From positions 1 to 64,000 of the forward strand of contig JANWYD010000022.1 of the NCBI GenBank assembly GCA_025057155.1: 64,000 nucleotides of DNA, written 5' to 3'. This DNA comes from Chloroflexaceae bacterium (GTDB lineage: Bacteria > Chloroflexota > Chloroflexia > Chloroflexales > Chloroflexaceae). The position numbers were made by a program, and so were the translations under genes. Of the stretch, positions 1 through 64,000 are shown piece after piece. The notes beneath the pieces were generated by a model, which saw only the letters and a program-made list of their open reading frames with translations, made no database searches and was not told the origin of the DNA. Positions within the stretch are counted from its first letter, which is position 1. Every line of letters starts with the position of its first letter.

Positions 1-43
1 GCTGAGGAGGGGGCGGAGTTACCGAAAAACTTCGTTCACAGAG
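1..43. repeat. Right end of a family-2 inverted-repeat element (cut by window edge)
   Basis: The bases up to 43 end in CTTCGTTCACAGAG, which matches the terminal arm of the elements at 7161-7293 and 21803-22312. They are preceded by the same GTTACCGAAAAA / GTTAGCGAAAAA stretch seen at the right end of the latter. Only the right end lies in the window, so full length and flanking duplications cannot be judged. Confidence 0.6.
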
Positions 44-72
44 TACTTAGCGGCGCATTTTCCAACACCGGT

Positions 73-1215
73 ATGAAAAAGGACTCCCCCGGAGGGGCAA
101 TACCGTCCCGAACGCTCCCATCCGGCGGGCCGGGGCGTAAGGTCAGTCTCAACTTCATCGTTCGCATCGTGGGGATGCTCAGCCTGGCATACATCGGCTG
201 GTCAGTGGGCCGGTCGCTATCCAACCCGCAGCCGGATGAGATGCAGGTGTTTGCGACCCAGTTGTTGATGCTCGCCGGCGCCGGTCTGGGGCTGCTCGTC
301 ACACCGCGCCTGACTATCGAGCCGGTGGAGGAGTTGCTGCGGCGCTCGCGCCACGTGCCCCTGCCCGATCTGCTGATCATTGGCGCGGGAGTGCTGATCG
401 GCCTGGTCTTCGCTGTGCTGCTTGCCGTCCCCCTGGCCTCGTTGCCGCGCCCCTTCGGGCAGTACCTGCCCCTGGCCTGCGCCCTGGTCTGCGCCTATGT
501 CGGCGGAACGATCTTCGCTATGCGCAAGCGTGATCTGAGCGATCTGCTGCGTTCGCTGCGCCCGGCCGCCATGGCGCAGCCCCGCCCCGCCGAGCGGCGT
601 CTGTTACTCGACACCAGCGCCATCATTGACGGGCGCATCGCTGCCGTCGCCCGCACCGGCTTTCTTGAAGGCACACTCCTGGTGCCGAGCTTCGTGCTGG
701 CTGAATTGCAGCAACTCGCCGATTCCAGCGACGACCTGCGCCGCAGCAAGGGACGGCGCGGCCTCGACCTGCTCAACGAAATGCAGCGCCAGTCGCCCCT
801 GCCGGTGGAGGTGCTCAACGTCGAGGTCGCAGGGGCCAGCAAGGTCGATGACAAGCTGATCGCCCTGGCCCGCCAGTACTCCTGCCCGATCATCAGCAAC
901 GACTTCAACCTCAACCGCATCGCCGGCCTGCAGGGGGTGCGGGTGCTCAGCCTCAACCAGCTTAGCGAGGCCGTGCGCCCGCCGGTGCTCCAGGACCAGC
1001 GCCTGCACGTGCTGATCCGCAACGAGGGCAACGCGCGCCAGCAGGGCGTTGGCTATCTCGAAGACGGCACGCCGGTCATCGTCGAAGATGCGCGCCACCT
1101 GATCGGGCAGACCGCCGAAGTAATCGTGACGCGCCTGCACCAGACACAGACCGGGCGGCTCGTTTTCGCCACCATCGCGCCAGAGGCGACCCCGGCGCCC
1201 GCCAGGAGCGGGTAG
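73..1215 (+). CDS. Membrane-anchored PIN-TRAM domain protein (YacL type)
   Basis: Predicted membrane-anchored nuclease of the YacL type. The first ~145 residues hold about four hydrophobic segments. A PIN domain follows, opening with LLLDTSAIIDGR (first acidic metal ligand Asp180) and closing near residue 277 with the acidic SNDFNLN stretch. The C-terminal part (about 310-368) fits a TRAM RNA-binding domain. Domain order and the 380-aa length match the family, whose members are thought to be ribonucleases; the substrate is unknown. The first ATG was chosen although no clear ribosome site precedes it, and a repeat remnant ends only 30 bp upstream. Met35 (nt 175) is an alternative but would cut into the first membrane segment. 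The next gene is a tRNA-quality enzyme on the same strand 227 bp away, so co-transcription is possible but not shown. Confidence 0.88.
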   Translation: MKKDSPGGAIPSRTLPSGGPGRKVSLNFIVRIVGMLSLAYIGWSVGRSLSNPQPDEMQVFATQLLMLAGAGLGLLVTPRLTIEPVEELLRRSRHVPLPDLLIIGAGVLIGLVFAVLLAVPLASLPRPFGQYLPLACALVCAYVGGTIFAMRKRDLSDLLRSLRPAAMAQPRPAERRLLLDTSAIIDGRIAAVARTGFLEGTLLVPSFVLAELQQLADSSDDLRRSKGRRGLDLLNEMQRQSPLPVEVLNVEVAGASKVDDKLIALARQYSCPIISNDFNLNRIAGLQGVRVLSLNQLSEAVRPPVLQDQRLHVLIRNEGNARQQGVGYLEDGTPVIVEDARHLIGQTAEVIVTRLHQTQTGRLVFATIAPEATPAPARSG

Positions 1216-1442
1216 CGCGATTTGGAATTTGGTTTTTATAGCGTTTCTCGAAACGATTGACCCGCAATGATGGCGACGCGAGCGCAGCGCGCCACATGGC
1301 GCAGGGTCCTCTGCAGATCAAGCACTCCGGTCAGTGCTCACGATTGCCGATGTTAGTCGTTGGCGTCCTCCGGGCTGGCGCGTCCGGATACCGGCAACCA
1401 CGCACCGATCCCCGGAACGGGTTCGCCGCAGCCGCGTGCATC

Positions 1443-1907
1443 ATGCGAGCGATCATCCAGCGGGTCAGCACAGCCTCGGTCGAAGTCGAAGGCCAGATTG
1501 TGGGGCGCATCGGCCCGGGGGTGCTGGTGCTGCTTGGCGTCGGCCAGGGCGATACCGAGGCCGAGGCGCAGCTTCTGGCAGAGAAGACCGCTTATCTGCG
1601 GATCTTCGCTGACGAGGCGGGGAAGTTCAACCGCTCTTTGCTCGACACCGGCGGCAGCGCCCTGGTCATCTCGCAGTTTACCCTGTACGCCGATACGCGC
1701 AAGGGCCGGCGCCCCAGCTTCACCGGCGCGGCCCCTCCTGACGAAGCCGAACCGCTGGTCAACGCCTACTGCGCCGCCCTGCGCGCCCTGGGCGTCACGG
1801 TGGAAACCGGGGTCTTCGGCGCAATGATGCGCGTCGCCCTGGTCAATGAAGGCCCCGTCACCATCAGTCTCGATACCGACACCTACCGCATGCCGCGCTC
1901 CAGGTGA
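1443..1907 (+). CDS. dtd: D-aminoacyl-tRNA deacylase
   Basis: Hydrolyses D-amino acids (and glycine) wrongly attached to tRNA, acting as a cytosolic homodimer. The 154-aa product has the family length and begins MRAIIQRV. It carries both active-site signatures: SQFTLYAD near residue 78 and the C-terminal NEGPVTI loop near residue 137. The ATG at 1443 is chosen because the reading frame extends upstream into sequence with no family similarity. No strong Shine-Dalgarno is visible. The 227-bp gap before it contains an AT-rich GATTTGGAATTTGG stretch of a kind repeated elsewhere in the window. Function is confident from the motifs. Confidence 0.93.
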
Positions 1908-1982
1908 GCGAACCAGGCAATCGGGTCGTAACAGAGGCGCCCGCGCCCACCGCAGGTGGAGTAAGCTATGGTACGCTCCGGG

Positions 1983-1991
1983 TGCTATAAT
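1983..1991 (+). promoter_or_regulatory. Extended -10 promoter element (TGCTATAAT) before rsbT
   Basis: TGCTATAAT is a perfect extended -10 hexamer, 72 bp before the rsbT start. No good -35 box is seen at 17 bp, which extended -10 promoters can tolerate. The same motif or a close variant precedes glmS, ppa, fadD, smpB and menA in this window. Confidence 0.6.
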
Positions 1992-2063
1992 GCGCAGGCA
2001 AGCGCCACCTGGCCAGCAGCCGCCCACCGGCGCGATTGGCATTCTGCACGGGTAAACCCAGCG

Positions 2064-2492
2064 ATGTCCATCATTTGCCCGATCCAGCAAACCGGTGATG
2101 TATACGTCGCCTTGAGCCGTGTGCGTGATCTGGCGACCGCCATGGGATTCTCCCCGGCTGACCGGGCGCGCATTGAGATCGCCACCACGGAACTGGCGCG
2201 CAATCTGATCGTCCACGCAGGCGGCGGAAGGCTTACCTTCAGCCAGGTGAACGATCCAAGCTATGGCCCTGGACTGGTAATCGAATCGCGCGACAATGGC
2301 CCGGGCATCGCCGATGTGGAACTGGCGTTGCAGGATGGCTACAGTACCGCTCACGGCCTGGGCGCCGGTTTGCCGGGGGTGCGCCGGCTGATGGATGCGT
2401 TCGCGATTGAGTCGACGGTGGGGGTAGGCACGTGGATCCGGGCCGTCAAATGGGTCATCCGGCCACGGCGGAGCAGCATTTATGGATGTTGA
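2064..2492 (+). CDS. rsbT: RsbT-like serine kinase / anti-sigma regulatory ATPase
   Basis: GHKL-fold switch protein of the RsbT/RsbW group (142 aa). It has the N-box ELARNLIVHAGGG (around residues 50-62) and the nucleotide loop ESRDNGPGI (around 78-86), then a glycine-rich G2 region ending GAGLPGVRRLMDAF. In Bacillus, RsbT phosphorylates stressosome proteins and then activates the RsbU phosphatase. Position directly before an RsbX-like phosphatase is typical of RsbT rather than RsbW. The ATG at 2064 is preceded by in-frame sequence with no similarity to the family. The stop overlaps the start of the next gene by 11 bp, which suggests translational coupling. No rsbR/rsbS gene is adjacent; the target may be the kinase two genes downstream (inference). 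Confidence 0.88.
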   Translation: MSIICPIQQTGDVYVALSRVRDLATAMGFSPADRARIEIATTELARNLIVHAGGGRLTFSQVNDPSYGPGLVIESRDNGPGIADVELALQDGYSTAHGLGAGLPGVRRLMDAFAIESTVGVGTWIRAVKWVIRPRRSSIYGC

Positions 2493-3063
2493 GTGGGGGG
2501 CAAGCAACCGGCCAAAACAAGGCCAGGAGATCAGCGGGGATGCGTATGTCATTGAACCGTTTAGCCCCCACGGGCTGGCGGTTTCACTGATTGACGGGCT
2601 TGGCGGCGGCGAAGGGGCGGCATTCGCGGCCCGGAGCGCCGCCGCGGTGATCCGCAGCGCCCCGGCCCAGGATCCGGCTGAGTTGATCCAGCGCGCCCAC
2701 CTGGCGCTGCGAGGCACCCGGGGCGTCGTTATGGCGGTGTTGAGCTACAACTTGCAGCAGCGGAGCGTCAGCTTTGTAGGGGTTGGAAACATCGGCGTGC
2801 AGGTGTACAGCGCGGTTCCGATCAAACCCATTTCAAAAAATGGCATCGTCGGCTACCGGCTGCCAAGTTTGCTCAAGCTCGCCTATAGTTACCATCCGGG
2901 TGACACGTTCGTGCTATACACCGATGGAATATCGAGCGATTTTATCCAGTCAACTGCCCCCGAAAGCGCCGAGGACCCCCAGAGCCTGGCCGAGAGTATT
3001 GTGCGTCGCTACGCGAAGGACCACGATGATGCCAGCGTGGTGGTGGTGCGCATCAACGGATAG
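2482..3063 (+). CDS. rsbX: RsbX-like PP2C/SpoIIE-family serine phosphatase
   Basis: Short single-domain phosphatase (193 aa) of the PPM/SpoIIE type. Metal-site acidic residues appear in SGDAYVIE (about residue 19), LIDGLGGGEGA (about 37-47), LYTDGISSD (about 147-155) and the C-terminal DDASVVVV. It lacks the N-terminal sensor part of RsbU, so it corresponds to RsbX, which removes the phosphates that RsbT places and resets the switch. It overlaps rsbT by 11 bp and ends 6 bp before the large sensor kinase, so the three genes look like one operon. The assignment is strong at family level; the in vivo partners are inferred. Confidence 0.88.
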   Translation: MDVEWGASNRPKQGQEISGDAYVIEPFSPHGLAVSLIDGLGGGEGAAFAARSAAAVIRSAPAQDPAELIQRAHLALRGTRGVVMAVLSYNLQQRSVSFVGVGNIGVQVYSAVPIKPISKNGIVGYRLPSLLKLAYSYHPGDTFVLYTDGISSDFIQSTAPESAEDPQSLAESIVRRYAKDHDDASVVVVRING

Positions 3064-3069
3064 ATAACG

Positions 3070-5775
3070 ATGTACAACGACCTTGCGGCCTGGCTCCAGG
3101 CCCATCGTCTCCATTTGCTCGACAACTGGGCCGCGCGTGGTTTCGGAACGGGCAATGGCGTCGCCAGCACGCCCACTATCGCCGCGCTCGCGCCGGCGGC
3201 GGTCGCGCCGGCAGATCTCCTTACGGCGCTGATCGCCGCGGCTCACGGTGATAGCGCCGCCCTGATCGAGCAGTTGCGCCTGCCGGCTGCCACCCAGAGC
3301 CACGGAGGAGTGGCCGCGAGCATCGCTCTGGCCCGCGCCCTCCGGCAGAGCACCATAGCCCTGATCGACGCCAGCGTAAGCGATGCGGCTGCCGCCCTGG
3401 CCCTTGCCAGCGCGGTCAGCGACCTGTTCGAGCAGGCGGTCTTTGAACTGGTAGAAACCTGGGAAGAGCACACGCGCCGGATCATCGAAGATCGCGAGTT
3501 CATCGCCGAGAGCCTGGAAGTGGCTTCTGCTGCCGCCGATAAGCGGGCCTTGCAACTCCAATCGCTCAATATTATCTCTCGCCAACTCTCCTCGGTGCTG
3601 GAAGAGGACGCCATCCTTCACCTGGTGGTTAATAACATCCACCAGCTTACCGGCGTGGCCCACATCGCCATCTGGCAACCAGATGCCGCATCCTGCCCCG
3701 ACGGCCCGATCCTGGCAGTCCGCCAGGCCATCGGGGTCGCTCAAGCTCGCGTCCCCGAAATGCGCCTGCGGGCGGATCATCCTACCGACCTGGTAGCGCG
3801 GGCCTTTCGGAGCGGCACGATCCAGTTCGACCCATTGCCTGACCCCGCCAGGCAGGAGGCGTGGCTGCAACCTGGCTGCGGGGCGCTCGCCCTGCCAATG
3901 GTGGTGGGGCAACACGTCGTGGCCGTAACGGTGCTGCAGGATCCCGATCCGCTCAATCAACTGCGCCTCCAGCAAGATCTGGCGCAGGGCGTGGTCGGTC
4001 AGGCCGCCATTGCGCTGCAAAACGCCCGGCTCTACGCCGAAATCCGCACCCTGAACGCAGACCTCGAACGCCGCGTAGCCGAACGCACCCGCCAGCTCCA
4101 GGAAGAAAAGGATCGCCTCGCCACGATCTACCAGATATCCACCGAGGTTAGCAGCACCCTGGACCTGGACACCCTGTTAAACACCTCACTCAAGCTGCTC
4201 GCCGATGTGACCAGGGCCGAGCAGGGGGCTATTCTCCTGATCGAGCAGCCTGAGGGTGACGTGCTGGTAACGCGCGCGGTCTTTGGGATGGGAGATGAGG
4301 TTGATCGGTATGTGCGCCTGCCTCTTGATAGCGGCATTGCCGGCCAGGTCGTTCAAACCCGGAGCGGTCTGCTCATCAGCGACGTCTCCAGCGATGAACG
4401 CTGGCTTGCCGTTCCGGGAGGATTGGCATATCCGCCACACGGCGCAGTGGTGGCGGTGCCGCTGATCTTTCAGGGCGAGGTGCTCGGCGTGATCACCCTG
4501 GCGCACCACCAGACCGGCTTTTTCAACGAGGACTACCTGCGGCTGCTGAACGCCTGCGCCGGGGCTATCGCCACCGGCGTGAACAACGCCAACATGTTCC
4601 AGACGCTGAGCGCAGAGTACGAGCGGCGCTCCGAACTGTTGCGCCAGCAACGCACCGAGACGAGTAAAATCAATGCCATTCTGCAGAGTCTCAACGATGG
4701 CGTCATCGTGTGCGACCTGTATGGAAGCATTCTAGCAGTAAACGCGGCCGCGGCGCCGATTCTGCAGCGCAAGTTCGAGGAACTGCTGCTCTGGAACCTG
4801 CACGACCTGCTCGAACGCTACCTCGGCCCGCGCATTATCGAGTTGCCGCTCAACGAACTGCTGCGCCATCCGCTCACCAGCGAGGGTCAACCCCGTATCT
4901 TCACCTCCACCATGCGCGTCGGGATGCGTGTTGTCAGCCTGACACTCGGCCCGGTGCTTAAGAATACTGACGATACCGAGCTGCTCGGCGCCCTGCTGGT
5001 GCTCCGTGACATAACCCGCGAAACCGAAGCCGACCGGATGAAGACCGAGTTTATCGGCACCATGTCGCACGAGTTGCGCACACCGATGACGGCGATTAAG
5101 GGCTTCACGCAATTGCTGCTCATGGGCAACCTCGGCCCGTTGACCCCCACGCAGCGGGAGTTCGTTACCACGATTTACAACAACACCGAGCGCATGATCA
5201 ACCTGATCAACGATGTGCTGGATCTCACCAAGATCGAGTCCGGTAGCATTGAACTGGAATGGCGCTCGCTCCACATGGCGGAGGTGCTGAGCGGGGTGAT
5301 TGCCGAACTGAAGGATCTCATCGCCGAACGGGGCCATCAGTTGACGATCAGCCTGCCGCCGGGTTTGCCGCTGGTGCGCAGCGATGCTCACCGGCTGCAT
5401 CAGATTGTCTACAACCTGCTGATCAACGCAGTAAAATATACGCCCCGCGGCGGCCAGATCTGGGTCGAAGCCTGCGAGCCGGTCATCGCCGATCTGCCTG
5501 ATGAGGTGCGCGATCAGATAGCTTCTGATCGGCGCTATCTGCAAGTGAACATTCGCGATACGGGCGTGGGCATCAGTGCCGAGGATCTGCCGCGCATCTT
5601 CGATCGCTTCTACCGCGCCGAGAATCCCCTGAAGATCGAAGCCGGCGGAACCGGACTGGGACTGTCACTGGTGCGCCCTCTGATCAACCTGCTAGGGGGG
5701 CGCTTATGGGTGCGCAGCACCCTGGGCGTCGGCAGCACCTTCGCCTTCGTGCTTCCCGCAACTGATCCGTGGTAA
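3070..5775 (+). CDS. Sensor histidine kinase with RsbRD-like N-terminus, two GAF domains and a PAS region
   Basis: Soluble 901-aa hybrid sensor. Residues 1-150 are a helical region resembling the RsbRD/RsbR N-terminal (non-haem globin) domain, beginning MYNDLAAWLQAHRLHLLDNW. GAF1 spans about 160-316, a coiled coil about 318-355 (LNADLERRVAERTRQLQEE), GAF2 about 355-512 and a PAS-like segment about 535-650. The HisKA dimer helix has the phospho-acceptor in TMSHELRTP (His667). The ATPase domain (about 765-898) shows NLLINAVKYTP, DTGVGI and GTGLGLSL. No receiver domain or response regulator is adjacent. It follows rsbX by 6 bp. An RsbR-like domain on a kinase downstream of rsbT-rsbX suggests that partner switching feeds into a two-component output; this is inference. 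No membrane segment is seen. Confidence 0.9.
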   Translation: MYNDLAAWLQAHRLHLLDNWAARGFGTGNGVASTPTIAALAPAAVAPADLLTALIAAAHGDSAALIEQLRLPAATQSHGGVAASIALARALRQSTIALIDASVSDAAAALALASAVSDLFEQAVFELVETWEEHTRRIIEDREFIAESLEVASAAADKRALQLQSLNIISRQLSSVLEEDAILHLVVNNIHQLTGVAHIAIWQPDAASCPDGPILAVRQAIGVAQARVPEMRLRADHPTDLVARAFRSGTIQFDPLPDPARQEAWLQPGCGALALPMVVGQHVVAVTVLQDPDPLNQLRLQQDLAQGVVGQAAIALQNARLYAEIRTLNADLERRVAERTRQLQEEKDRLATIYQISTEVSSTLDLDTLLNTSLKLLADVTRAEQGAILLIEQPEGDVLVTRAVFGMGDEVDRYVRLPLDSGIAGQVVQTRSGLLISDVSSDERWLAVPGGLAYPPHGAVVAVPLIFQGEVLGVITLAHHQTGFFNEDYLRLLNACAGAIATGVNNANMFQTLSAEYERRSELLRQQRTETSKINAILQSLNDGVIVCDLYGSILAVNAAAAPILQRKFEELLLWNLHDLLERYLGPRIIELPLNELLRHPLTSEGQPRIFTSTMRVGMRVVSLTLGPVLKNTDDTELLGALLVLRDITRETEADRMKTEFIGTMSHELRTPMTAIKGFTQLLLMGNLGPLTPTQREFVTTIYNNTERMINLINDVLDLTKIESGSIELEWRSLHMAEVLSGVIAELKDLIAERGHQLTISLPPGLPLVRSDAHRLHQIVYNLLINAVKYTPRGGQIWVEACEPVIADLPDEVRDQIASDRRYLQVNIRDTGVGISAEDLPRIFDRFYRAENPLKIEAGGTGLGLSLVRPLINLLGGRLWVRSTLGVGSTFAFVLPATDPW

Positions 5776-6365
5776 ACCCACCTGACTCCGCAGCAACCAT
5801 CCCCGCAAACGGGTCATCGCGCTGCCAGCCAACCGACCTTGCAACAGCCCCGTCGTCAACGTCCGGGAGTGTGACGAACCGTTCTGCACGCGCCGCGGCC
5901 CGCCGGCCCGTCCGGAGCCTGATGATCTTTTAACATTAAATCCGGTATCTCCGAACGCTGCGGGCTAAAGCCCTGGCTAAGCTCATAAACGCCCCTGCGG
6001 GGCTTCCACGTCCTAAACAAGGGCTTATGATCATTAAGAAATGAATCTGGTATAGCCCGCGCAGGCGGGCTTCGCAGCTACAGGGCGAATACCAGTGTAT
6101 ATTCTTAATCTTCATTAGCCCGCAGCATACTGCCGCCGCTTCGTCACACCCAACGTCCGGCGGACCGTCGCTCCGCACGGGCGTGGTATTATACAGACAA
6201 GGTGCAGGCCTCTCGTATAAAGCATACCTTACCGCGAATCGCGCGGAGGAACGGTGGTTCTGAAACGCTCCCCACCCTCCGCAATCCCCGCATGTGCCGT
6301 AGAGGCGAACCCTGTCGCTCTGGAAAGGCACCGTGGCCGCGCTGGCTGGAGAACAAGGACAAGCG
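5776..6365. other. Intergenic region with short GC palindromes
   Basis: No credible gene was found in these 590 bp. The region holds several short palindromes of a kind common between genes in this phylum: AGCCCGC/GCGGGCT at 6054-6071, CGCCCCTGCGGGGC near 5990-6003, and GCTGCGGGCTAAAGCCC near 5957. TATTAT at about 6186-6191 is a possible -10 for the amidotransferase-like gene. Open frames here lack similarity or codon bias. Confidence 0.5.
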
Positions 6366-7121
6366 ATGAAGCCATTGATCGGGATCTCGTGTGGCACGTT
6401 TTACGATCAGGAGTGGTGCCCGCCGTCATTCGGGCATCGCCGGACGTATGTTGACGCCATCCTGCACGCGGGCGGCGCGCCGCTGCTCATCCCTCCCGTG
6501 CCTGACGAGCTTACCCTGCGTATGCTGTTTGACCGCCTTGATGGCCTGTTACTCGCCGGTGGCGGCGACATCGCCCCGGCCAACTATGGCGCCGAGCCTC
6601 ACCCGAACCTGGGCACGGTTGACCCGCTGCGGGACAGCGCCGAACTGCCGATGGCGCGCTGGGCCGTCGCCGAGGGCAAGCCGGTCCTGGGGATCTGCCG
6701 GGGCATTCAGGTGCTGAACGTGGCCCTTGGCGGAACGCTCTACCAGGATATCCCGTCGGAAATCGAGAACGCCCTGGCCCACAACCTCTCCTACGAACGT
6801 GAGGACTGGACCCATCTGGCCCATGAGTTGCGCCTGGCGCCAGGATCACGGCTGCGCCAGTTGCTGGGTGTCGAACGGCTGCTGGTGAACTCGTTGCACC
6901 ATCAGGCGGTGCGGGACCTGGCCCCCGGACTGCGAGCAGTGGCCTGGGCGCCTGACGAGGTCATCGAGGCGGTGGAAGGTACGGGCGAGGGCTTCGTCAT
7001 CGGCGTGCAGTGCCATCCTGAGGCCCTGCAGAGCGGGGCCGACCCGCGCTGGCAGAGGCTCTTTGCCGCCTTTGTAGACAGTTGCGGCACAGGGCAGCGC
7101 CGCGCCGCCCGCGCGGCGTAG
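6366..7121 (+). CDS. Class I glutamine amidotransferase-like hydrolase, peptidase C26 (PuuD-like)
   Basis: Predicted gamma-glutamyl-gamma-aminobutyrate hydrolase-type enzyme (251 aa). The nucleophile Cys sits in LGICRGIQVLNV and the His-Glu pair in GVQCHPEA, with LLLAGGGDIAP as the oxyanion-loop region. It is a stand-alone amidotransferase fold without a synthase domain, which fits peptidase C26. Substrates in characterised relatives are gamma-glutamyl-GABA and similar amides; the one here is unknown. The ATG at 6366 begins MKPLIGISCG, as in relatives. No polyamine-catabolism genes flank it. Confidence 0.85.
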   Translation: MKPLIGISCGTFYDQEWCPPSFGHRRTYVDAILHAGGAPLLIPPVPDELTLRMLFDRLDGLLLAGGGDIAPANYGAEPHPNLGTVDPLRDSAELPMARWAVAEGKPVLGICRGIQVLNVALGGTLYQDIPSEIENALAHNLSYEREDWTHLAHELRLAPGSRLRQLLGVERLLVNSLHHQAVRDLAPGLRAVAWAPDEVIEAVEGTGEGFVIGVQCHPEALQSGADPRWQRLFAAFVDSCGTGQRRAARAA

Positions 7122-7160
7122 ATATCCGACATCAGGAGACCTTAACAGGTCTTGATCTGG

Positions 7161-7293
7161 TCTGTGAACGAAGTTTCCCGGCATTTCCGTCCCCCTTCCC
7201 AACCTCCCCCCGTTGGGGGGAGGCGCCGGACTCCCCCCCCCCGCCGGGGGAGGGCTGGGGAAGGGGCAGGCACCAAAAGACTTAGTTCACAGA
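7161..7293. repeat. Family-2 inverted-repeat element, uninterrupted copy
   Basis: A 133-bp element bounded by imperfect terminal arms TCTGTGAACGAAG (7161-7173) and CTTAGTTCACAGA (ending 7293). The interior is GC-rich and palindromic (CCTCCCCCCGTTGGGGGGAGG). The same ends and interior occur at 21803-22312, where another element has inserted. This copy retains the undisturbed TTCCCAACCTCC junction. No clear flanking duplication is seen. Confidence 0.6.
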
Positions 7294-7298
7294 GCAAT

Positions 7299-7317
7299 GA
7301 AGACCTGTGAGGTCTTC
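7299..7317. terminator. Short perfect hairpin beyond murI
   Basis: GAAGACCT-GTG-AGGTCTTC forms an 8-bp perfect stem with a 3-nt loop, 29 bp beyond the murI stop on the minus strand. No T-run follows in either direction, so a role in termination or mRNA-end stability is only suggested. Confidence 0.4.
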
Positions 7318-7345
7318 AGTTCCGAGGTGGATCGAGCATGGCGCT

Positions 7346-8116
7346 CTAAAGGTCTCGTATACCTTCAAGCGGCAGCGGGGCGCCCCACACCCGCGCGAGG
7401 GCCGGGGCCACCAGGGCGGGATCGCCGGTGGTGGCGCAGCGCATGGTTCCGCCTCCAGGGCCTATGCCAGCGACCGCGGCCATGCGGGCCGTCTGCGCGG
7501 CCACCGCCGGCCCCGTATCAATGATCGTCGCTCCAGGCGCAGCCGCGGCGATGAGCGGGCGCAGCGGCGGAAAGTGGGTGCAGCCAAGCACCAGCGTGTC
7601 CACTCCGCGGGCGCTGAGCGGTTCGACACACGCCGCAACCACCGCGCGCGCCCGTGGCCCATCGAGTTCCCCATCCTCCACCAGTTGCACCATTGCCGGA
7701 CAGGCCACCGTCACCACCTCGGTTCCCCGGGCGAAGCGCTCGCGGAGACGCTGAAAGCGCGCGCCACCCAGGGTGCCGCTGGTGGCCAGCACGGCCACGC
7801 GACCGGTCCGGGTAGCGGCAACAGCGGGCTTCAGCCCCGGCTCCATGCCCACAATCGGCACGCGGAGCCTGGCGCGGAGCGTCTCGATGGCAGCCGAAGT
7901 GGCGGTGTTGCAGGCCACGACGACCACACCGGCCCCCTGCGCGACCAGCCAGGTGGCGCAGGCCAGCGCCCGCGCCTGCACTGCCTCCGGGGCAAGCGGG
8001 CCGTAGGGGCAGTAGGCAGTATCCGCGAGGTAGAGCAGGTCGTGGCGGGGCAACAGCGCCCGCACCGCCCGCGCCACCGACAGCCCCCCCAGCCCGGAGT
8101 CGAAGAGACCGATCAT
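7346..8116 (-). CDS. murI: Glutamate racemase
   Basis: Cofactor-independent racemase making D-glutamate for peptidoglycan. The 256-aa product starts MIGLFDSGLGGLSV. It has both catalytic cysteines in context: VVACNTATSAA (about residue 69) and VLGCTHFPPL (about residue 178). It also has LADTAYCPYG, typical of the family. The ATG at 8116 is only 1 bp after the stop of the upstream VanW-type gene, so the two are probably one operon. This pairs a cell-wall precursor enzyme with a predicted wall-associated protein. Confidence 0.95.
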   Translation of the reverse strand: MIGLFDSGLGGLSVARAVRALLPRHDLLYLADTAYCPYGPLAPEAVQARALACATWLVAQGAGVVVVACNTATSAAIETLRARLRVPIVGMEPGLKPAVAATRTGRVAVLATSGTLGGARFQRLRERFARGTEVVTVACPAMVQLVEDGELDGPRARAVVAACVEPLSARGVDTLVLGCTHFPPLRPLIAAAAPGATIIDTGPAVAAQTARMAAVAGIGPGGGTMRCATTGDPALVAPALARVWGAPLPLEGIRDL

Positions 8117-8117
8117 C

Positions 8118-10265
8118 TCACCCGTTTGCGGAAGGGTCGCCCTCGACGGGTGGCGGCAACGGCTCGGGCTGTGGCGGCTGGACCGGCACGAGTTGCCCAC
8201 TATCCGGCGCTCCAGGCGCCTGACCATCGGCGGGCGGAGGAGCAGCGGGATCGGTCGTGGGCGCTGCATTCGGATCGGGGGTAGGAGCTGGCTGATACGG
8301 GATCGGCCGCCCGTCCGGGCCAAGGTCAGCCGGGTTGACCTCGTAGATATTGGGCCAGGGCTTGAACTTTGTTTCAAACAGACGGCGCTCGATAATCTGA
8401 CCGTCACGTTCGATCACCCGCGTGAACTGGATGGTCATCCCGCCACGGGCCCGGTCAGTTTGCCGAATGGAGCCGCGAGGCCGCCGCGGGTCGGCAACGT
8501 AGCGCGGCCGGGTCGGCGCGGGGATGCGCTCGGTGATAGTCGGACCAATCAACGACACCTTGCGACCATCGCTGGTACCATAAATGCGCACCTCGGCCAG
8601 GGCCTGGCTCGGGTCGGCCAGGGCCTGGATGAGCAGCCAGTTGCCGGTATCGTTGAGAAATTTCAAGTCGAGAGCCCCGCTGAAAATCGTTGCGTCCATA
8701 CCCGGCCCGTTGCCATAGTCGCCAAAGCCGTACTTATCATACCAACTGATGTAGAACGAATGGCCCCAGCGTTCAGTGATCGGCAAACCGGCCCAGAACG
8801 CGGCGCGGAACATCGTGGTTGAGTCCTGGCAAATGCCGCCGCCCCACTCCAACTGAGTGCGATTCTGCACGATGGCGTACCCTTCAACAAAGCCGTTGGA
8901 GGCGTCAATGCGACCGATCGTCTCGTTAAACGAAAACTCTGCTCCCGGCGGAATGAGAACGCCATGGAGCAGACGCATGCCTGCCTGGATGTTAGTAACG
9001 CGATAGGCCGCCGAGCCGCTAAAGTCGCTGCGGCCCACGCCAAGCAATTCGGTGATCCCGAGTTGATCGAGATTGGCGGCCGTGACAGGCAACGACTCCT
9101 CGGTTAACGCCAGACTCACCTGACGAGCATCGGCAGGGGCGTCGAAGGCGGCGAGCACCAGTTCTTCGGCCCGCGCCACGTCCAGTCGGCGGCCGGGAAC
9201 CCCTTCCTTAAAGATGCGCAGATTGCCCCCATTCCAGTCAACGCGAGGCAACCGGCCAGGAATTGCGGTGGTCGCGGCCAGATCCTCCAGTTTCGCGCGC
9301 AGCCGGGCGCGATCCACCGTCACCGCCAGGGTGGCGCCCCCGGGGCCCTCCTGCCGTTCCACGCGCACCAGACGCGCCAGATCCTCAAGCGACCAGACTA
9401 CCGGCGACCGGGCGCCCTCAACGCTGATGGTGAGCGGTCCGGCCAGCAAACGGGCGATCTCCTCGCGGGCCGCCTGAACGGCTGCATCGCTCAGGCGCGG
9501 CGCCACCGTCCGGGTGCGCAGCGCAATGGTCTGCGGAGCAAGACTCTGGAGCGCGGTGGTCAGTTCGCGCAGCGTCTCATCAACCAGCACCTGCTGGCCG
9601 CTGGCAGCGGGCGTGACGGCAATCAGCGCGCCATTGAGGGCGATGCGCGCGTCCAGCGCCGGGCGTTCAACCCGCTCCGCGAGGCTCAGGAGATACGCCT
9701 GCATGGTGGCCTGATCCACAGTCAGATGCAACGGCAGCTCCAGACCATTACGGTAGACGGCGAACATCTCGGCCAGATTGGTGAGCGGATCATGGCCCCG
9801 GCCAGCCAGATAGGCCTGTTCGACGGCGCGATCAATCTCGAGGCGCACCCCCAGCTCCGCCAGCGTGGGCGCCCACATCTGGTCGCCGTAGGTCAGGATC
9901 ACCGGTTGGGCCAGAAAAGGAGCGAACTGCTGTTCGAGGGTGGCTCGTGCCAGTTGGGGTGTCAACTCGCCAATGGGCACGCCGCGAACACTGACATTGG
10001 GATAGATTCTGCCCGCATAGCTCCGGTCAAAGGCAACCAGCGCTCCACCGGCGGCGATGATGCCAACGAGCAGCGCGAGGGCGACAATCAACCAGATCTT
10101 CCCTTCACCCCTTCGCGGCGTTTTCGGATGGGCGGTAGAGAGGCCCCCTGAGCGAACCTGATCGAAAATCTGATCGGCCTTTTCAGAAACCGATGCGTAC
10201 CGGTTATGCTCCTGATCAACGCGGCCGTATGGCGAACCGAGGGGAGAGGAATGCTCGACCGACAC
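8118..10265 (-). CDS. VanW-family membrane protein with peptidoglycan-binding (YoaR-like) repeats
   Basis: A 715-aa predicted envelope protein. A cytoplasmic N-terminus is followed by one membrane segment (IWLIVALALLVGIIAAGG, about residues 57-79). Then come two putative PG_binding_4/YoaR-type domains and a VanW domain around residues 430-570 with its signature GGGICQDSTTMFRAAFWAGL and ITERWGHSF. The tail contains a G5-like segment and a long Pro/Ala/Asp-rich end. The GTG at 10265 is chosen because GAGGGAGG lies 5 nt upstream; the ATG 29 codons earlier has no ribosome site. VanW domains have no established enzymatic activity, but the architecture and the downstream murI point to wall biology. 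Confidence 0.85.
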   Translation of the reverse strand: MSVEHSSPLGSPYGRVDQEHNRYASVSEKADQIFDQVRSGGLSTAHPKTPRRGEGKIWLIVALALLVGIIAAGGALVAFDRSYAGRIYPNVSVRGVPIGELTPQLARATLEQQFAPFLAQPVILTYGDQMWAPTLAELGVRLEIDRAVEQAYLAGRGHDPLTNLAEMFAVYRNGLELPLHLTVDQATMQAYLLSLAERVERPALDARIALNGALIAVTPAASGQQVLVDETLRELTTALQSLAPQTIALRTRTVAPRLSDAAVQAAREEIARLLAGPLTISVEGARSPVVWSLEDLARLVRVERQEGPGGATLAVTVDRARLRAKLEDLAATTAIPGRLPRVDWNGGNLRIFKEGVPGRRLDVARAEELVLAAFDAPADARQVSLALTEESLPVTAANLDQLGITELLGVGRSDFSGSAAYRVTNIQAGMRLLHGVLIPPGAEFSFNETIGRIDASNGFVEGYAIVQNRTQLEWGGGICQDSTTMFRAAFWAGLPITERWGHSFYISWYDKYGFGDYGNGPGMDATIFSGALDLKFLNDTGNWLLIQALADPSQALAEVRIYGTSDGRKVSLIGPTITERIPAPTRPRYVADPRRPRGSIRQTDRARGGMTIQFTRVIERDGQIIERRLFETKFKPWPNIYEVNPADLGPDGRPIPYQPAPTPDPNAAPTTDPAAPPPADGQAPGAPDSGQLVPVQPPQPEPLPPPVEGDPSANG

Positions 10266-10639
10266 CGGAACCTCCCTCGAAAACCGTGCAATGCTAAAAT
10301 GGAAGCAATGTGCGCCGTAGCAACTATAGCGGCAAGGTATTACCATTGTCAATGACGATTAGCTTATGAGACACCCGTTCGCATGGCGCAGACCGCTGCA
10401 ATGAAAACACAGGCCGCGAGCTATCGGCTATCGGCTGTTTCACCTCAGCACCGTGGTTGGCCCGTTCATGCGTGGTACAATGCATCTGGTTGTAACGCCA
10501 TCAAGGAGAAACGGCATCCTCCGTCCTCCAGCGGGTGAAAGGGTCTGTCCAGGCGCAGCCCTCTACGCCTTCTCCGGGCAGACACACACCTGACTGCGCA
10601 GCGAGACGATGGCAAACCCGGACAGCGAAGGAGAAACCC
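10266..10639. other. Divergent intergenic region, vanW-like gene / dsbB-like gene
   Basis: These 374 bp between divergent genes hold candidate promoter pieces: TGCTAAAAT at 10291-10299 and TACAAT at 10476-10481, both facing the dsbB-like gene. A short tandem TATCGGC-TATCGGC repeat lies near 10421-10435. No gene is supported. Confidence 0.45.
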
Positions 10640-11242
10640 ATGGCGCAGGCGGTGAAACGGCCCGTGGCGGGCGAGGCGCAGCCAATGGTCGAGACAGCAA
10701 CCATCCTTGAACGGCTCACCGCCGCCACACGCTACATCGCTCTGCTGGCAGCGATCATTGCAACCTGCGGGAGCCTGTTCTTCAGCGAAGTGTTGTTCTG
10801 GATCCCGTGCAAACTGTGCTGGTACCAGCGCATCCTGATGTACCCGCTGGTCCCGATCCTGCTGGTGGGGATCGTGCGCGATGATCGCGGCATCCACTGG
10901 TACGGCCTGCCGCTATCGCTCGCCGGCATAGTCGTATCCCTGGCGCACTATCTGGAAGTCCTGGGGGTCATCCCTCCCTCGCCGTGTGTGGGCAGCGTCC
11001 CTTGTAGCATTGATTATCTGACGCCAATCCTGACCGGGCCGCTTTCCTTTATCAAAATCCCCTTTCTGGCCCTGGTAGCCTTTGCGATTATCAGCGTTAT
11101 GCTCGGCAACTACGCCATTGCCGGAGCCCCGCCCACCCCTCCGGGCCGGCGCCGCAGCGCGGCCATAACCGCCATCGCAATTGTCGTCGTGACGATCGTG
11201 GCGTTTGTCTTGCTTGGGACGCTGTGGCAACCGCAAGCGTAG
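10640..11242 (+). CDS. DsbB/BdbC-type thiol-disulfide oxidoreductase
   Basis: Four-helix membrane protein (200 aa) that re-oxidises an extracytoplasmic thiol oxidase and passes electrons to quinone. Two cysteine pairs are visible: CKLC at residues 57/60, just after helix 1, and Cys116/Cys122 in the second external loop (SPCVGSVPCSIDYL). The PCKLCWYQRI context is typical of BdbC/DsbB. AAGGAG lies 6 nt before the ATG at 10640. No DsbA partner is adjacent. Electrons would feed the menaquinone made by the men cluster downstream (inference). Confidence 0.9.
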   Translation: MAQAVKRPVAGEAQPMVETATILERLTAATRYIALLAAIIATCGSLFFSEVLFWIPCKLCWYQRILMYPLVPILLVGIVRDDRGIHWYGLPLSLAGIVVSLAHYLEVLGVIPPSPCVGSVPCSIDYLTPILTGPLSFIKIPFLALVAFAIISVMLGNYAIAGAPPTPPGRRRSAAITAIAIVVVTIVAFVLLGTLWQPQA

Positions 11243-11262
11243 CCGGCCGGCCGAGCCGCGCT

Positions 11263-11289
11263 GTAGCGCAACCCTCCGGGTTGCGCTAC
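11263..11289. terminator. Perfect hairpin after the dsbB-like gene (GCAACC-type palindrome)
   Basis: Arms GTAGCGCAACCC and GGGTTGCGCTAC (12 bp, perfect) flank a TCC loop, 21 bp past the stop codon. It resembles the palindromes at 27489-27527 and 57894-57920, so it may be a dispersed palindrome serving as terminator. There is no U-run. Confidence 0.5.
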
Positions 11290-11389
11290 TACGTGTCCTC
11301 CTCATGACCGGCCAGAGTCATGCCGACGGCGCGATCCTGGCACGCCCTTCTCTGGGTGGCGCGGAGGATGTTTCTTTTGTTCCCGACAT

Positions 11390-11443
11390 TTGACAATCCT
11401 GTCACAATCCTGTCAGATTACACGGCCGCAGCCATGCTATACT
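11390..11443 (+). promoter_or_regulatory. glmS promoter with phased CTGTCA direct repeats
   Basis: An extended -10 TGCTATACT lies at 11435-11443. Upstream, CTGTCAC (11399-11405) and CTGTCAG (11410-11416) are 11 bp apart, with a weaker TTGACAATCC just before. Seven-base direct repeats separated by 4 bp resemble a PhoB-type box, but the gap to the -10 (21 bp) is about twice the classical one. Transcription would begin near 11450, about 72 nt before the ribozyme cleavage site. Confidence 0.5.
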
Positions 11444-11521
11444 TGGCCATACAATGCGCGCTAATACAGGTTGCGCGGGGAACGCAACCAGGAGGAAGAC
11501 CGGACCAGCATACTGTACGCA

Positions 11522-11765
11522 AGCGCACGGGCTCCGCTCAATGGCGGAGTTGACGAGGTGGAGGTTCCTCGCCGCGAGGCGAGGCTAAGGGTCAGACAGG
11601 GTCGCAGGCAGCCTGCGACCCTCCGGTCAGGTCAGGCGGGTCATCCGCCTGGCGCCTGCCGGTGGCCCGAACATCGAGAGATCAGCGGATGCCTCCCAGG
11701 CGCCGGCGCCGCCTGTGAGCGGATGGAACAACGCCTCCCGGCAACGGGCAGGACAAAGCCAGCCG
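11522..11765 (+). ncRNA. glmS ribozyme: glmS ribozyme (glucosamine-6-phosphate-activated) with core insertion
   Basis: Self-cleaving leader RNA of glmS. The predicted cleavage is A11522|G11523 before GCGCACGGGCTCC. P2 pairs CTCCGC (11532-11537) with GCGGAG (11544-11549). The invariant AGTTGACGAGG follows at 11548-11558, then TGGAGGTT. The downstream half, ATCGAGAGATCAGCGGATG with CCTCCC (11673-11697), restores the pseudoknot pairing GGAGG/CCTCC. P3 is AGGCG/CGCCT, and a CCCG-GCAA-CGGG hairpin sits near 11737-11748. AGCC at 11757-11760 can close P1 with GGCT. Known examples join GGTT and ATCGAGA directly or nearly so; here 106 nt intervene (11567-11672). Position upstream of glmS supports the call. 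Confidence 0.85.
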
Positions 11766-12100
11766 CAGCGACCCCCCGATCACATTTCCCCACGAATTGA
11801 AACCCTGACCCAGGACGCATCGCGCCCGACGCTGATCGGGCTTGCACCGATGCGCCATACCAGGACTCTGCCCGATGCGAGGGCGGACATGGCTGCGCGC
11901 TCGTGAGAACCCCCTGCGATTGGGCATGGCGAAGCGGGATAACCGTCTGCGCGCCCCCGCTGCCGGGAGATGCGTCTGTGCGCTCGCCAGCCTTATTCCG
12001 GTGCGGCCCCGCAAGCCCTGACGAGACGCAGTCTGGTTGCAGCGCCAGCCTGCCGGTGCGGGGCGGGCATACCTTGGTCATCATCAGGAGGAACACAGAC
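11766..12100. other. Long glmS leader downstream of the ribozyme
   Basis: About 335 nt separate the ribozyme core from the glmS ATG. No gene is supported here. AGGAGG at 12086-12091 is a strong ribosome site 9 nt before the ATG. The 3' domain of the ribozyme may extend slightly into this part. Confidence 0.5.
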
Positions 12101-13951
12101 ATGTGTGGCATTGTCGGCTACGTTGGACCGCGTGAAGCGACCGAGGTGGTAGTTGGAGGACTGCAACGACTGGAATACCGAGGCTATGACTCGGCAGGCA
12201 TCGCGATTTTCGACCCCGACCGGGGGCTGCAGCTCCGGCGCAGCGTGGGAAAGCTGCACAACCTGGCGCTGCGGCTGAGCCAGGAACCGGTTACCGGGCA
12301 AGTGGGCCTGGGCCATACGCGCTGGGCCACCCACGGCAACGTCACCGAGGAGAATGCCCATCCCCATTGCGACGCCAGCGGGCGGATTGTCGTTATCCAG
12401 AACGGCATCGTCGAAAACTACCTGGAACTGAAGGGCCGGCTGCTGGAAATGGGCTATCACTTCCGTTCGCAGACCGACACCGAGGTGATTGCCCACCTGG
12501 TCGGGCACTACTACCGTGAGGAAGAAGCGCTGGCGCCGGCAATGCGCCGGGCCATGGCCGAACTGCGGGGCGGTAATGCCGTGGTGGCCTTCTGCATTGA
12601 CGAACCCGATCAGCTCATTGCCGCGCGACTGGGCAACGCAGGCGGCGTGGTCATCGGCGCAGCCGACGGCGAGAGCTTCATCGCCTCGGATGCGCCAGCC
12701 ATCCTCGACTACACGCGCGAGATGATCTTCCTTGAAGATCGTGAACTGGCGGTGATCACCCGCCATGGCGCGACCATCACCACCCTTGACGGGGCGACGA
12801 TCACGCGCCGCCCGGTCAGGGTGCCGTGGGACCCGGTCTCGGCGGCCAAAGGCGATTACAAGCACTTCATGCAGAAGGAGATCCACGAACAACCTCGGGC
12901 GCTGATGGACGTGCTGCGCGGGCGGATTGATCAGGAAGCCGGACAGGTGCATCTGGAGGATCTTACCCTCGATGACGCCGCTCTGCGCCGCCTGGAGCGG
13001 ATTTATGCCACTGCCTGCGGCACGGCCTGGCACGCCGGGCTGGTGGCCAAGTTTATGATTGAAAGCCTGGCGCGGGTGCGCGTGGAAGTAGACTACGCCA
13101 GCGAGTTCCGCTACCGCAGTCCCGTGCTCGGTGACGATGCCCTGTTGCTGGCCATCACCCAGAGCGGCGAGACCGTGGACACCCTGGCGGCAATGGAAGA
13201 GGCGCGCGCTCAGGGCGTGCCCAGCGTGGCGATTGTCAATGCCATAGGCAGCCAGGCGGCGCGCGTTGCCGACGGTGGGCCGATCTACCTGCACGCCGGC
13301 CCGGAGATCGGAGTGGCCTCGACCAAGGCCTTCACCTCGATGCTCGTGGCGGCCTATCTCTTCGCTCTGCGGCTTGGGCAGGCTCGCGGCACGCTCAACG
13401 CCGCACAGATCCGCAAGCATTTGCAGGCTCTGGTGGAACTTCCGGGCAAGGCCGCGACGGTCATCGAGCGATCGCTGCCGATCTGCGAGGAGCTGGCGGA
13501 ACACTACTACCGGGCCAGTGATGCCCTGTTCCTCGGGCGGCAGGTCAACTACCCTATCGCGCTGGAGGGCGCATTGAAATTGAAGGAGATCAGCTACATC
13601 CACGCCGAAGGCTACCCGGCAGGCGAAATGAAGCACGGCCCGATCGCGCTGATTGACGAAGCGATGCCCGTGGTGTGCATCGCGCCGCGGGACGCGATTT
13701 ACGAGAAGATGATCAGCAACATCGAGCAGGTGCGCGCCCGCCACGGCCATGTGATCGCCGTCGGCACCGAGGGCGACGAACTGCTGCGCAGCAAGGCCAA
13801 CCACGTGATCGAGACGCCGCCGACCCTGCCCTTGCTCCAACCGGTGCTGACGGTCATCCCCTTGCAGATCTTCGCCTACTACATGGCACTGCGGCGGGGC
13901 TGCGACGTGGATCAGCCCCGTAACCTGGCCAAGAGCGTCACTGTGGAGTAG
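12101..13951 (+). CDS. glmS: Glutamine-fructose-6-phosphate aminotransferase (isomerizing)
   Basis: Makes glucosamine-6-phosphate, the first committed step to UDP-GlcNAc and peptidoglycan. The 616-aa product starts MCGIVGYVG, so removal of Met exposes the nucleophile Cys. The glutaminase domain covers about 1-220 (RLEYRGYDSAG, HTRWATHG). Two SIS sugar-isomerase domains follow at about 290-425 (ITQSGETVDTL) and 460-605 (LGRQVNYPIALEGALKLKE). The C-terminus ends PRNLAKSVTVE as in the family. AGGAGG lies 9 nt upstream of the ATG. Expression is very likely limited by product through the ribozyme at 11522-11765. Confidence 0.97.
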   Translation: MCGIVGYVGPREATEVVVGGLQRLEYRGYDSAGIAIFDPDRGLQLRRSVGKLHNLALRLSQEPVTGQVGLGHTRWATHGNVTEENAHPHCDASGRIVVIQNGIVENYLELKGRLLEMGYHFRSQTDTEVIAHLVGHYYREEEALAPAMRRAMAELRGGNAVVAFCIDEPDQLIAARLGNAGGVVIGAADGESFIASDAPAILDYTREMIFLEDRELAVITRHGATITTLDGATITRRPVRVPWDPVSAAKGDYKHFMQKEIHEQPRALMDVLRGRIDQEAGQVHLEDLTLDDAALRRLERIYATACGTAWHAGLVAKFMIESLARVRVEVDYASEFRYRSPVLGDDALLLAITQSGETVDTLAAMEEARAQGVPSVAIVNAIGSQAARVADGGPIYLHAGPEIGVASTKAFTSMLVAAYLFALRLGQARGTLNAAQIRKHLQALVELPGKAATVIERSLPICEELAEHYYRASDALFLGRQVNYPIALEGALKLKEISYIHAEGYPAGEMKHGPIALIDEAMPVVCIAPRDAIYEKMISNIEQVRARHGHVIAVGTEGDELLRSKANHVIETPPTLPLLQPVLTVIPLQIFAYYMALRRGCDVDQPRNLAKSVTVE

Positions 13952-14284
13952 GGCGACCTGCATCGAGCGCATCGGCCCCAATTCACGGAGCTTCTCGGAA
14001 CGCCATCTGCGGCAACCCGCGGGCAGCGATCCAGCATCCCGTATCACATCATCCGGCAGGGGCATGGGGAACGCAGATGTCCCCATCCCCTTTCAACCGC
14101 CCGGTTTTTCTCCCGCCAGCGCCCGGCGACGTGTACGTTTTGCCACAGGCCGTGGCGAGAGCATCACACAATTCGGCGGCAGGTCTGTTATCATGAGGAG
14201 AAGCTGAACGACGCCGTAGCGGCGGGATGTGTGGAGCGCAGGTCTCCCGCATCCCGCAAGTTGGTTGTGCGCCAGAGTCTGGCT
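13952..14284. other. Intergenic, glmS to archease gene
   Basis: 333 bp without a supported gene, strong palindrome or clear terminator. TTATCA near 14188 is a weak -10 candidate for the archease-rtcB pair. Confidence 0.35.
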
Positions 14285-14698
14285 ATGGACAACGAGTGCG
14301 TCTACGAGGAACTGGCCCATACCGCCGATGTGGGGATGCGCGTGCGCGCGCCGACCCCGGCGGCCCTGTTCGCCTGCGCAGCGCGGAGTCTCATCGCGCT
14401 GGCCGGCGCCACCCCCGGCGAACCCGCAGAGCGGCGGCAGGTGAGCGTCGAAGCCGTTGATGCCGAGAGCCTGCTGGTGGAGTGGCTCAACGAGGTGCTC
14501 TATCTCTGCGAGAGCACCGGCGCGGTCGTCGCCGACGTGCTGGTTACGACGTGGACGCCCACCAGGATCGTGGCCGACGTGCGTCTTGCTCCCCCGGCGA
14601 CCCCGCCGCGGGGAGCGATCAAGGCGGTCACCTACCACCGTATGCGGCTGGCCGAAACGCCGGAGGGCTGGCTGGCTGAGTATTATGTTGATGTCTAG
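14285..14698 (+). CDS. Archease, RtcB cofactor
   Basis: Small acidic protein (137 aa) that helps RtcB load GMP and turn over. It begins MDNECVYEELAHTADVGMRV, a classic archease N-terminus with the metal-binding Asp in HTADVG. It continues with EAVDAESLLVEWLNEVLYL and ends GAIKAVTYHRMRLAETPEGW...YYVDV, where the Asp near the C-terminus is the other expected ligand. The stop overlaps the ribosome site of rtcB, so the two are tightly coupled. The ATG at 14285 is chosen by family N-terminus. Confidence 0.93.
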   Translation: MDNECVYEELAHTADVGMRVRAPTPAALFACAARSLIALAGATPGEPAERRQVSVEAVDAESLLVEWLNEVLYLCESTGAVVADVLVTTWTPTRIVADVRLAPPATPPRGAIKAVTYHRMRLAETPEGWLAEYYVDV

Positions 14699-14710
14699 GG
14701 AGGCGCCGTG

Positions 14711-16162
14711 ATGATCACCAAACGCGATCTCCGGCCCCTGGGGGGGGACCTCTGGGAGATCCCCGTCGGATTTCGTCGCGATATGCGTGTGCCGGCGCGG
14801 ATCTACGCCAGTGAAGCCTTGCTGGACCACGCCCTGGAGGATCTGAGCCTTCAGCAACTCGTCAACGCGGCGACGCTGCCCGGAGTGGTGGCCTACACCC
14901 TGGCCATGCCCGACATTCATCAGGGCTACGGCTTTCCCGTCGGCGGCGTCGCGGCGATGGCCCTGCCTGATGGCGTCATCTCCCCGGGGGCCATTGGCTA
15001 CGATATCAACTGCGGCGTGCGCCTGCTCGCCGCCGACCTTGACGCAGAGCAGGCCGCGCCTTACCTGGATGAGCTTGCTGACACCCTCGACCGGACCTGC
15101 CCCAGCGGTACTGGACGAGGGGGCCGTTTTCGCCTGAGTGATACTGAGCTTGACGAGGTGCTGGCGGAGGGCGCCCGCTGGTGCCTGCGTCACGACCTGG
15201 CTACCGAGCACGACCTGGAACACACCGAGGAAGGGGGCTGCATGGCCGGGGCCAACCCGGCGCGGGTCAGCCCGCGGGCCCGCGATCGCGCCCGCGACCA
15301 GCTCGGGACGCTGGGCGCCGGAAACCATTTTCTTGAAGTGGATCGGGTGGCGCAGGTGCACGATGCCGCCATCGCCGCGGCCTACGGGCTGCGCGAGGGG
15401 CAGCTCGTCGTGCTGATCCACTGTGGCTCGCGGGGGCTAGGGCATCAGATCTGCACCGATTACGTGCGTGACTTCCAGCAGGTCGTGCAACGCTACGACA
15501 TCAGCCTGCCCGACCGCGAGCTGGTCTGCGCGCCGCTGAGCGCGCCAGAGGCTCAGGCCTATATTGAAGCTATGCACTGCGCCGCCAATTTTGCCTTTGC
15601 CAATCGGCAGACCCTGGCCGCGCTCGTGCGCGAGAGCTTCACCCGCGTCTTCGCCCGGCGCGGGCTGCCCGCCGGTCTGCGGCAGGTGTATGACGTGGCC
15701 CATAATATGGGCAAAATGGAGGAACACCGGGTCAACGGAAAGCGGATGCGGGTCTGCGTTCATCGCAAAGGGGCCACGCGGGCCTTTGGTCCCGGTTCGC
15801 CGGAGATCCCTGCGGATTACCGGCCCTACGGGCAGCCGGTGCTGGTGCCTGGCTCGATGGGTACAGCCAGTTATGTGCTGGCAGGAACGGAACACGCCAT
15901 GGCGGTGAGCTTTGGTTCAACCTGCCACGGGGCCGGGCGCATGCTCAGCCGCACGGCGGCCAAGCGCCAGATCCAGGGAGAACAACTGCGCAAACAACTG
16001 AGCAAGCAGGGCATCCACGTGCGCGCCGGGAGCATGGCCGGCCTGGCCGAAGAGGCCCCCTTCGCCTACAAATCGGTAGATGAAGTGGTAGCAGTGGTGG
16101 ACCGGGCCGGGCTGGCGCGCATCGTCGCCCGCCTGGAGCCGTTGCTGGTGGTGAAGGGGTAG
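14711..16162 (+). CDS. rtcB: RNA-splicing ligase RtcB (3'-phosphate/5'-OH ligase)
   Basis: GTP- and Mn-dependent ligase that seals RNA 2',3'-cyclic phosphate or 3'-phosphate ends to 5'-OH ends. The 483-aa product has the metal-site motifs [12 protein letters not shown] (about residues 95-106), [13 protein letters not shown] and [10 protein letters not shown]. It also has a guanylylated-His region in [11 protein letters not shown] near residue 400. GGGAGG sits 7 nt before the ATG at 14711 (a GTG at 14708 is possible but too close). The start is 12 nt after the archease stop. The bacterial archease-RtcB pair is generally linked to RNA repair; no RtcR regulator or RtcA cyclase is nearby. Confidence 0.96.
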
Positions 16163-16267
16163 CCGGCAAGCCGATAGAGGGGCGACTGGCCAGGGCGCCG
16201 ATGTCGCGCCCTGATAGCCAGGACGCCTTTTACCCGCACGGGATAGCGGCCGGTCCTGAAACCGCCG

Positions 16268-16298
16268 TTACTGCTTATTCGGAGAAACCAGCTAAAAT
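16268..16298 (+). promoter_or_regulatory. Candidate promoter of the hemD-like gene
   Basis: TTACTG (16268-16273) and TAAAAT (16293-16298) with a 19-bp spacer, about 70 bp before the ATG. The spacing is long and the match moderate. Confidence 0.35.
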
Positions 16299-16367
16299 CG
16301 CGGATCGGGCGCGGCTCGGCGAGACGTGGCCGGCGTGGCCCGGAAGTCGGGAAGCAGAGAGCCTGCA

Positions 16368-17210
16368 ATGGCCCATTCTTTGCGCCCCTCGGAGGCATTG
16401 CCGCTATTCGGCAGGCGCATATTGCTCACTGCGCCACGCACCTATGCGCCACGCTTCGCCGCCGCCATCCTGGACCAGGGCGGCCTGCCCGTCCTGATGC
16501 CTACCATTGAGACCACGCTGCTCGATGATTACACGGCCCTCGACGCCTGCCTGCGCCAGCGTAAGACCTTCGACTGGATCGCCTTTACCAGTCGCAACGG
16601 GATCGAGGCGCTGCTGTACCGCTGTGAACAACTCGGCCTGTCGACCACGGCGCTGAACGCCTGCCGGCTGGCGGCGATCGGCAAAGACGCTGAACGCCTT
16701 GCTGAACTTGGTCTGCGTGTTGACCTGACACCGCGAGAACCCAGTCCTCGCGGCATCGTGACGGCCCTGGCAGCGCTCGACACTATCCAGGGCGCCGCGA
16801 TCCTCGTACCCGCGCCGCTGGTCGAAGGCGTGCCCGAACCGGATGTGATTCCCACCTTCGTCGCCGACCTGCAACGCTGCGGCATGCGCGCGACCCGCGT
16901 GCCAGCCTATCGGACGCGCGCGCTCGACAGGGCGCGCTATGCGCCCGAACTGGCGCTCATGCGCCAGGGCGCGATTGACGCGATTGCCTTCAGCAGCGCC
17001 GCTGAAATCGCCGCCTTCCTGACCATGGTCAACACTCCCCAGGACTACGGCCACTGCGCGATCTGCTGCTTTGGACCTTACACTGCCCAATACGCCCGCC
17101 AGATGGGGCTGTCACCCGACGTAATCGCCGAAGACTTCAGTTCCTTCGACGGCTTCGCCACGGCCATTGCCCGGCACTTCACGGGCGCAAAGCCGGCACA
17201 CTCAGGTTAA
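16368..17210 (+). CDS. hemD: Uroporphyrinogen-III synthase family protein
   Basis: Predicted cyclase converting hydroxymethylbilane to uroporphyrinogen III, the branch point for haem, chlorophylls and cobalamin (280 aa). The pattern fits the weakly conserved family: RRILLTAPRTYAPRFAAAILDQGG at the start, FDWIAFTSRNGIEALL (about residues 65-80), AAIGKDAERLAELG (about 104-117), then DAIAFSSAAEIAAFL (about 204-218) and CFGPYTAQYARQMGL. Two alternating Rossmann-like halves can be recognised. The ATG at 16368 is chosen over one 14 codons earlier because the product then starts near the conserved strand. No other tetrapyrrole gene is adjacent. Confidence 0.85.
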   Translation: MAHSLRPSEALPLFGRRILLTAPRTYAPRFAAAILDQGGLPVLMPTIETTLLDDYTALDACLRQRKTFDWIAFTSRNGIEALLYRCEQLGLSTTALNACRLAAIGKDAERLAELGLRVDLTPREPSPRGIVTALAALDTIQGAAILVPAPLVEGVPEPDVIPTFVADLQRCGMRATRVPAYRTRALDRARYAPELALMRQGAIDAIAFSSAAEIAAFLTMVNTPQDYGHCAICCFGPYTAQYARQMGLSPDVIAEDFSSFDGFATAIARHFTGAKPAHSG

Positions 17211-17385
17211 GACTTCATAACCAGACACAGGGCCGGTTTCCGCTCTTCCGCATTCTGACGACCCAGAACCGTTCGGCATCGTCGTGCACGGGGTTTGCAG
17301 ATATTGATTCTCATGCTAGCATTGATGACTAAAGGCACAACAGACTCCGTACTACGAAGCCGAGGGAGGTTTCAGGATTCGTACC

Positions 17386-19049
17386 ATGCGCGTACTCGCC
17401 CTACTGCTGCTCGTCGCCGTTGCGGGTTGCGGCCCGGCGGCTCAGACGCCCTCTGCGGCGCCGACCACGGCGCCAGCCTCTCCCACCGAGGCCGCCACGG
17501 TCGCGGCGACTACGGCCCCCGCAGCGCCCACTACGGCGCCTGCTCCAACGCCGGTGATCGGCGGCGCCGTCACTCGCGCGATCACGGCTGAACCGACCAG
17601 TCTCGATCCGCACGCCGCCCCAGGTTCGGGCCAGAATGTCATCCTCCCTTACATCTTCGACACCCTGGTGTTTCGTGACATGGACAACACCTACCAGCCA
17701 TATCTGGCCACAGACTGGGAGATCGCCCCCGATGGCAAGAGCGTCACCTTTACCCTGCGCGACGATGTGATCTTCCACGACGGAACGCCGCTCAACGCCG
17801 AGGCGGTGGCATTCACATTCAAGCGTTTCAAAGAGGCCAGGACGTCGGCCGGTGAGGGCCTGGCCAGTATGACCGACGTGGAGGCCCTTGACAACCGCAC
17901 GGTGCGCTTCACGTTCAGCGAGCCTTCGGCGGTGTGCTTCAGCACCCTGGCGACCCCCTACGCCGGGATCGTCAGCCCCGCGGCGGTTGAGGCTGCAGGC
18001 AATGCCTTCGGCCAGCAACCGGTGGGCAGCGGACCTTTTAAGTTCGCCTCATGGAAGCAAGGCACCGAGATTGTGCTCGAGCGCAACCCGGACTATCGCT
18101 GGTCGCCGCCGCCGGTCGCCAATCCAGGGGCGCCCTACCTGGAGCGGGTGATTTTCAAGGTGATCCCCGACGCCAGCACCAACTGGCGGCCCTGCAGGCG
18201 GGCGAGGTCGATCTGATCTTCGTGAATGCGCCCAACCATATAGAGAAGCTGAAGGCCGATCCCTCGGTCGAGTCAATTGAGACGCGCCTCAATAGCCTGA
18301 TCTAACTGGGCTTCAACTGCGCCAAGGCTCCCCTCGATGAGGTCAAGGTGCGTCAGGCGCTCTCGCACGCGGTCAACAAGGAAGAGATCCTGGCGGCAGC
18401 CCTTGGCGGCACAGGCCAGGCGGCCTTCGCGCCAATGGCGCCCGCCCTCCCCGGCTTTGATCCGAGCCTGAAGCAGTACGAACTCGGCTACGATCCGGCC
18501 CGCGCCAGCGCCCTGCTGACCGAGGCGGGCTTTGCGCCCGGCCCCGATGGCACGCTCGTCCGCAACGGCCAGCCGCTGAACCTGACTCTGCTAACCTTCG
18601 CCCGCGCCCCGAACGAAGACGTGGCTACGCTCTTGCAGAGCCAGTTGAAGGCCATCGGAGTCAACGTGACCATTCAGCAATACGATACGCCTACCGCGGC
18701 GAAAGCGGCCACCGAGGGGCAGTACGATCTGTTGCTATGGCGCTATGATCGCAACGATGCTGATGTGCTCAACGTCAACCTGCACTCCAGCCGCATCGGC
18801 AGCTCCAACCGCTTCGGCTACAGCAACCCCCAGGTGGACGAGTTGCTCGACCGGGCGGCCCGCGAACTGGACGAAGCCGCTCGCGCCCGGTACTACATCG
18901 AGGCTCAGAAGCTGATCATGGCCGACGCGCCCTGGCAGCCGCTCTACGTGCCGGTGGACGTACTGGCCATCAATAAGCGCATCCAGAACTACCACCTGGC
19001 CTCGATGGGGCGCATTTTGCTCAACGAAGCGCAGGTGCTGACACAGTAA
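17386..19049 (+). pseudogene. ABC transporter substrate-binding lipoprotein, family 5 (DppA/OppA-like), disrupted
   Basis: The start is intact: GGGAGG precedes ATG 17386, then a signal peptide with lipobox VAVAGC, a Thr/Ala/Pro linker and a family-5 fold (TAEPTSLDPHAA, GSGPFKF). The frame then breaks near 18180: a missing base after codons for DAST shifts translation into a stop at 18216. The correct continuation (QLAALQAGEVDL) lies in another frame and meets TAA at 18303-18305, where relatives have Tyr (SLI*LGFNC). From 18306 the frame is open to 19049 with normal family sequence. Two independent lesions suggest a decaying gene or two sequence errors. Both permease genes directly downstream are intact. 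Confidence 0.85.
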
Positions 19050-19054
19050 CGCGT

Positions 19055-19984
19055 ATGGCCAGATATGTGCTCAGGCGGCTTGCCGGGGCGGCGCTGATGC
19101 TGCTCGCCGTTAGCCTGATCGTCTTTGTGTTGCTCGATGTGGTTCCTGGCGATGTGGCACAGACCCTGGCGGGCGACCTGGCCTCGCAGGAACAACTGGC
19201 GGCCGTGCGCCGCGAACTGGGCCTCGACCAACCACTCCTTATGCGTTACGCGCGGTTCGTTGAGGGGGTCGCGCTTCGCGGCGACCTGGGCGCGTCGGCC
19301 GTCTCGGGCCGGCCGGTGGCCGCCTTGCTTGCCGAACGCTTCGGAGCGACCCTCAAGCTGGCGCTGGCGGCGCTGGGGCTGGCGCTGGCGGCGGGGTTGC
19401 TCCTGGGAACCCTTGCGGCTGTCCGAGCGGGGGGATACCTGGACCTGGCAGTGATGGCCGGGGCGACGCTGGGCGAGTCGTTGCCATCGTTCTGGGTGGC
19501 CCTGCTGCTGATCCAGGTGTTTGCCCTCCAACTCGGCTGGCTGCCGGTGGTCGGAGCCGGCAGCCTGAAGCATCTGGTGTTGCCCGCAGTGACCATGGCG
19601 CTGCCAGCGATTGCACTGCTGGCCCGGATCGTGCGCAGTTGTCTGCTCGACGTGCGTGGCGCCGACTTCGTGCGCACGGCTCGCGCCAAGGGACTGGACC
19701 CACTCCTGGTATGGCGCGATCACATCTTCCGCAACGCCATTCTGCCAGTGATCACCATCCTGGGCCTGTACCTTGGTCATATCCTCGGCGGCGCGTTCAT
19801 TGTTGAAACGATCTTCGCCTGGCCCGGCCTGGGCCGACTGGTGGTGCAGGCTATCTTTGACCGCGATGTTCCCGTCGTCGTTGGCGCCGTGCTGCTGATC
19901 GCCGTAATCTACCAGGTGTTGAACCTGGCAGTTGATTTGCTCCACGCCTGGCTGGACCCGAGGGTGGGGCGCGAAGCGCTCTGA
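19055..19984 (+). CDS. Peptide/nickel-type ABC transporter permease (DppB-like)
   Basis: Inner-membrane subunit of a family-5 (oligopeptide/nickel) importer, 309 aa with six predicted helices. It starts MARYVLRRLAGAALMLLAVSLIVFVLLDVVPGD, as usual for the DppB group. The EAA loop that contacts the ATPase is DFVRTARAKGLDPLLVWRDHIFRNAILP (around residues 205-232). It starts 5 bp after the disrupted binding-protein gene and ends 7 bp before the second permease. No ATPase genes follow, so ATPases would have to be supplied from elsewhere. Confidence 0.93.
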   Translation: MARYVLRRLAGAALMLLAVSLIVFVLLDVVPGDVAQTLAGDLASQEQLAAVRRELGLDQPLLMRYARFVEGVALRGDLGASAVSGRPVAALLAERFGATLKLALAALGLALAAGLLLGTLAAVRAGGYLDLAVMAGATLGESLPSFWVALLLIQVFALQLGWLPVVGAGSLKHLVLPAVTMALPAIALLARIVRSCLLDVRGADFVRTARAKGLDPLLVWRDHIFRNAILPVITILGLYLGHILGGAFIVETIFAWPGLGRLVVQAIFDRDVPVVVGAVLLIAVIYQVLNLAVDLLHAWLDPRVGREAL

Positions 19985-19991
19985 CATCGCT

Positions 19992-20906
19992 ATGGCTCTC
20001 AAGATCGAGCAACCTGCCGGACGTGCGATGGAGCGTCACCGGGACGCATCTGCCGCAGCCCGGGACGAGCAGCGACGCTGGCGCGTCGCCCTGCGTCCGA
20101 ACGTCGTAGTCGGCGCCGTGCTGGTAGGGATGCTGACGCTGGCGGCGGTGCTTGCACCGCTCCTGGCCCCTTACCCTCCTGACCAGATCCAGCCCGCGTT
20201 GCGCCTGCGACCGCCGAGTTTCGAGCATCCCTTCGGCACCGACGCCTTCGGGCGCGATCTGTACAGCCGGGTGCTCTACGGCGCGCGGATTGCCCTGCGC
20301 GTCTCGCTGCTGTCGGTCGTGCTGGCAGCAGCGCCGGGGATCTGGCTGGGCCTGCTGGCGGGGTACCACGGCAGGTGGAGCGATCAGATCCTCTCACGGG
20401 TGATGGAGATCTGGCTGGCCTTCCCCGGCCTGCTGCTTGCCATCGTGCTGATGGCGCGCCTGGGTCCCTCACTGGACACGACGGTGATCGCCCTGGGGGT
20501 GATCGGCCTGCCCTCGTTCTACCGCCTGGCCCGCAGCGGAACCATGTCAGCGCGTCAGGCGCTCTACGTGGAAGCCGCCCGGGCGCTAGGGATCGGCCAT
20601 ACGCGTATTCTCTGGCGCCACATCCTGCCCAACCTGGCTTCGCCGCTAATTGTCCTCATTACGCTGCGGATGGGCACAATGCTGCTGGCCGCTGGCGGGT
20701 TAAGCTTCATCGGGCTGGGAGCGCAGCCGCCCACTCCCGAATGGGGCGCCCTGCTGGCCTCCGGGCGCGACCACCTCGACACGGCCTGGTGGCTGGCGTT
20801 CTTTCCCGGGCTGGCCTTCACCCTGAGCGTCACTGGCTTCAATCTCCTCGGCGACGGATTGCGCGACCTGCTGGCGCCCGAAACGCAGGGCGCAACGGCG
20901 CGCTGA
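19992..20906 (+). CDS. Peptide/nickel-type ABC transporter permease (DppC-like)
   Basis: Second membrane subunit, 304 aa. A charged cytoplasmic N-terminus precedes the OppC_N helix, then HPFGTDAFGRDLYSRVLYGARI, a hallmark of DppC proteins. The EAA loop is ALYVEAARALGIGHTRILWRHILPN. It starts 7 bp after dppB; Met13 is a less likely alternative start. Genes for the two ATPase subunits are absent from this locus. Confidence 0.93.
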   Translation: MALKIEQPAGRAMERHRDASAAARDEQRRWRVALRPNVVVGAVLVGMLTLAAVLAPLLAPYPPDQIQPALRLRPPSFEHPFGTDAFGRDLYSRVLYGARIALRVSLLSVVLAAAPGIWLGLLAGYHGRWSDQILSRVMEIWLAFPGLLLAIVLMARLGPSLDTTVIALGVIGLPSFYRLARSGTMSARQALYVEAARALGIGHTRILWRHILPNLASPLIVLITLRMGTMLLAAGGLSFIGLGAQPPTPEWGALLASGRDHLDTAWWLAFFPGLAFTLSVTGFNLLGDGLRDLLAPETQGATAR

Positions 20907-21012
20907 GATGACTGCAATGGGAAGCGACGCAAGGAGGGCGGGGGCTTCTGGGCATACCAATTTCGTGCGCGCGTGTGGTTGCCTCTGTGTCCAAATCTTC
21001 AGGTTCGGAAAA

Positions 21013-21040
21013 GCAGGAGCCACTGGCCTGTGGCCCCTGC
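21013..21040. terminator. Hairpin between convergent genes
   Basis: GCAGG-A-GCCAC / GTGGC-C-CCTGC with a 6-nt loop lies between the dppC-like gene and the convergent gene at 21060. It could serve both strands, but no U-run follows on either side. Confidence 0.45.
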
Positions 21041-21059
21041 CTCTACCAATAGAAACAGA

Positions 21060-21614
21060 TCATGCCAGGCCCTTGTGGCGCCACTCCGCCTCCAGGGCGC
21101 TGGCATCGGCGGCGCCGTCGCGGTGGAGGATCGCCGTAGCGCGCTCGCGCTCATCGCCGTCGGCGCGCACCATCACCAGGGTGCCCCCGCGGCGGATGAG
21201 ATCTTCGTACACCAGCGCCTCCTCGTGGGTAATGCCTGCCCAGGTGAGCGCCCCGAGGATGCCGCCGCCCACCGCCCCGGCCCCCGCGCCGACCACCATT
21301 GTAGCGCCAGCGGCGCCGCCCAGCGCCGCCGCAAGGGGACCGGCGGCAAGCACCGGGCCGATGCCGGGGATAGCGACAACCACCATGCCCACCAGCGCCC
21401 CCAGCATCCCGCCAAGAAGCCCGCCCCCGATGGCGCCGATGGCCATGTCCTCCACGTGCTCGACGTTGGCGCCCACGATATTCACGTGCTCCTGCTGTTG
21501 CTGAGGCGTAACAAGGCTGATCTTCTCGCGCGCGATCCCGCTGGCGAGCAGATCAGCAACCGCGCGCTCCGCGTCCGCGGGCTGCGCGAAGATCCCTACC
21601 ACGGTCTGCGTCAT
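21060..21614 (-). CDS. General-stress 17M-like / DUF1269-type glycine-rich protein
   Basis: A 184-aa protein. The N-terminal ~45 residues (TQTVVGIFAQPADAERAVADL, ASGIAREKISLVT) resemble the YflT/heat-stress 17M domain. A long Gly/Ala-rich hydrophobic middle (about residues 58-125, with GGGLLGGMLGALVGM) may insert in or lie along a membrane. A C-terminal part similar to the start (GITHEEALVYEDLIRRGGTLVMV) follows. AAGGAGGT lies about 7 nt before the ATG at 21614. Biochemical function is unknown; relatives are often stress-induced. Confidence 0.75.
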   Translation of the reverse strand: MTQTVVGIFAQPADAERAVADLLASGIAREKISLVTPQQQQEHVNIVGANVEHVEDMAIGAIGGGLLGGMLGALVGMVVVAIPGIGPVLAAGPLAAALGGAAGATMVVGAGAGAVGGGILGALTWAGITHEEALVYEDLIRRGGTLVMVRADGDERERATAILHRDGAADASALEAEWRHKGLA

Positions 21615-21802
21615 AGAAGCACCTCCTTGTGTACCGAACATAGGGAAACCGGGTTTCCGCATGCCTCCCGCCCGATGGAGAGGCGTATCGTCAGGCGCGC
21701 GGCGTGCCTCCTCCTCACAATGCAATACAGCGATTATTTCGCAGTATAGGCGATCCGCGCCGGTTGCTCAAGGGGGGATTCCTGCTCCAGCGAGAGATGA
21801 GC

Positions 21803-22312
21803 AGTCTGTAAAATAAGTTTCCCGGCAATTCCGCCCCCTCCCAACCTCTCTGGTGTAGGGTTTTTCGAGCAAGAAGGGGTTTTCGGCATTCCAATGCGCT
21901 TCCAATCCTCACCCCCCCGCCCCCCTCTCCACCTACGGTGGAGAGGGGGGAGTTGGGCGTCCCGATGCCCCGGATGGCGAATGTGGCGCGAGGATGTGCC
22001 GGAAAACCCTACACCTGAGAACCTCCCAACCTCCCCCCGTTGGGGGAGGAGCCGGACTCGCTCCCCCGGCAGGTTCAAGGGCGGACAAACCATGTGAGCC
22101 AGAACAGCCGCTAACCGCTTTGGGACGCCCCAACGCTCGGCTCGGCGCTCCCCTCTCCCGCGTTGCAGGAGAGGGGCAGGGAGTGAGGGTGAACCGGCGC
22201 ATCCCAATGCCATCCACCGTATCTGCGCTCACGCGTTCTGTCCGCCCCTGAACCCCAACGGGGGATGGTTGAGGAGGGAGCAGGGGTTAGCGAAAAACTT
22301 CCTTTACAGACT
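21803..22312. repeat. Family-2 inverted-repeat element, expanded by nested insertions
   Basis: Outer arms AGTCTGTAAAATAAG (21803-21817) and CTTCCTTTACAGACT (22298-22312) match at 13 of 15 positions and resemble the ends of the 7161-7293 copy. Next to the left arm the shared TTTCCCGGCA motif and CCTCCCAAC follow. Inside lie a complete family-1 element (21846-22021) and another segment bounded by 15/16 arms (22072-22087 GGTTCAAGGGCGGACA; 22239-22254 TGTCCGCCCCTGAACC). Confidence 0.6.
21846..22021 (+). mobile_element. Family-1 MITE-like element, copy A
   Basis: A 176-bp element with terminal inverted repeats CTCWGGTGTAGGGTTTT / AAAACCCTACACCTGAGAA. The flanks are a perfect 9-bp direct repeat, CCTCCCAAC (21837-21845 and 22022-22030), next to the ends. 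It sits inside a family-2 element. A central palindrome (CCTCTCCAC / GTGGAGAGG) is present. It has no coding capacity. Confidence 0.8.
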
Positions 22313-22486
22313 AAATTAGCAGCGTAGTCGCCTGATGCGGTCATGTTTCGCTGGTTTTGGCGGCGGAGCTGCCCAAATCAGCGAAAAACCCGGAGTTTGG
22401 GGCAAGCCCCAAAGACTTTGCAATCGCCCCGCTCAGGGAGGCGCGACGAAACGTTCGGCACGAGCTGGATGCAAGCAACCAGAGCA

Positions 22487-23104
22487 TCAATCAGCGTCGA
22501 ACACCTCATCCACGGAAACGGCGAAGCCATTAAGCAGCGCAGACGTGGCCACTTCGCCCCGCCGGAAGACGCCGTGTTCGGCGTAGCGCGCGCCGGCCAG
22601 GGTCAACACGGTGATCGTCTCGTCGAAAGGATTGACGATCCAGTACTCGGGTATCTGAGCTTCGGCATAGTCGCCCACCTTCTCGACGGTGTCACGCTCG
22701 GGGTCGGCCTCGCTCACCACTTCGACAACCAGATCGGCCCCGAGCCAGTAGCGATTCTGCCGGCGCGGGTCATTCGCGTCACGCAGAAGCAGGATATCCG
22801 GCTCGCGGAACTTGCCCTCACGGATGCGCAGGCGCAAGGCGGCGAAGAGCACGCGCCCGCCGCGCGGCTCGACAAACGCCACGAGCGCAAGGAACAGGAA
22901 GCGCAGGATCGTCTGATGCCTGTCGGTGGGCATTGGCAGGACCTCAATACGGCCGTCGGTGAACTCGACAAGGTAGCGGGTATGATCGGTCAGCCTGAGA
23001 TACTGCTCCTCGGTCCACAGTCCCTGAAGGGGTAAGAGGTCAATTTCCAGCCCGTCAGCCTCGCGGACGAGCTTGAGGGACTCGGCGCGCGTTTGCATAG
23101 CCAT
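22487..23104 (-). CDS. Uma2-family (DUF820) putative endonuclease
   Basis: A 205-aa protein of the Uma2/PD-(D/E)xK-like family, abundant in Chloroflexota and cyanobacteria. Key features are TEEQYLRLTDHTRYLVEFTDGRIEVLPMPTDRHQ, the REPDILLLRD strand with the putative catalytic Asp, then ADLVVEVVSEADPERDTVEKVGDYAEAQIPEYWIVNP. Molecular function is unproven. ATG at 23104 (MAMQTRAES) follows a GTGAGG stretch; Met3 is an alternative. It is a lone gene next to repeat-rich DNA, as such genes often are. Confidence 0.85.
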   Translation of the reverse strand: MAMQTRAESLKLVREADGLEIDLLPLQGLWTEEQYLRLTDHTRYLVEFTDGRIEVLPMPTDRHQTILRFLFLALVAFVEPRGGRVLFAALRLRIREGKFREPDILLLRDANDPRRQNRYWLGADLVVEVVSEADPERDTVEKVGDYAEAQIPEYWIVNPFDETITVLTLAGARYAEHGVFRRGEVATSALLNGFAVSVDEVFDAD

Positions 23105-23319
23105 AGGCGCCTCACGTTGCAATCGCTTATAGTGAAGATAGTATACCCTCTGGCATGGCGCTACGGCCAGCAGCGACCGCGGCCTCCCTTCATCAAAATT
23201 CCAAAACCTGCTATTACCACAAGACTCGGCAGGGGTGGCCGGGGCCCGCGGCTCTCCGAGCCTTCCCTCCAAGGAGCGGGCTCGTTGTCGTGCGGCTATT
23301 CGAAATGGCATTACCCCCG

Positions 23320-24732
23320 TTACCCCCGGCTCAAGGCCGAAATCCGCATGAGCAGACCGACAATGATGAAGTTGACCAGCACCGACGAGCCGCCGTAGGA
23401 GACGAAGGGCAGCGTAATGCCTGTGAGGGGAATGAGCCGCAGGTTGCCGCCGATGATGATCAGCGTCTGCACGGCAATGATCGTTGTCAGGCCGATCGCC
23501 AGGAGTTGCTCGAAGCCGCGAAAGCGACCGGGGATCCGCAGGGCGATGTGAAAGCCGCGGAAGATCAGCAAGATGTAGGCGATCAACACTGCCAGCGTGC
23601 CCGCCAGACCCATCTCCTCGCCGATGGCGGTGAAGATGAAGTCGGTGTGGATGGCCGGCACAATCGCCGGCACCCCCAGCCCCAACCCCGCCCCGAAGAT
23701 CCGCCCCGCCGCCAGAGCATAGATCGCCTGGACGATCTGGTACCCGCTACCCTGGGCCGTGGTCCACGGGTCGAGCCAGATCTGCACCCGAACGGCCACC
23801 ACTGGCACGAGCTGGTACAGCACATAGGCGCCCAGGCCAAAGGCCAGCATCCCTGCCAGCACGTACCAGCCCTGCCCGGTCGCCGCGTAGAGCATGGCCA
23901 GAAAGACGCCGAAGAGCAGCAGTGCGGCCCCCAGGTCGCGCTGGAACACAATCGTGGCCATTGCCACCCCCCACATGCCGACGAGCGGCGCCAGGTACGG
24001 CAGCGGCGGCAGGGTCAGCGGCCCGATGCGGTAGCCCGCGCTCACCACTTCGCGGTATTCGTTCAGGTACGAAGCCATGAAGATCACCAGAATGATCTTC
24101 AGCAACTCCGAGGGTTGAAAGAGAAACAACCCGAAGTTGAACCAGACCCTGACCCCGCTGTTGTTCGGATCGACGCCGAAGATAAAGGTGGCGAAGATCA
24201 GCAGCAAACCCAGCGCCAGCCAGACATAGCGGTAGTGGTCGAGGAAATCAATCAGCGAGAGGCGCAGGGTGCGGATGAGCAGGCGATCCCAGGGCACGAA
24301 CAGCATCGCCCCCAGCCCCAGCACGCCCAGCGTCACCCAGAGCGATTGTTTGGCCGCTACCCCCTCGTAGCATGGAAAGACCACGCCGTCGGCGGCGGTG
24401 CAGCGGTAGAGCATATTGAGACTCGGTTCAAGCCGCGCGGTGAGCATCAGGCTTAAGCCGGCCAGCAGAGCCACCAGGGGCAGGAGCACCTGATCGGCAT
24501 GCGGGCTGCTCACGCTCAGGCCCAGCGACACGCCGATGAACAGGAGCAGGGGAAGCGTTGAGGGCCACAGAATGTTCAACACTCCTGGCACGCTGGCGAC
24601 AAACTCCCGCTGCCGCGTCGCGACGACCACCAGCAGATAACCCGCGGCAAAGAAGAGGAGTACGGTCAGAAGCAATTGAAACTCTACCCCACGAAACCGG
24701 CGGAGTATTGCCATAAAGGGGCGCTGTGCCAT
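23320..24732 (-). CDS. FtsW/RodA/SpoVE-type peptidoglycan polymerase
   Basis: SEDS-family membrane glycosyltransferase (470 aa, about 12 helices) building glycan strands in division or elongation. The signature GITLPFVSYGGSS is at the C-terminal end. FQPSELLKIILVIFMASYL and FTAIGEEMGLAG are the other conserved motifs. The N-terminal ~180 residues add hydrophobic segments and an external loop with two Cys (CTAADGVVFPC), giving a longer protein than typical FtsW. ATG at 24732 (MAQRPFMAIL) is chosen. No PBP partner is adjacent, so division (FtsW) and elongation (RodA) roles cannot be separated. Confidence 0.92.
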   Translation of the reverse strand: MAQRPFMAILRRFRGVEFQLLLTVLLFFAAGYLLVVVATRQREFVASVPGVLNILWPSTLPLLLFIGVSLGLSVSSPHADQVLLPLVALLAGLSLMLTARLEPSLNMLYRCTAADGVVFPCYEGVAAKQSLWVTLGVLGLGAMLFVPWDRLLIRTLRLSLIDFLDHYRYVWLALGLLLIFATFIFGVDPNNSGVRVWFNFGLFLFQPSELLKIILVIFMASYLNEYREVVSAGYRIGPLTLPPLPYLAPLVGMWGVAMATIVFQRDLGAALLLFGVFLAMLYAATGQGWYVLAGMLAFGLGAYVLYQLVPVVAVRVQIWLDPWTTAQGSGYQIVQAIYALAAGRIFGAGLGLGVPAIVPAIHTDFIFTAIGEEMGLAGTLAVLIAYILLIFRGFHIALRIPGRFRGFEQLLAIGLTTIIAVQTLIIIGGNLRLIPLTGITLPFVSYGGSSVLVNFIIVGLLMRISALSRG

Positions 24733-25114
24733 AGATGATCCCGTTTGCTCATATGTATGGCCCTGTGTGAGACAGTGTAGCAAAGGCGCGAATGTAGGGC
24801 GAATGCAGGTAGTGAGAACAAAACAGCGAATGCCGGATTGGGCATCAGTCGCGGAGCAAGGCGAGAACAAGTGAAAGTTTAGTTTCAGCATTTCTCTGTC
24901 GCCTATCGAAATCAGGAAACACTACCTGTTATCGCTATTTTAGCGACTCATCTCTACGATAGGCAAGGATTAACTCAGGCTTAACATATTCATGACGCCA
25001 TCACAATCTATCTTCGGTATAGTTATGAGGTAAAAAGATCGGCCCGCTAGCGAACGACGCTGCCATTCACTCCCCCTCGCATCTCCCGTCAACACGTGAA
25101 AGGAATTCAGGAAC
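24733..25114. other. Divergent regulatory region, ftsW/rodA and DUF3141 genes
   Basis: 382 bp, clearly more AT-rich than the surroundings in its second half. No gene. It contains the TTAAC direct repeat and TATAGT listed separately. Confidence 0.5.
24970..25023 (+). promoter_or_regulatory. Phased TTAAC repeats and -10-like box before the DUF3141 gene
   Basis: TTAACTC (24970-24976) and TTAACAT (24981-24987) are 11 bp apart, like sites for OmpR/PhoB-type activators. TATAGT at 25018-25023 is a possible -10, but it is 30 bp beyond the repeat, so the link is uncertain. The gene starts at 25115. Confidence 0.4.
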
Positions 25115-27478
25115 ATGATGTACCGCACGCTGACAGGGCCTCAGCAGGTTGACACACTGGCAGCGCCGCAGCAGTCCGGCGCTAATATGTTTATGCCGGT
25201 GCTGGCATTCAATCCGCTCACCCTCTCGCTCGGATGGATGGCGGCCTATCTGGATTACTTGCAGGATGCGTCGCAGCGCTCCGTGCTCTTCCTCGATGTG
25301 CTGCGACAGCGCGGCAACCAGTTCTTCGAGCACGCAGCCGCTGGCGCGCCGCCGGTGCTGAGGTTCGAGTATGAGTTGCTGATTGACGGCAAGGATCTGC
25401 CCCGACCCTGCAACTACATCCTCTACCGCATCATCCCTGAAGCCGGCCAGGAGATTGACCCCAAAAAACGCCCCTTTGTCATCGTTGATCCTCGCGCCGG
25501 CCACGGGCCTGGAGTTGGCGGCATGAAAGAAGACTCGCAGATCGGGGTGCTCCTGCGGGCCGGCCACCCGGTCTACTTCGTCAGCTTCCGTCCCGATCCT
25601 GTGCCCGGCCAGACCCTGGAAGATATTGGCATCGCCGAGGCGACCTTCCTGCGCGAGGTCCTCCGCCGCCATCCCGACGCGCCGAAGCCCTGTGTGACCG
25701 GCAACTGCCAGGCCGGTTGGGCCGTGACGATGCTCGCCGCCGTCGCGCCTGATCTTACCGGCCCGATCATTCTCAATGGCGCTCCGCTCGCCTACTGGTC
25801 CGGCGCGCGCGGTCAGAACCCGATGCGCTATAGCGGCGGCCTGTGGGGCGGCGCGTGGATCACCTCCTACCTCTGCGCCCTGGGCAATGATCGCTTTGAT
25901 GGCGCCTACCTGGTGCAGAACTTCGAGAACCTCAACCTGGCCAATACGTTCTGGACGAAACAGTATAACGTCTATGCCAACATTGACACCGAGCCGTCGC
26001 GCTATCTCCACTTCGAGAAGTGGTGGACCGGCTTCTTTAAGCTGACCACCGAAGAGATGGAGTTCATCGTCAACGATCTCTTCGTGGGCAACAAGCTCGC
26101 CACGAACCAGATCCAGCTCTCCGACGGCCGCCGGGTGAGCCTGAAGAACATCAAGGCCCCGATCGTGGTCTTCGCCTCCCGCGGCGATGACATTACGCCG
26201 CCGCAGCAGGCGTTGAACTGGATCCTCGATGTCTACGAGAACGATGAGGAGATTATCCGCGACGATCAGGTGATCGTCTATACCCTCCACGAAGACATCG
26301 GGCACCTGGGGATCTTCGTCTCGGGGCGCGTCGCCCGCCGGGAGACTACGGCCATCTTCGGCACCCTGGAGTTCATTGACCAGCTTAATCCAGGGCTCTA
26401 CGAGATGCTCATCGAACCCGCCGATGAAACGCCTTACGATTCCATCTCGGCGCTCCCGCAGTACAATATTCGCTTCGTCCAGCGCTCGCTGAACGACCTC
26501 AAGCGCATTGACGATGGGCGCGAGGAAGAGCGCTACTTCGACACCTTCGCCCAGGTCTCCGAGGTCACGACGAGCTGGTACAAAACCTTCGCGGACCCCT
26601 GGGTGCGCCTGGGTGTGACGGAGCAGTCGGCGGAAGCGCTGCGCCAATTGAACCCTGCCCGGCTCCAGCACTACTTCTTCTCCAATCGGAACCCCTGGAT
26701 GTGGCCCGTCGCGGCGATGGCCGAGGCGGCGCGCCGCAACCGTCGCCCTGTCGCTGCCGACAATCCCTTCGTGGCCCTTGAGCGCGAGGTGTCCCACGTC
26801 ATCGAGACCTGGCTACAGTCCGTGGGCAATATCCGCGATGCAGGGCTGGAACTCTGGTTCAAGGCCGTCTATGGTCCCATGGGGCTGGGTATGCTGTTCC
26901 CGCCGCGCGAACAGCGCAAGGTGCCGGTCGAGTCGGAGGCTGAACAGGCGTTCAAGGCCAGGGCCGAGCACCTGCGGGTGAACATCGCCGAAGGCGGCTT
27001 CCGGGCCGCCGCGGCGCGCCTTATCATCCTGCTCTCGCGAGCGGACAAAGACGTTGAACCACGTACTATCCATAATATCAACCGGCTCGTTGATCATCCC
27101 CGCTTCGCCGGTATGCAGTACGAGGAAGCGCGGGCGCTCTTCAAGGATCAGTTCCTGACGATCGCGCTGGACCGGCAGGGCGCCCTTGCTGCGCTACCCC
27201 GGCTCCTGCCCGGCCGCGAGGAGCGCGAAGAGGCCGCGGCCCTGGCATGCCAGGTGGTGCTGGCCGGCGACAAGCCCAACATGGCCGAAAAAGCCGTTCT
27301 GGATGAGATCGCCGCCACCCTGGGGCTGGAGGCGGATCACCTGATCTCGAGCATGGCTGGATCGCCAAATGGCGAGATCGGGGCCGAACTGGCCCGCCTC
27401 CGGGCCGAGAACGAACGCCTGCGCGCCGAACTGACCCGGCTCCGGGAAGGTGAGGGCCTGGCCGTTGGCAACGACTAA
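25115..27478 (+). CDS. DUF3141 protein: PhaC-like alpha/beta hydrolase with TerB-like C-terminus
   Basis: A 787-aa cytosolic protein. The central alpha/beta-hydrolase core (about residues 100-420) contains a lipase-like box with cysteine, TGNCQAGW (Cys198), as in polyhydroxyalkanoate synthases. It also has FASRGDDITPPQQALNW and the late His motif LHEDIGHLGIF, suggesting a Cys-Asp-His triad. Residues about 605-745 resemble a TerB domain (ARLIILLSRADKDVEPRTI). The end is a heptad coiled coil (LARLRAENERLRAELTRLRE). Family and cofactor are not biochemically defined. In many bacteria DUF3141 genes sit with fabI and acetate-kinase/phosphotransacetylase genes; here fabI is directly downstream, the others are absent. 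Two tandem ATGs (25115, 25118) are possible starts. Confidence 0.87.
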   Translation: MMYRTLTGPQQVDTLAAPQQSGANMFMPVLAFNPLTLSLGWMAAYLDYLQDASQRSVLFLDVLRQRGNQFFEHAAAGAPPVLRFEYELLIDGKDLPRPCNYILYRIIPEAGQEIDPKKRPFVIVDPRAGHGPGVGGMKEDSQIGVLLRAGHPVYFVSFRPDPVPGQTLEDIGIAEATFLREVLRRHPDAPKPCVTGNCQAGWAVTMLAAVAPDLTGPIILNGAPLAYWSGARGQNPMRYSGGLWGGAWITSYLCALGNDRFDGAYLVQNFENLNLANTFWTKQYNVYANIDTEPSRYLHFEKWWTGFFKLTTEEMEFIVNDLFVGNKLATNQIQLSDGRRVSLKNIKAPIVVFASRGDDITPPQQALNWILDVYENDEEIIRDDQVIVYTLHEDIGHLGIFVSGRVARRETTAIFGTLEFIDQLNPGLYEMLIEPADETPYDSISALPQYNIRFVQRSLNDLKRIDDGREEERYFDTFAQVSEVTTSWYKTFADPWVRLGVTEQSAEALRQLNPARLQHYFFSNRNPWMWPVAAMAEAARRNRRPVAADNPFVALEREVSHVIETWLQSVGNIRDAGLELWFKAVYGPMGLGMLFPPREQRKVPVESEAEQAFKARAEHLRVNIAEGGFRAAAARLIILLSRADKDVEPRTIHNINRLVDHPRFAGMQYEEARALFKDQFLTIALDRQGALAALPRLLPGREEREEAAALACQVVLAGDKPNMAEKAVLDEIAATLGLEADHLISSMAGSPNGEIGAELARLRAENERLRAELTRLREGEGLAVGND

Positions 27479-27488
27479 CTTGCCGGCC

Positions 27489-27527
27489 GGCCCGGTAGGG
27501 CAACCTTCAAGGTTGCCCTACCGGGCC
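27489..27527. repeat. Perfect 19-bp inverted repeat between the DUF3141 gene and fabI
   Basis: Left arm 27489-27507 and right arm 27509-27527 are perfectly complementary around a single central base. The core CAACCTTCAAGGTTG resembles the palindromes at 11263-11289 and 57894-57920. In RNA it would form a very stable hairpin just before the fabI start and could limit read-through. There is no U-run. Confidence 0.7.
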
Positions 27528-27570
27528 GAACCTGGCAGCCTGTCTCCTAGCAACCATGGAGTTCCCATCT

Positions 27571-28350
27571 ATGTACAGTGCAGCCGACCTGCGTCTGGAC
27601 GGCAAGAAGGGGCTGGTCCTCGGCATCGCCAATCAACAGTCGATTGCCTATGCCTGCGCCAAGGCCTTCCGCTTCCTCGGCGCCGAACTCGCTGTGACCT
27701 ACCTGAACGAAAAGGCCCGTCCCTTCGTCGAGCCGCTTGCGGCGGAGCTTGAAGCGCCGATCTTTCTCCCCTGCGATGTACGCATCGAGGGTCAGCTCGA
27801 AGCCGTATTTGGCGCCATCCGCGAACAGTGGGGCGAGCTCCACTTTGCTCTGCACTCCATCGCCTTTGCGCCCAGGGAAGACCTGCAGGGGCGACTGATC
27901 GAATCGTCGCGCGAGGGGTTCTCGGTGGCGATGGACATCTCCTGCCACTCCTTCATTCGCATGGCCCGTCTGGCGGAACCGCTGATGACCTCGGGCGGCA
28001 CGCTCTACGCGATGAGTTTCTACGGCGCGGAAAAGGTGGTCGAGAACTACAACCTGATGGGCCCGGTCAAGGCGGCTCTGGAGTCCGCGGTGCGCTACAT
28101 TGCCTACGAACTGGGACCTAAAGGCATCCGCACCCATATCATCTCTCCAGGCCCCATTCAGACCCGCGCCGCCTCAGGCATCGAGGACTTCGACGAGATC
28201 CTGGCCCGGGCCGCCGAACGCGCCCCGGCCCAGCGTCTGGTGACCACCGCCGACGTTGGCCTGTTCACGGCCATTCTCGCCACCAACGCCGCCCGTCTGA
28301 TCACCGGCGAGATTACCTACATTGATGGCGGCTACCACATTATGGGGTGA
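27571..28350 (+). CDS. fabI: Enoyl-[acyl-carrier-protein] reductase, FabI type
   Basis: NADH-dependent SDR enzyme for the last step of fatty-acid elongation (259 aa). It has LVLGIANQQSIAYACAKAF (cofactor loop) and VTYLNEKARPFVEPL. HSIAFAPREDL precedes the catalytic Tyr...Lys of YNLMGPVKAALE, where Tyr and Lys are seven residues apart as in FabI. It ends TGEITYIDGGYHIMG. ATG 27571 is chosen because GGAG lies about 9 nt upstream; ATG 27556 adds five residues. Linkage to a DUF3141 gene recurs in other bacteria, where such FabI copies are thought to be paralogues distinct from the housekeeping enzyme (inference here). Confidence 0.9.
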   Translation: MYSAADLRLDGKKGLVLGIANQQSIAYACAKAFRFLGAELAVTYLNEKARPFVEPLAAELEAPIFLPCDVRIEGQLEAVFGAIREQWGELHFALHSIAFAPREDLQGRLIESSREGFSVAMDISCHSFIRMARLAEPLMTSGGTLYAMSFYGAEKVVENYNLMGPVKAALESAVRYIAYELGPKGIRTHIISPGPIQTRAASGIEDFDEILARAAERAPAQRLVTTADVGLFTAILATNAARLITGEITYIDGGYHIMG

Positions 28351-28647
28351 AACAAGAAGAGGACCGGCGGGCTGCACCCCACGGCGCTTCTCCCACCAGC
28401 GGGGTCGTGGGGAAACCAGGTGAGGTTTCCCCACGCCCTCTCTCCGGACTGTTGCTCGTAGCCGAGGCTCGGAGAGGGGATGCCCCTCCCAGAGTCCGTT
28501 CCGGTGCGACGCAGCGAAGCCGCGTCGCACCGGAACGGAGATCTTGCGGGGGCCTGTGGCCCCGCGAACTCGCCGAGACGAAGGTTCATTGTCACGTTAG
28601 CCGAACGATTCTGATTTCCATATCAAAGTCAAGCGAAAGAAGGGGTT
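28351..28647. other. Intergenic region with two strong hairpins
   Basis: GTGGGGAAACC/GGTTTCCCCAC (28407-28434, 11-bp arms) belongs to a small family of GGGGAAACC palindromes in this window. A second inverted repeat at 28495-28539 has 18-bp perfect arms around AGCGAAGCC and is a plausible transcription end for fabI. No gene is seen. Confidence 0.55.
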
Positions 28648-29823
28648 ATGGCAGCATCATCGAATACGCCCCGACCTTCCAACGACGGCGGCACAAGCGT
28701 CAATCAGGATGAACCGGCCATCCAGCTCACCCAGAAGCAGATCGAGGAATTCAAGCAGGCCGACGTGCGCTCCGACCGGCGTCTGGCCCTGCTCGTCTTC
28801 TTCGCCACCCTGGCCGGCAACCTGCTGGCCGTGGTCGCCAGTCTGGCGGACGCGAGCGGGCTGATCGTGCCGATTGCCAACCTGGTCTCTCCGATGCCCT
28901 CGGTGACGATTGCCGGGAGCGCCACCATCCTGGGTGACGAGTTACGACTGGCCAGCGACTGGGTTGCGGCGTTTCAGGAGCTTAATCTGGAGACCTGGGA
29001 TCTTCCAATAGCCGGTGAGATTGAACGCAAAATCCGGTTTACGGTCAATCCGGTAGGCACCGTTCAGGGGATCGAACTGGCGACGAAAGGCGACGTTGAT
29101 CTGCTTGCCGCCTCCGAACCGCTACCCGACGAACAGATCGGCAGGCTTGCCGCCTCCGGCGTGAACATCGCATGCGCCGCGCCTATCGGCTACGACGTGA
29201 TCGTCTTCGTGACGGACATCACCAATCGCCTGGAACGGCCGATTAACCTCCAGGAACTCTCCGGCATCCTCAACAACAACATCCGCAGCTGGTCAGAAGT
29301 GCGCGGTCAGCCAGAGCCGGTCCGGATCTTCGCCCGTGAAGGCAGCGGAACGACCGAACTGGTGTTGCGGAAGTTCCTTGGGCGCAGCGACATGCCCTCG
29401 CACATGATCAATTGCACCTCCCAGGCTGATTGCCTCAACCTGACCCTGAGCACCCGCGGCTCACTCTACTGGGTGAGTCTCTCCTGGCTGCGCCTGCAAC
29501 CCGAGAACTATCTGGTTCCGGTGTTGATCGAGAATGCTGAAGGACGGGTGACCGATCCACTCAGCCCGCAGTTCGATCCGTGGAACTATCCAGCCGAGCT
29601 GATCCGTCCGCTGTACATGTACGTTCTCCAGAGCCCGCGTTCGGATCCGCGCTCGATTGAGGTGAGCAAGCAGTTCTTGAGTTATATCCGTGGCGTCCAG
29701 GGGCAGCAGATCCTCGAGACCCACTTCTTCACCACGCACTTCCAACCCCCACCCGGTGTGGAACTGGAATTGCCGCCCGGCTTTGGCACGTCGCCAGGCG
29801 GATTGCCGATCATTTGCCGGTAG
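28648..29823 (+). CDS. PstS-like substrate-binding domain protein, membrane-anchored
   Basis: A 391-aa protein with a charged N-terminus and one membrane segment (about residues 45-72, LLVFFATLAGNLLAVVASLAD). It is followed by an external periplasmic-binding fold of the phosphate-binding (PBP-like-2) class. Recognisable parts are VTIAGSATI (the usual SGSxT-like ligand loop), LAASEPLPDEQI, PINLQELSGILNNNIRSWSEV and FAREGSGTTELVLRKFLG. It is tethered by a transmembrane helix rather than a lipobox. No pst permease or ATPase genes are near, so phosphate transport is not established; it may be a stand-alone binding or sensor protein. AAGAAGGGG precedes the ATG. Confidence 0.8.
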   Translation: MAASSNTPRPSNDGGTSVNQDEPAIQLTQKQIEEFKQADVRSDRRLALLVFFATLAGNLLAVVASLADASGLIVPIANLVSPMPSVTIAGSATILGDELRLASDWVAAFQELNLETWDLPIAGEIERKIRFTVNPVGTVQGIELATKGDVDLLAASEPLPDEQIGRLAASGVNIACAAPIGYDVIVFVTDITNRLERPINLQELSGILNNNIRSWSEVRGQPEPVRIFAREGSGTTELVLRKFLGRSDMPSHMINCTSQADCLNLTLSTRGSLYWVSLSWLRLQPENYLVPVLIENAEGRVTDPLSPQFDPWNYPAELIRPLYMYVLQSPRSDPRSIEVSKQFLSYIRGVQGQQILETHFFTTHFQPPPGVELELPPGFGTSPGGLPIICR

Positions 29824-29895
29824 GCGCTCTCTGAGGAAGAAGCAAGGCGATAACTTCCCAGATCCGCAGCCCAACATCGGCAATCCGCGATCGCC

Positions 29896-31137
29896 CTATC
29901 CTGGCCACGGCCCGACGCCGTCGCGCTCGCAGCGGTAGCCGTGGCGTTGCAGGCGCTCCAGCACGGCCTGGGCGTGCTCTTCGTCGCGCACCTCCAGCAC
30001 CAGTTCCACCCCGGCCATGGTGATCGGCACGCGCCACATGGCCCGGCGGTGGAACAGGTCGAGCACGCTGGCGCCGGTCTCGGCTACCAGATTGATCAGG
30101 CGCGCCAGGCCGCCGGGCCGGTCCTCGACGCTGGTGCGCAGCAGCAGGTAGCGTCCCTGGCGCACCATGGCCGTTTCCAGCACCCGGGCCAGCAGTTCGT
30201 CGTCAATGTTGCCTCCGCAGAGCAGCACCGCCGCCACCGAGCCAGGTTCGAGGCGCGTCTTGCCGGCGAGCAGGGCGGCCACACCCGCCGCGCCTGCGCC
30301 CTCGACTACCAGACGGCTGTTCTGCACCACGTGGGCGATGGCCAGCACGATGTCCTCATCGTCCACCACCACCACCTCGTCCACAAGCGCCTGGATGAGC
30401 GGCAGGGTCAGGCGGCCCGGCGCCTTGACCGCAATGCCGTCGGCGATGGTGCGAGCGGCTTCGACGGCGACGGGACGACCGGCGGCAAGGGAGGCAGGCA
30501 CGGGGGCGCAACCGGCGGCCTGCACGCCCACGATGCGCGTGTCAGGCCGCAGCGCCTTCAGCGCCAGCGCGACTCCGCCGATCAGGCCGCCGCCGCCGAT
30601 TGGCACGACCAGGGTGGTCAGGTTGGGCAGGGCCTCGGCAAGCTCCAGGCCAATCGTGCCCTGACCGGCAATGACGTAGGGATTATCGAAGGCGTGGATG
30701 TAGGTGTAGCCGTGGCGGGCCTGCAACTCGCCGGCGTAGGCCGCGGCGGCGTCGAAACTGTCGCCATGGAGTATCACCTCGGCCCCGAAGCGGCGCGTGG
30801 CGACGATCTTCTTCAGCGGCGCCCGTTCGGGCATCACAATCACCGCGCGCACCCCGTGAAGCTGCGCGGCGAGGGCCACACCCTGGGCATGGTTGCCCGC
30901 CGAGGGAGCGATCACGCCCCTGGCCTTCTCTTCGGCGCTCAGGCGGGCGATGGTGTTGAAGGCCCCGCGCACTTTGAACGACCCGCTGTACTGCGTGTTC
31001 TCGGCCTTGTAGAATACCTGCGCGCCCAGTTCGCTCGACAGTTGCGCCGCGGGCAGAACCGGCGTGTTGATCACCACGTCGCGGATCGTCTGTCGCGCCT
31101 GCTGGATGTCGGCCAGGGTGATGGGGAAATCGGTCAC
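29896..31137 (-). CDS. ilvA: Threonine ammonia-lyase with ACT domain
   Basis: PLP enzyme deaminating threonine to 2-oxobutyrate, for isoleucine synthesis or threonine use (413 aa). The PLP-lysine motif is GSFKVRGAF (Lys55), with PSAGNHAQGVA, IGGGGLIGG and the C-terminal LLCGGNID of fold-type II. The last ~85 residues (about 325-400, RTSVEDRPGGLARLINLVAETG) form a single ACT-like regulatory domain, so it is the short allosteric form. The ATG at 31137 starts MTDFPITLADIQQA, normal for the family. It stands alone here; other ilv genes are not seen. Confidence 0.94.
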   Translation of the reverse strand: MTDFPITLADIQQARQTIRDVVINTPVLPAAQLSSELGAQVFYKAENTQYSGSFKVRGAFNTIARLSAEEKARGVIAPSAGNHAQGVALAAQLHGVRAVIVMPERAPLKKIVATRRFGAEVILHGDSFDAAAAYAGELQARHGYTYIHAFDNPYVIAGQGTIGLELAEALPNLTTLVVPIGGGGLIGGVALALKALRPDTRIVGVQAAGCAPVPASLAAGRPVAVEAARTIADGIAVKAPGRLTLPLIQALVDEVVVVDDEDIVLAIAHVVQNSRLVVEGAGAAGVAALLAGKTRLEPGSVAAVLLCGGNIDDELLARVLETAMVRQGRYLLLRTSVEDRPGGLARLINLVAETGASVLDLFHRRAMWRVPITMAGVELVLEVRDEEHAQAVLERLQRHGYRCERDGVGPWPG

Positions 31138-31418
31138 AGCGCCGCTCCTGTTAGCCGGGAAGGTCGGAAGGTCCTCCTTGGCCCTCCCGGATCAGGCCAG
31201 GGCGTGAGGAAAGCCGGTTGCTCGACACCTCTGCGACCAGCGTCGGGGCCGCTGGCGCCTTCCCGGTGAACAGGAGATTGGGAAAACCGGGTTTCCCCAC
31301 CCACCTTCGACCGCGTATGGGTGCGTTACAGAACCGGGATAAGTTGTGGGGAGTTGCGCCCTTCCGGACCCTCCTGATCGTCGCGTATGTTCACATGCGA
31401 AGAGGGCCTCATAGGGGA

Positions 31419-31646
31419 TCAGTCATCCCCATTGTTGGCACCTTCGAGTTGCTCCTGGAGATTGGCCGAGCGCGAGGCCAGCAACTGGAAGCGCCGAGCG
31501 GTCTCCTTATCACCGGCGGTCTGCGCGGCTTCCATCAACACCACCAGCGCCAGTTGCACCCGGCGCAGGCCCTCCCTGTCGCCAGCGAGGTGTCGTTCGG
31601 CAATCGCATGCTCGCAATAACCTATCAGTTGTTCAATCGTCAGCAT
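31419..31646 (-). CDS. Small hypothetical helical protein
   Basis: I do not recognise this 75-aa product. It looks all-helical and charged (MLTIEQLIGYCEHAIAERHL, then LRRVQLALVVLMEAAQTAGDKETARRFQLLASR), possibly a two-helix repeat of TPR-like character. AGGAGG lies 6 nt before the ATG at 31646, which strongly supports translation despite the short length. It is isolated, divergent from the MazG-type gene at 31888. Confidence 0.65.
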   Translation of the reverse strand: MLTIEQLIGYCEHAIAERHLAGDREGLRRVQLALVVLMEAAQTAGDKETARRFQLLASRSANLQEQLEGANNGDD

Positions 31647-31887
31647 ACATCCTCCTCCGCGTGGCGCCGCGGTGCAGCGTTGCCTCCTGGCTCGGGTATT
31701 GTAGCACGGGAGAACGGAAGACGGATGCTAGCGCTTCTGCCCGCCCTCCGCCGGTCAGAGGGATGGAGAAAGGGGGTTTCCCCCTTCCCCCTCCAACTGC
31801 AAATAGTCACGGGAGACGCCAACCCGCAGGGCCGCGCCCTTCCCGACCCTCTCGCGTGGCGCCCGGAGTCGCCCCAGGAGTGAAACC

Positions 31888-32187
31888 ATGGACATCAAAG
31901 AACTCACCGACCGCATCAACCAGTTCGTCGCCGACAAAGGCTGGTACGCCCCCGACTCAATCTTTCCGCAGACCCCGCGAAACATCGCCATCTCGGTCGC
32001 CGTTGAAGCCGCCGAGTTGCTCGAGCATTTCCAGTTCAGCGAAACGCCAAAGGACCCCGATGAACTGGCCGGGGAACTCGCCGACGTCGCCAACTACCTC
32101 TTTCAACTCGCCTACCTGTTGAACATTGACCTCGAACAGGCCATTCTCGACAAGCTCCAGCGCAACTATGGCCGCACCTGGGAGTAA
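31888..32187 (+). CDS. MazG-like nucleotide pyrophosphohydrolase
   Basis: A 99-aa all-alpha NTP pyrophosphatase of the MazG/RS21-C6 type, thought to clean abnormal nucleotides. Metal ligands are visible in VEAAELLEHFQ (ExxE) and DELAGELADVANYLFQLA (ExxD), near residues 37-72. It is the short single-domain form. AGGAG precedes the ATG. No partner gene is adjacent. Confidence 0.88.
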   Translation: MDIKELTDRINQFVADKGWYAPDSIFPQTPRNIAISVAVEAAELLEHFQFSETPKDPDELAGELADVANYLFQLAYLLNIDLEQAILDKLQRNYGRTWE

Positions 32188-32613
32188 CGGCAATGGACGG
32201 GAGGGGCCGTAAGCGAGCCGGGGTTCCTCCGCAAACAACGCACGTGTTCTGGCGAGCCTGCCAGACTGCGGCTCGCCAGCGAAGATTTTCGCATCCTGAA
32301 AATCTTCGCCGCAACGTGAAATTTGTAACTACGATGTAACTCTGCATCGGCTATAATAGACAGAGAGACTTGTGCATTCCGTTACAGTCACCCATTTCGC
32401 GATTCGAGGCAGGCAGTGTGGCGGCAGCGGTCAGGGGCGACCTTCAGGAGCGTACCCGGCTTCCGTTGAGGAGCGGCGGGTCTATGCGCCATGCAACCGG
32501 GTCGGGGTTTGCCGTGCCCTGACGCGCCGCTTGAACGAGCAGCCGGCCCGCGCGCCGGGCCCGCGCAGGTCTCGCCATTCGATGCATCGTCGTTGAAGAA
32601 AGGAACAGCGACC
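32188..32613. other. Long aceA leader region with two hairpins
   Basis: CTGGCGAGCC/GGCTCGCCAG (32249-32279) and GCGAAGATTTT/AAAATCTTCGC (32279-32309) form back-to-back stems, likely ending transcription of the MazG-type gene. The promoter with direct repeats follows. From about 32365 a ~250-nt leader runs to aceA with no supported gene. Confidence 0.6.
32324..32357 (+). promoter_or_regulatory. aceA promoter with 11-bp-phased TGTAACT repeats
   Basis: TGTAACT occurs at 32324-32330 and 32335-32341 (4-bp spacer), followed after exactly 10 bp by TATAAT (32352-32357). This is the layout of PhoB/OmpR-type activator boxes that replace the -35 region. The identity of the regulator is unknown. Confidence 0.55.
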
Positions 32614-33888
32614 ATGACTGCTGAACAGGAGATCGCAAAGATTGCCGCGAGCTGGAGCACTCCCCGCTTCCAGGGCATTACACGGCCTTACACCGCAGAA
32701 GATGTCTATCGCCTGCGCGGCTCGATCCAGATCGAGTATACGCTGGCCCGAATGGGCGCCGAACGCCTCTGGCATCTGCTGCACACCGAGCCGTATGTGA
32801 ACGCCCTGGGCGCCCTGACCGGCAACCAGGCGATGCAGCAGGTCAGGGCGGGGCTGAAGGCCATCTACCTCAGCGGGTGGCAGGTTGCCGCTGATGCCAA
32901 CCTGGCAGGGCAGATGTATCCTGACCAGAGCCTCTATCCCGCCAACAGCGTGCCCCACGTGGTCAAGCGCATCAACCAGGCCCTGCAGCGCGCCGACCAG
33001 ATCCAGCACGCCGAGGGCAAGAGCGATATTTACTGGTTCGCGCCGATTGTCGCCGATGGCGAAGCCGGCTTCGGCGGGCCGTTGAACGTCTTTGAGTTGA
33101 CCAAGGCATTGATTGAAGCCGGCGCCGCCGGGGTGCATTTTGAGGATCAACTGGCTTCCGAGAAGAAATGCGGTCACCTGGGCGGCAAGGTGCTCCTGCC
33201 CACCCAGCAGGCCATTCGCAACCTGGTTGCCGCGCGTCTGGCCGCCGATGTGATGGGGGTGCCCACGCTGATCATCGCCCGCACCGATGCCAACGCCGCC
33301 AATCTCCTCACCAGCGACATTGATGAGCGCGACCAGCCCTTCCTCACCGGCAAGCGCTCTCCCGAGGGCTTCTTCTACGTGAAGCCTGGCCTCGACCAGG
33401 CTATCGCCCGCGGGCTGGCCTATGCCGAGTATGCCGACATGCTCTGGTGCGAGACCTCCGAGCCGAGTCTGGAGGAGGCCCGCCGCTTCGCCGAGGCGAT
33501 CCACGCGAAGTACCCCGGCAAGCTCCTGGCCTATAACTGCTCCCCCTCGTTCAACTGGAAGAAGAAGCTCAGCGACGCCGATATCGCTCGCTTTCAGGTT
33601 GAACTCGGCAAGATGGGCTACAAGTTCCAGTTTGTAACCCTGGCTGGCTTCCATAGCCTTAACTACAGCATGTTCCAGCTTGCCCGCGGCTACCGCGACC
33701 GCGGCATGTCTGCCTACGCTGAATTGCAGGAGGCCGAGTTCGGCGCCGAGAAGGACGGCTACACCGCAACCCGTCACCAGCGCGAGGTCGGCACCGGCTA
33801 CTTCGATGAGGTAAGCCTGGTAATCTCCGGCGGCGTCAGTTCGACCACTGCTCTGGCCGGCTCGACCGAGGCCGAGCAGTTTCATTAG
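32614..33888 (+). CDS. aceA: Isocitrate lyase
   Basis: Cleaves isocitrate to glyoxylate and succinate, first enzyme of the glyoxylate bypass (424 aa). The catalytic loop is KKCGHLGGK (Cys186). [32 protein letters not shown] and YNCSPSFNW are all in the expected order. AAGAAAGGA lies upstream of ATG 32614. Malate synthase follows on the same strand after 228 bp containing two hairpins, so the two may be one unit with partial termination. The upstream promoter has activator-type repeats. Confidence 0.97.
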
Positions 33889-33929
33889 ATGATGGTTTAA
33901 CGTGGCCGTCCTGGAGTGGCGCCGCCTCC

Positions 33930-34005
33930 GCGCACCCCCCGTTCCGCCCGCGGGGGGTGCGCGCCCTGACGTCTGGGAGCTTCTGGGAGGGCTGCACCCT
34001 CCCAG
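33930..34005. terminator. Two hairpins between aceA and aceB
   Basis: GCGCACCCCCCG/CGGGGGGTGCGC (33930-33962, 12-bp arms) and CTGGGAGGG/CCCTCCCAG (33983-34005). Neither has a U-run. They could lower aceB expression relative to aceA or protect mRNA ends. Confidence 0.5.
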
Positions 34006-34116
34006 GACCACTCTCAGGTGAATGAACTCCTGCACGAGAGCCTGGCAGCGCATCCCTCCGAGTTGCGCGGAAGGCCCGCCCGGACGACTGCTATGCAACC
34101 AGGAAAGAGGTGATCA

Positions 34117-35715
<1,599 letters not shown>

Positions 35716-35725
35716 ACACAGGCGG

Positions 35726-35815
35726 TGGTCCTCACCCTCCCCCGCCGCGTTACGCTCGGCGCCCCCTCCCTCTCCACCGAGTGGAGAGGGAGGGGTGGGG
35801 TGAGGGTGAGGACCA
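35726..35815. repeat. Nested inverted repeat after aceB
   Basis: Outer 14-bp arms (35726-35739 and 35802-35815, TGGTCCTCACCCTC type) enclose inner 15-bp perfect arms CCCCTCCCTCTCCAC / GTGGAGAGGGAGGGG (35763-35795) with a CGA loop. It begins 11 bp after the aceB stop and is a likely transcription boundary. Confidence 0.6.
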
Positions 35816-36087
35816 TCCAGCCGCGCCCTCCCAGATTGCGCCCATCGGCACAGGAGTAAATGCACAATGCATGCACAGCGACAGGCGCCTCCCAGGACGT
35901 AGCACTCTCGGTTGAAAAATGCTAAAATTAAGACGTTACTGCACCTGAACAGGCGGATCGCGTATAGCTGCGAGCGGGCGCCGGTCAGGGCAGCACTACC
36001 CTGTCGTTGCGGTGAGAACGGCGATGCTGCCTCTCCAGACAGTCCTGCGGTGTCGCTGCCTCACCCCAAGCTCATGCGAGGTGGATT
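35816..36087. other. Intergenic, aceB to SDR gene
   Basis: An extended -10-like TGCTAAAAT lies at 35920-35928, about 160 bp before the next gene. No convincing -35 and no gene were seen. Confidence 0.4.
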
Positions 36088-37014
36088 ATGGCGTACTACC
36101 TGATCGCAGGCGCGTCTGGCTATGTTGGCTCGCGGCTCGCGGAACGTCTGCTCTCGGCAGGACACCGGGTGCGCGGTCTGGTGTTGAACCCGGACACCCC
36201 GGTCGTCGAACAGCTTGCTTCGCAAGGCATGAGCGTCTGGATCGGCGACCTTACCCGCCCTGAAACGCTCGTGGGCATTGCCGAGGGCGCCGAGTACGTC
36301 TTTAATCTTACCTCGTGTTCCGTCCTTGAGAGCAGCGCCCTCCATCGCACCTACGTGAGCGGCAACCTGAACCTGATCAACGCCTGCGAGCGGACCGGCC
36401 CCATCGCCGCCTACGTCTTCACCTCAAATGTGACGCCCTACGGAGACGCTGGCGACTCCTGGGTGAACGAAGACTTCCCCGTAGCGCCGCAGCACCTCCT
36501 TGGCGAGGTCATGGCCGAGGCCGAGCGCAACATTATGCGTGTCGCCCGCGAGCGGCGCTTCCCCGCGATCATCTTGCGGGTCGCGTCAATTTACGGCCCC
36601 GAGCGCGATCCGGTGACGGCTATGGAGACCGGTCTGACCACTATCTACGGCGATGGTCGCAACTTCGTGCCACATATCCACGTGGACGATCTGCTCGACG
36701 TGCTTGAGCGCATTCCGCTGAATGGTCAGCCGGGCGCGATCTACAACGTCGGCGACGATGAGCCGTTGCGCCAGATTGAGCTGGCCAGCGAGATTCGCCG
36801 GCGCCTGGGCATGGTGCCGCCCCGCACCTTCTCGCCTGCCGCCGCGCTGCGCGCCGGCCTCGACCCGAGCATCATCGGTTCACTGACGGCCTCGGTGCGC
36901 CTCGACAACCGTCGCCTGCGCCACGACCTGGGTCTCAACCTGCGCTACCCCAGCCTCCGCACGTGGCTCGATGAGCGCCTCCCCGTCGAGACTGCGGTGG
37001 CCGTGGATGCGTAG
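36088..37014 (+). CDS. NAD-dependent epimerase/dehydratase family protein (atypical SDR)
   Basis: Extended-SDR fold (308 aa) with the nucleotide motif GASGYVGSRLAE at the N-terminus, GDLTRPETL, FTSNVTPYGD and RVASIYGPERDP. The usual catalytic YxxxK is not present: the aligned segment reads PQHLLGEVMAEAE, with His for Tyr and Glu for Lys. The protein may bind a nucleotide cofactor without normal dehydrogenase chemistry, or use a different active site. ATG 36088 overlaps GGTGG upstream sequence. It is followed after 6 bp by a 31-bp perfect inverted repeat. Substrate unknown. Confidence 0.82.
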   Translation: MAYYLIAGASGYVGSRLAERLLSAGHRVRGLVLNPDTPVVEQLASQGMSVWIGDLTRPETLVGIAEGAEYVFNLTSCSVLESSALHRTYVSGNLNLINACERTGPIAAYVFTSNVTPYGDAGDSWVNEDFPVAPQHLLGEVMAEAERNIMRVARERRFPAIILRVASIYGPERDPVTAMETGLTTIYGDGRNFVPHIHVDDLLDVLERIPLNGQPGAIYNVGDDEPLRQIELASEIRRRLGMVPPRTFSPAAALRAGLDPSIIGSLTASVRLDNRRLRHDLGLNLRYPSLRTWLDERLPVETAVAVDA

Positions 37015-37020
37015 ATCATC

Positions 37021-37110
37021 TGTGGAGGTGTGGAGGGGTAGAGATGTGGAGAAGAAAAAACACCTCCACATCTCTACACCTCCACATCTCTACCCCTCCA
37101 CACCTCCACA
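37021..37110. repeat. Long perfect inverted repeat of TGGAGG-type units
   Basis: A 31-nt left arm (37021-37051) is exactly complementary to 37080-37110, with a 28-nt loop. The arms consist of degenerate GTGGAG(G) and GTAGAGAT units. It starts 6 bp after the SDR gene stop. A similar, less perfect copy is at 55765-55875. As RNA it would be an extremely stable hairpin. Confidence 0.8.
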
Positions 37111-37186
37111 CCTCCGCAGCCCCGTACCCTCTCTCCCTCACCGGCGGTACATCTGGTAGACACGCTGCTACCAGGAGAAGGCCGCT

Positions 37187-37885
37187 ATGCCCGAGTACCA
37201 CCTGCGCCTGAAGGAACTCCCTGCTGGCGATCAACCTCGTGAGCGCCTGGCTGCCCTCGGCGCCGGCGCCCTTAGCGACGCTGAACTACTAGCCATTCTA
37301 TTGCGCGTGGGGGTGCGCGGCGCCAGCGTCCTGCACCTTGCCCAGAAGCTCCTCGCCGAGTACGGCGGCTGGCCCGGGCTGCTCAACGCCGATTACCTCG
37401 ACCTCTGCCGGCGCCATGGCCTGGGCGCCGCCAAGGCTGCCACTCTTAAGGCGGCCCTGGAAGTCGGGCGGCGCATGCTCATCGCGGGCCACGACGAACG
37501 CTTCCAGGTGCGCTCACCCGCCGACGCCGCCACCCTGCTCATGGTCGAAATGGGGCACCTGGACCAGGAACACCTCCGCACCGTACTCCTGGATACAAAA
37601 AACAAGGTGCAGCAGATTGCTACGATCTATATCGGCTCGCTCAATAGCGCTGTTATCCGCGTGGGCGAGGTCTTCAAAGGCGCCATTCGCCATAACAGCG
37701 CCGCCCTGATCGTCGCTCACAACCACCCCAGCGGCGACCCGACCCCCTCACCCGAAGATGTGCTGATCACCCGGCAGATCGTCGAGGCGGGCAAGCTCCT
37801 CGATGTGGATGTGCTCGACCATCTGGTGATTGGCCGCGGGCGCTACGTCAGTATGCGCGAACGGGGATTGGGGTTTGCGACCTGA
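37187..37885 (+). CDS. radC: RadC/JAB-domain DNA-associated protein
   Basis: A 232-aa protein with an N-terminal helix-hairpin-helix-like part (about 15-95, [16 protein letters not shown] and [20 protein letters not shown]). The C-terminal MPN/JAB metalloprotease-like domain carries its zinc motif in [16 protein letters not shown]. The name implies DNA repair, but that role was not upheld for E. coli RadC, so function is open. AGGAGAAGG precedes the ATG. No mobile-element genes flank it, so it looks like a chromosomal housekeeping copy. Confidence 0.93.
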
Positions 37886-37959
37886 GGAGGGCGCAAACCC
37901 CTCTGAAAACCCGGAGAGAGGGCTTTGCCCTCCCAGCCTCCTGAAGGGGCGCGAGGGAA

Positions 37960-38133
37960 TTCTCAGGTGTAGGGTTTTCCGGCACATGCTCGCGTCGCAT
38001 GCGCCATCCGAGGCATCGGGACGTCTAACTACCCCTCTTCCGCTCACGGGAGAGGGGGGCGGGGGGGTAAGGATCGTCAGCGTAGTGGAATGCCGAAAAC
38101 CCCTTCTCGCTCGAAAAACCCTACACCTGAGAA
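37960..38133 (-). mobile_element. Family-1 MITE-like element, copy B
   Basis: A 174-bp element with 21-bp terminal inverted repeats beginning TTCTCAGGTGTAGGG and ending CCCTACACCTGAGAA. Orientation is opposite to copies A, C and E. Flanks GCGAGGGAA and GCGTGGGAG agree at 7 of 9 positions. It lies between radC and the convergent VWA gene, so it also marks their shared 3' region. Confidence 0.78.
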
Positions 38134-38160
38134 GCGTGGGAGAACCCTGGCTTCCCCACC

Positions 38161-41046
38161 CTACTCCTCGCCGGCTGCGCGGCGGCGAGCGCGTTCCTTG
38201 GCTGCCCGCAGGCGCGCCAGGGGGTCGTCGGTGGCGTCAGGTGACGCAGGAGGAGGAGCGGGCGGCGCCGGGGTCGCGGGATCCCTGGGATTGGCGGCGC
38301 TGCTGCCTGACTGAGGAGGAGGCTCGGACGCGGCGTGGCCGCTGATGCGTTCCTGCGCGCGACGTTTGGCCCCGGCCAGCCGCTCCAGGGTCGGATCGCC
38401 CGGCACGGGGGCGGGGCGGGCCGGCGCGGCGCGAGGGATCGTCCAGGCCCGGAGGGCGGCAAGGTCCTCACGGCGCAGCAGAAGACGCCGCACCGCAATA
38501 TCGAAGACCAGCAACAGCAGCGCCAGGGCGAGCAGGGGCATGGCGATCTCGCGGGCGCGCGTCACGCCGCTGTCAACGCGATTGAAGGCAGCGGCGGCTT
38601 CGGTCAAGGGCGCGCCCCCGGTAAGGGTGGCGAGTTCGGCCAGCAGGGCCGGGTTGGCCTGGGCCCCGCGGTACTCCGCGGAGTATGGCACCACCAGGCC
38701 GGCTGTCTCCTGCAACACCGGCCGACCCGCGGCGACGCCGCTGATCTGTACCAGGTAGGTGCCCGGAGGGGGACTCTCGAAGCGGCCCTGGTAGGTTTGC
38801 GGGCCAACCTGCGGCAGCGGGATCTCGCGCCGCGAGCCATCAGTGCCGATCAGGGTCGCGGCAACTTCGAGATTCTCCTGCCCCGGCCCGGTGGTGAGCC
38901 GGATGAGCGTTTCGGCGCCGGCCACCTGCATCTCGGCGCTAACCTCCTGGCCGCCGCGGGCAGGCAGCACTGCTTCGATGAGTTGCCCGGCAAAACGCGG
39001 AAAGCCCTCCCAGCGGATCCACTCAGCGGCCCATTTGCCGCGCGCGTCGCTGAGCCAGGCGGCGCTGCGTCCCAATCCGTATTGCCAGATCGCCAGCAAG
39101 GGTTGATCATCGTCAGTTTCAAGCACCGCGCGGGCGCTCTCTTTGAGGGTGCTGCCGTTGAAGCCAAAAAGGGGGGGCAGGCCGCCGAGACCGGCCAGGA
39201 TCGGGCTTTCGCCGACCGCCACCGGTACAAAGGGGCGTTCGATAATGTAATTGCCAACCGTGGTGATGGTCTCCTGCACGAAGATCTGCGGCACCTCGGC
39301 CATGTCCTGGGCAGGATAGTAGCGACCGCCGCCGGCCATGGCCAGGCGTTCAAGATAGTCAGCCGAACCGCTGCCCGCCGCTACCACGGTGAGGGTCATC
39401 CCCTGGGCGCGCATCCGCTCGGCAATATCCACCTGATCGCCGCCGGAGCCCCAGCCGTCGGTAAGCAGAATCACGTGCTTGAGGCGAGCGTCCACGCCCT
39501 GGAGCAGCGCCTCGGCCTCCAGCAGACCGGCGCGGACATTCGTGGAGCCACGCGGTTCGAGGCTTGATAGGGCCTCAATCACCTCTTCGACCGTCGCGCC
39601 GGTGGTGGGCGGCATAGTCTGGACCGCGCGGCTATCGAAGGACACGATGCCGAGGGTGTCGTGCGGCCCCAGGAGCGCGGCGGCCTGGGCCACCGCCTCC
39701 TTGGCGATATCCACCTTGCGCGTCCCGGCCGCCTGGAGGGGCATGGCGCCGCGATCAGGACTGGCACAGTGGCAGGCGTCCATCGAACCGGACTTGTCAA
39801 TGACGAAGACAAGGGCCAGGTCGGGCCGCTCCTCCCGGTCGCGTACATCCATATAGACCGGCAGGGCCTCTTCAATTGGCGTGCGCCCATAGCCGCCGAC
39901 CCCGAAACTCTCCTCGCCGCCGATCATCACCAGGCCCCTGCCCAGATCGCGGACATAGGCGGGCAGGGCGGCCATGGCGCCCACTGGCAGCGCACGGGCC
40001 GGAGTGTTGACCAGCACGACGCTCTCGTAGGCGCTCAGACCGGCCAGGTCGGCGGGCATCATATCTGGAACGACGATCTCGGCGATGATGTTGGCGGCCT
40101 GGAGACCAGTTGCCAGCGCCTGAGCGTCGGCGCGGTTGGCAGCCACGAGGAGCACCCGCGGCGGCCCCTGGATCTGGATCAGCGCCGACGCCTCATTATT
40201 CTGCGGGCGTCCGTCCTGCTCGGCTTCGATCTGCACGCGGAAGCGCTGGAAGCCTGAGCCGGAAACTTCAACCTGGAAGGGAACCTGATTGGCGCCGGGT
40301 TGGAGATCAACAAACCGTTCGGCGATCACTCCTCCATCGCCGATCAGACGCACGGTGGCGCGTTGAGCCACCGTGCTTTCCACCGTGGCAATCACCGTGG
40401 CGCGCTGGTTGTCGCGCACGCGCGCGGGAGCCTCCAGACGGGCGATCAGCGCTTCGGCGTCATCAGAGTTCAGGGCGAGATCAACAATATCAATCGGCAC
40501 CCCCCGCGCAGCGGCCAGACGCGCGGCCTCGATCGCCCGGCCCTCGTTCTCGCCGCCGTCGGAGAGCAGCACCAGCCGTTTCTCGGCGTCGGCAGGAAAA
40601 AGGGCCAGGCCAAGCTGAATGGCCTCGGCGATGTTGGTGCGGGTCGCCACCGGAACCGAACTGATGCGCCCCAGACGGCGCTCCTCACTGGGAGCGCGCT
40701 CCACCAACGCATTGCCGCCAAAGACGACGATTGCCGCCCGGTCGCCGGGGGGCATCTGCTGGAGGGCCTCCTGGATAAAGGTCTCAGCCTGGGCGCGGGC
40801 AGAGGGCGGCATGGAGTCGCTGCCGTCCAGCAAAAAAACCGTTGTCAGACGCTCGACCGGCAGCACCAGTTGCGCCCCGGCCACGGCGAAGACCAGCGCG
40901 ATTGCGATCACGCTGCGGAGCGCCAGGCTGGTCCAGAAGCGGCCCGGCGCCAGGCGATGCGGCGGGAGCAGCGCAACGGCCCAGATCAGCCCTACGACGA
41001 TGAGCAGCCAGAGCATCTCGGGATAGATGAACGAGAGGCGCGGCAT
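38161..41046 (-). CDS. Membrane-anchored protein with two von Willebrand A domains and a GATase-like domain
   Basis: A 961-aa protein. Two N-terminal membrane helices (about 10-28 and 42-62) lead to VWA domain 1, with MIDAS DGSDSM at Asp74. A beta-rich region and a class-I amidotransferase-like domain follow (about 290-385, PPRVLLVAANRADAQALATGL, ending in GGEESFGVGGYG). VWA domain 2 has VFVIDKSGSMD near residue 410, then more beta domains and a final membrane helix near 860. The tail is Pro/Ala-rich and basic. Such BatA-like or YfbK-like envelope proteins are poorly understood; ligand binding via MIDAS is expected. ATG 41046 is used; an in-frame TTG lies two codons earlier. Confidence 0.85.
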   Translation of the reverse strand: MPRLSFIYPEMLWLLIVVGLIWAVALLPPHRLAPGRFWTSLALRSVIAIALVFAVAGAQLVLPVERLTTVFLLDGSDSMPPSARAQAETFIQEALQQMPPGDRAAIVVFGGNALVERAPSEERRLGRISSVPVATRTNIAEAIQLGLALFPADAEKRLVLLSDGGENEGRAIEAARLAAARGVPIDIVDLALNSDDAEALIARLEAPARVRDNQRATVIATVESTVAQRATVRLIGDGGVIAERFVDLQPGANQVPFQVEVSGSGFQRFRVQIEAEQDGRPQNNEASALIQIQGPPRVLLVAANRADAQALATGLQAANIIAEIVVPDMMPADLAGLSAYESVVLVNTPARALPVGAMAALPAYVRDLGRGLVMIGGEESFGVGGYGRTPIEEALPVYMDVRDREERPDLALVFVIDKSGSMDACHCASPDRGAMPLQAAGTRKVDIAKEAVAQAAALLGPHDTLGIVSFDSRAVQTMPPTTGATVEEVIEALSSLEPRGSTNVRAGLLEAEALLQGVDARLKHVILLTDGWGSGGDQVDIAERMRAQGMTLTVVAAGSGSADYLERLAMAGGGRYYPAQDMAEVPQIFVQETITTVGNYIIERPFVPVAVGESPILAGLGGLPPLFGFNGSTLKESARAVLETDDDQPLLAIWQYGLGRSAAWLSDARGKWAAEWIRWEGFPRFAGQLIEAVLPARGGQEVSAEMQVAGAETLIRLTTGPGQENLEVAATLIGTDGSRREIPLPQVGPQTYQGRFESPPPGTYLVQISGVAAGRPVLQETAGLVVPYSAEYRGAQANPALLAELATLTGGAPLTEAAAAFNRVDSGVTRAREIAMPLLALALLLLVFDIAVRRLLLRREDLAALRAWTIPRAAPARPAPVPGDPTLERLAGAKRRAQERISGHAASEPPPQSGSSAANPRDPATPAPPAPPPASPDATDDPLARLRAAKERARRRAAGEE

Positions 41047-41438
41047 AGGCAATCTTTCGGCGGGTAGCGTGACCCGCCTGGGCGGGCCGTGGAACGGTTT
41101 GGGGCGCGTTGGTTTATTCTACCGGATCGCCCCGTGGATGCGCAAGACATGCGACGCGCAACCCTCCGGATTGCGCCCGCAAGTTCCCGACCGGGCGCGG
41201 GGAGAAACCAGGTTGCCTCAGCTCCACCTGATGTACGTGTTCACGCTGCTCCTGGGAGCGAGGGCATCTTGCCCTCGAATCCTGACGAGGGCGCGACGCC
41301 CTCGCTCCGAGGTCTGCGGGGTTGCCCCAACTCTGAACACGTACCACCCGATGGGCTATTCTCACCTGAGAGAAACCTGTGGTAGACTGACGACATTACG
41401 ATGTACATTCCGCACTCCCCCAGGCAAGGAGATCCCCG
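41047..41438. other. Divergent intergenic region with compound palindrome
   Basis: At 41255-41308, four arms GGAGCGAGGGC, GCCCTCG, CGAGGGC and GCCCTCGCTCC can pair as one long nested hairpin or as two adjacent ones. A GCGCAACCC/GGATTGCGC imperfect palindrome lies near 41159-41179. No gene is supported. Confidence 0.5.
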
Positions 41439-42569
41439 GTGACTGACGACCAGACCAACGAGCGCGATATGCGCGCCGATGACGATGCTTTTCCTGATCC
41501 CAACGACTCCGATGCGGCATCCGTAGAGACCGCGACCGACGATAACGCGGAACTGGAAGAGAAGGATCCCGGCGGGCGCCCGCGCTGGCCGGTCATCATC
41601 GGCCTGGTGTTGCTGCTGGCCGCGATCGGCGTCGGCCTCGGGCTGATCCTGCCCTCCGGCCCCCTGCGCGAGATTGACCAGATGCCCCCCGCGCTGGCCA
41701 CGATGCAGGCGGGCGCGCCTACCGCCTTGCCGCTGCCCGTGGCGATTGAAGGCGACAGCAAGGAGGTGATCGCCACCGTCGGCGAGGCGGCCATCTACCG
41801 CGGCGACTTCGTGCGCTTCTATCAGCCGGGCAGCGATCCGCAGGAAGTGCTCGAGCAGTTGATCCAGATCGAGTTGATCGTGCAGGCAGCCGCAGAAGAA
41901 GGCATCAGCGCCGATGAGACTGTGGTGAGCGAACAGATCGAGCGGATCAAGGAAACGCAGGCCAACGGCGATGATGCCCAGTTCGAGGCGTTTCTCAAAC
42001 AACAGAAGATCGGCGATCTCCAGGAACTCCGCCGCCTGCTGGAACGCGACCAGGTGGTGGAGGCGATGATCCTGCGCCATACGCCCCTGGAGCAGGTCCG
42101 CGCCCGCCATATCCTTATTGCCACTGATACATTGACGGATACCGCTGCTGTGGAAGCCGCGCGGGTCGAGGCCGAGGGCCTGATGGCCCGCCTTGACCAG
42201 GGGGCCGATTTCGCCGCCCTCGCCGCCGAGCATTCCGACGATGAAGGATCACGCATCAACGGCGGCGATCTGGGCTGGGCGCCCCGCGGCCTGTTCGTCG
42301 AACCGTTTGATCAGGCGGTGTTCAGCATGGCCCGTGGCGAGCGACGTCTGGTACAGTCCCAGTTCGGCTGGCACATCATCGAGGTGGTCGAGCCAGCCGA
42401 GGTGCGCCCTCTGGCCAGTAGCGATCTGCTTCAGACTCAGGCCGGACAGCAGGCCTTTGTCGAGAAGTTCCTGCCCTTCGTTGATCAGCTCCGCACCCGG
42501 GCTGACGAGGCCCGGCAGATAAAGATCCTCGTGCCTGCGGAACGTCTGGTCACCCGGCCAGGGCAGTGA
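41439..42569 (+). CDS. Membrane-anchored parvulin-type peptidyl-prolyl isomerase
   Basis: Extracytoplasmic folding factor of the PrsA/SurA kind (376 aa). An acidic cytoplasmic N-terminus (1-45) precedes a single membrane helix (about 50-68, WPVIIGLVLLLAAIGVGLGL). A SurA_N-like helical part follows (about 105-210), then one rotamase domain (about 222-315) with RARHILIATD, FAALAAEHSDDEGSRINGGDLGW and FGWHIIEV. It uses a GTG start at 41439 with CAAGGAG 8 nt upstream. Family call is strong; clients are unknown. Confidence 0.92.
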   Translation: MTDDQTNERDMRADDDAFPDPNDSDAASVETATDDNAELEEKDPGGRPRWPVIIGLVLLLAAIGVGLGLILPSGPLREIDQMPPALATMQAGAPTALPLPVAIEGDSKEVIATVGEAAIYRGDFVRFYQPGSDPQEVLEQLIQIELIVQAAAEEGISADETVVSEQIERIKETQANGDDAQFEAFLKQQKIGDLQELRRLLERDQVVEAMILRHTPLEQVRARHILIATDTLTDTAAVEAARVEAEGLMARLDQGADFAALAAEHSDDEGSRINGGDLGWAPRGLFVEPFDQAVFSMARGERRLVQSQFGWHIIEVVEPAEVRPLASSDLLQTQAGQQAFVEKFLPFVDQLRTRADEARQIKILVPAERLVTRPGQ

Positions 42570-42772
42570 GGCTCCACATCGAGGAAGCTCAACACCCGGC
42601 GAAACGGCTGAAGAACCGTTCCAGCGCCACACGGATGGCTTCATCCGCCCCTCAGCGGGATGTCAGTGCGAATTTCGCCTCCGCGAACGTCTATGTAACA
42701 GAGGCGCATGCGCTGTTAGAGCGCGTTCGCGTCACTGGTCATGACGCTCATTTCCCTTCGCGGAGGCCCCCT

Positions 42773-44533
42773 ATGCACACCCGGATCGTTTTCCCCGTCC
42801 TGGCGCTGGTCGTGGCGCTCGCTCTGGCCGGCTGCGCGGGCCAATCCGCCGGTCCGAGCGCCACGCCCTCACCCTCGATGACGCCAACGCCCCTCCCGGC
42901 GACCGCCACCAGCGCCCCGACGCCGCTGGCGACCGCTACGGGCGCGCCGGCGGCGCCTTCGCCTACGCTTGTGCCAACGGCATTGCCTGCGCCTGCCATC
43001 ACGGTTCTTCCCACTGCCGCGCCTGAGGCTAGCCAGATCGGCGAGGAGATCCTCTTTCTGCGGAACGGCGCGTTGGTGGCTCTCGATAGCGCCCGTGGCG
43101 ACGAGCGGATCCTCGCCGACAGGGTGCGCTCGTTTAGCGCCACGCCTGATGGGCACCTGATCGCCGTCACGCGGGGAACGGGCGACGGGGTGGAGATCTG
43201 GGTGCTGCAGCGCGATGGCGCCGGGCTGCGCCAGGTAACGAAGAACACCCTGGCCGAGAGCGGGCTGAGCTGGGCGCCCGATGGGACCGCCCTGGTGTAC
43301 GCCGCGGCGCCTACCCTGCCTCCCGCGCTCCCCGAGTGGGAGACCTGGAGCGTCTGGTGTGCCACGGCCGAGGTGCGGAGGCTTGACCTGCCGACCGGCA
43401 AGGAGCAGACCCTGGGGCGGGGGTGCGAACCGGCCTTCGCGCCCGATGGCCGGCGGATCGCCTTTGCGACGCCGCCAACCGCGCCCGCTCCCGGATTTGC
43501 TTTTCGCGGCGCGGTCAATAGCATCCAGATCGTCAACCGGCAGGGCGCGAATGGCTGGGACGCGGCCCGCGCCGGTGGAAGCGGGGAAACCGATGGGCTG
43601 GTGGTCTACGCCCCCACCTGGTCGCCCAATGGGAAGCAGGTGGCCTACCAGCGCTTCGTGGGTTACCACGCCCTGGTAGACGTCAATCTGACCGAAACAA
43701 CCAGTTCCTACCGGCGGCAGCCTCGTCCCGTAACTGTTGGCGCGGGCTGGGCGGCGCCGCCTCGCTACGCTCCCGACGGCGCGCGCCTGGCGGTTACCGA
43801 GGACAACTACAGTGACGCGCGTGGTTTCACAGGGTACGATGTCTGGTCCACCAGCGCGTTGCGCCTCGGCGGCGAAAAGGTTATGGAACTGCCCTTCGCG
43901 ACGGTGACGCTCTTCGCGACGGAGGCGGGCAGTCAGAAGTGGGCCACGGCGGCGGCCTGGGCGCCCGACGGCGCGCTGCTGGCGGTGATCCTGCCCGCGG
44001 GATGGTCGCCGGGGCTGAGCGCCGATGAGCCGCAGTTCCCAGACAATCGCCGCGGCGAAATCTGGCGCTGGCGTCCGGGAAGCGAGCCGGAGAGGCGCCT
44101 GGCGACCGATGTCGAGTTTGGATCGCCATTGCTCTGGTTGCCGGCGTTACCGGCACTGGCACGAGGTGAAGCGGGAGTTTCCCTGGCCGTGCCGGCAGGC
44201 TGGACAGGGCGCGCCATTGCGGCGGACTATCTGATCGCCGATGGCCCCCAGAGCGAACGCCTGGCTGCCCGGTTGCGAGCCGGCGGCCCTCCCGGAGAGG
44301 TGACGGCCATGTTCCCGGAGCTGCTGGCGCCCGGCGCCCGTTCCGGTGAGCGGCTGTCGCTCCCCGATGGTTCGACCGTGCACCTGATCACCGGGGCCGA
44401 CCCCGGCGGCGCGCCCCGCGCGGGAGCCCTGCGTCTCAGCTCCGATGGAGCAGTGGCGACGATCTACCTCACCACGCCGGAACGCTGGCCGCTGGAGCAG
44501 GCTATCGCTTTCGGGCTTCTTACCGCCCGTTGA
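42773..44533 (+). CDS. TolB-like beta-propeller lipoprotein
   Basis: A 586-aa secreted lipoprotein with lipobox ALAGC at residues ~19-23, after a hydrophobic signal. A long Thr/Pro/Ala-rich spacer (to about 85) follows, then repeated WD40/TolB-type blades recognisable by SWAPDGTALVY, AFAPDGRRIAF, TWSPNGKQVAY, RYAPDGARLAV and AWAPDGALLAV. The C-terminal ~130 residues lack repeats. GGAGG lies 6 nt before ATG 42773. Likely a protein-protein scaffold on the outer face; no Tol-Pal genes are near, and the name refers only to fold. Confidence 0.85.
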   Translation: MHTRIVFPVLALVVALALAGCAGQSAGPSATPSPSMTPTPLPATATSAPTPLATATGAPAAPSPTLVPTALPAPAITVLPTAAPEASQIGEEILFLRNGALVALDSARGDERILADRVRSFSATPDGHLIAVTRGTGDGVEIWVLQRDGAGLRQVTKNTLAESGLSWAPDGTALVYAAAPTLPPALPEWETWSVWCATAEVRRLDLPTGKEQTLGRGCEPAFAPDGRRIAFATPPTAPAPGFAFRGAVNSIQIVNRQGANGWDAARAGGSGETDGLVVYAPTWSPNGKQVAYQRFVGYHALVDVNLTETTSSYRRQPRPVTVGAGWAAPPRYAPDGARLAVTEDNYSDARGFTGYDVWSTSALRLGGEKVMELPFATVTLFATEAGSQKWATAAAWAPDGALLAVILPAGWSPGLSADEPQFPDNRRGEIWRWRPGSEPERRLATDVEFGSPLLWLPALPALARGEAGVSLAVPAGWTGRAIAADYLIADGPQSERLAARLRAGGPPGEVTAMFPELLAPGARSGERLSLPDGSTVHLITGADPGGAPRAGALRLSSDGAVATIYLTTPERWPLEQAIAFGLLTAR

Positions 44534-44607
44534 GGCAGGCCGGACGCCCGGCGGTCCCCAGGCAGGGGCGGGTTGCCCACCGCCCGCAGCGCGAAAACCC
44601 CGGGGCT

Positions 44608-44708
44608 GTTGCAACGTCCGCCTCCAGCGGGGGATTGGGGCTCCATCGTAGAGACCGATTGCCACGCTTTGGCCGTTGCAACGTCCGCCTCCGGCGGGGG
44701 ATTGGGGC
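44608..44708. CRISPR. Two-repeat CRISPR-like unit (34-bp repeats, 33-bp spacer), uncertain
   Basis: Two 34-bp repeats (44608-44641, 44675-44708) differ at one base and flank a unique 33-bp segment. Each begins GTTGCAAC, has an internal CCGCC-TCC-GGCGG stem (perfect in repeat 2) and ends GGGGGATTGGGGC. Size and shape resemble CRISPR repeat-spacer units, but there are only two repeats, no cas genes in the window and no clear leader. It may be a degenerate remnant or a chance duplication of an intergenic repeat. Confidence 0.35.
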
Positions 44709-44831
44709 GGCATAGCCGCCCGCTACAGTCATTTTGCGCTGGTCTGGGCGAATACGCGCCCAGACAACCCCCAACGACGTCGCAACAGCCGTGGCGACAA
44801 CTCCGAGACACCCGTCATCATTTCGGTTGCA

Positions 44832-44840
44832 TGCTATAAT
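44832..44840 (+). promoter_or_regulatory. Extended -10 element (TGCTATAAT) before ppa
   Basis: TGCTATAAT, 42 bp before the ppa ATG. Transcription would start near 44847, leaving a short leader with AAAGG near 44873. No clear -35. Confidence 0.6.
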
Positions 44841-44882
44841 GAAGCGTCCACAGAGCGTCAGGCACACGCAGAAAGGCCGGCA

Positions 44883-45434
44883 ATGCAGAACTACTGGCAC
44901 GATCTGGAACCCGGGCCAAGCGTCCCCGATGTGATCCATACCGTCGTCGAAATCCCCAAGGGTTCGCGCAACAAGTACGAGTTTGATAAAACGATCGGCG
45001 CCTTCAAGCTTGATCGCGTGCTCTACTCGGCGGTGCAGTATCCAGGCGACTATGGCTTTATCCCCCAGACCTACTATGACGACGGCGACCCGCTGGACGT
45101 TCTGGTGATGACCAACCTGCCTACGTTCACGGGCTGTATCGTTGAGGCGCGCCCTGTCGGCCTGTTCCGTATGCTCGATAAGGGCGAGCACGATGACAAG
45201 ATCCTCGCCGTGCTCCAGTATGACCCGTTCTTTGCCAATTTTACGGACTACACCGATCTGCCCCCGCACTATTTGAAAGAGGTTGAACACTTCTTTACGG
45301 TCTACAAAGACCTCGAAGGCACACGGGTCGAGCCGGTGGGCTGGGAGCATGTGGACGTGGCGCGGCAGCGCATTCTCTACGCCATTAACAACTACTGGGA
45401 TATGCGCGCTGGGCGCTTGCTCAAGCGCGCCTGA
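44883..45434 (+). CDS. ppa: Inorganic pyrophosphatase, family I
   Basis: Soluble Mg-dependent enzyme splitting pyrophosphate and so driving biosynthesis (183 aa). Conserved residues are in VVEIPKGSRNKYEFDK, YPGDYGFIPQTYYDDGDPLDVLVM (with the DxDPxD-like metal cluster) and GEHDDKILAV. ATG 44883 (MQNYWHDLEPG) is chosen by family N-terminus. A Nudix gene follows after 5 bp, so both are probably co-transcribed. Confidence 0.96.
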   Translation: MQNYWHDLEPGPSVPDVIHTVVEIPKGSRNKYEFDKTIGAFKLDRVLYSAVQYPGDYGFIPQTYYDDGDPLDVLVMTNLPTFTGCIVEARPVGLFRMLDKGEHDDKILAVLQYDPFFANFTDYTDLPPHYLKEVEHFFTVYKDLEGTRVEPVGWEHVDVARQRILYAINNYWDMRAGRLLKRA

Positions 45435-45439
45435 GGCCA

Positions 45440-45892
45440 ATGTCGTCACGTTCCAACCGGTCTGGCGCCCATCGCACCGCCTACTCCGCTGGCGGCGTCA
45501 TATTTCGCGTCGTCGCCGACCGGATCGAGGTCGCCCTGATTGCCACCGACCGGGGCGGGCGCTGGGGTTTGCCCAAGGGCCACGTGAATCGCGGTGAGAC
45601 GGCCGAGGCCGCTGCGGTGCGTGAAGTGGCGGAAGAGACCGGCTTGCACGGGGCGATTGTGCGCCACCTGGCGACTATCGAATACTGGTTCCGCGCCGGT
45701 CCCTCCCGGGTCCACAAATATGTGGACCTGTTTCTAATGCGCTACGAACAAGGCGAATTGCAGCCTCAGGAGGCCGAGGTGGACGATGCGCGCTGGTTCC
45801 CCCTCGACGAGGCTATCCGGCGCGTCTCGTTCGAGCGCGAGCGCGACGTGCTCCTCCAGGTGCAGACGATACTGCGCAATACGGGGGCGTAA
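45440..45892 (+). CDS. Nudix hydrolase
   Basis: A 150-aa hydrolase of nucleoside diphosphate-linked compounds. The Nudix box GHVNRGETAEAAAVREVAEETGL matches GX5EX7REUXEEXGU exactly (about residues 46-68). It starts SAGGVIFRVV, typical of the diadenosine-polyphosphate/MutT subgroup. It lies 5 bp after ppa. Such a pairing is sensible because both enzymes act on phosphoanhydrides. Substrate not predictable. Confidence 0.92.
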   Translation: MSSRSNRSGAHRTAYSAGGVIFRVVADRIEVALIATDRGGRWGLPKGHVNRGETAEAAAVREVAEETGLHGAIVRHLATIEYWFRAGPSRVHKYVDLFLMRYEQGELQPQEAEVDDARWFPLDEAIRRVSFERERDVLLQVQTILRNTGA

Positions 45893-46069
45893 GCGAGATG
45901 GCCGCGCCCCTCAGACTCTCCTATCAGGCAGGGTGGGGGCAAAAGATGTCTCCGTACCCCGTAAGCGCCCGGATTTCCCGCAGAGCACGCAGAGGATGGG
46001 TTTTTGAAGCCCTTTGCGCTACTTCGACCGGCTATTCAGACACATTCGACTCAGCGTAGAGGTGTACCG

Positions 46070-46555
46070 ATGACGGAGTATGTGATCGAAGTAACCATCG
46101 AAGCTGACCTGGAGGCGCATCTGGCTTCTCACGGCCTCGACGCGAGCCTGGTGGAGCGCGCCGTGCGCGAAACGCTCCGCGCCGAGGGCGTAGCAGGCCC
46201 GGTGGAGGTGGGTGTGCTCATCGCCGATGACGCCCGGCTGCACGCGCTTAACCGCGACTATCGGGGCGTTGACGCGCCCACCGATGTGCTCTCGTTTGGC
46301 GACGATGGCGCCACGGGTCCCTTCGTCAGCCAGCCGGAAGGTCCCCGTTACCTGGGGGATATCGCCATCTCCCTGGAGCGGGTGCTGGCGCAGGCCGCGG
46401 AGTACGGGCATCCCCCGGCTCGAGAACTGGCCTATCTCGCGGTTCACGGCGCGCTGCACCTGCTGGGCTACGACCACGAACGCAGCCCCGATGACGCGGC
46501 GGCCATGCGCGCCCGCGAAGAGGCCGTCTTGCTCGGCCTGGGGCTGGAACGATAA
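46070..46555 (+). CDS. ybeY: rRNA maturation endoribonuclease YbeY
   Basis: Zinc-dependent RNase involved in 16S rRNA 3'-end processing and ribosome quality control (161 aa). The three-His zinc motif is VHGALHLLGYDHE near residues 124-136. RDYRGVDAPTDVLSF and LGDIAISLERV are also typical. ATG 46070 (MTEYVIEV) with GAGG 6-7 nt upstream is preferred over an in-frame ATG at 46004. The usual neighbours (phoH, dgkA, era) are not present. Confidence 0.94.
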   Translation: MTEYVIEVTIEADLEAHLASHGLDASLVERAVRETLRAEGVAGPVEVGVLIADDARLHALNRDYRGVDAPTDVLSFGDDGATGPFVSQPEGPRYLGDIAISLERVLAQAAEYGHPPARELAYLAVHGALHLLGYDHERSPDDAAAMRAREEAVLLGLGLER

Positions 46556-46623
46556 GGGAAAAACCCTCCTCCGTATCCCTCCCCGGATAGGGAGTTCTCC
46601 CCTGGAAGCTGTGCAAAACCCGG

Positions 46624-46632
46624 TGCTATAGT
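46624..46632 (+). promoter_or_regulatory. Extended -10-like element (TGCTATAGT) before fadD
   Basis: TGCTATAGT, 95 bp before the fadD start; a GCAGCAG/CTGCTGT-type hairpin follows in the leader (about 46648-46677). Confidence 0.45.
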
Positions 46633-46726
46633 TGCTCAAGCCCTGTGCAGCAGGTGAGATGCTCGCCATCTGCTGTCGCATTGCGGTCGTGATTCGCAGG
46701 CTCTCGATGAAGCGAGTTGGAGGCGT

Positions 46727-48484
46727 ATGACCACTCTCGATCTTGATCAGCGAGTGGCAGCCAGAACTGCCGCTCCCAGGGTTGCGCCAGCCGGAACGCC
46801 CGTTTCCCTGCCCTACCGCCATCTTCCCGACATGGTTGATCGGACCTGCGAACGCTACGCTCGGCAGCACGCCTTCACCGCCGTGCTGCCGAACGGCATG
46901 TTTGGCAATCTCAGTTTTGCCGAGGTGCGCCGCGACGCCGACCGCTTCGCGGCCTTTTTGCGCGAGGAGCTGGGCCTGGCCGCCGGCGACCGGGTGGCCA
47001 TTCAGTTGCCCAACAGCCTGGCCTATCCTATCTGCGCCTTTGGCGTGCTCAAGGCCGGGTGCGTGCTGGTCAACACTAATCCGCTCTACACCCCGGCGGA
47101 GATGATCCACCAGTTCAACGACAGCGGCGCGCGTGTGCTGGTGATCGTGGATCTCTTCGGCGACAAGATCGCTCCGGTGCTGGAGCAAACCGGCATCGAA
47201 CACGTGGTGCTTGTGCGCCTCACGGACCGCTTCCCCGCCCTGCCGGGTTTCGTGGCTTACAATGTCATCAAGTACTGGAACCGTCTGATCCCCCGCTGCA
47301 CCGCGCCGACGATCTCCTTCCGCGAGGCCCTTGCTCGCGGCGCGCGCCATCTCCAGGAGCGCAGGATTGACGTCGCGGCCTACACCGCGGCCACAACCCC
47401 CGAAGACCTGGCAGTGTTGCAGTACACCGGCGGCACCACCGGCGTGAGCAAGGGAGCGATGCTCTCGCACGGCAACCTGCTGGCCAACGTGGCGCAGATC
47501 GAGGAGCGCGTGGCGGCTTATGTGACCCACGGCGCCGAGTGCCCGCTGGCTGTGTTGCCGCTGTATCACATCTTCGCCTTCACCACCAATCTGCTCTACT
47601 TCTTCCAGGCCGGAGCGCGCAACATTCTGGTAGCCAACCCCCGTCCGCTCTCGAACCTCCAGCGCGCCATTGAGAACTACCCGGTCACCTGGATCCCCGG
47701 TGTGAATACCCTCTTCAATGGCCTGCTGAACGAAGAGTGGTTCGCCGACCATCCCCCGCCGAAGCTGCGTGGCAGCATCGCTGGCGGCACGGCGCTGCAT
47801 GCCGCTGTGGCCGAGCGCTGGCAGCGCGTGACCGGCACGCCGGTGATCGAGGGCTATGGCCTCACCGAGTGCTCCCCGGTGGTGACGCTCAACCCCTTTG
47901 ATGCCAACCGGCCCGGCAGCATCGGCCTGCCGCTGCTCGGCACCGAGGTGTGTCTGCTCGACAGCTTCGGCAAACCGGTTCCGCCCGGCGAGCCGGGCGA
48001 ACTGTCTGTTCGTGGCCCGCAGGTGATGCAGGGTTACTGGCAGCGCCCCGAAGAGACGGCGAAGGTGATCCGCGACGGCTGGCTTCTCACCGGCGACATT
48101 GCCACGATGGACGCTGATGGCTACCTGCGCATCGTTGATCGCAAGAAGGACATGATTATTGTCAGCGGCTTTAACGTGTACCCTAATGAGGTCGAGGACT
48201 GCATCGCCGCCTGCCCCGGCGTCTCCGAAGTGGCCGTGATCGGCTTGCCCGACGCCAGAACGGGCGAGATGGTCAAAGCCTTCGTGGTGGCGAAGCCCGG
48301 CGCGAGCCTGACCGCCGAGCAGGTGCGCGAGCATTGCAAGCAGCACCTGGCCCCCTACAAGGTGCCGAAGGCGGTCGAATTGCGCGCCGAGTTGCCGAAG
48401 AGCGCCGTGGGCAAGGTGCTGCGCCGCGAGTTGCGGGCTGAGTCGCTGACGGTATGCCAGCAGGAAGGAGTCGCCAATGGTTAG
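46727..48484 (+). CDS. fadD: Long-chain fatty acid-CoA ligase (AMP-binding)
   Basis: Adenylates a carboxylic acid and transfers it to CoA (585 aa). ANL-superfamily motifs: YTGGTTGVSKGAML (P-loop, about 233-246), GYGLTECSPV, TGDIATMDADGYLRIVDRKKDMI and the catalytic-Lys region PKSAVGKVLRREL. The sequence best fits long-chain acyl-CoA synthetases, though chain length cannot be fixed. TTGGAGG lies before the ATG. It overlaps the next gene by 8 bp, pointing to coupled translation with a BASS-type transporter, possibly uptake of the acid and its activation (inference). Confidence 0.92.
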   Translation: MTTLDLDQRVAARTAAPRVAPAGTPVSLPYRHLPDMVDRTCERYARQHAFTAVLPNGMFGNLSFAEVRRDADRFAAFLREELGLAAGDRVAIQLPNSLAYPICAFGVLKAGCVLVNTNPLYTPAEMIHQFNDSGARVLVIVDLFGDKIAPVLEQTGIEHVVLVRLTDRFPALPGFVAYNVIKYWNRLIPRCTAPTISFREALARGARHLQERRIDVAAYTAATTPEDLAVLQYTGGTTGVSKGAMLSHGNLLANVAQIEERVAAYVTHGAECPLAVLPLYHIFAFTTNLLYFFQAGARNILVANPRPLSNLQRAIENYPVTWIPGVNTLFNGLLNEEWFADHPPPKLRGSIAGGTALHAAVAERWQRVTGTPVIEGYGLTECSPVVTLNPFDANRPGSIGLPLLGTEVCLLDSFGKPVPPGEPGELSVRGPQVMQGYWQRPEETAKVIRDGWLLTGDIATMDADGYLRIVDRKKDMIIVSGFNVYPNEVEDCIAACPGVSEVAVIGLPDARTGEMVKAFVVAKPGASLTAEQVREHCKQHLAPYKVPKAVELRAELPKSAVGKVLRRELRAESLTVCQQEGVANG

Positions 48485-49364
48485 CCAGACCGAACAACTG
48501 CTCCTGGCGCTGATGATCGGGGTGATTATGCTCGGCATGGGCGCCTCGCTCACCTGGCGCGACTTCTTCCGCGCCTTCAAGCGCCCGCAGGCCATCCTGA
48601 TCGGCTTTGCCTCGCAGTACCTGCTCATGCCGGCGATCGGCTTCAGCCTGGCAGTGGCTCTGCAACTGCCCCCGGCTATCGCCATTGGCCTGATCATTAT
48701 TTCCTGCATGCCGGGAGGTTCGACCTCCAACATCTTCACCTACTTCGCCAAGGGCGATCTGGCCCTCAGCGTGACGATGACCACCTTTTCGACCCTGGCC
48801 GCCTTTGTTATGGCCCCGCTGTGGATCTTCGTCTACGGCAGCCGTTTCATGACCAGCGAGATCAGCGTGGGCATGAGCAGTGTGATCCTCGGCCTGGTGA
48901 TTATGCTTATCCCGGTGGTGATCGGGATGTTTATTCGCCGGCACAATGCCAACGTCGGCGCGTTGCTCGAACTGCTGGGCGGCATTCTCGGCGTGGTGAT
49001 CATCCTGGCGCTGATTGCTCTGTGGGTGCCGCGCAACGCCCCGCTGCTGGCCACGACCCCCTGGCAGGTCTACGCCGCTGCGGTGGGTGTCGGCGTGATT
49101 GGCTTCTTCTTCGGCTTCCTGGTGAGCCAGGGGGCGGGGCTGGGCTTCCGCCGGGCGACGACTGTGGCGCTGGAGACCGGCATTCAGAATGGCCCGCTGG
49201 CGCTCTCGATCGTGTTGCTCAGCTTCCAGGGCGATCTGGCCAATGAGATTGCTCTGATCCCTGTGCTGTACTCGCTGTTCATCGTTATCACCTCGTCGCT
49301 GGTGACCGTGTTCTTCCGCCACCAGAACCAGCTGCGCCAGCAGTATGTGGGGGCGTTGCTGTGA
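48477..49364 (+). CDS. Bile acid:sodium symporter (BASS) family transporter
   Basis: A 295-aa membrane protein with about nine or ten helices. Family hallmarks are ISCMPGGSTSNIFTYFAKGDLALSV, with the conserved Pro-Gly-Gly-Ser-Thr-Ser-Asn sodium-site motif (about residues 78-85), and VALETGIQNGPLAL near 235. Bacterial relatives carry organic anions such as pantoate or keto acids together with Na+. AAGGAG lies inside the end of fadD, and the ATG overlaps the fadD stop region by 8 bp. Substrate is not predictable; the coupling hints at a carboxylate. Confidence 0.9.
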   Translation: MVSQTEQLLLALMIGVIMLGMGASLTWRDFFRAFKRPQAILIGFASQYLLMPAIGFSLAVALQLPPAIAIGLIIISCMPGGSTSNIFTYFAKGDLALSVTMTTFSTLAAFVMAPLWIFVYGSRFMTSEISVGMSSVILGLVIMLIPVVIGMFIRRHNANVGALLELLGGILGVVIILALIALWVPRNAPLLATTPWQVYAAAVGVGVIGFFFGFLVSQGAGLGFRRATTVALETGIQNGPLALSIVLLSFQGDLANEIALIPVLYSLFIVITSSLVTVFFRHQNQLRQQYVGALL

Positions 49365-49438
49365 GGCGCAGGTTCGCCGCGCGGCCCTGTGTGTAATGGT
49401 TTGCGGGGTCGGCTCGTTGCATACAGGCGGGTATAGTT

Positions 49439-49447
49439 TGCTATAAT
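49439..49447 (+). promoter_or_regulatory. Extended -10 element (TGCTATAAT) before smpB
   Basis: TGCTATAAT with a TTGCAT box at 49417-49422 (19-bp spacer to TATAAT). Predicted transcription start is near 49453, about 60 nt before the smpB ATG. Confidence 0.6.
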
Positions 49448-49465
49448 ATGCAGAAGCGATCCGTT

Positions 49466-49500
49466 CGAGTGGAGGGCATCGCCCTCCACTCGCCTGTTTT
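49466..49500 (+). terminator. Hairpin plus U-run inside the smpB leader
   Basis: Arms CGAGTGGAGGGC (49466-49477) and GCCCTCCACTCG (49481-49492) with an ATC loop are followed by CCTGTTTT. This is the best intrinsic-terminator shape in the window. It lies between the predicted smpB promoter and start codon, so it could be an attenuator, or the terminator of the upstream BASS gene overlapping the new transcript. Confidence 0.65.
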
Positions 49501-49511
49501 CAGACATCACG

Positions 49512-49994
49512 ATGAGTACGAAGCAGGCCCCTCCGCGCGTGGTGGCGGAGAACCGTAAGGCGCGCCACGATTATGATATCGAAGAGACCTACGAGGCCGG
49601 GATCGCGCTGACCGGCAGCGAGATCAAGTCGGTGCGCGCCGGACGCGTCAACCTGCGCGGGAGCTATGCCAGGGTGCACAATAACGAGGTCTTCCTGTAC
49701 GACGCCCACATTTCGCCCTATGAACAGTCGGGGAAGTACTTCAACCACGATCCGCTGCGCCCGCGCAAGCTGCTGCTGCACCGCCGCGAGATCAGCCGCC
49801 TCGACGGGCTGGTGCGCCAGAAGGGGTTGACGCTGGTGCCGCTCAAGATCTACTTCAAGGGCCGGCGCGCCAAGGTCGAACTCGGCGTGGCGCGGGGGAA
49901 GAAGGCCTACGACCGCCGTGAAGACATCGCCCGGCGCGAGGCGCAACGCGACATCGAGCGGGCCATGAAGTCGCGCGATCGCGATAGATTTTAG
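49512..49994 (+). CDS. smpB: SsrA (tmRNA)-binding protein SmpB
   Basis: Partner of tmRNA in rescuing stalled ribosomes (160 aa). It has [37 protein letters not shown], the [10 protein letters not shown] segment and a basic C-terminal tail ([24 protein letters not shown]). No tmRNA gene was recognised within the flanking intergenic sequence. The stop codon lies inside the left arm of an AT-rich inverted repeat. Confidence 0.97.
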
Positions 49995-50069
49995 ATTTTG
50001 GATTTGGGATTTTGGATTGCAGTCTGGACATGGTACACCTGCGTGGCTTCCGATCCAAATCTAAAATCT
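49986..50069. repeat. AT-rich inverted repeat between smpB and the MFS gene
   Basis: AGATTTTAGATTT (49986-49998) and AAATCTAAAATCT (50057-50069) are 13-bp perfect arms. The intervening bases contain GATTTTGG-like units. Similar AT-rich GATTTTGGATT strings occur at 1219-1240 and 53730-53765, standing out from the GC-rich background. Confidence 0.6.
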
Positions 50070-50087
50070 AAAATCCGCAATCACACT

Positions 50088-51371
50088 ATGGCTGGCTACC
50101 TGCGGGTTCTGCGCGCGAACCGCAACTACCGGCGCCTGTGGTACGGTCAGGTGGTCAGCCAGATCGGCGACTGGCTCGATAGTGTTGCGCTGTTTACACT
50201 CACCCTCAATCTCACCGGCTCGGGGCAGGCGGTAGGATTGCTGTTCCTGGCCGAGTTCTTGCCCGGCGCGGCGGTTGGCCCTTTCGCCGGGGTGATCGTT
50301 GACCGGCTGCCACGCAAACTGGTGCTGATTGCCAGCGATCTGGGGCGAGCAGTCACGGTAATGCTGCTGCTCCTGGTCAGCGGCCCCGAGGATCTGTGGC
50401 TGTTGTATCTGGCGGTCGTGGCAAAGGTGTCGCTCACGGCCTTTTTTGAACCGGCGCGCTCGGCCATCCTGCCAGGAATATGCAGCCGCGAGGAACTGGC
50501 GGCGGCCAACGCCATCAGCGGAGCAACCTGGTCGGCCATGCTGGCCCTGGGCGCGGCCCTGGGCGGCGTTGTGGCAGGCACCCTGGGAGTGCGGGCGGCC
50601 TTCCTCCTCGACGCGGTCTCGTTCCTGCTCTCGGCGGTGCTGATCGCCACGGTGCGCGTCCCCCGGACTCGCGCTCCCGATCCGTTCGACGGGACCCGAC
50701 CGATAGCGCCGCGCCCGCCAACGGGCGCGCGAGGTGCGCTGAGCGAGTTTCGGGAGGGTCTTCGTTACGTGCTGACGCGCCCTGAGATCGGGTGGCTGAC
50801 CTTCAGCAAGGCCATCTGGAGCCTGGGGGGCGGGGTGCTGCTGCTGCTGACGCTGTACGGCCGCGAGATTGCGCCGCTGGGCCGCGATGGGGCGGTGAGC
50901 ATCGGGTTGCTCTACGCCGCGCGCGGAGTGGGAACGGGCATCGGGCCGTTTCTGGCGCTGCGTCTCGGTGGCTCGGGGCAGCGCTTCCTGCGGCGCTCGG
51001 TCGCCACGGCGTTTTTCATCAGCGCCGCGGGTTACCTGTCCCTCGGCTTTGTAACCACCCTGCCGCTGGCCGCGCTATGCGTCCTCTTCGCGCACATTGG
51101 CGGCAGCATCCAGTGGGTCTTCAGCACGACGCTGCTGCAATCGCAAGTGCCCGATCGCCTCCTCGGGCGCGTCTTTGCCACCGAGTACGCGGCGCTGACC
51201 TTCACCACTGCGCTGTCGGCCTATCTGACCGGCGTGGCCCGTGACGCAGGGGCCACGCCGGCCGCCCTTGCCATGGCCCTGGGGGGCATCTTCGCCGCCT
51301 CGGGGGTGGTGATGCTGGCAGCACTGTGGCCCGAGCCGATGCTGGCGGAGATGGGGGATAGACGATCCTGA
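50088..51371 (+). CDS. Major facilitator superfamily transporter (MFS_3, efflux-like)
   Basis: A 427-aa protein with about 12 helices. The N-terminal half starts RNYRRLWYGQVVSQIGDWLDSVALFTLTL and has PFAGVIVDRLPRKLVLIASDLGRA. ARSAILPGICSREELAAANAISG is typical of the MFS_3/enterobactin-exporter-like group. Substrate is unknown. ATG 50088 (MAGYLRVLRANRNYR) is preferred over an in-frame upstream start, which would read through the AT-rich repeat. Confidence 0.88.
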   Translation: MAGYLRVLRANRNYRRLWYGQVVSQIGDWLDSVALFTLTLNLTGSGQAVGLLFLAEFLPGAAVGPFAGVIVDRLPRKLVLIASDLGRAVTVMLLLLVSGPEDLWLLYLAVVAKVSLTAFFEPARSAILPGICSREELAAANAISGATWSAMLALGAALGGVVAGTLGVRAAFLLDAVSFLLSAVLIATVRVPRTRAPDPFDGTRPIAPRPPTGARGALSEFREGLRYVLTRPEIGWLTFSKAIWSLGGGVLLLLTLYGREIAPLGRDGAVSIGLLYAARGVGTGIGPFLALRLGGSGQRFLRRSVATAFFISAAGYLSLGFVTTLPLAALCVLFAHIGGSIQWVFSTTLLQSQVPDRLLGRVFATEYAALTFTTALSAYLTGVARDAGATPAALAMALGGIFAASGVVMLAALWPEPMLAEMGDRRS

Positions 51372-51418
51372 TGCTCCTCTGAGGCTGCGGCGGAGAGGGC
51401 GCGCCCTTCCGAACCCTC

Positions 51419-51592
51419 TTCTCAGGTGCAGGGTTTTTCGAGCGAGAAGCGGTTTTTGGCATTCCCAAGCGCTTACGATCCTCACCCCCCGCCCCCCTCT
51501 CCCGCTCGCGGGAGAGGGGGGCGTTGGACGTCCCGATGCCCCGGATGGCGCATGCGACGCGAGCATGCGCCGGAAAACCCTACACCTGAGAA
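51419..51592 (+). mobile_element. Family-1 MITE-like element, copy C
   Basis: A 174-bp element with terminal repeats TTCTCAGGTGCAGGG / CCCTACACCTGAGAA and a strong central palindrome CCCCTCTCCCGC/GCGGGAGAGGGG. Same orientation as A and E. Flanks TCCGAACCCTC and CCCAGACCCTC match at 8 of 11 positions. It lies between the convergent MFS and lipoprotein genes. Confidence 0.78.
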
Positions 51593-51628
51593 CCCAGACC
51601 CTCCGCTAGGAGGTATTCGGACAGGCTC

Positions 51629-52057
51629 TTAGTCGGCAGCAGGGCCATCACACTCAGTTGTGGCTATTTCTATATCTAAGAGCCAGATAATATCCGCAAT
51701 AAGCGCACCGTTTTTCAGATGTCCGAGCACCTTGATGGTATCGCCAGATTGAATAGGGGGACCCGCCAGAGGGCAGCCATTGCGGCTGTAGGTGGCAGTG
51801 CTATTCTCAAAGCCCGTTCCGACGGGGCGTTCGTTGAGCCAGATCGCTTCAAATCCATCTACGGGTTCTTGCAGGATGATCTTCCGCGGAGGTTGGACGA
51901 GAAACTCCGCAACCGTTGCTTTCGCAAGAACGATCGGCGCATCCGCAGGAGCGCCCGGAGCGGGATTGCCTTGCCCGGGCAGGCGCAAGCTGCAACCCCA
52001 GACAGCGGTCAGCACAGGCGTCAGGACCAGGAGATACAACCATCTCATAGCGTGCAT
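51629..52057 (-). CDS. Small predicted lipoprotein, unknown function
   Basis: A 142-aa product with a signal sequence (MHAMRWLYLLVLTPVLTAVWGC), where Cys22 ends a lipobox-like AVWGC. I do not recognise the mature part. It is probably beta-rich and contains GCPLAGPPIQSGDTIKVLGHLKNGALIADIIW, reminiscent of an OB-fold (DUF5666-like) strand pattern. Two Cys (in NGCPL and TTECDG) could pair. ATG 52057 with GCGGGG upstream is used; Met4 is an alternative. Confidence 0.65.
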   Translation of the reverse strand: MHAMRWLYLLVLTPVLTAVWGCSLRLPGQGNPAPGAPADAPIVLAKATVAEFLVQPPRKIILQEPVDGFEAIWLNERPVGTGFENSTATYSRNGCPLAGPPIQSGDTIKVLGHLKNGALIADIIWLLDIEIATTECDGPAAD

Positions 52058-52230
52058 CCCCGCACGGTAGCAGGTTCTAGATCGGTTCGGCAGGGCAAGG
52101 CCCACGCGCCGTCGCCCTCGCCCTGCTAACGTACCACAGTTCGCCCACGCCCGCCCTCCGTTTTCCTACGGAATGCGCTGCCCGCACCCTGCCAGACCCG
52201 CGCCTCTCATTTCCCGCTCCCCACCTGGGG

Positions 52231-52236
52231 TATAAT
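52231..52236 (+). promoter_or_regulatory. -10 element (TATAAT) of the men cluster
   Basis: A perfect TATAAT 74 bp before the menF ATG. No good -35 is seen. Leader transcription would start near 52243. Confidence 0.5.
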
Positions 52237-52309
52237 CCAGTACAGAGGGGCCGCAACGCGCGGCCCCGAGACACCGGCACGCCGCGCCGGACGGAGTAGG
52301 TCGCGGGTT

Positions 52310-53728
52310 ATGATTGGAGTCAGCGTCGCCACCGCTGCCCTGCGCGAGCGGCCGCGGATGGAGGAACAGGCCGAGATTGCCCGACAGCGCGCCCGGCAAC
52401 TGGGGCGCCCCGTGCTGGTGAGCGTAACCACGCGCGTGCGTCCCCGCGACCCGCTGGCCCTCTTTGCCCGCGGCCTCGGCGTTACCCACAACCGGCTCTT
52501 CTGGAGCGCGCCCGCGGTAGGTCTGGCCGTAACCGGCCTGGGGGCCGCCTGGAGCTTCGAGGCCCGTGGCTCCGACCGCTTCGCTGCCGTGGCCGCCGCC
52601 TGGCGCGAGCTGATCGCCGAGGCCTGCATCGCCGCCGATCCGGCGCTGCCCTTCAGCGGCCCGATGGCCGCCGTAGGGTTCAGTTTCGACCCCGAGCGCC
52701 CCGCTTCCGGACTCTGGGCCGGCTATCCCGACGGGCTGCTGCTGCTGCCGCGCCTGGTTCTGGCCCGCGTCGGCGATACTGCCAGCCTTACCGTCAACGG
52801 CCTGGTTGGCCCCGAGACTTCGTCTATTGACCTGCATCTCTCGGCGGCGCGCCGCCTGCGGGCCTTGCTTGGCCGCGCCTGGCGTCCACCGCGGGTACCC
52901 GGCGGCATCGAACTGGAGGATGCCCTGCCCCCCGGCGCCTGGCGCGCCATGGTCGCCGATGCCGTGAACGACCTGCGCGCCGGGCGCCTTGAAAAGGTCG
53001 TGCTGGCGCGCGAGGTGCGCGCGCGTTCGGCACGGCCTTTCAATCCCGCCGCCACCCTCGACGTCCTGCGCCGCGACTACCCCGAGACCTTCGTCTTCGC
53101 CGTGGCCCGCGGCGGCAGCACCTTCCTCGGCGCTTCTCCCGAACGGCTCGTCGGCCTTAAAGACGGCACGGTGGCCGCCAGCGCCCTCGCTGGCTCCATC
53201 CGCCGCGGCGCCACCCCGGAGGAGGACGACGCCCTGGCCCGTGCGCTCCTGGATAGCGCCAAGGACCGCCACGAGCACGCCGTGGTGGTGCGCCGCATCG
53301 TCGCCAATCTGGCCGATCTCTGCGACGAGGTGCGCGCCGCCGCTGAACCGGAGGTGATGCGCCTGCGGAATGTGCAGCACCTCTTCACGCCCGTTACCGG
53401 GCGCATTCGTGGCGAGCACACTATTTTCGACCTCGTCGCGCGACTCCATCCCACCCCGGCCCTCGGCGGCCAGCCCCGCGAGGCCGCCCTGGCCTGGATC
53501 CGCGCCCGTGAGGGCCTCGACCGGGGCTGGTACGGCGCTCCAGTCGGCTGGGTTGACGCCCGCGGGCAGGGCGAGTTTGCTGTGGCCATTCGCTCGGCCC
53601 TCATCGGCGAACGCGAGGCCGCCCTTTTCGCTGGCTGCGGCATTGTGGCCGCCTCCGACCCGCTGCGCGAGGAGCAGGAGACCGAGATCAAGCTGCGGGC
53701 CATCCTTGGCGCCCTGGGGGCGGGGTAA
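52310..53728 (+). CDS. menF: Isochorismate synthase
   Basis: Converts chorismate to isochorismate, entry to menaquinone (472 aa). The chorismate-binding domain covers the C-terminal ~260 residues: RLEKVVLAREV, FLGASPERLV, LAGSIRRGATPEED, SAKDRHEHAVVV, HPTPALGGQPREAALAWIR and GCGIVAASDPLREEQETEIKL. The acidic Mg ligands lie in the HEH and ExxE segments as expected. GGAGTAGG precedes the ATG. First gene of a run of six men genes on one strand. MenF, EntC and DhbC share this fold; context fixes menaquinone. Confidence 0.94.
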   Translation: MIGVSVATAALRERPRMEEQAEIARQRARQLGRPVLVSVTTRVRPRDPLALFARGLGVTHNRLFWSAPAVGLAVTGLGAAWSFEARGSDRFAAVAAAWRELIAEACIAADPALPFSGPMAAVGFSFDPERPASGLWAGYPDGLLLLPRLVLARVGDTASLTVNGLVGPETSSIDLHLSAARRLRALLGRAWRPPRVPGGIELEDALPPGAWRAMVADAVNDLRAGRLEKVVLAREVRARSARPFNPAATLDVLRRDYPETFVFAVARGGSTFLGASPERLVGLKDGTVAASALAGSIRRGATPEEDDALARALLDSAKDRHEHAVVVRRIVANLADLCDEVRAAAEPEVMRLRNVQHLFTPVTGRIRGEHTIFDLVARLHPTPALGGQPREAALAWIRAREGLDRGWYGAPVGWVDARGQGEFAVAIRSALIGEREAALFAGCGIVAASDPLREEQETEIKLRAILGALGAG

Positions 53729-53886
53729 TGCTTTTTGGATTGGGGATTTTGGATTTTGGATTGCCATAGTTGATGACGCCTCGGCGAGGAGGTTTGGAGG
53801 GGCGAAGCCTCTCCAAAAGAGATTCCAGGGGGCTTATGGCCCCGGCTTCACCGCTCGAGGCGGCGCCGGGCCGAACCGACACAGTA

Positions 53887-55695
53887 ATGAACGACCATAT
53901 CCACACCCTGACCCTCTGGGTCGGCACGCTGATTGACGAGCTCGTCCGCGGCGGGGCCAGCCAGTTCGTTGTCTGCCCCGGCTCGCGCAGCGCCCCCCTG
54001 GCCCTGGCCGTGGCCCGCCACCCTGGCGCGCGCGTCTGGATGCACCTGGACGAGCGTTCGGCGGCCTTCTTCGCCATGGGCATGGCCCGCCAGCGCGACG
54101 AGCCGGTGGCCCTGGTCTGCACCTCCGGCACGGCCGCGGCCAATTTCCACCCCGCCGTCGCCGAAGCCGACCTGGCGCGCGTGCCCCTCGTCATCCTCAC
54201 TGCCGACCGTCCGCACGAGTTGCGCGACAACGGCGCGCCGCAGACGATTGACCAGGTGCGGCTCTTCGGCACGATGACGCGCTGGTTCAGCGACCTGCCT
54301 GTTCCCGAGGAGGCGCCCGCCCTGCTGCCCTACCTCCGCGCCGTGGCCGCCCGCGCCCTGGCCGCCGCTCGCGGGGCGCCCGCCGGCCCGGTGCACCTCA
54401 ACCTGCCCTTTCGCGAGCCGCTGGTGCCCGACCGCGCGGTGCTGGAGGATCTGTTCAAGAGCCGTTCCACCAGCCTGGCCGCGACTCCGGGCGACCCTGC
54501 CGAAGCGCGCGGCGGCGCGGCCCGCCCCGCAGCGACCGTGGTGGCCGGCCCGCGGCTGCTGCCCGAGGCCGCCCTCGGCGCGCTGGTTGACCGGCTCGCC
54601 CTGGCGACCAGGGGTCTGATCCTCTGTGGCCCCGGCTGCCCGCCGGACCTGCCCCCCGCGGTCGCTCGCCTCGCCGCCAGGCGCGGCTGGCCCATTCTGG
54701 CCGATCCTCTCTCCGGGGTACGCCACGGTCCCCACGACCAGCGTCTCGTCCTGTCGGCCTACGACGCCTTCCTGCGTGACGAGGGCTTCGCCGCTCGCTA
54801 CGCCCCCGAGGTGGCGCTGCGCTTCGGCGCCATGCCCACCTCCAAGCCCGTGCTGCAGTTCCTCCAGCGCCACCCCGCGGCCCGGCAGATCGTCGTGGAC
54901 GAGGGTGCAGGCTGGCGCGAGCCGACCAGCCTGGCCGCCGAGCACCTGTTCTGCGACCCGACCTGGCTCTGCCACGAGTTGAGCGCCCGCCTGCCCGCCG
55001 CACCGGAGCTTACGCCCTGGGCGCGAGCCTGGCGCGACGCCGACCGGAGCGCCCGCGAGGCCATCGCCGCCGTCCTTGGCTCCGAGGAGCGCATCAGCGA
55101 GCCAGGAGTCTTCTTCCACCTGGCCGAGATCCTGCCCCCCGGCGCAACGCTCTTCGTGGGCAACTCGATGCCCGTGCGCGACTGCGACACCTTCCTTCCC
55201 GCCAGCGCGCGCCCGCTGACCATCGCCGGCAACCGCGGAGCCAACGGTATTGACGGACTGGTCTCCAGCGCCCTGGGGGCGGTCGCCGGGGGCGCCGGGC
55301 CGCTGGTGATGGCGCTGGGCGACCTCTCGCTCTACCACGACGCCAATGGCCTGCTTGCCGCCAGGCTTCACAGCCTGAACGCCACCATCGTGCTGATCAA
55401 CAACGACGGCGGGGGAATCTTCTCCTTCCTGCCGCAGGCCAGCGAGCGCGACCGGTTTGAACTGCTCTTCGGCACGCCCCACGGCCTCGACTTCCGGCCC
55501 CTTGCCGAGCTGTACGGCGCCCGCTACACCCTGGCGCGGGACTGGCCCGCCTTCCGCGCCGCGGTGCGCGCTGGCCTGGAGGGGAGCGGCCTGCACCTGG
55601 TCGAGGTGCGCACCGACCGCGAGCGCAACGTGACCGACCACCGCGCCATCTGGCCGAGGGTCAGCGCGGCCCTGCGCGCCGCCGGGGTCGTGTAG
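53887..55695 (+). CDS. menD: SEPHCHC synthase (MenD)
   Basis: Thiamine-diphosphate enzyme joining isochorismate and 2-oxoglutarate (602 aa). It has FVVCPGSRSAPLALAVARHP, the ThDP glutamate in HLDERSAAFFAMGMAR, TSGTAAANFHPAVAEA, ADRPHELRDNGAPQTIDQ, GNSMPVRDCD and the Mg/ThDP motif GDLSLYHDANGL...NNDGGGIF. ATG 53887 has no ribosome site; an in-frame ATG at 53836 follows CAGGGGG and would add 17 residues. The 158-bp gap after menF contains AT-rich GATTTTGGATT units. Confidence 0.95.
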   Translation: MNDHIHTLTLWVGTLIDELVRGGASQFVVCPGSRSAPLALAVARHPGARVWMHLDERSAAFFAMGMARQRDEPVALVCTSGTAAANFHPAVAEADLARVPLVILTADRPHELRDNGAPQTIDQVRLFGTMTRWFSDLPVPEEAPALLPYLRAVAARALAAARGAPAGPVHLNLPFREPLVPDRAVLEDLFKSRSTSLAATPGDPAEARGGAARPAATVVAGPRLLPEAALGALVDRLALATRGLILCGPGCPPDLPPAVARLAARRGWPILADPLSGVRHGPHDQRLVLSAYDAFLRDEGFAARYAPEVALRFGAMPTSKPVLQFLQRHPAARQIVVDEGAGWREPTSLAAEHLFCDPTWLCHELSARLPAAPELTPWARAWRDADRSAREAIAAVLGSEERISEPGVFFHLAEILPPGATLFVGNSMPVRDCDTFLPASARPLTIAGNRGANGIDGLVSSALGAVAGGAGPLVMALGDLSLYHDANGLLAARLHSLNATIVLINNDGGGIFSFLPQASERDRFELLFGTPHGLDFRPLAELYGARYTLARDWPAFRAAVRAGLEGSGLHLVEVRTDRERNVTDHRAIWPRVSAALRAAGVV

Positions 55696-55764
55696 GGCGG
55701 GGCGCAACCCTGCTTACCGAAGCGAGTCTCATCTTAACGCCTTCGGAATCTCTACGGACTGGCT

Positions 55765-55875
55765 CTGTGGAGGTGTGGAGGTGTAGAGCTGTGGAAATGT
55801 AGAGCTGTGGATGGGCGATCAGATCGGGCAACGGTCTCCACATCTCCAGACCTCCACGCCTCCACGCCTCCACAG
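55765..55875. repeat. TGGAGG-type inverted repeat, imperfect copy
   Basis: CTGTGGAGGTGTGGAGG at 55765-55781 faces CCTCCACGCCTCCACAG at 55859-55875, with further GTAGAGCTGTGGA units between. It is related to the perfect copy at 37021-37110. It sits between menD and menH and could separate the two mRNAs. Confidence 0.6.
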
Positions 55876-55892
55876 GCTGGTCTCAGCGCAGG

Positions 55893-56717
55893 ATGCCAAC
55901 GGAAACGACAGAACAGCCTGGCTTCCCGCCATACACGCTGACCGGCCACGGCCCGCCGCTGCTGCTGCTGCACGGCTTTACTGGCAGCGCCGAGGAGTGG
56001 GCCGGACTGATCCCCGCCCTGACGCCGCTGCGCCAGGTCATTGCCGTGGACCTGCCGGGCCACGGGCGCGCACCGGCCCCCGCCGATCCCTCCCGCTACA
56101 CAATGGAGCGGACCGTTGCCGAGCTGCTGGCCCTGCTCGACCATCTGGACCACGCTGCCTGCGATATTCTGGGCTACTCGATGGGCGGGCGGGTGGCCAT
56201 GCACCTCGCCGCGACGGCCCCGGCGCGGGTGCGCGCCCTGATCCTCGAAAGCGCCTCGCCGGGCATCGAGGACCCTGCCGAGCGAGCCGCCCGCGCCGCC
56301 GCTGACGAGGCCCTCGCCGCACGCATCGAACAGGAGGGTCTGGAGTGGTTCGTGGACCACTGGGCCAGCCTGCCCCTGTTTGCCAGCCAGGCCCGCCTGC
56401 CGGAGGCCGCGCGCATTGCCCTGCGGGAGCGCCGGTTGCGCGGGAGCGCCACGGGGTACGCCAACAGCCTGCGGGGTCTGGGCGCGGGGCGCCAGCGCAG
56501 CCTCTGGGCCGACCTGCCGGCGATGCGCGTCCCGACCCTGATCATCAGCGGCGAACTCGACGAAAAATACGTCGCCATCGGCGCGCGCATGGCGGCGGCT
56601 ATGCCCCTGGCTCGCCAGGTGATCGTGCCCGGCGCCGGCCACACCGTCCACCTGGAGCAGCCTGAAGCCTTTCAGGAAGTTGTGGTAGGATACATGACAG
56701 GGAATGCGGTAGGTTGA
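55893..56717 (+). CDS. menH: SHCHC synthase MenH (alpha/beta hydrolase)
   Basis: Eliminates pyruvate from SEPHCHC (274 aa). The alpha/beta-hydrolase frame shows LLLLHGFTGSAEEW, the nucleophile elbow LGYSMGGRVA (Ser96), SGELDEKYVAIG (Asp) and PGAGHTVHLEQPE (His). LESASPGIEDPAERAARAAADE is the typical MenH cap start. Position between menD and menB fixes the assignment, which motif evidence alone would leave open. An inverted repeat just upstream may separate it from menD. Confidence 0.92.
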   Translation: MPTETTEQPGFPPYTLTGHGPPLLLLHGFTGSAEEWAGLIPALTPLRQVIAVDLPGHGRAPAPADPSRYTMERTVAELLALLDHLDHAACDILGYSMGGRVAMHLAATAPARVRALILESASPGIEDPAERAARAAADEALAARIEQEGLEWFVDHWASLPLFASQARLPEAARIALRERRLRGSATGYANSLRGLGAGRQRSLWADLPAMRVPTLIISGELDEKYVAIGARMAAAMPLARQVIVPGAGHTVHLEQPEAFQEVVVGYMTGNAVG

Positions 56718-57029
56718 GACTTCCGCGGCGAAGCTGCACGCTCCGGGGAGAGAGATTTTTGGGGAGAGGGTAGCCTTCCCGAAGCCTCCTCTGAGCCATG
56801 GGGCGGGCCAGGCTGATTGTATCACACTGCGCCTACCGGGAGAGGGTCAGAGGGTTGCGCCCTTGCGTGAACCACCTGCCCGCCAGGAGGGGGTGGGAGG
56901 GCTGCGCCCTCCCACAAACTTCTCTGCACCCTGCAGTGGTGCGGTGAATCCGCAGCGGACCCACGTGCACGTGGGGAAACGGGGGTTTACCCACGTGCAC
57001 GTTTAGAATTTGGAGCAAGGAACACATAT
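56718..57029. other. Intergenic, menH to menB, with paired palindromes
   Basis: GTGGGAGGGC/GCCCTCCCAC (56893-56915, TGC loop) is one hairpin. ACCCACGTGCACGT is then repeated exactly at 56959-56972 and 56989-57002 (30-bp period); each carries the palindrome ACGTGCACGT. The second copy ends 27 bp before the menB ATG. No gene. Confidence 0.6.
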
Positions 57030-57857
57030 ATGCCTATCGAGTGGATCAGCGCGGGCACCTACACCGACATCATCTACGAACACGACGCGGCGGGCGAAGG
57101 GATCGCCAAAATCACCATCAACCGCCCGGAGAAGCGCAACGCCTTTCGCCCCGAAACGGTGCAAGAACTGCTCGATGCCTTCTCGCGCGCCCGCGACGAC
57201 GAGCGCATCGGCGTCATTCTCTTCACTGGCGCCGGCGATAAGGCGTTCTGCTCCGGCGGCGATCAGACCGTTCGTGGCGAGGGCGGCTACATCGGGCAGG
57301 ACGACATCCCACGGCTCAATGTGCTTGACCTGCAACGCCTCATTCGGATTATTCCCAAGCCGGTCATCGCCCTGGTGGCGGGTTACGCCATCGGCGGAGG
57401 TCACGTGCTCCATGTCGTGTGCGACCTGACCATCGCCGCCGACAACGCCATCTTCGGGCAAACCGGGCCGCGGGTGGGCAGTTTCGACGGCGGCTACGGC
57501 TCCAACTTGCTGGCGCGCATGGTTGGCGACAAAAAGGCCCGCGAAATCTGGTACCTCTGCCGCCAGTACAACGCCCAGCAGGCCCTGGAGATGGGACTGG
57601 TGAACGCCGTGGTGCCCCTGGAGCGCCTGGAGGACGAGGGGGTGCAGTGGGCCCGCGAGATCCTGGAGAAAAGCCCCCTGGCGATCCGCATGCTCAAGGC
57701 GGCGATCAACGCCGCCGCCGATGGCCATGCCGGCCTGCAGCAGCTCGCTGGCGACGCCACCCTGCTCTACTACCTGACCCAGGAGGCGCAGGAGGGGCAC
57801 CGGGCCTACCTCGAAAAGCGCAAGCCCAACTTCCGGCGCTTCCGGCGCTTTCCTTGA
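57030..57857 (+). CDS. menB: 1,4-dihydroxy-2-naphthoyl-CoA synthase
   Basis: Crotonase-fold ring closure of o-succinylbenzoyl-CoA (275 aa). It has [15 protein letters not shown], the oxyanion part [33 protein letters not shown] and [18 protein letters not shown], whose Asp is the MenB-specific catalytic residue. The C-terminus [14 protein letters not shown] is also typical. CAAGGAA lies before the ATG. Confidence 0.97.
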
Positions 57858-57866
57858 TGTAGGGGA

Positions 57867-57935
57867 ACCAGGTTTCCCCGTTACCCCTGCCTATGGGGGC
57901 AACCTTCCAGGTTGCCCCCACCGGGGAAACCTGGT
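57867..57935. repeat. Nested palindrome between menB and menA
   Basis: Outer 14-bp perfect arms ACCAGGTTTCCCCG (57867-57880) / CGGGGAAACCTGGT (57922-57935) enclose inner 12-bp perfect arms TGGGGGCAACCT / AGGTTGCCCCCA (57894-57920, TCC loop). It combines the two short palindrome families of this window, and starts 9 bp after the menB stop. A probable transcript boundary. Confidence 0.65.
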
Positions 57936-57955
57936 ATCCCTCCGCCTACGCCCCG

Positions 57956-57964
57956 TGCTATACT
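57956..57964 (+). promoter_or_regulatory. Extended -10 element (TGCTATACT) just before menA
   Basis: TGCTATACT ends 7 bp before the menA ATG, so transcription would begin at or next to the start codon. No ribosome site fits in between. This predicts a leaderless menA mRNA. Confidence 0.6.
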
Positions 57965-57971
57965 CTGAGTT

Positions 57972-58877
57972 ATGACGACCAAGGTCACCACGCCGGCCCC
58001 TCCGGGGCCGCTCAAACGCTGGTTGATGGCCATCCGCGTGCCGACGCTTCCGGCGGCGGTCGTGCCGGTGCTGGCAGGATCGGCGACGGCCTTCGCCGAC
58101 GGCTTCTTGCGGCCCCTGGCGTTCGTGGCGGCGCTGCTGGCGGCGTTGCTCATTCAGATCGGCACCAATCTCGCCAACGATTACTTCGACCACCTCAAGG
58201 GCGCCGATACCCCCGAACGCCTCGGCCCCACCCGCGTAACCCAGAGCGGCCTCATCGCCCCGGCGACGGTGCGCAACGCCATGTTGCTGTGCTTCGGCCT
58301 GGCCGCCCTCTGCGGCGTCTACCTGATCGTCATCGGCGGCTGGCCCATCCTGCTGATCGGCGTGCTTTCCATCGCCTCGGGCATTCTTTACACCGGCGGG
58401 CCATTTCCGCTGGGCTACCACGGCCTGGGCGATCTGTTCACCTTCGTCTTCTTTGGCATCATCGCCGTCGTTGGCACCGACTATCTGCATACCGGCGCCT
58501 TTCGTCTGCCAGCGTTCCTGGTCAGTCTGCCGGTGGCGATGCTGGTGACGGCGATCATCGTGGTGAACAACCTGCGCGACGCGCCGACTGACCGCAAGGC
58601 CGGCAAGCGCACCCTGGCGGTGATCTTCGGCGAGCGCTTTGCCCGTGTCGAGTACTTGACCCTGGTGCTCGCGGCCTACCTGTTGTTGCCGGTGATCTGG
58701 TGGTGGAACGGCACGTCGCCCTTCGTGCTACTGCCGTGGCTCAGCTTCCCACTGGCCCTGCCTCTGCTGCGCATGGTGTGGACCGAGCGAGGTCGCGTGC
58801 TCAACCTGGCCCTGCGCGGCACCGCCCGCCTGCACCTGATCTTCGGCGCGTTGCTGGCGGTTGGGTTGATTGTATGA
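57972..58877 (+). CDS. menA: 1,4-dihydroxy-2-naphthoate polyprenyltransferase
   Basis: Membrane UbiA-family enzyme attaching the isoprenoid tail (301 aa, about 9 helices). The two Asp-rich motifs are NLANDYFDHLKGAD (about residues 64-77) and NNLRDAPTDRKAGKRTLAV (about 197-215). RVPTLPAAVVPVLAGSA at the start is typical of MenA. There is no Shine-Dalgarno before ATG 57972; the -10 box 7 bp upstream suggests leaderless translation. Confidence 0.95.
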   Translation: MTTKVTTPAPPGPLKRWLMAIRVPTLPAAVVPVLAGSATAFADGFLRPLAFVAALLAALLIQIGTNLANDYFDHLKGADTPERLGPTRVTQSGLIAPATVRNAMLLCFGLAALCGVYLIVIGGWPILLIGVLSIASGILYTGGPFPLGYHGLGDLFTFVFFGIIAVVGTDYLHTGAFRLPAFLVSLPVAMLVTAIIVVNNLRDAPTDRKAGKRTLAVIFGERFARVEYLTLVLAAYLLLPVIWWWNGTSPFVLLPWLSFPLALPLLRMVWTERGRVLNLALRGTARLHLIFGALLAVGLIV

Positions 58878-58914
58878 GGTTGGAGCGGGCAAGTCCTTCG
58901 ATGATATGCCATCC

Positions 58915-58993
58915 CCCCCTCCCAACCTTCCCCCGCTGGGGGGAGGAGTTCATTTCCTTCCCCCGGAGAAGGGGCAGGGAGGGGGCGACCGCG
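58915..58993. repeat. Family-2-like GC-rich interior sequence without ends
   Basis: CCCTCCCAACCTTCCCCCG followed by a mirror GGGGGGAGGAG and CCCCCGGAGAAGGGGCAGG resembles the interior of the elements at 7161 and 21803, but neither terminal arm is present. It fills most of the menA-menE gap. Confidence 0.45.
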
Positions 58994-59020
58994 AACGATG
59001 TTTCGTCACCAAGATAGATC

Positions 59021-60496
59021 ATGACCACCATCCCCGACTGGCTGGCCCGTCGCGCGGCGCTGCATCCCCATCGTCCAGCGCTGATCACCCCTGGCGGCAC
59101 GTGGACGTTCGCCGAGCTTGATGGCCAGGCCACTTATCTTGCCACACGCCTTGCCGACCTGGGTGTGCAAGCCGGGGACCGCGTCGCGGTGCTGGCGCGC
59201 AATGGCCCGGCTTATGTGGCCGCGATCCACGCCGCGCCCCGTTGCGGGGCCGTGCTGGCGCCCCTCAACATCCGCCTGGCCCCTGCCGAACTGGCCTGGC
59301 AGCTCGCCGATTGCGGGGCCACCCTGCTGCTCCACGACGCCGAGCACGCCGGCATCGCCGCCAGTCTCGGCGCGGCGCCGCGGGTGGCGCTTGAGGACCT
59401 CGGCGATCCCGGGCCAGACACCGGCGCCTCGATAGCGGAGCGCGCCCTGGCCCTTGACGCGCCGCATACAATCATCTACACCTCCGGCACCACTGGCCGG
59501 CCCAAAGGCGCCGTGCTAACCATCGGCAACCACTGGTGGAGCGCAATGGGATCGGCGCTTAACCTGGGCCTGCGCGACGATGACCGCTGGCTGGCGGTCC
59601 TGCCGCTGTTCCACGTCGGCGGGCTGGCGATTGTGCTGCGGGGGGCGATCTACGGCATCCCGGTGGTGCTCCACGAGCGCTTTGACCCCGCCGCCGCCCT
59701 GGATGCGATTGACCGCCAGGGCGTGACGATCGCCTCGCTGGTGGCGGTCATGCTCCAGCGCATGCTCGATCTGCGCGGCGCGACGCCCTTCCCGCCACAT
59801 TTCCGCTGCGCGCTGCTCGGCGGCGGCCCCGCCCCCCGGCCGCTCCTCGAAGCCTGCGCCGTCCGCGGCGTGCCGGTCGCGCCGACCTACGGCCTGACCG
59901 AGGCCGCTTCTCAGGTCGCTGCCCTGGCTCCCGCCGACGCCCGGCGCAAGCCCGGCTCTGTGGGCCAGCCGTTACTGCCTGCCGAGGTGCGCATCGTTAA
60001 CGCCGCAGGGCACGACGCCGCGCCCGAGGAGGTGGGCGAGATCTGGGTGCGCGGCCCCACCGTCACCCCCGGCTACCACGGGCATCCCGAAGCCAGCGCC
60101 GCCGCCATCGTGGACGGCTGGCTGCGCACCGGCGATCTGGGCTATCGCGACTCTGAGGGCTTCCTCTACGTAGTTGACCGGCGCAGCGACCTGATCATCT
60201 CCGGCGGTGAAAACGTCTATCCGGCGGAGGTCGAGGCGGTGTTGCTGGCCCATCCCGCGGTGGCCGAGGCGGGCGTCATAGGCGCCCCCGACCCGACCTG
60301 GGGGCAGGCCCCGGTCGCCTTCGTGGTACTGGCGTCAGGCTGGTCGCCGACGGAGGCTCTGGCCGCCGAAGTGCTGGCCTTCTGCCGGGAGCGCCTGGCG
60401 GCCTACAAGCGCCCGCGCCGCCTGCGCTTCGTCGCCGCCCTGCCCCGCACCGCTGCCGGCAAGCTGCAACGCGCCAGACTGCGGGATATGCTGTAA
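59021..60496 (+). CDS. menE: o-Succinylbenzoate-CoA ligase
   Basis: ANL-family ligase activating o-succinylbenzoate with ATP and CoA for MenB (491 aa). It has IIYTSGTTGRPKGAVLT, a PLFHVGGLAIVLR motif typical of MenE, ALLGGGPAP, PTYGLTEAASQ, TGDLGYRDSEGFLYVVDRRSDLI and the catalytic-Lys end PRTAAGKLQRARLR. Last gene of the cluster, 143 bp after menA. menC, which makes its substrate, is not in the window and must lie elsewhere. Confidence 0.94.
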   Translation: MTTIPDWLARRAALHPHRPALITPGGTWTFAELDGQATYLATRLADLGVQAGDRVAVLARNGPAYVAAIHAAPRCGAVLAPLNIRLAPAELAWQLADCGATLLLHDAEHAGIAASLGAAPRVALEDLGDPGPDTGASIAERALALDAPHTIIYTSGTTGRPKGAVLTIGNHWWSAMGSALNLGLRDDDRWLAVLPLFHVGGLAIVLRGAIYGIPVVLHERFDPAAALDAIDRQGVTIASLVAVMLQRMLDLRGATPFPPHFRCALLGGGPAPRPLLEACAVRGVPVAPTYGLTEAASQVAALAPADARRKPGSVGQPLLPAEVRIVNAAGHDAAPEEVGEIWVRGPTVTPGYHGHPEASAAAIVDGWLRTGDLGYRDSEGFLYVVDRRSDLIISGGENVYPAEVEAVLLAHPAVAEAGVIGAPDPTWGQAPVAFVVLASGWSPTEALAAEVLAFCRERLAAYKRPRRLRFVAALPRTAAGKLQRARLRDML

Positions 60497-60510
60497 TATT
60501 CGATTGCCGT

Positions 60511-61179
60511 TCAATGGGGATTGGTATAGTACCAACGCTTGTTCTCCGCCTCCCCGCCCGCTGTGACGCCTGGCGCTCTGGCGCTGAACGGGAGCAGGAG
60601 GAATACCAGAGCGAACCCCAGGACCGTGGTAAGCAGCGCGGCGGTCCAGAAGGCGTAGTTCAGAGGAACGGCATAGGTCAGCGGGGGATGGTGGCCGAGA
60701 GCATAGTCAACCAGTAGCGAAAGGGCATACCAGCCGACGATGCCCAGGCGCGTCGGCAGGCCCAGGGCGCCGATGCGCGTGGCGAGCAGGAGACCCTCGC
60801 AGGTCAGCCCGATGTGCGACACAAACAGCATCGCCTCCAGCGGCCAGTAGCCCGGCACAAACCCGGCCACACTCCAATGGCGCAACCAGAAGGCCAGGGT
60901 CCACAGTCCGTACTTGATGCAGGCGACGGCGGCGAAGGCGTTGAACCAGCCCCACTGCCGCCCGTAGTACAGGCCCAGGAAGGCCGCCGTGGCCAGCAAC
61001 GCCGCCAGCGGGCAGTCGGGGATGAAGGGCCAGGCCCAGAGGGGAGAAGCAGTCAGTTGCGGCCCGTACCACACCCAGCCGCCCCAGACCACCCCGACGG
61101 CGTTGGCGGCCATACAACTCCAGAAGATCAGCGGGTTCCGCAGGATGAGGTTGAGGATCTTTTCAAGCAGAGTGAGCAT
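60511..61179 (-). CDS. DUF1405 family membrane protein
   Basis: A 222-aa protein with about six hydrophobic segments, similar in layout to Bacillus YpjA/DUF1405. Features are NPLIFWSCMAANAVGVVWGGWVWYGPQL, PFIPDCPLAALLATAAFLGLYYGRQWGW, KYGLWTLAFWLRHW, EAMLFVSHIGLTCEGLLLATRI, and YALSLLVDYALGHHPPL. Function is unknown. ATG 61179 is used. It converges on menE with only 14 bp between stops, so no separate terminator is visible. Confidence 0.82.
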   Translation of the reverse strand: MLTLLEKILNLILRNPLIFWSCMAANAVGVVWGGWVWYGPQLTASPLWAWPFIPDCPLAALLATAAFLGLYYGRQWGWFNAFAAVACIKYGLWTLAFWLRHWSVAGFVPGYWPLEAMLFVSHIGLTCEGLLLATRIGALGLPTRLGIVGWYALSLLVDYALGHHPPLTYAVPLNYAFWTAALLTTVLGFALVFLLLPFSARAPGVTAGGEAENKRWYYTNPH

Positions 61180-61539
61180 ACGCCTCGGAGGGTCTGGGAG
61201 GGCTTCGCCCTCCCGCGGAGATCGTTTTTCAGCGGCAAAGCCGCCCAGGTTCCCAACGCGAGCACAGGCGGTGAGAGCAGGGCGAGGAACCCGGGGTTCC
61301 CTAACTTCTCAGGTGGAGGGTTTTCCAGCGCATCCTGGCGTCGCATTGGCCATCCGGGGCATCGGGACGCCCAAGCCCCCCTCTCCCTGAGCGGGAGAGG
61401 GGGGAGGGGGGGTGAGGACCGTAAGCCCACTGGCATGCCGAAAACCCCTGCTCGCTCGAAAAACCCTACACCTGAGAAGGTTCCCCAACCCCCTTCCGCC
61501 AGGATGGCAAGGTTCGGGACAACCCGGTCATCCAACGCC
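61180..61539. other. Intergenic region largely occupied by MITE copy D
   Basis: Besides the element (61306-61478) it contains a GGGAGGGC-TTCG-CCCTCCC hairpin near 61195-61214. No gene is supported. Confidence 0.6.
61306..61478 (-). mobile_element. Family-1 MITE-like element, copy D
   Basis: A 173-bp element in the same orientation as copy B, with terminal repeats TTCTCAGGTGGAGGG / CCCTACACCTGAGAA. Flanking direct repeats GGTTCCCTAAC (61295-61305) and GGTTCCCCAAC (61479-61489) lie next to the ends and differ at one base. Confidence 0.8.
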
Positions 61540-62088
61540 TCAACGCAGGCGCCGGATGGGCACCCCGCCCACGAAGGCCCCGGGGGGCACATCGCGGTTG
61601 ACCAGGCTCATCGCCGACACGGTCGCCCCTGTGCCGATCACTACGCCGGGGAGGACTGTGCAATTCGCGCCGATGGTTACATCGCGGCCGATCACCACCG
61701 GCCCCCGCCGCCACTCTTGCCGCGTGAACTCGTGGCAGAGAATGGTCGAGTTATAGCCGATCACACAATTCTCCCCCAGGGTTACGTCCTGGGGGAAGAA
61801 AATGTCGAACATCACCATCAGCCCAACCGAGGCGTGAGCGCCCACGCGCATGCCGAGCGCGCGGTACAGGGCATTTTTGAGAGGGAGAAACGGAACGTAG
61901 CGCGCCAGTTGGATGACTGCCGCGTTACGAGCTATGCGCACATAGCCGCCTGTGACCTGTGGGAAGTACCAGAGCGCGTTGTGCGGCCCTGGCGAGGGAT
62001 GCACCGCGAGGCGAGCCTTGCGCGCCGCGCTGGAGCCCAGCCCGTCGGCCTCCCAGGTTGCGAGCGTTTGCCCGTTGCCCTGCCGCAT
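61540..62088 (-). CDS. Hexapeptide-repeat (LbH) acyltransferase
   Basis: Left-handed beta-helix acetyl/acyltransferase of the maltose/galactoside O-acetyltransferase kind (182 aa). Hexapeptide turns are seen in VGLMVMFDIFFPQDVTLGENCVIGYNSTILCHEF and VVIGRDVTIGANCTVLPGVVIGTGATVSAMSLVNRDVPPGAFVGGVP. The His of CHEF matches the usual catalytic position. The N-terminal ~65 residues are an extension. Acceptor unknown; cell-surface sugars are a common guess. ATG 62088 lacks a strong ribosome site, so the true start may be internal (Met80 region is too late). Confidence 0.82.
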   Translation of the reverse strand: MRQGNGQTLATWEADGLGSSAARKARLAVHPSPGPHNALWYFPQVTGGYVRIARNAAVIQLARYVPFLPLKNALYRALGMRVGAHASVGLMVMFDIFFPQDVTLGENCVIGYNSTILCHEFTRQEWRRGPVVIGRDVTIGANCTVLPGVVIGTGATVSAMSLVNRDVPPGAFVGGVPIRRLR

Positions 62089-62751
62089 AGTTCCTCGTAT
62101 GGTTCACTCCGTCGCGTTTCAGTGTAACATAGTTCCGCGGAAGGGCGTAGGCAAACCGGGTTTCCTCCAGGGCTAATCCAATGTCTTTGCGGCGATCCCC
62201 GGCCTTCGCGCCAGAGGCGGACTTTGCATCGGCGCCGGGGTATCCCCCATCTCTCAGGTGCAGGGTTTTTTGGGCGAGCAGGGGTTTTCGGCATTCTAAT
62301 GCGCTTACGGTCCTCACCCCCCCCGCTCCCCGCCCCTGCGAGCGGCAGCGGGGGGCCTGGGCGTCCCGATGCCCCGGATGGCCAATGCGACGCCAGGATG
62401 CGCCGGAAAACCCTACACCTGAGAATTATCCCCCACTCCTGACAAAGCAAGGGGTGAAAAACGAATCTCTCTGAGATGGCCGCGCGCTTCCGGACCTTGC
62501 CGCCCGGTTCCGGCCTGTTTGCCATGCCGGCGCTTCGGCCCTAGAATGCAGTACAGTCAGGTTTTTGAACCGGAAGTCCGGGAGGCTTTGACCTTTCAGG
62601 AACGTTCTTCCTCCCTCGTCGGGAGGAGCGTGGGGGAAAGCCGATTTCCCGTCCGCAGGCATGGTCTGTAAGAGCTGCGACCTCGCAGAAACGCTGTTTC
62701 CCGATCATCTTGGTAATGAGAATTGCCGGATGAACTACAAAGGACCAATCA
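62089..62751. other. Intergenic region with MITE copy E
   Basis: 663 bp. The family-1 copy lies at 62251-62425. The rest, up to the adenosyltransferase gene, shows no gene and no cobalamin-riboswitch motifs. TTCCTCCCTCGTCGGGAGGA near 62607-62626 is a short hairpin. Confidence 0.5.
62251..62425 (+). mobile_element. Family-1 MITE-like element, copy E
   Basis: About 175 bp, same orientation as A and C, terminal repeats TCTCAGGTGCAGGG / CCCTACACCTGAGA. A perfect 9-bp direct repeat TATCCCCCA flanks it (62241-62249 and 62427-62435). The central palindrome is partly degraded compared with copy C. Confidence 0.78.
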
Positions 62752-63312
62752 ATGAAAATCTACACCAAGACTGGCGATGCCGGTGAGACCGGGCTGTTTG
62801 GCGGCCAGCGGGTCGCCAAGGACTCGTTGCGCGTTCAGGCCTATGGCAGCGCCGATGAGTGCAACGCCGCCCTGGGCGTGGCCCGCGCGATGGGCCTCGA
62901 TCCCGAACTCGACAACCTGCTGGCTCAGGTGCAGAACCAGCTCTTTATCGTCGGGGCCGACCTGGCGACACCCGGCGAGAACCCTCACATTCCGCGGGTA
63001 AGCGAGGCTGATGTCACCTTTCTCGAAGGGTGGATTGACCGGCTCGAGGGTGAGCTGGCGCCCCTGCGGCAGTTCATTCTGCCGGGAGGCGTCCCGGCGG
63101 CCGCCTATCTGCACCTGGCGCGCACCGTCTGCCGGCGCGCCGAGCGCTGGGTAGTCAGCCTGGCGCAGGCCGAGCCGGTGAATGCTCAGGTGCTGGCCTA
63201 CCTGAACCGCCTGTCGGACCTGCTGTTCGTCGCGGCCCGCGTGGCGAACGCGCGCGCCGGGGCCGCCGATGTGCCCTGGGTCAGCCCGCGCCTGGCGCGC
63301 CAGGGGGAGTGA
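62752..63312 (+). CDS. Cob(I)yrinic acid a,c-diamide adenosyltransferase (PduO type)
   Basis: Transfers the adenosyl group of ATP to cob(I)alamin, making coenzyme B12 (186 aa). The N-terminal ATP motif is IYTKTGDAGETGLFGGQRVAK, followed by YGSADECNAALGVAR. The active-site helix contains RTVCRRAERWV and the end has YLNRLSDLLFVAARVAN, all characteristic of the PduO family. The ATG follows AAAGGA by a few bases. No other cobalamin gene and no riboswitch is visible nearby. Confidence 0.95.
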   Translation: MKIYTKTGDAGETGLFGGQRVAKDSLRVQAYGSADECNAALGVARAMGLDPELDNLLAQVQNQLFIVGADLATPGENPHIPRVSEADVTFLEGWIDRLEGELAPLRQFILPGGVPAAAYLHLARTVCRRAERWVVSLAQAEPVNAQVLAYLNRLSDLLFVAARVANARAGAADVPWVSPRLARQGE

Positions 63313-63383
63313 GAGGCGTTCCCGGAGCGTCGCGCCCTCCGGGACCCGCGCCGTGCGGATTGCGGGATGCCATTGTTGCCGGT

Positions 63384-64000
63384 TCACAGATCTGGCACAT
63401 ACGACGTCATCATCTCGCCCTCGACCAGGTGCACCCTTGCGCCCACGCGCGCCGCCGTCTCCGTCACCTGCCAGGGCGCCTGTTCCAGAACGCGGCGCAT
63501 ATCGGCGTAGCCTGCGGCGCGCCGCGCCGCGATGGATGGGCGCGAGAAATCGGCGGCGCTCTGTGGCACCTCGTCGGGACGCGGCTGGTACACGATGTGC
63601 ACCAGATCCACGCTCCCCTTTACCGGCTCCGCGGGCAGACCAGGGGGCAAACTGCGGCGTTCCGCTTCAGGCAGCCGCTCACGCAACTGGCCGAGCATCC
63701 AGCGCATATTCAGCATCTGCGCGACCATCTGCACGTCGTGGATGGTCCGGCTGGCAAACTGGATCTGCCGCTGACGCCAGAGGACATCATCAATAGTCTC
63801 CGGCGCCGGGCCGTGCGGATTCCAGAGGTCAATCGCGATAATCAGCGCATGACCCGCCAGCGGTTCGCTGAGCACGGCCTGGAGCGGCGTGTTGGCCACA
63901 CAGCCGCCGTCCCAGTACCATTCGCCGTCAATCCGAGTCGCCGGGAACCCCGGCGGCAGAGCGCCGCTGGCCAGCACATGCTCCGGTCCGAGGATCTGAC
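63384..64000 (-). CDS. Patatin-like phospholipase, C-terminal part (runs off the window)
   Basis: About 205 residues of the 3' part of a gene whose start lies beyond base 64000. The segment GEWYWDGGCVANTPLQAVL contains the Asp-Gly-Gly motif holding the catalytic Asp of the patatin Ser-Asp dyad. The nucleophile GxSxG motif would be upstream and is not visible. The C-terminal ~120 residues (QIQFASRTIHDVQMVAQMLN, VDLVHIVYQPRPDE, DFSRPSIAARRAAGYADM) match the tail common in bacterial patatins (DUF3734-like). Substrate unknown. It converges with the adenosyltransferase gene. Confidence 0.88.
   Translation of the reverse strand, partial: QILGPEHVLASGALPPGFPATRIDGEWYWDGGCVANTPLQAVLSEPLAGHALIIAIDLWNPHGPAPETIDDVLWRQRQIQFASRTIHDVQMVAQMLNMRWMLGQLRERLPEAERRSLPPGLPAEPVKGSVDLVHIVYQPRPDEVPQSAADFSRPSIAARRAAGYADMRRVLEQAPWQVTETAARVGARVHLVEGEMMTSYVPDL

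Follow-up and report, generated by a model that had tools for sequence, protein, structure and literature searches.

The leader of the glmS gene in a Chloroflexaceae bacterium raises the question of how a glmS ribozyme could hold 106 additional nucleotides within its core, and of what these nucleotides are. The gene lies in a 64,000-nucleotide stretch of contig JANWYD010000022.1, which was analysed as a whole and is referred to here as the window. Ribozymes of the glmS family cleave themselves with glucosamine-6-phosphate (GlcN6P) as cofactor and thereby lower glmS expression. The RNA in the window is almost certainly a glmS ribozyme carrying a real conserved domain. It belongs to a Chloroflexota subtype with a two-hairpin accessory domain at J2/2.1 of the core, the features of which are compiled in Table 1.

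Table 1. Features of the glmS leader in the window and of related leader RNAs in Anaerolineae-like genomes (the arrow marks the predicted cleavage position)
Feature	Position	Strand	Basis or remarks
glmS ribozyme, whole	11511-11775	+	RF00234 positions 1-167; R1 over 11523-11702
Predicted self-cleavage site A↓G, context CAA↓GCGC	11522-11523	+	sequence aligned to RF00234
P2.2 5' strand GCGCACG	11523-11529	+	pairs C2-G56, G3-C55, C4-G54, G7-C52
P1 hairpin	11531-11550	+	RF00234 and R1 alignments; P1 covaries in 18- and 90-sequence alignments
TGACGAGG motif	11551-11558	+	sequence
GACGAGG, P2.1 5' strand and active-site G	11552-11558	+	sequence; roles from PMC11602151, PMC7125110
P2 5' strand GGAGG	11560-11564	+	sequence, RF00234, 90-sequence alignment
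Hairpin A of the insertion, 7 bp, GCGA loop	11567-11584	+	covariation, 90 sequences
Linker CUAA	11585-11588	+	conservation in 90 sequences
Hairpin B, branched 80-nt element in the window	11589-11668	+	closing-helix covariation (90 sequences); genus-level structure
Inner hairpin of B, 11 bp, the palindrome noted earlier	11598-11622	+	folding and genus comparison
GAAC 3' of hairpin B	11669-11672	+	GAA nearly invariant in relatives
AUCGAGA, P2.1 3' strand (UCG 11674-11676) and following loop	11673-11679	+	sequence, RF00234
CAGCGG, P2.2 3' strand	11683-11688	+	sequence, RF00234
GCGGATG motif	11685-11691	+	sequence
P2 3' strand CCUCC	11692-11696	+	sequence, RF00234, 90-sequence alignment
P3 and P4 domain, GCAA L4 loop, purine-rich internal loop	11697-11766	+	RF00234 alignment
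glmS coding sequence, 616 aa	12101-13951	+	TIGR01135 771 bits, NF001484 793.5 bits
glnA-leader RNAs, Anaerolineae-like genomes	L264:442-546, L260:485-589, L215:301-406, L218:317-411, L221:308-405, L268, L246, L294		
Ada/Ogt-leader RNAs	L262, L257, L265, L243, L269, L253, L266, L220		GCGRCUG, UCGG for UCGA

The ribozyme is located upstream of a full-length glmS gene. The Rfam covariance model RF00234 matched it over its full length with 111 nt skipped mid-match, at 36.0 bits (E 1.9e-6), one bit under the curated cut-off of 37; the score falls just below the cut-off because the Rfam model does not describe the 106-nt insertion. No glmS was reported from the window at the RF00234 gathering threshold, and no glmS match was reported by a whole-genome RF00234 search at E <= 0.001. 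A clade model, R1, was seeded with 18 sequences aligned by MAFFT without structure and detected a single copy in the source genome (105.7 bits, E 9e-21). The first-pass annotation had recognized a glmS ribozyme from its motifs, and this identification is borne out: every core motif that it named, including ATCGAGA, GCGGATG and CCTCC, lies where it was placed, and both the full-length model match and the downstream gene agree with it.

All core pairs are retained, and a double pseudoknot composed of P2 (GGAGG/CCUCC), P2.1 (CGA/UCG) and P2.2 (CGC/GCG plus G7-C52) can be formed. The GGAGG/CCTCC pairing, previously described as an intact pseudoknot, is indeed intact but constitutes helix P2 of this double pseudoknot, not a separate one. 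P2.1 is formed by CGA of ACGAGG pairing with UCG of AUCG (PMC11602151, PMC7125110 numbering). The active-site guanine motif ACGAGG is present at 11553-11558, the role of its guanine being that described in PMC11602151, and position 5 of P2.2 is an A opposite A53 (published numbering, PMC7125110). No pair of P2.1 or P2.2 varies among the 18 aligned sequences, and covariation is therefore uninformative on these two helices. For P3.1 (L3 with the 3' tail), inspection of the window sequence by eye revealed no clear complementarity longer than 2-3 bp. Judged from these elements, the RNA possesses the parts needed for cleavage with GlcN6P as cofactor and looks like a genuine self-cleaving glmS ribozyme, with self-cleavage predicted.

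The insertion occupies 11567-11672, as annotated before. It lies in J2/2.1, where it follows the P2 5' strand and UU and precedes the P2.1 3' strand, and it folds into hairpins of its own at -71.5 kcal/mol compared with -48.3 kcal/mol for shuffles (z -6.4). The stem GGGTCGCAG/CTGCGACCC is found at the position assigned to it (11599-11607/11613-11621) but is longer than was described, with 11 bp (11598-11608/11612-11622). Besides this palindrome, the insertion contains the conserved hairpin A. Ninety distinct carrier sequences aligned with R1 share the order GGUU, hairpin A, linker, hairpin B, GAA and AUCG. Hairpin A is 15-19 nt long (18 nt in 64 of the 90), whereas hairpin B ranges from 11 to 114 nt and is little conserved beyond its closing stem. 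The linker is CUAA in 66 sequences and UUAA in 14, and GAA follows hairpin B in 86. The loop of hairpin A is of the GNRA type in 58/90 sequences, compared with 3/60 hairpin B loops and 6/90 P1 loops.

Double changes were observed at all seven hairpin A pairs and all five pairs of the hairpin B closing stem in both alignments, and the covariation score of the 18-sequence seed was reached by none of 500 shuffles. In the 90-sequence alignment, which is fitted to the model, 97.9% of cells are paired, versus 68.2% after shuffling and 38-55% after sliding; hairpin A pairs are paired in 98.7%. Rfam models, applied with E values up to 1 allowed, detected no other RNA family inside the insertion. The insertion is an inherited module, not a captured palindrome.

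The 90 carrier sequences come from Chloroflexota (Chloroflexales, Anaerolineae and Ardenticatenia). RF00234 matches were found in 105 of the 158 genomes of the class; in the window's order the extra RNA is located at exactly J2/2.1, while ACGAGG and UCGA are separated by 10-11 nt in those other families of the class that were read. The joiner in outgroup ribozymes is only a few nucleotides, in line with the earlier statement that GGTT and ATCGAGA are adjacent or nearly so in usual examples. A pattern scan over 84,980 species genomes yielded 42 loci, including Chloroflexus islandicus, Roseiflexus, Oscillochloris, Anaerolineae and Ardenticatenia. All but one are titled as Chloroflexota groups and carry the insertion; the exception, titled Negativicutes, is without it. 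Among 400 Chloroflexota genomes, about 74 have the domain, and the RF00234 cut-off is exceeded in about 39 of these, so that annotation with the standard model overlooks about half of the domain-bearing ribozymes, for which the insertion provides the explanation. R1 detected ribozymes in 106 of 348 Bacillota genomes, all at <= 57 bits and spanning 68-117 nt; these are read as lacking the domain, judged from span and score. Ribozymes without the domain also occur in several other sampled Chloroflexota families. Two members of the phylum, L143:1513-1636 and L075 (G090), lack the J2/2.1 domain and have a different insertion in the P2.1-P2.2 loop.

A GlmS protein tree of 127 rows requires two changes of the insertion label, compared with a mean of 41 after shuffling, and 70 of the 72 carriers fall in one clade (support 91), on what is a quick tree with some long branches. 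This supports essentially one origin of the domain, followed by descent with glmS. The comparison of related glmS leaders that the first-pass annotation had proposed yielded insertion-free relatives, but the insertion is not strain-specific: it is spread over the order and Anaerolineae, and is common to much of the phylum. No account of a J2/2.1 insertion in Chloroflexi, Roseiflexus or Chloroflexus glmS was found in the literature covered, which excludes the McCown 2011 survey and McCown 2012; novelty therefore carries the caveat that the 2011 survey may already depict the insertion.

The domain probably acts as a tertiary scaffold in which hairpin A docks via its GNRA loop and props up a marginally stable core. 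When GlcN6P is plentiful, cleavage at 11522/11523 would proceed with it as cofactor, and the cleaved glmS mRNA would be expressed less, as expected from the family. P2, hairpin A and hairpin B would meet in a junction made of UU, CUAA and GAA. Hairpin A, with its fixed length and mostly GNRA cap, would point in a set direction and, we infer, dock on another helix. The docked hairpin would brace the P2-P2.1-P2.2 double pseudoknot, much like the P3/P4 domain in the classical ribozyme, and hairpin B would form an outward arm of freely variable size. The window's genus could carry an 80-nt hairpin B because this arm is free in size. The docking reading is suggested mainly by the fixed length and loop of hairpin A beside the size-variable hairpin B, and the glmS double pseudoknot has been described as marginally stable (PMC11602151). 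Counting against it, GNRA loops are also favoured for stability alone, one third of the hairpin A loops are not GNRA, and sister ribozymes without the domain presumably work.

The variability of hairpin B, conserved in little except its closing stem, would equally suit an inert spacer tolerated at an exposed J2/2.1, with the core alone mattering, and long insertions without conservation are in general accommodated at particular sites of riboswitches (PMC2258182). The first-pass annotation had allowed for such tolerance, and all core pairs are indeed formable. Simple tolerance is nevertheless unlikely, as families differ very little in hairpin A size, in its GNRA loop and in the CUAA and GAA strands, and losses of the domain on the GlmS tree are very rare. 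The second control also raised there is possible but quite improbable: the domain would be a sensor tuning cleavage to another ligand, a protein or temperature. The conserved junction adjoins the P2.1 strand lining the cofactor pocket and would be a plausible site of allostery; against this, the insertion matches no other Rfam family, and the few unpaired nucleotides that it conserves are consistent with a structural junction.

The enlarged hairpin B is the window's own peculiarity. Its branched structure is common to four of five genus members; three share the window's form, most of their substitutions affecting one side of a pair and leaving the pairing intact, and the version of a fourth is shorter. 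As the structure is shared within the genus and its sequence occurs once in the source genome, the enlargement is at the genus level, not the strain level. The palindrome forms one arm of this 80-nt hairpin and, at 11598-11622, resembles a repeated intergenic element, but the earlier suggestion that this strain's ribozyme captured one was rejected and is scarcely credible, given the single genomic copy, inheritance within the genus, the covarying hairpins A and B throughout the order and in Anaerolineae, and the few changes on the GlmS tree. Hairpin B is also large, at about 90 nt, in family f2 ribozymes (L051:457-649 and others), which have GCGA for UCGA and hence a changed U in the P2.1 3' strand.

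A change in the core from C-G to A/A at positions 5/53 is common in carriers, and U6 can then pair with A53. A strict link between the insertion and this change was rejected, as C-G or U-A is found at these positions in part of the carriers, and A/A in part of the ribozymes that lack the insertion. A GNRA loop is present at the expected L4 of P4 in at least 75 of 91 sequences, so the domain is an addition and not a replacement in most. In one member, L221:2393-2560 (G430), P1, P2, both hairpins of the domain and a P3-like hairpin are present but P4 is absent; its glmS start codon follows the P3-like hairpin by some 30-40 nt, leaving no room for P4. Such a member would be expected if the domain can carry part of the bracing.

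Second R1 matches in Anaerolineae-like genomes precede genes other than glmS. RNAs with the strand A↓GCGGCUG or A↓GCGACUG were found before glnA (type I glutamine synthetase) in eight sampled genomes, and in the two genomes scanned the downstream genes matched TIGR00653 (534 and 523 bits). RF00234 gave 42.9 bits for one glnA type and 23.7 bits for a second. In about 13 sampled genomes such an RNA precedes the gene of an Ada/Ogt-type protein with AraC and methyltransferase parts, a few members having a strand that is altered or was not recovered by the pattern. The two Ada/Ogt types tested were not detected by RF00234. The Ada/Ogt RNAs of L257 and L262 lie just downstream of 6S RNA, and in L262, the one scanned, a terminator-like hairpin separates the RNA from the Ada/Ogt gene. 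Both groups keep the two-hairpin domain, with modest covariation of its helices, and by eye P2.2 in the GCGRCUG RNAs is still formable if its bulge shifts to position 4.

GlmS uses glutamine as its amide donor, and glutamine synthetase makes this nitrogen donor. We hypothesize that GlcN6P controls glnA, which would make sense because of this role of glutamine, and the glnA-leader RNAs make the prediction that GlcN6P also limits glnA directly testable. Tentatively, and with rather less confidence than for scaffolding itself, the domain can be proposed as a working tertiary module that defines the Chloroflexota glmS subtype, its scaffold being redeployed in Anaerolineae-like genomes to control glnA and the Ada/Ogt gene via the GCG(G/A)CUG strand and a position-4 P2.2 bulge. 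If so, the redeployed RNAs would represent a glmS-derived regulatory class that acts on new targets and may use ligands differently.

Archease and RtcB RNA-ligase genes are located 3' of glmS (14231-16162). RtcB joins the sort of ends left by ribozyme self-cleavage. A functional tie was dropped, as this arrangement occurs in one of the 15 neighbourhoods examined, that of a genus member; the contig of another genus member ends just past glmS. Upstream of the ribozyme, a direct repeat of CAATCCTGTCA is present at 11390-11415 in the likely promoter region. Elsewhere in the window, a weak single match to CRISPR-DR28 (6053-6076, minus strand, 38.2 bits, E 0.0023) is probably due to chance.

The core of the glmS ribozyme is sensitive to mutation, and a domain inserted next to the cofactor-pocket strand and retained in much of a phylum represents a natural experiment on a catalytic RNA gaining a stabilising periphery. 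Compared with the RF00234 ribozymes, including those of the T. tengcongensis and B. anthracis crystal structures, the Chloroflexota subtype shares the cleavage site, P1, the P2-P2.1-P2.2 double pseudoknot, the active-site G, P3, P4 with a GNRA L4 and the position before glmS. It differs in having about 40-140 extra nucleotides (106 in the window) between the P2 5' and P2.1 3' strands. It also differs in P2.2, where positions 5/53 are usually A/A and U6 can often pair with A53, while RF00234 has C-G with position 6 free. With UAA on its 5' side and GAA on its 3' side, hairpin B is flanked by strands that match the pattern of the UAA/GAN internal-loop motif; this serves as a lead only, since UAA and GAA here lie within a three-helix junction and the match in geometry is putative. 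Insertions in riboswitch aptamers are likewise stem-loops added at specific sites with the core kept (PMC2258182). Unlike these, the Chloroflexota insertion has a part whose length, loop type and junction strands are themselves conserved over much of the phylum.
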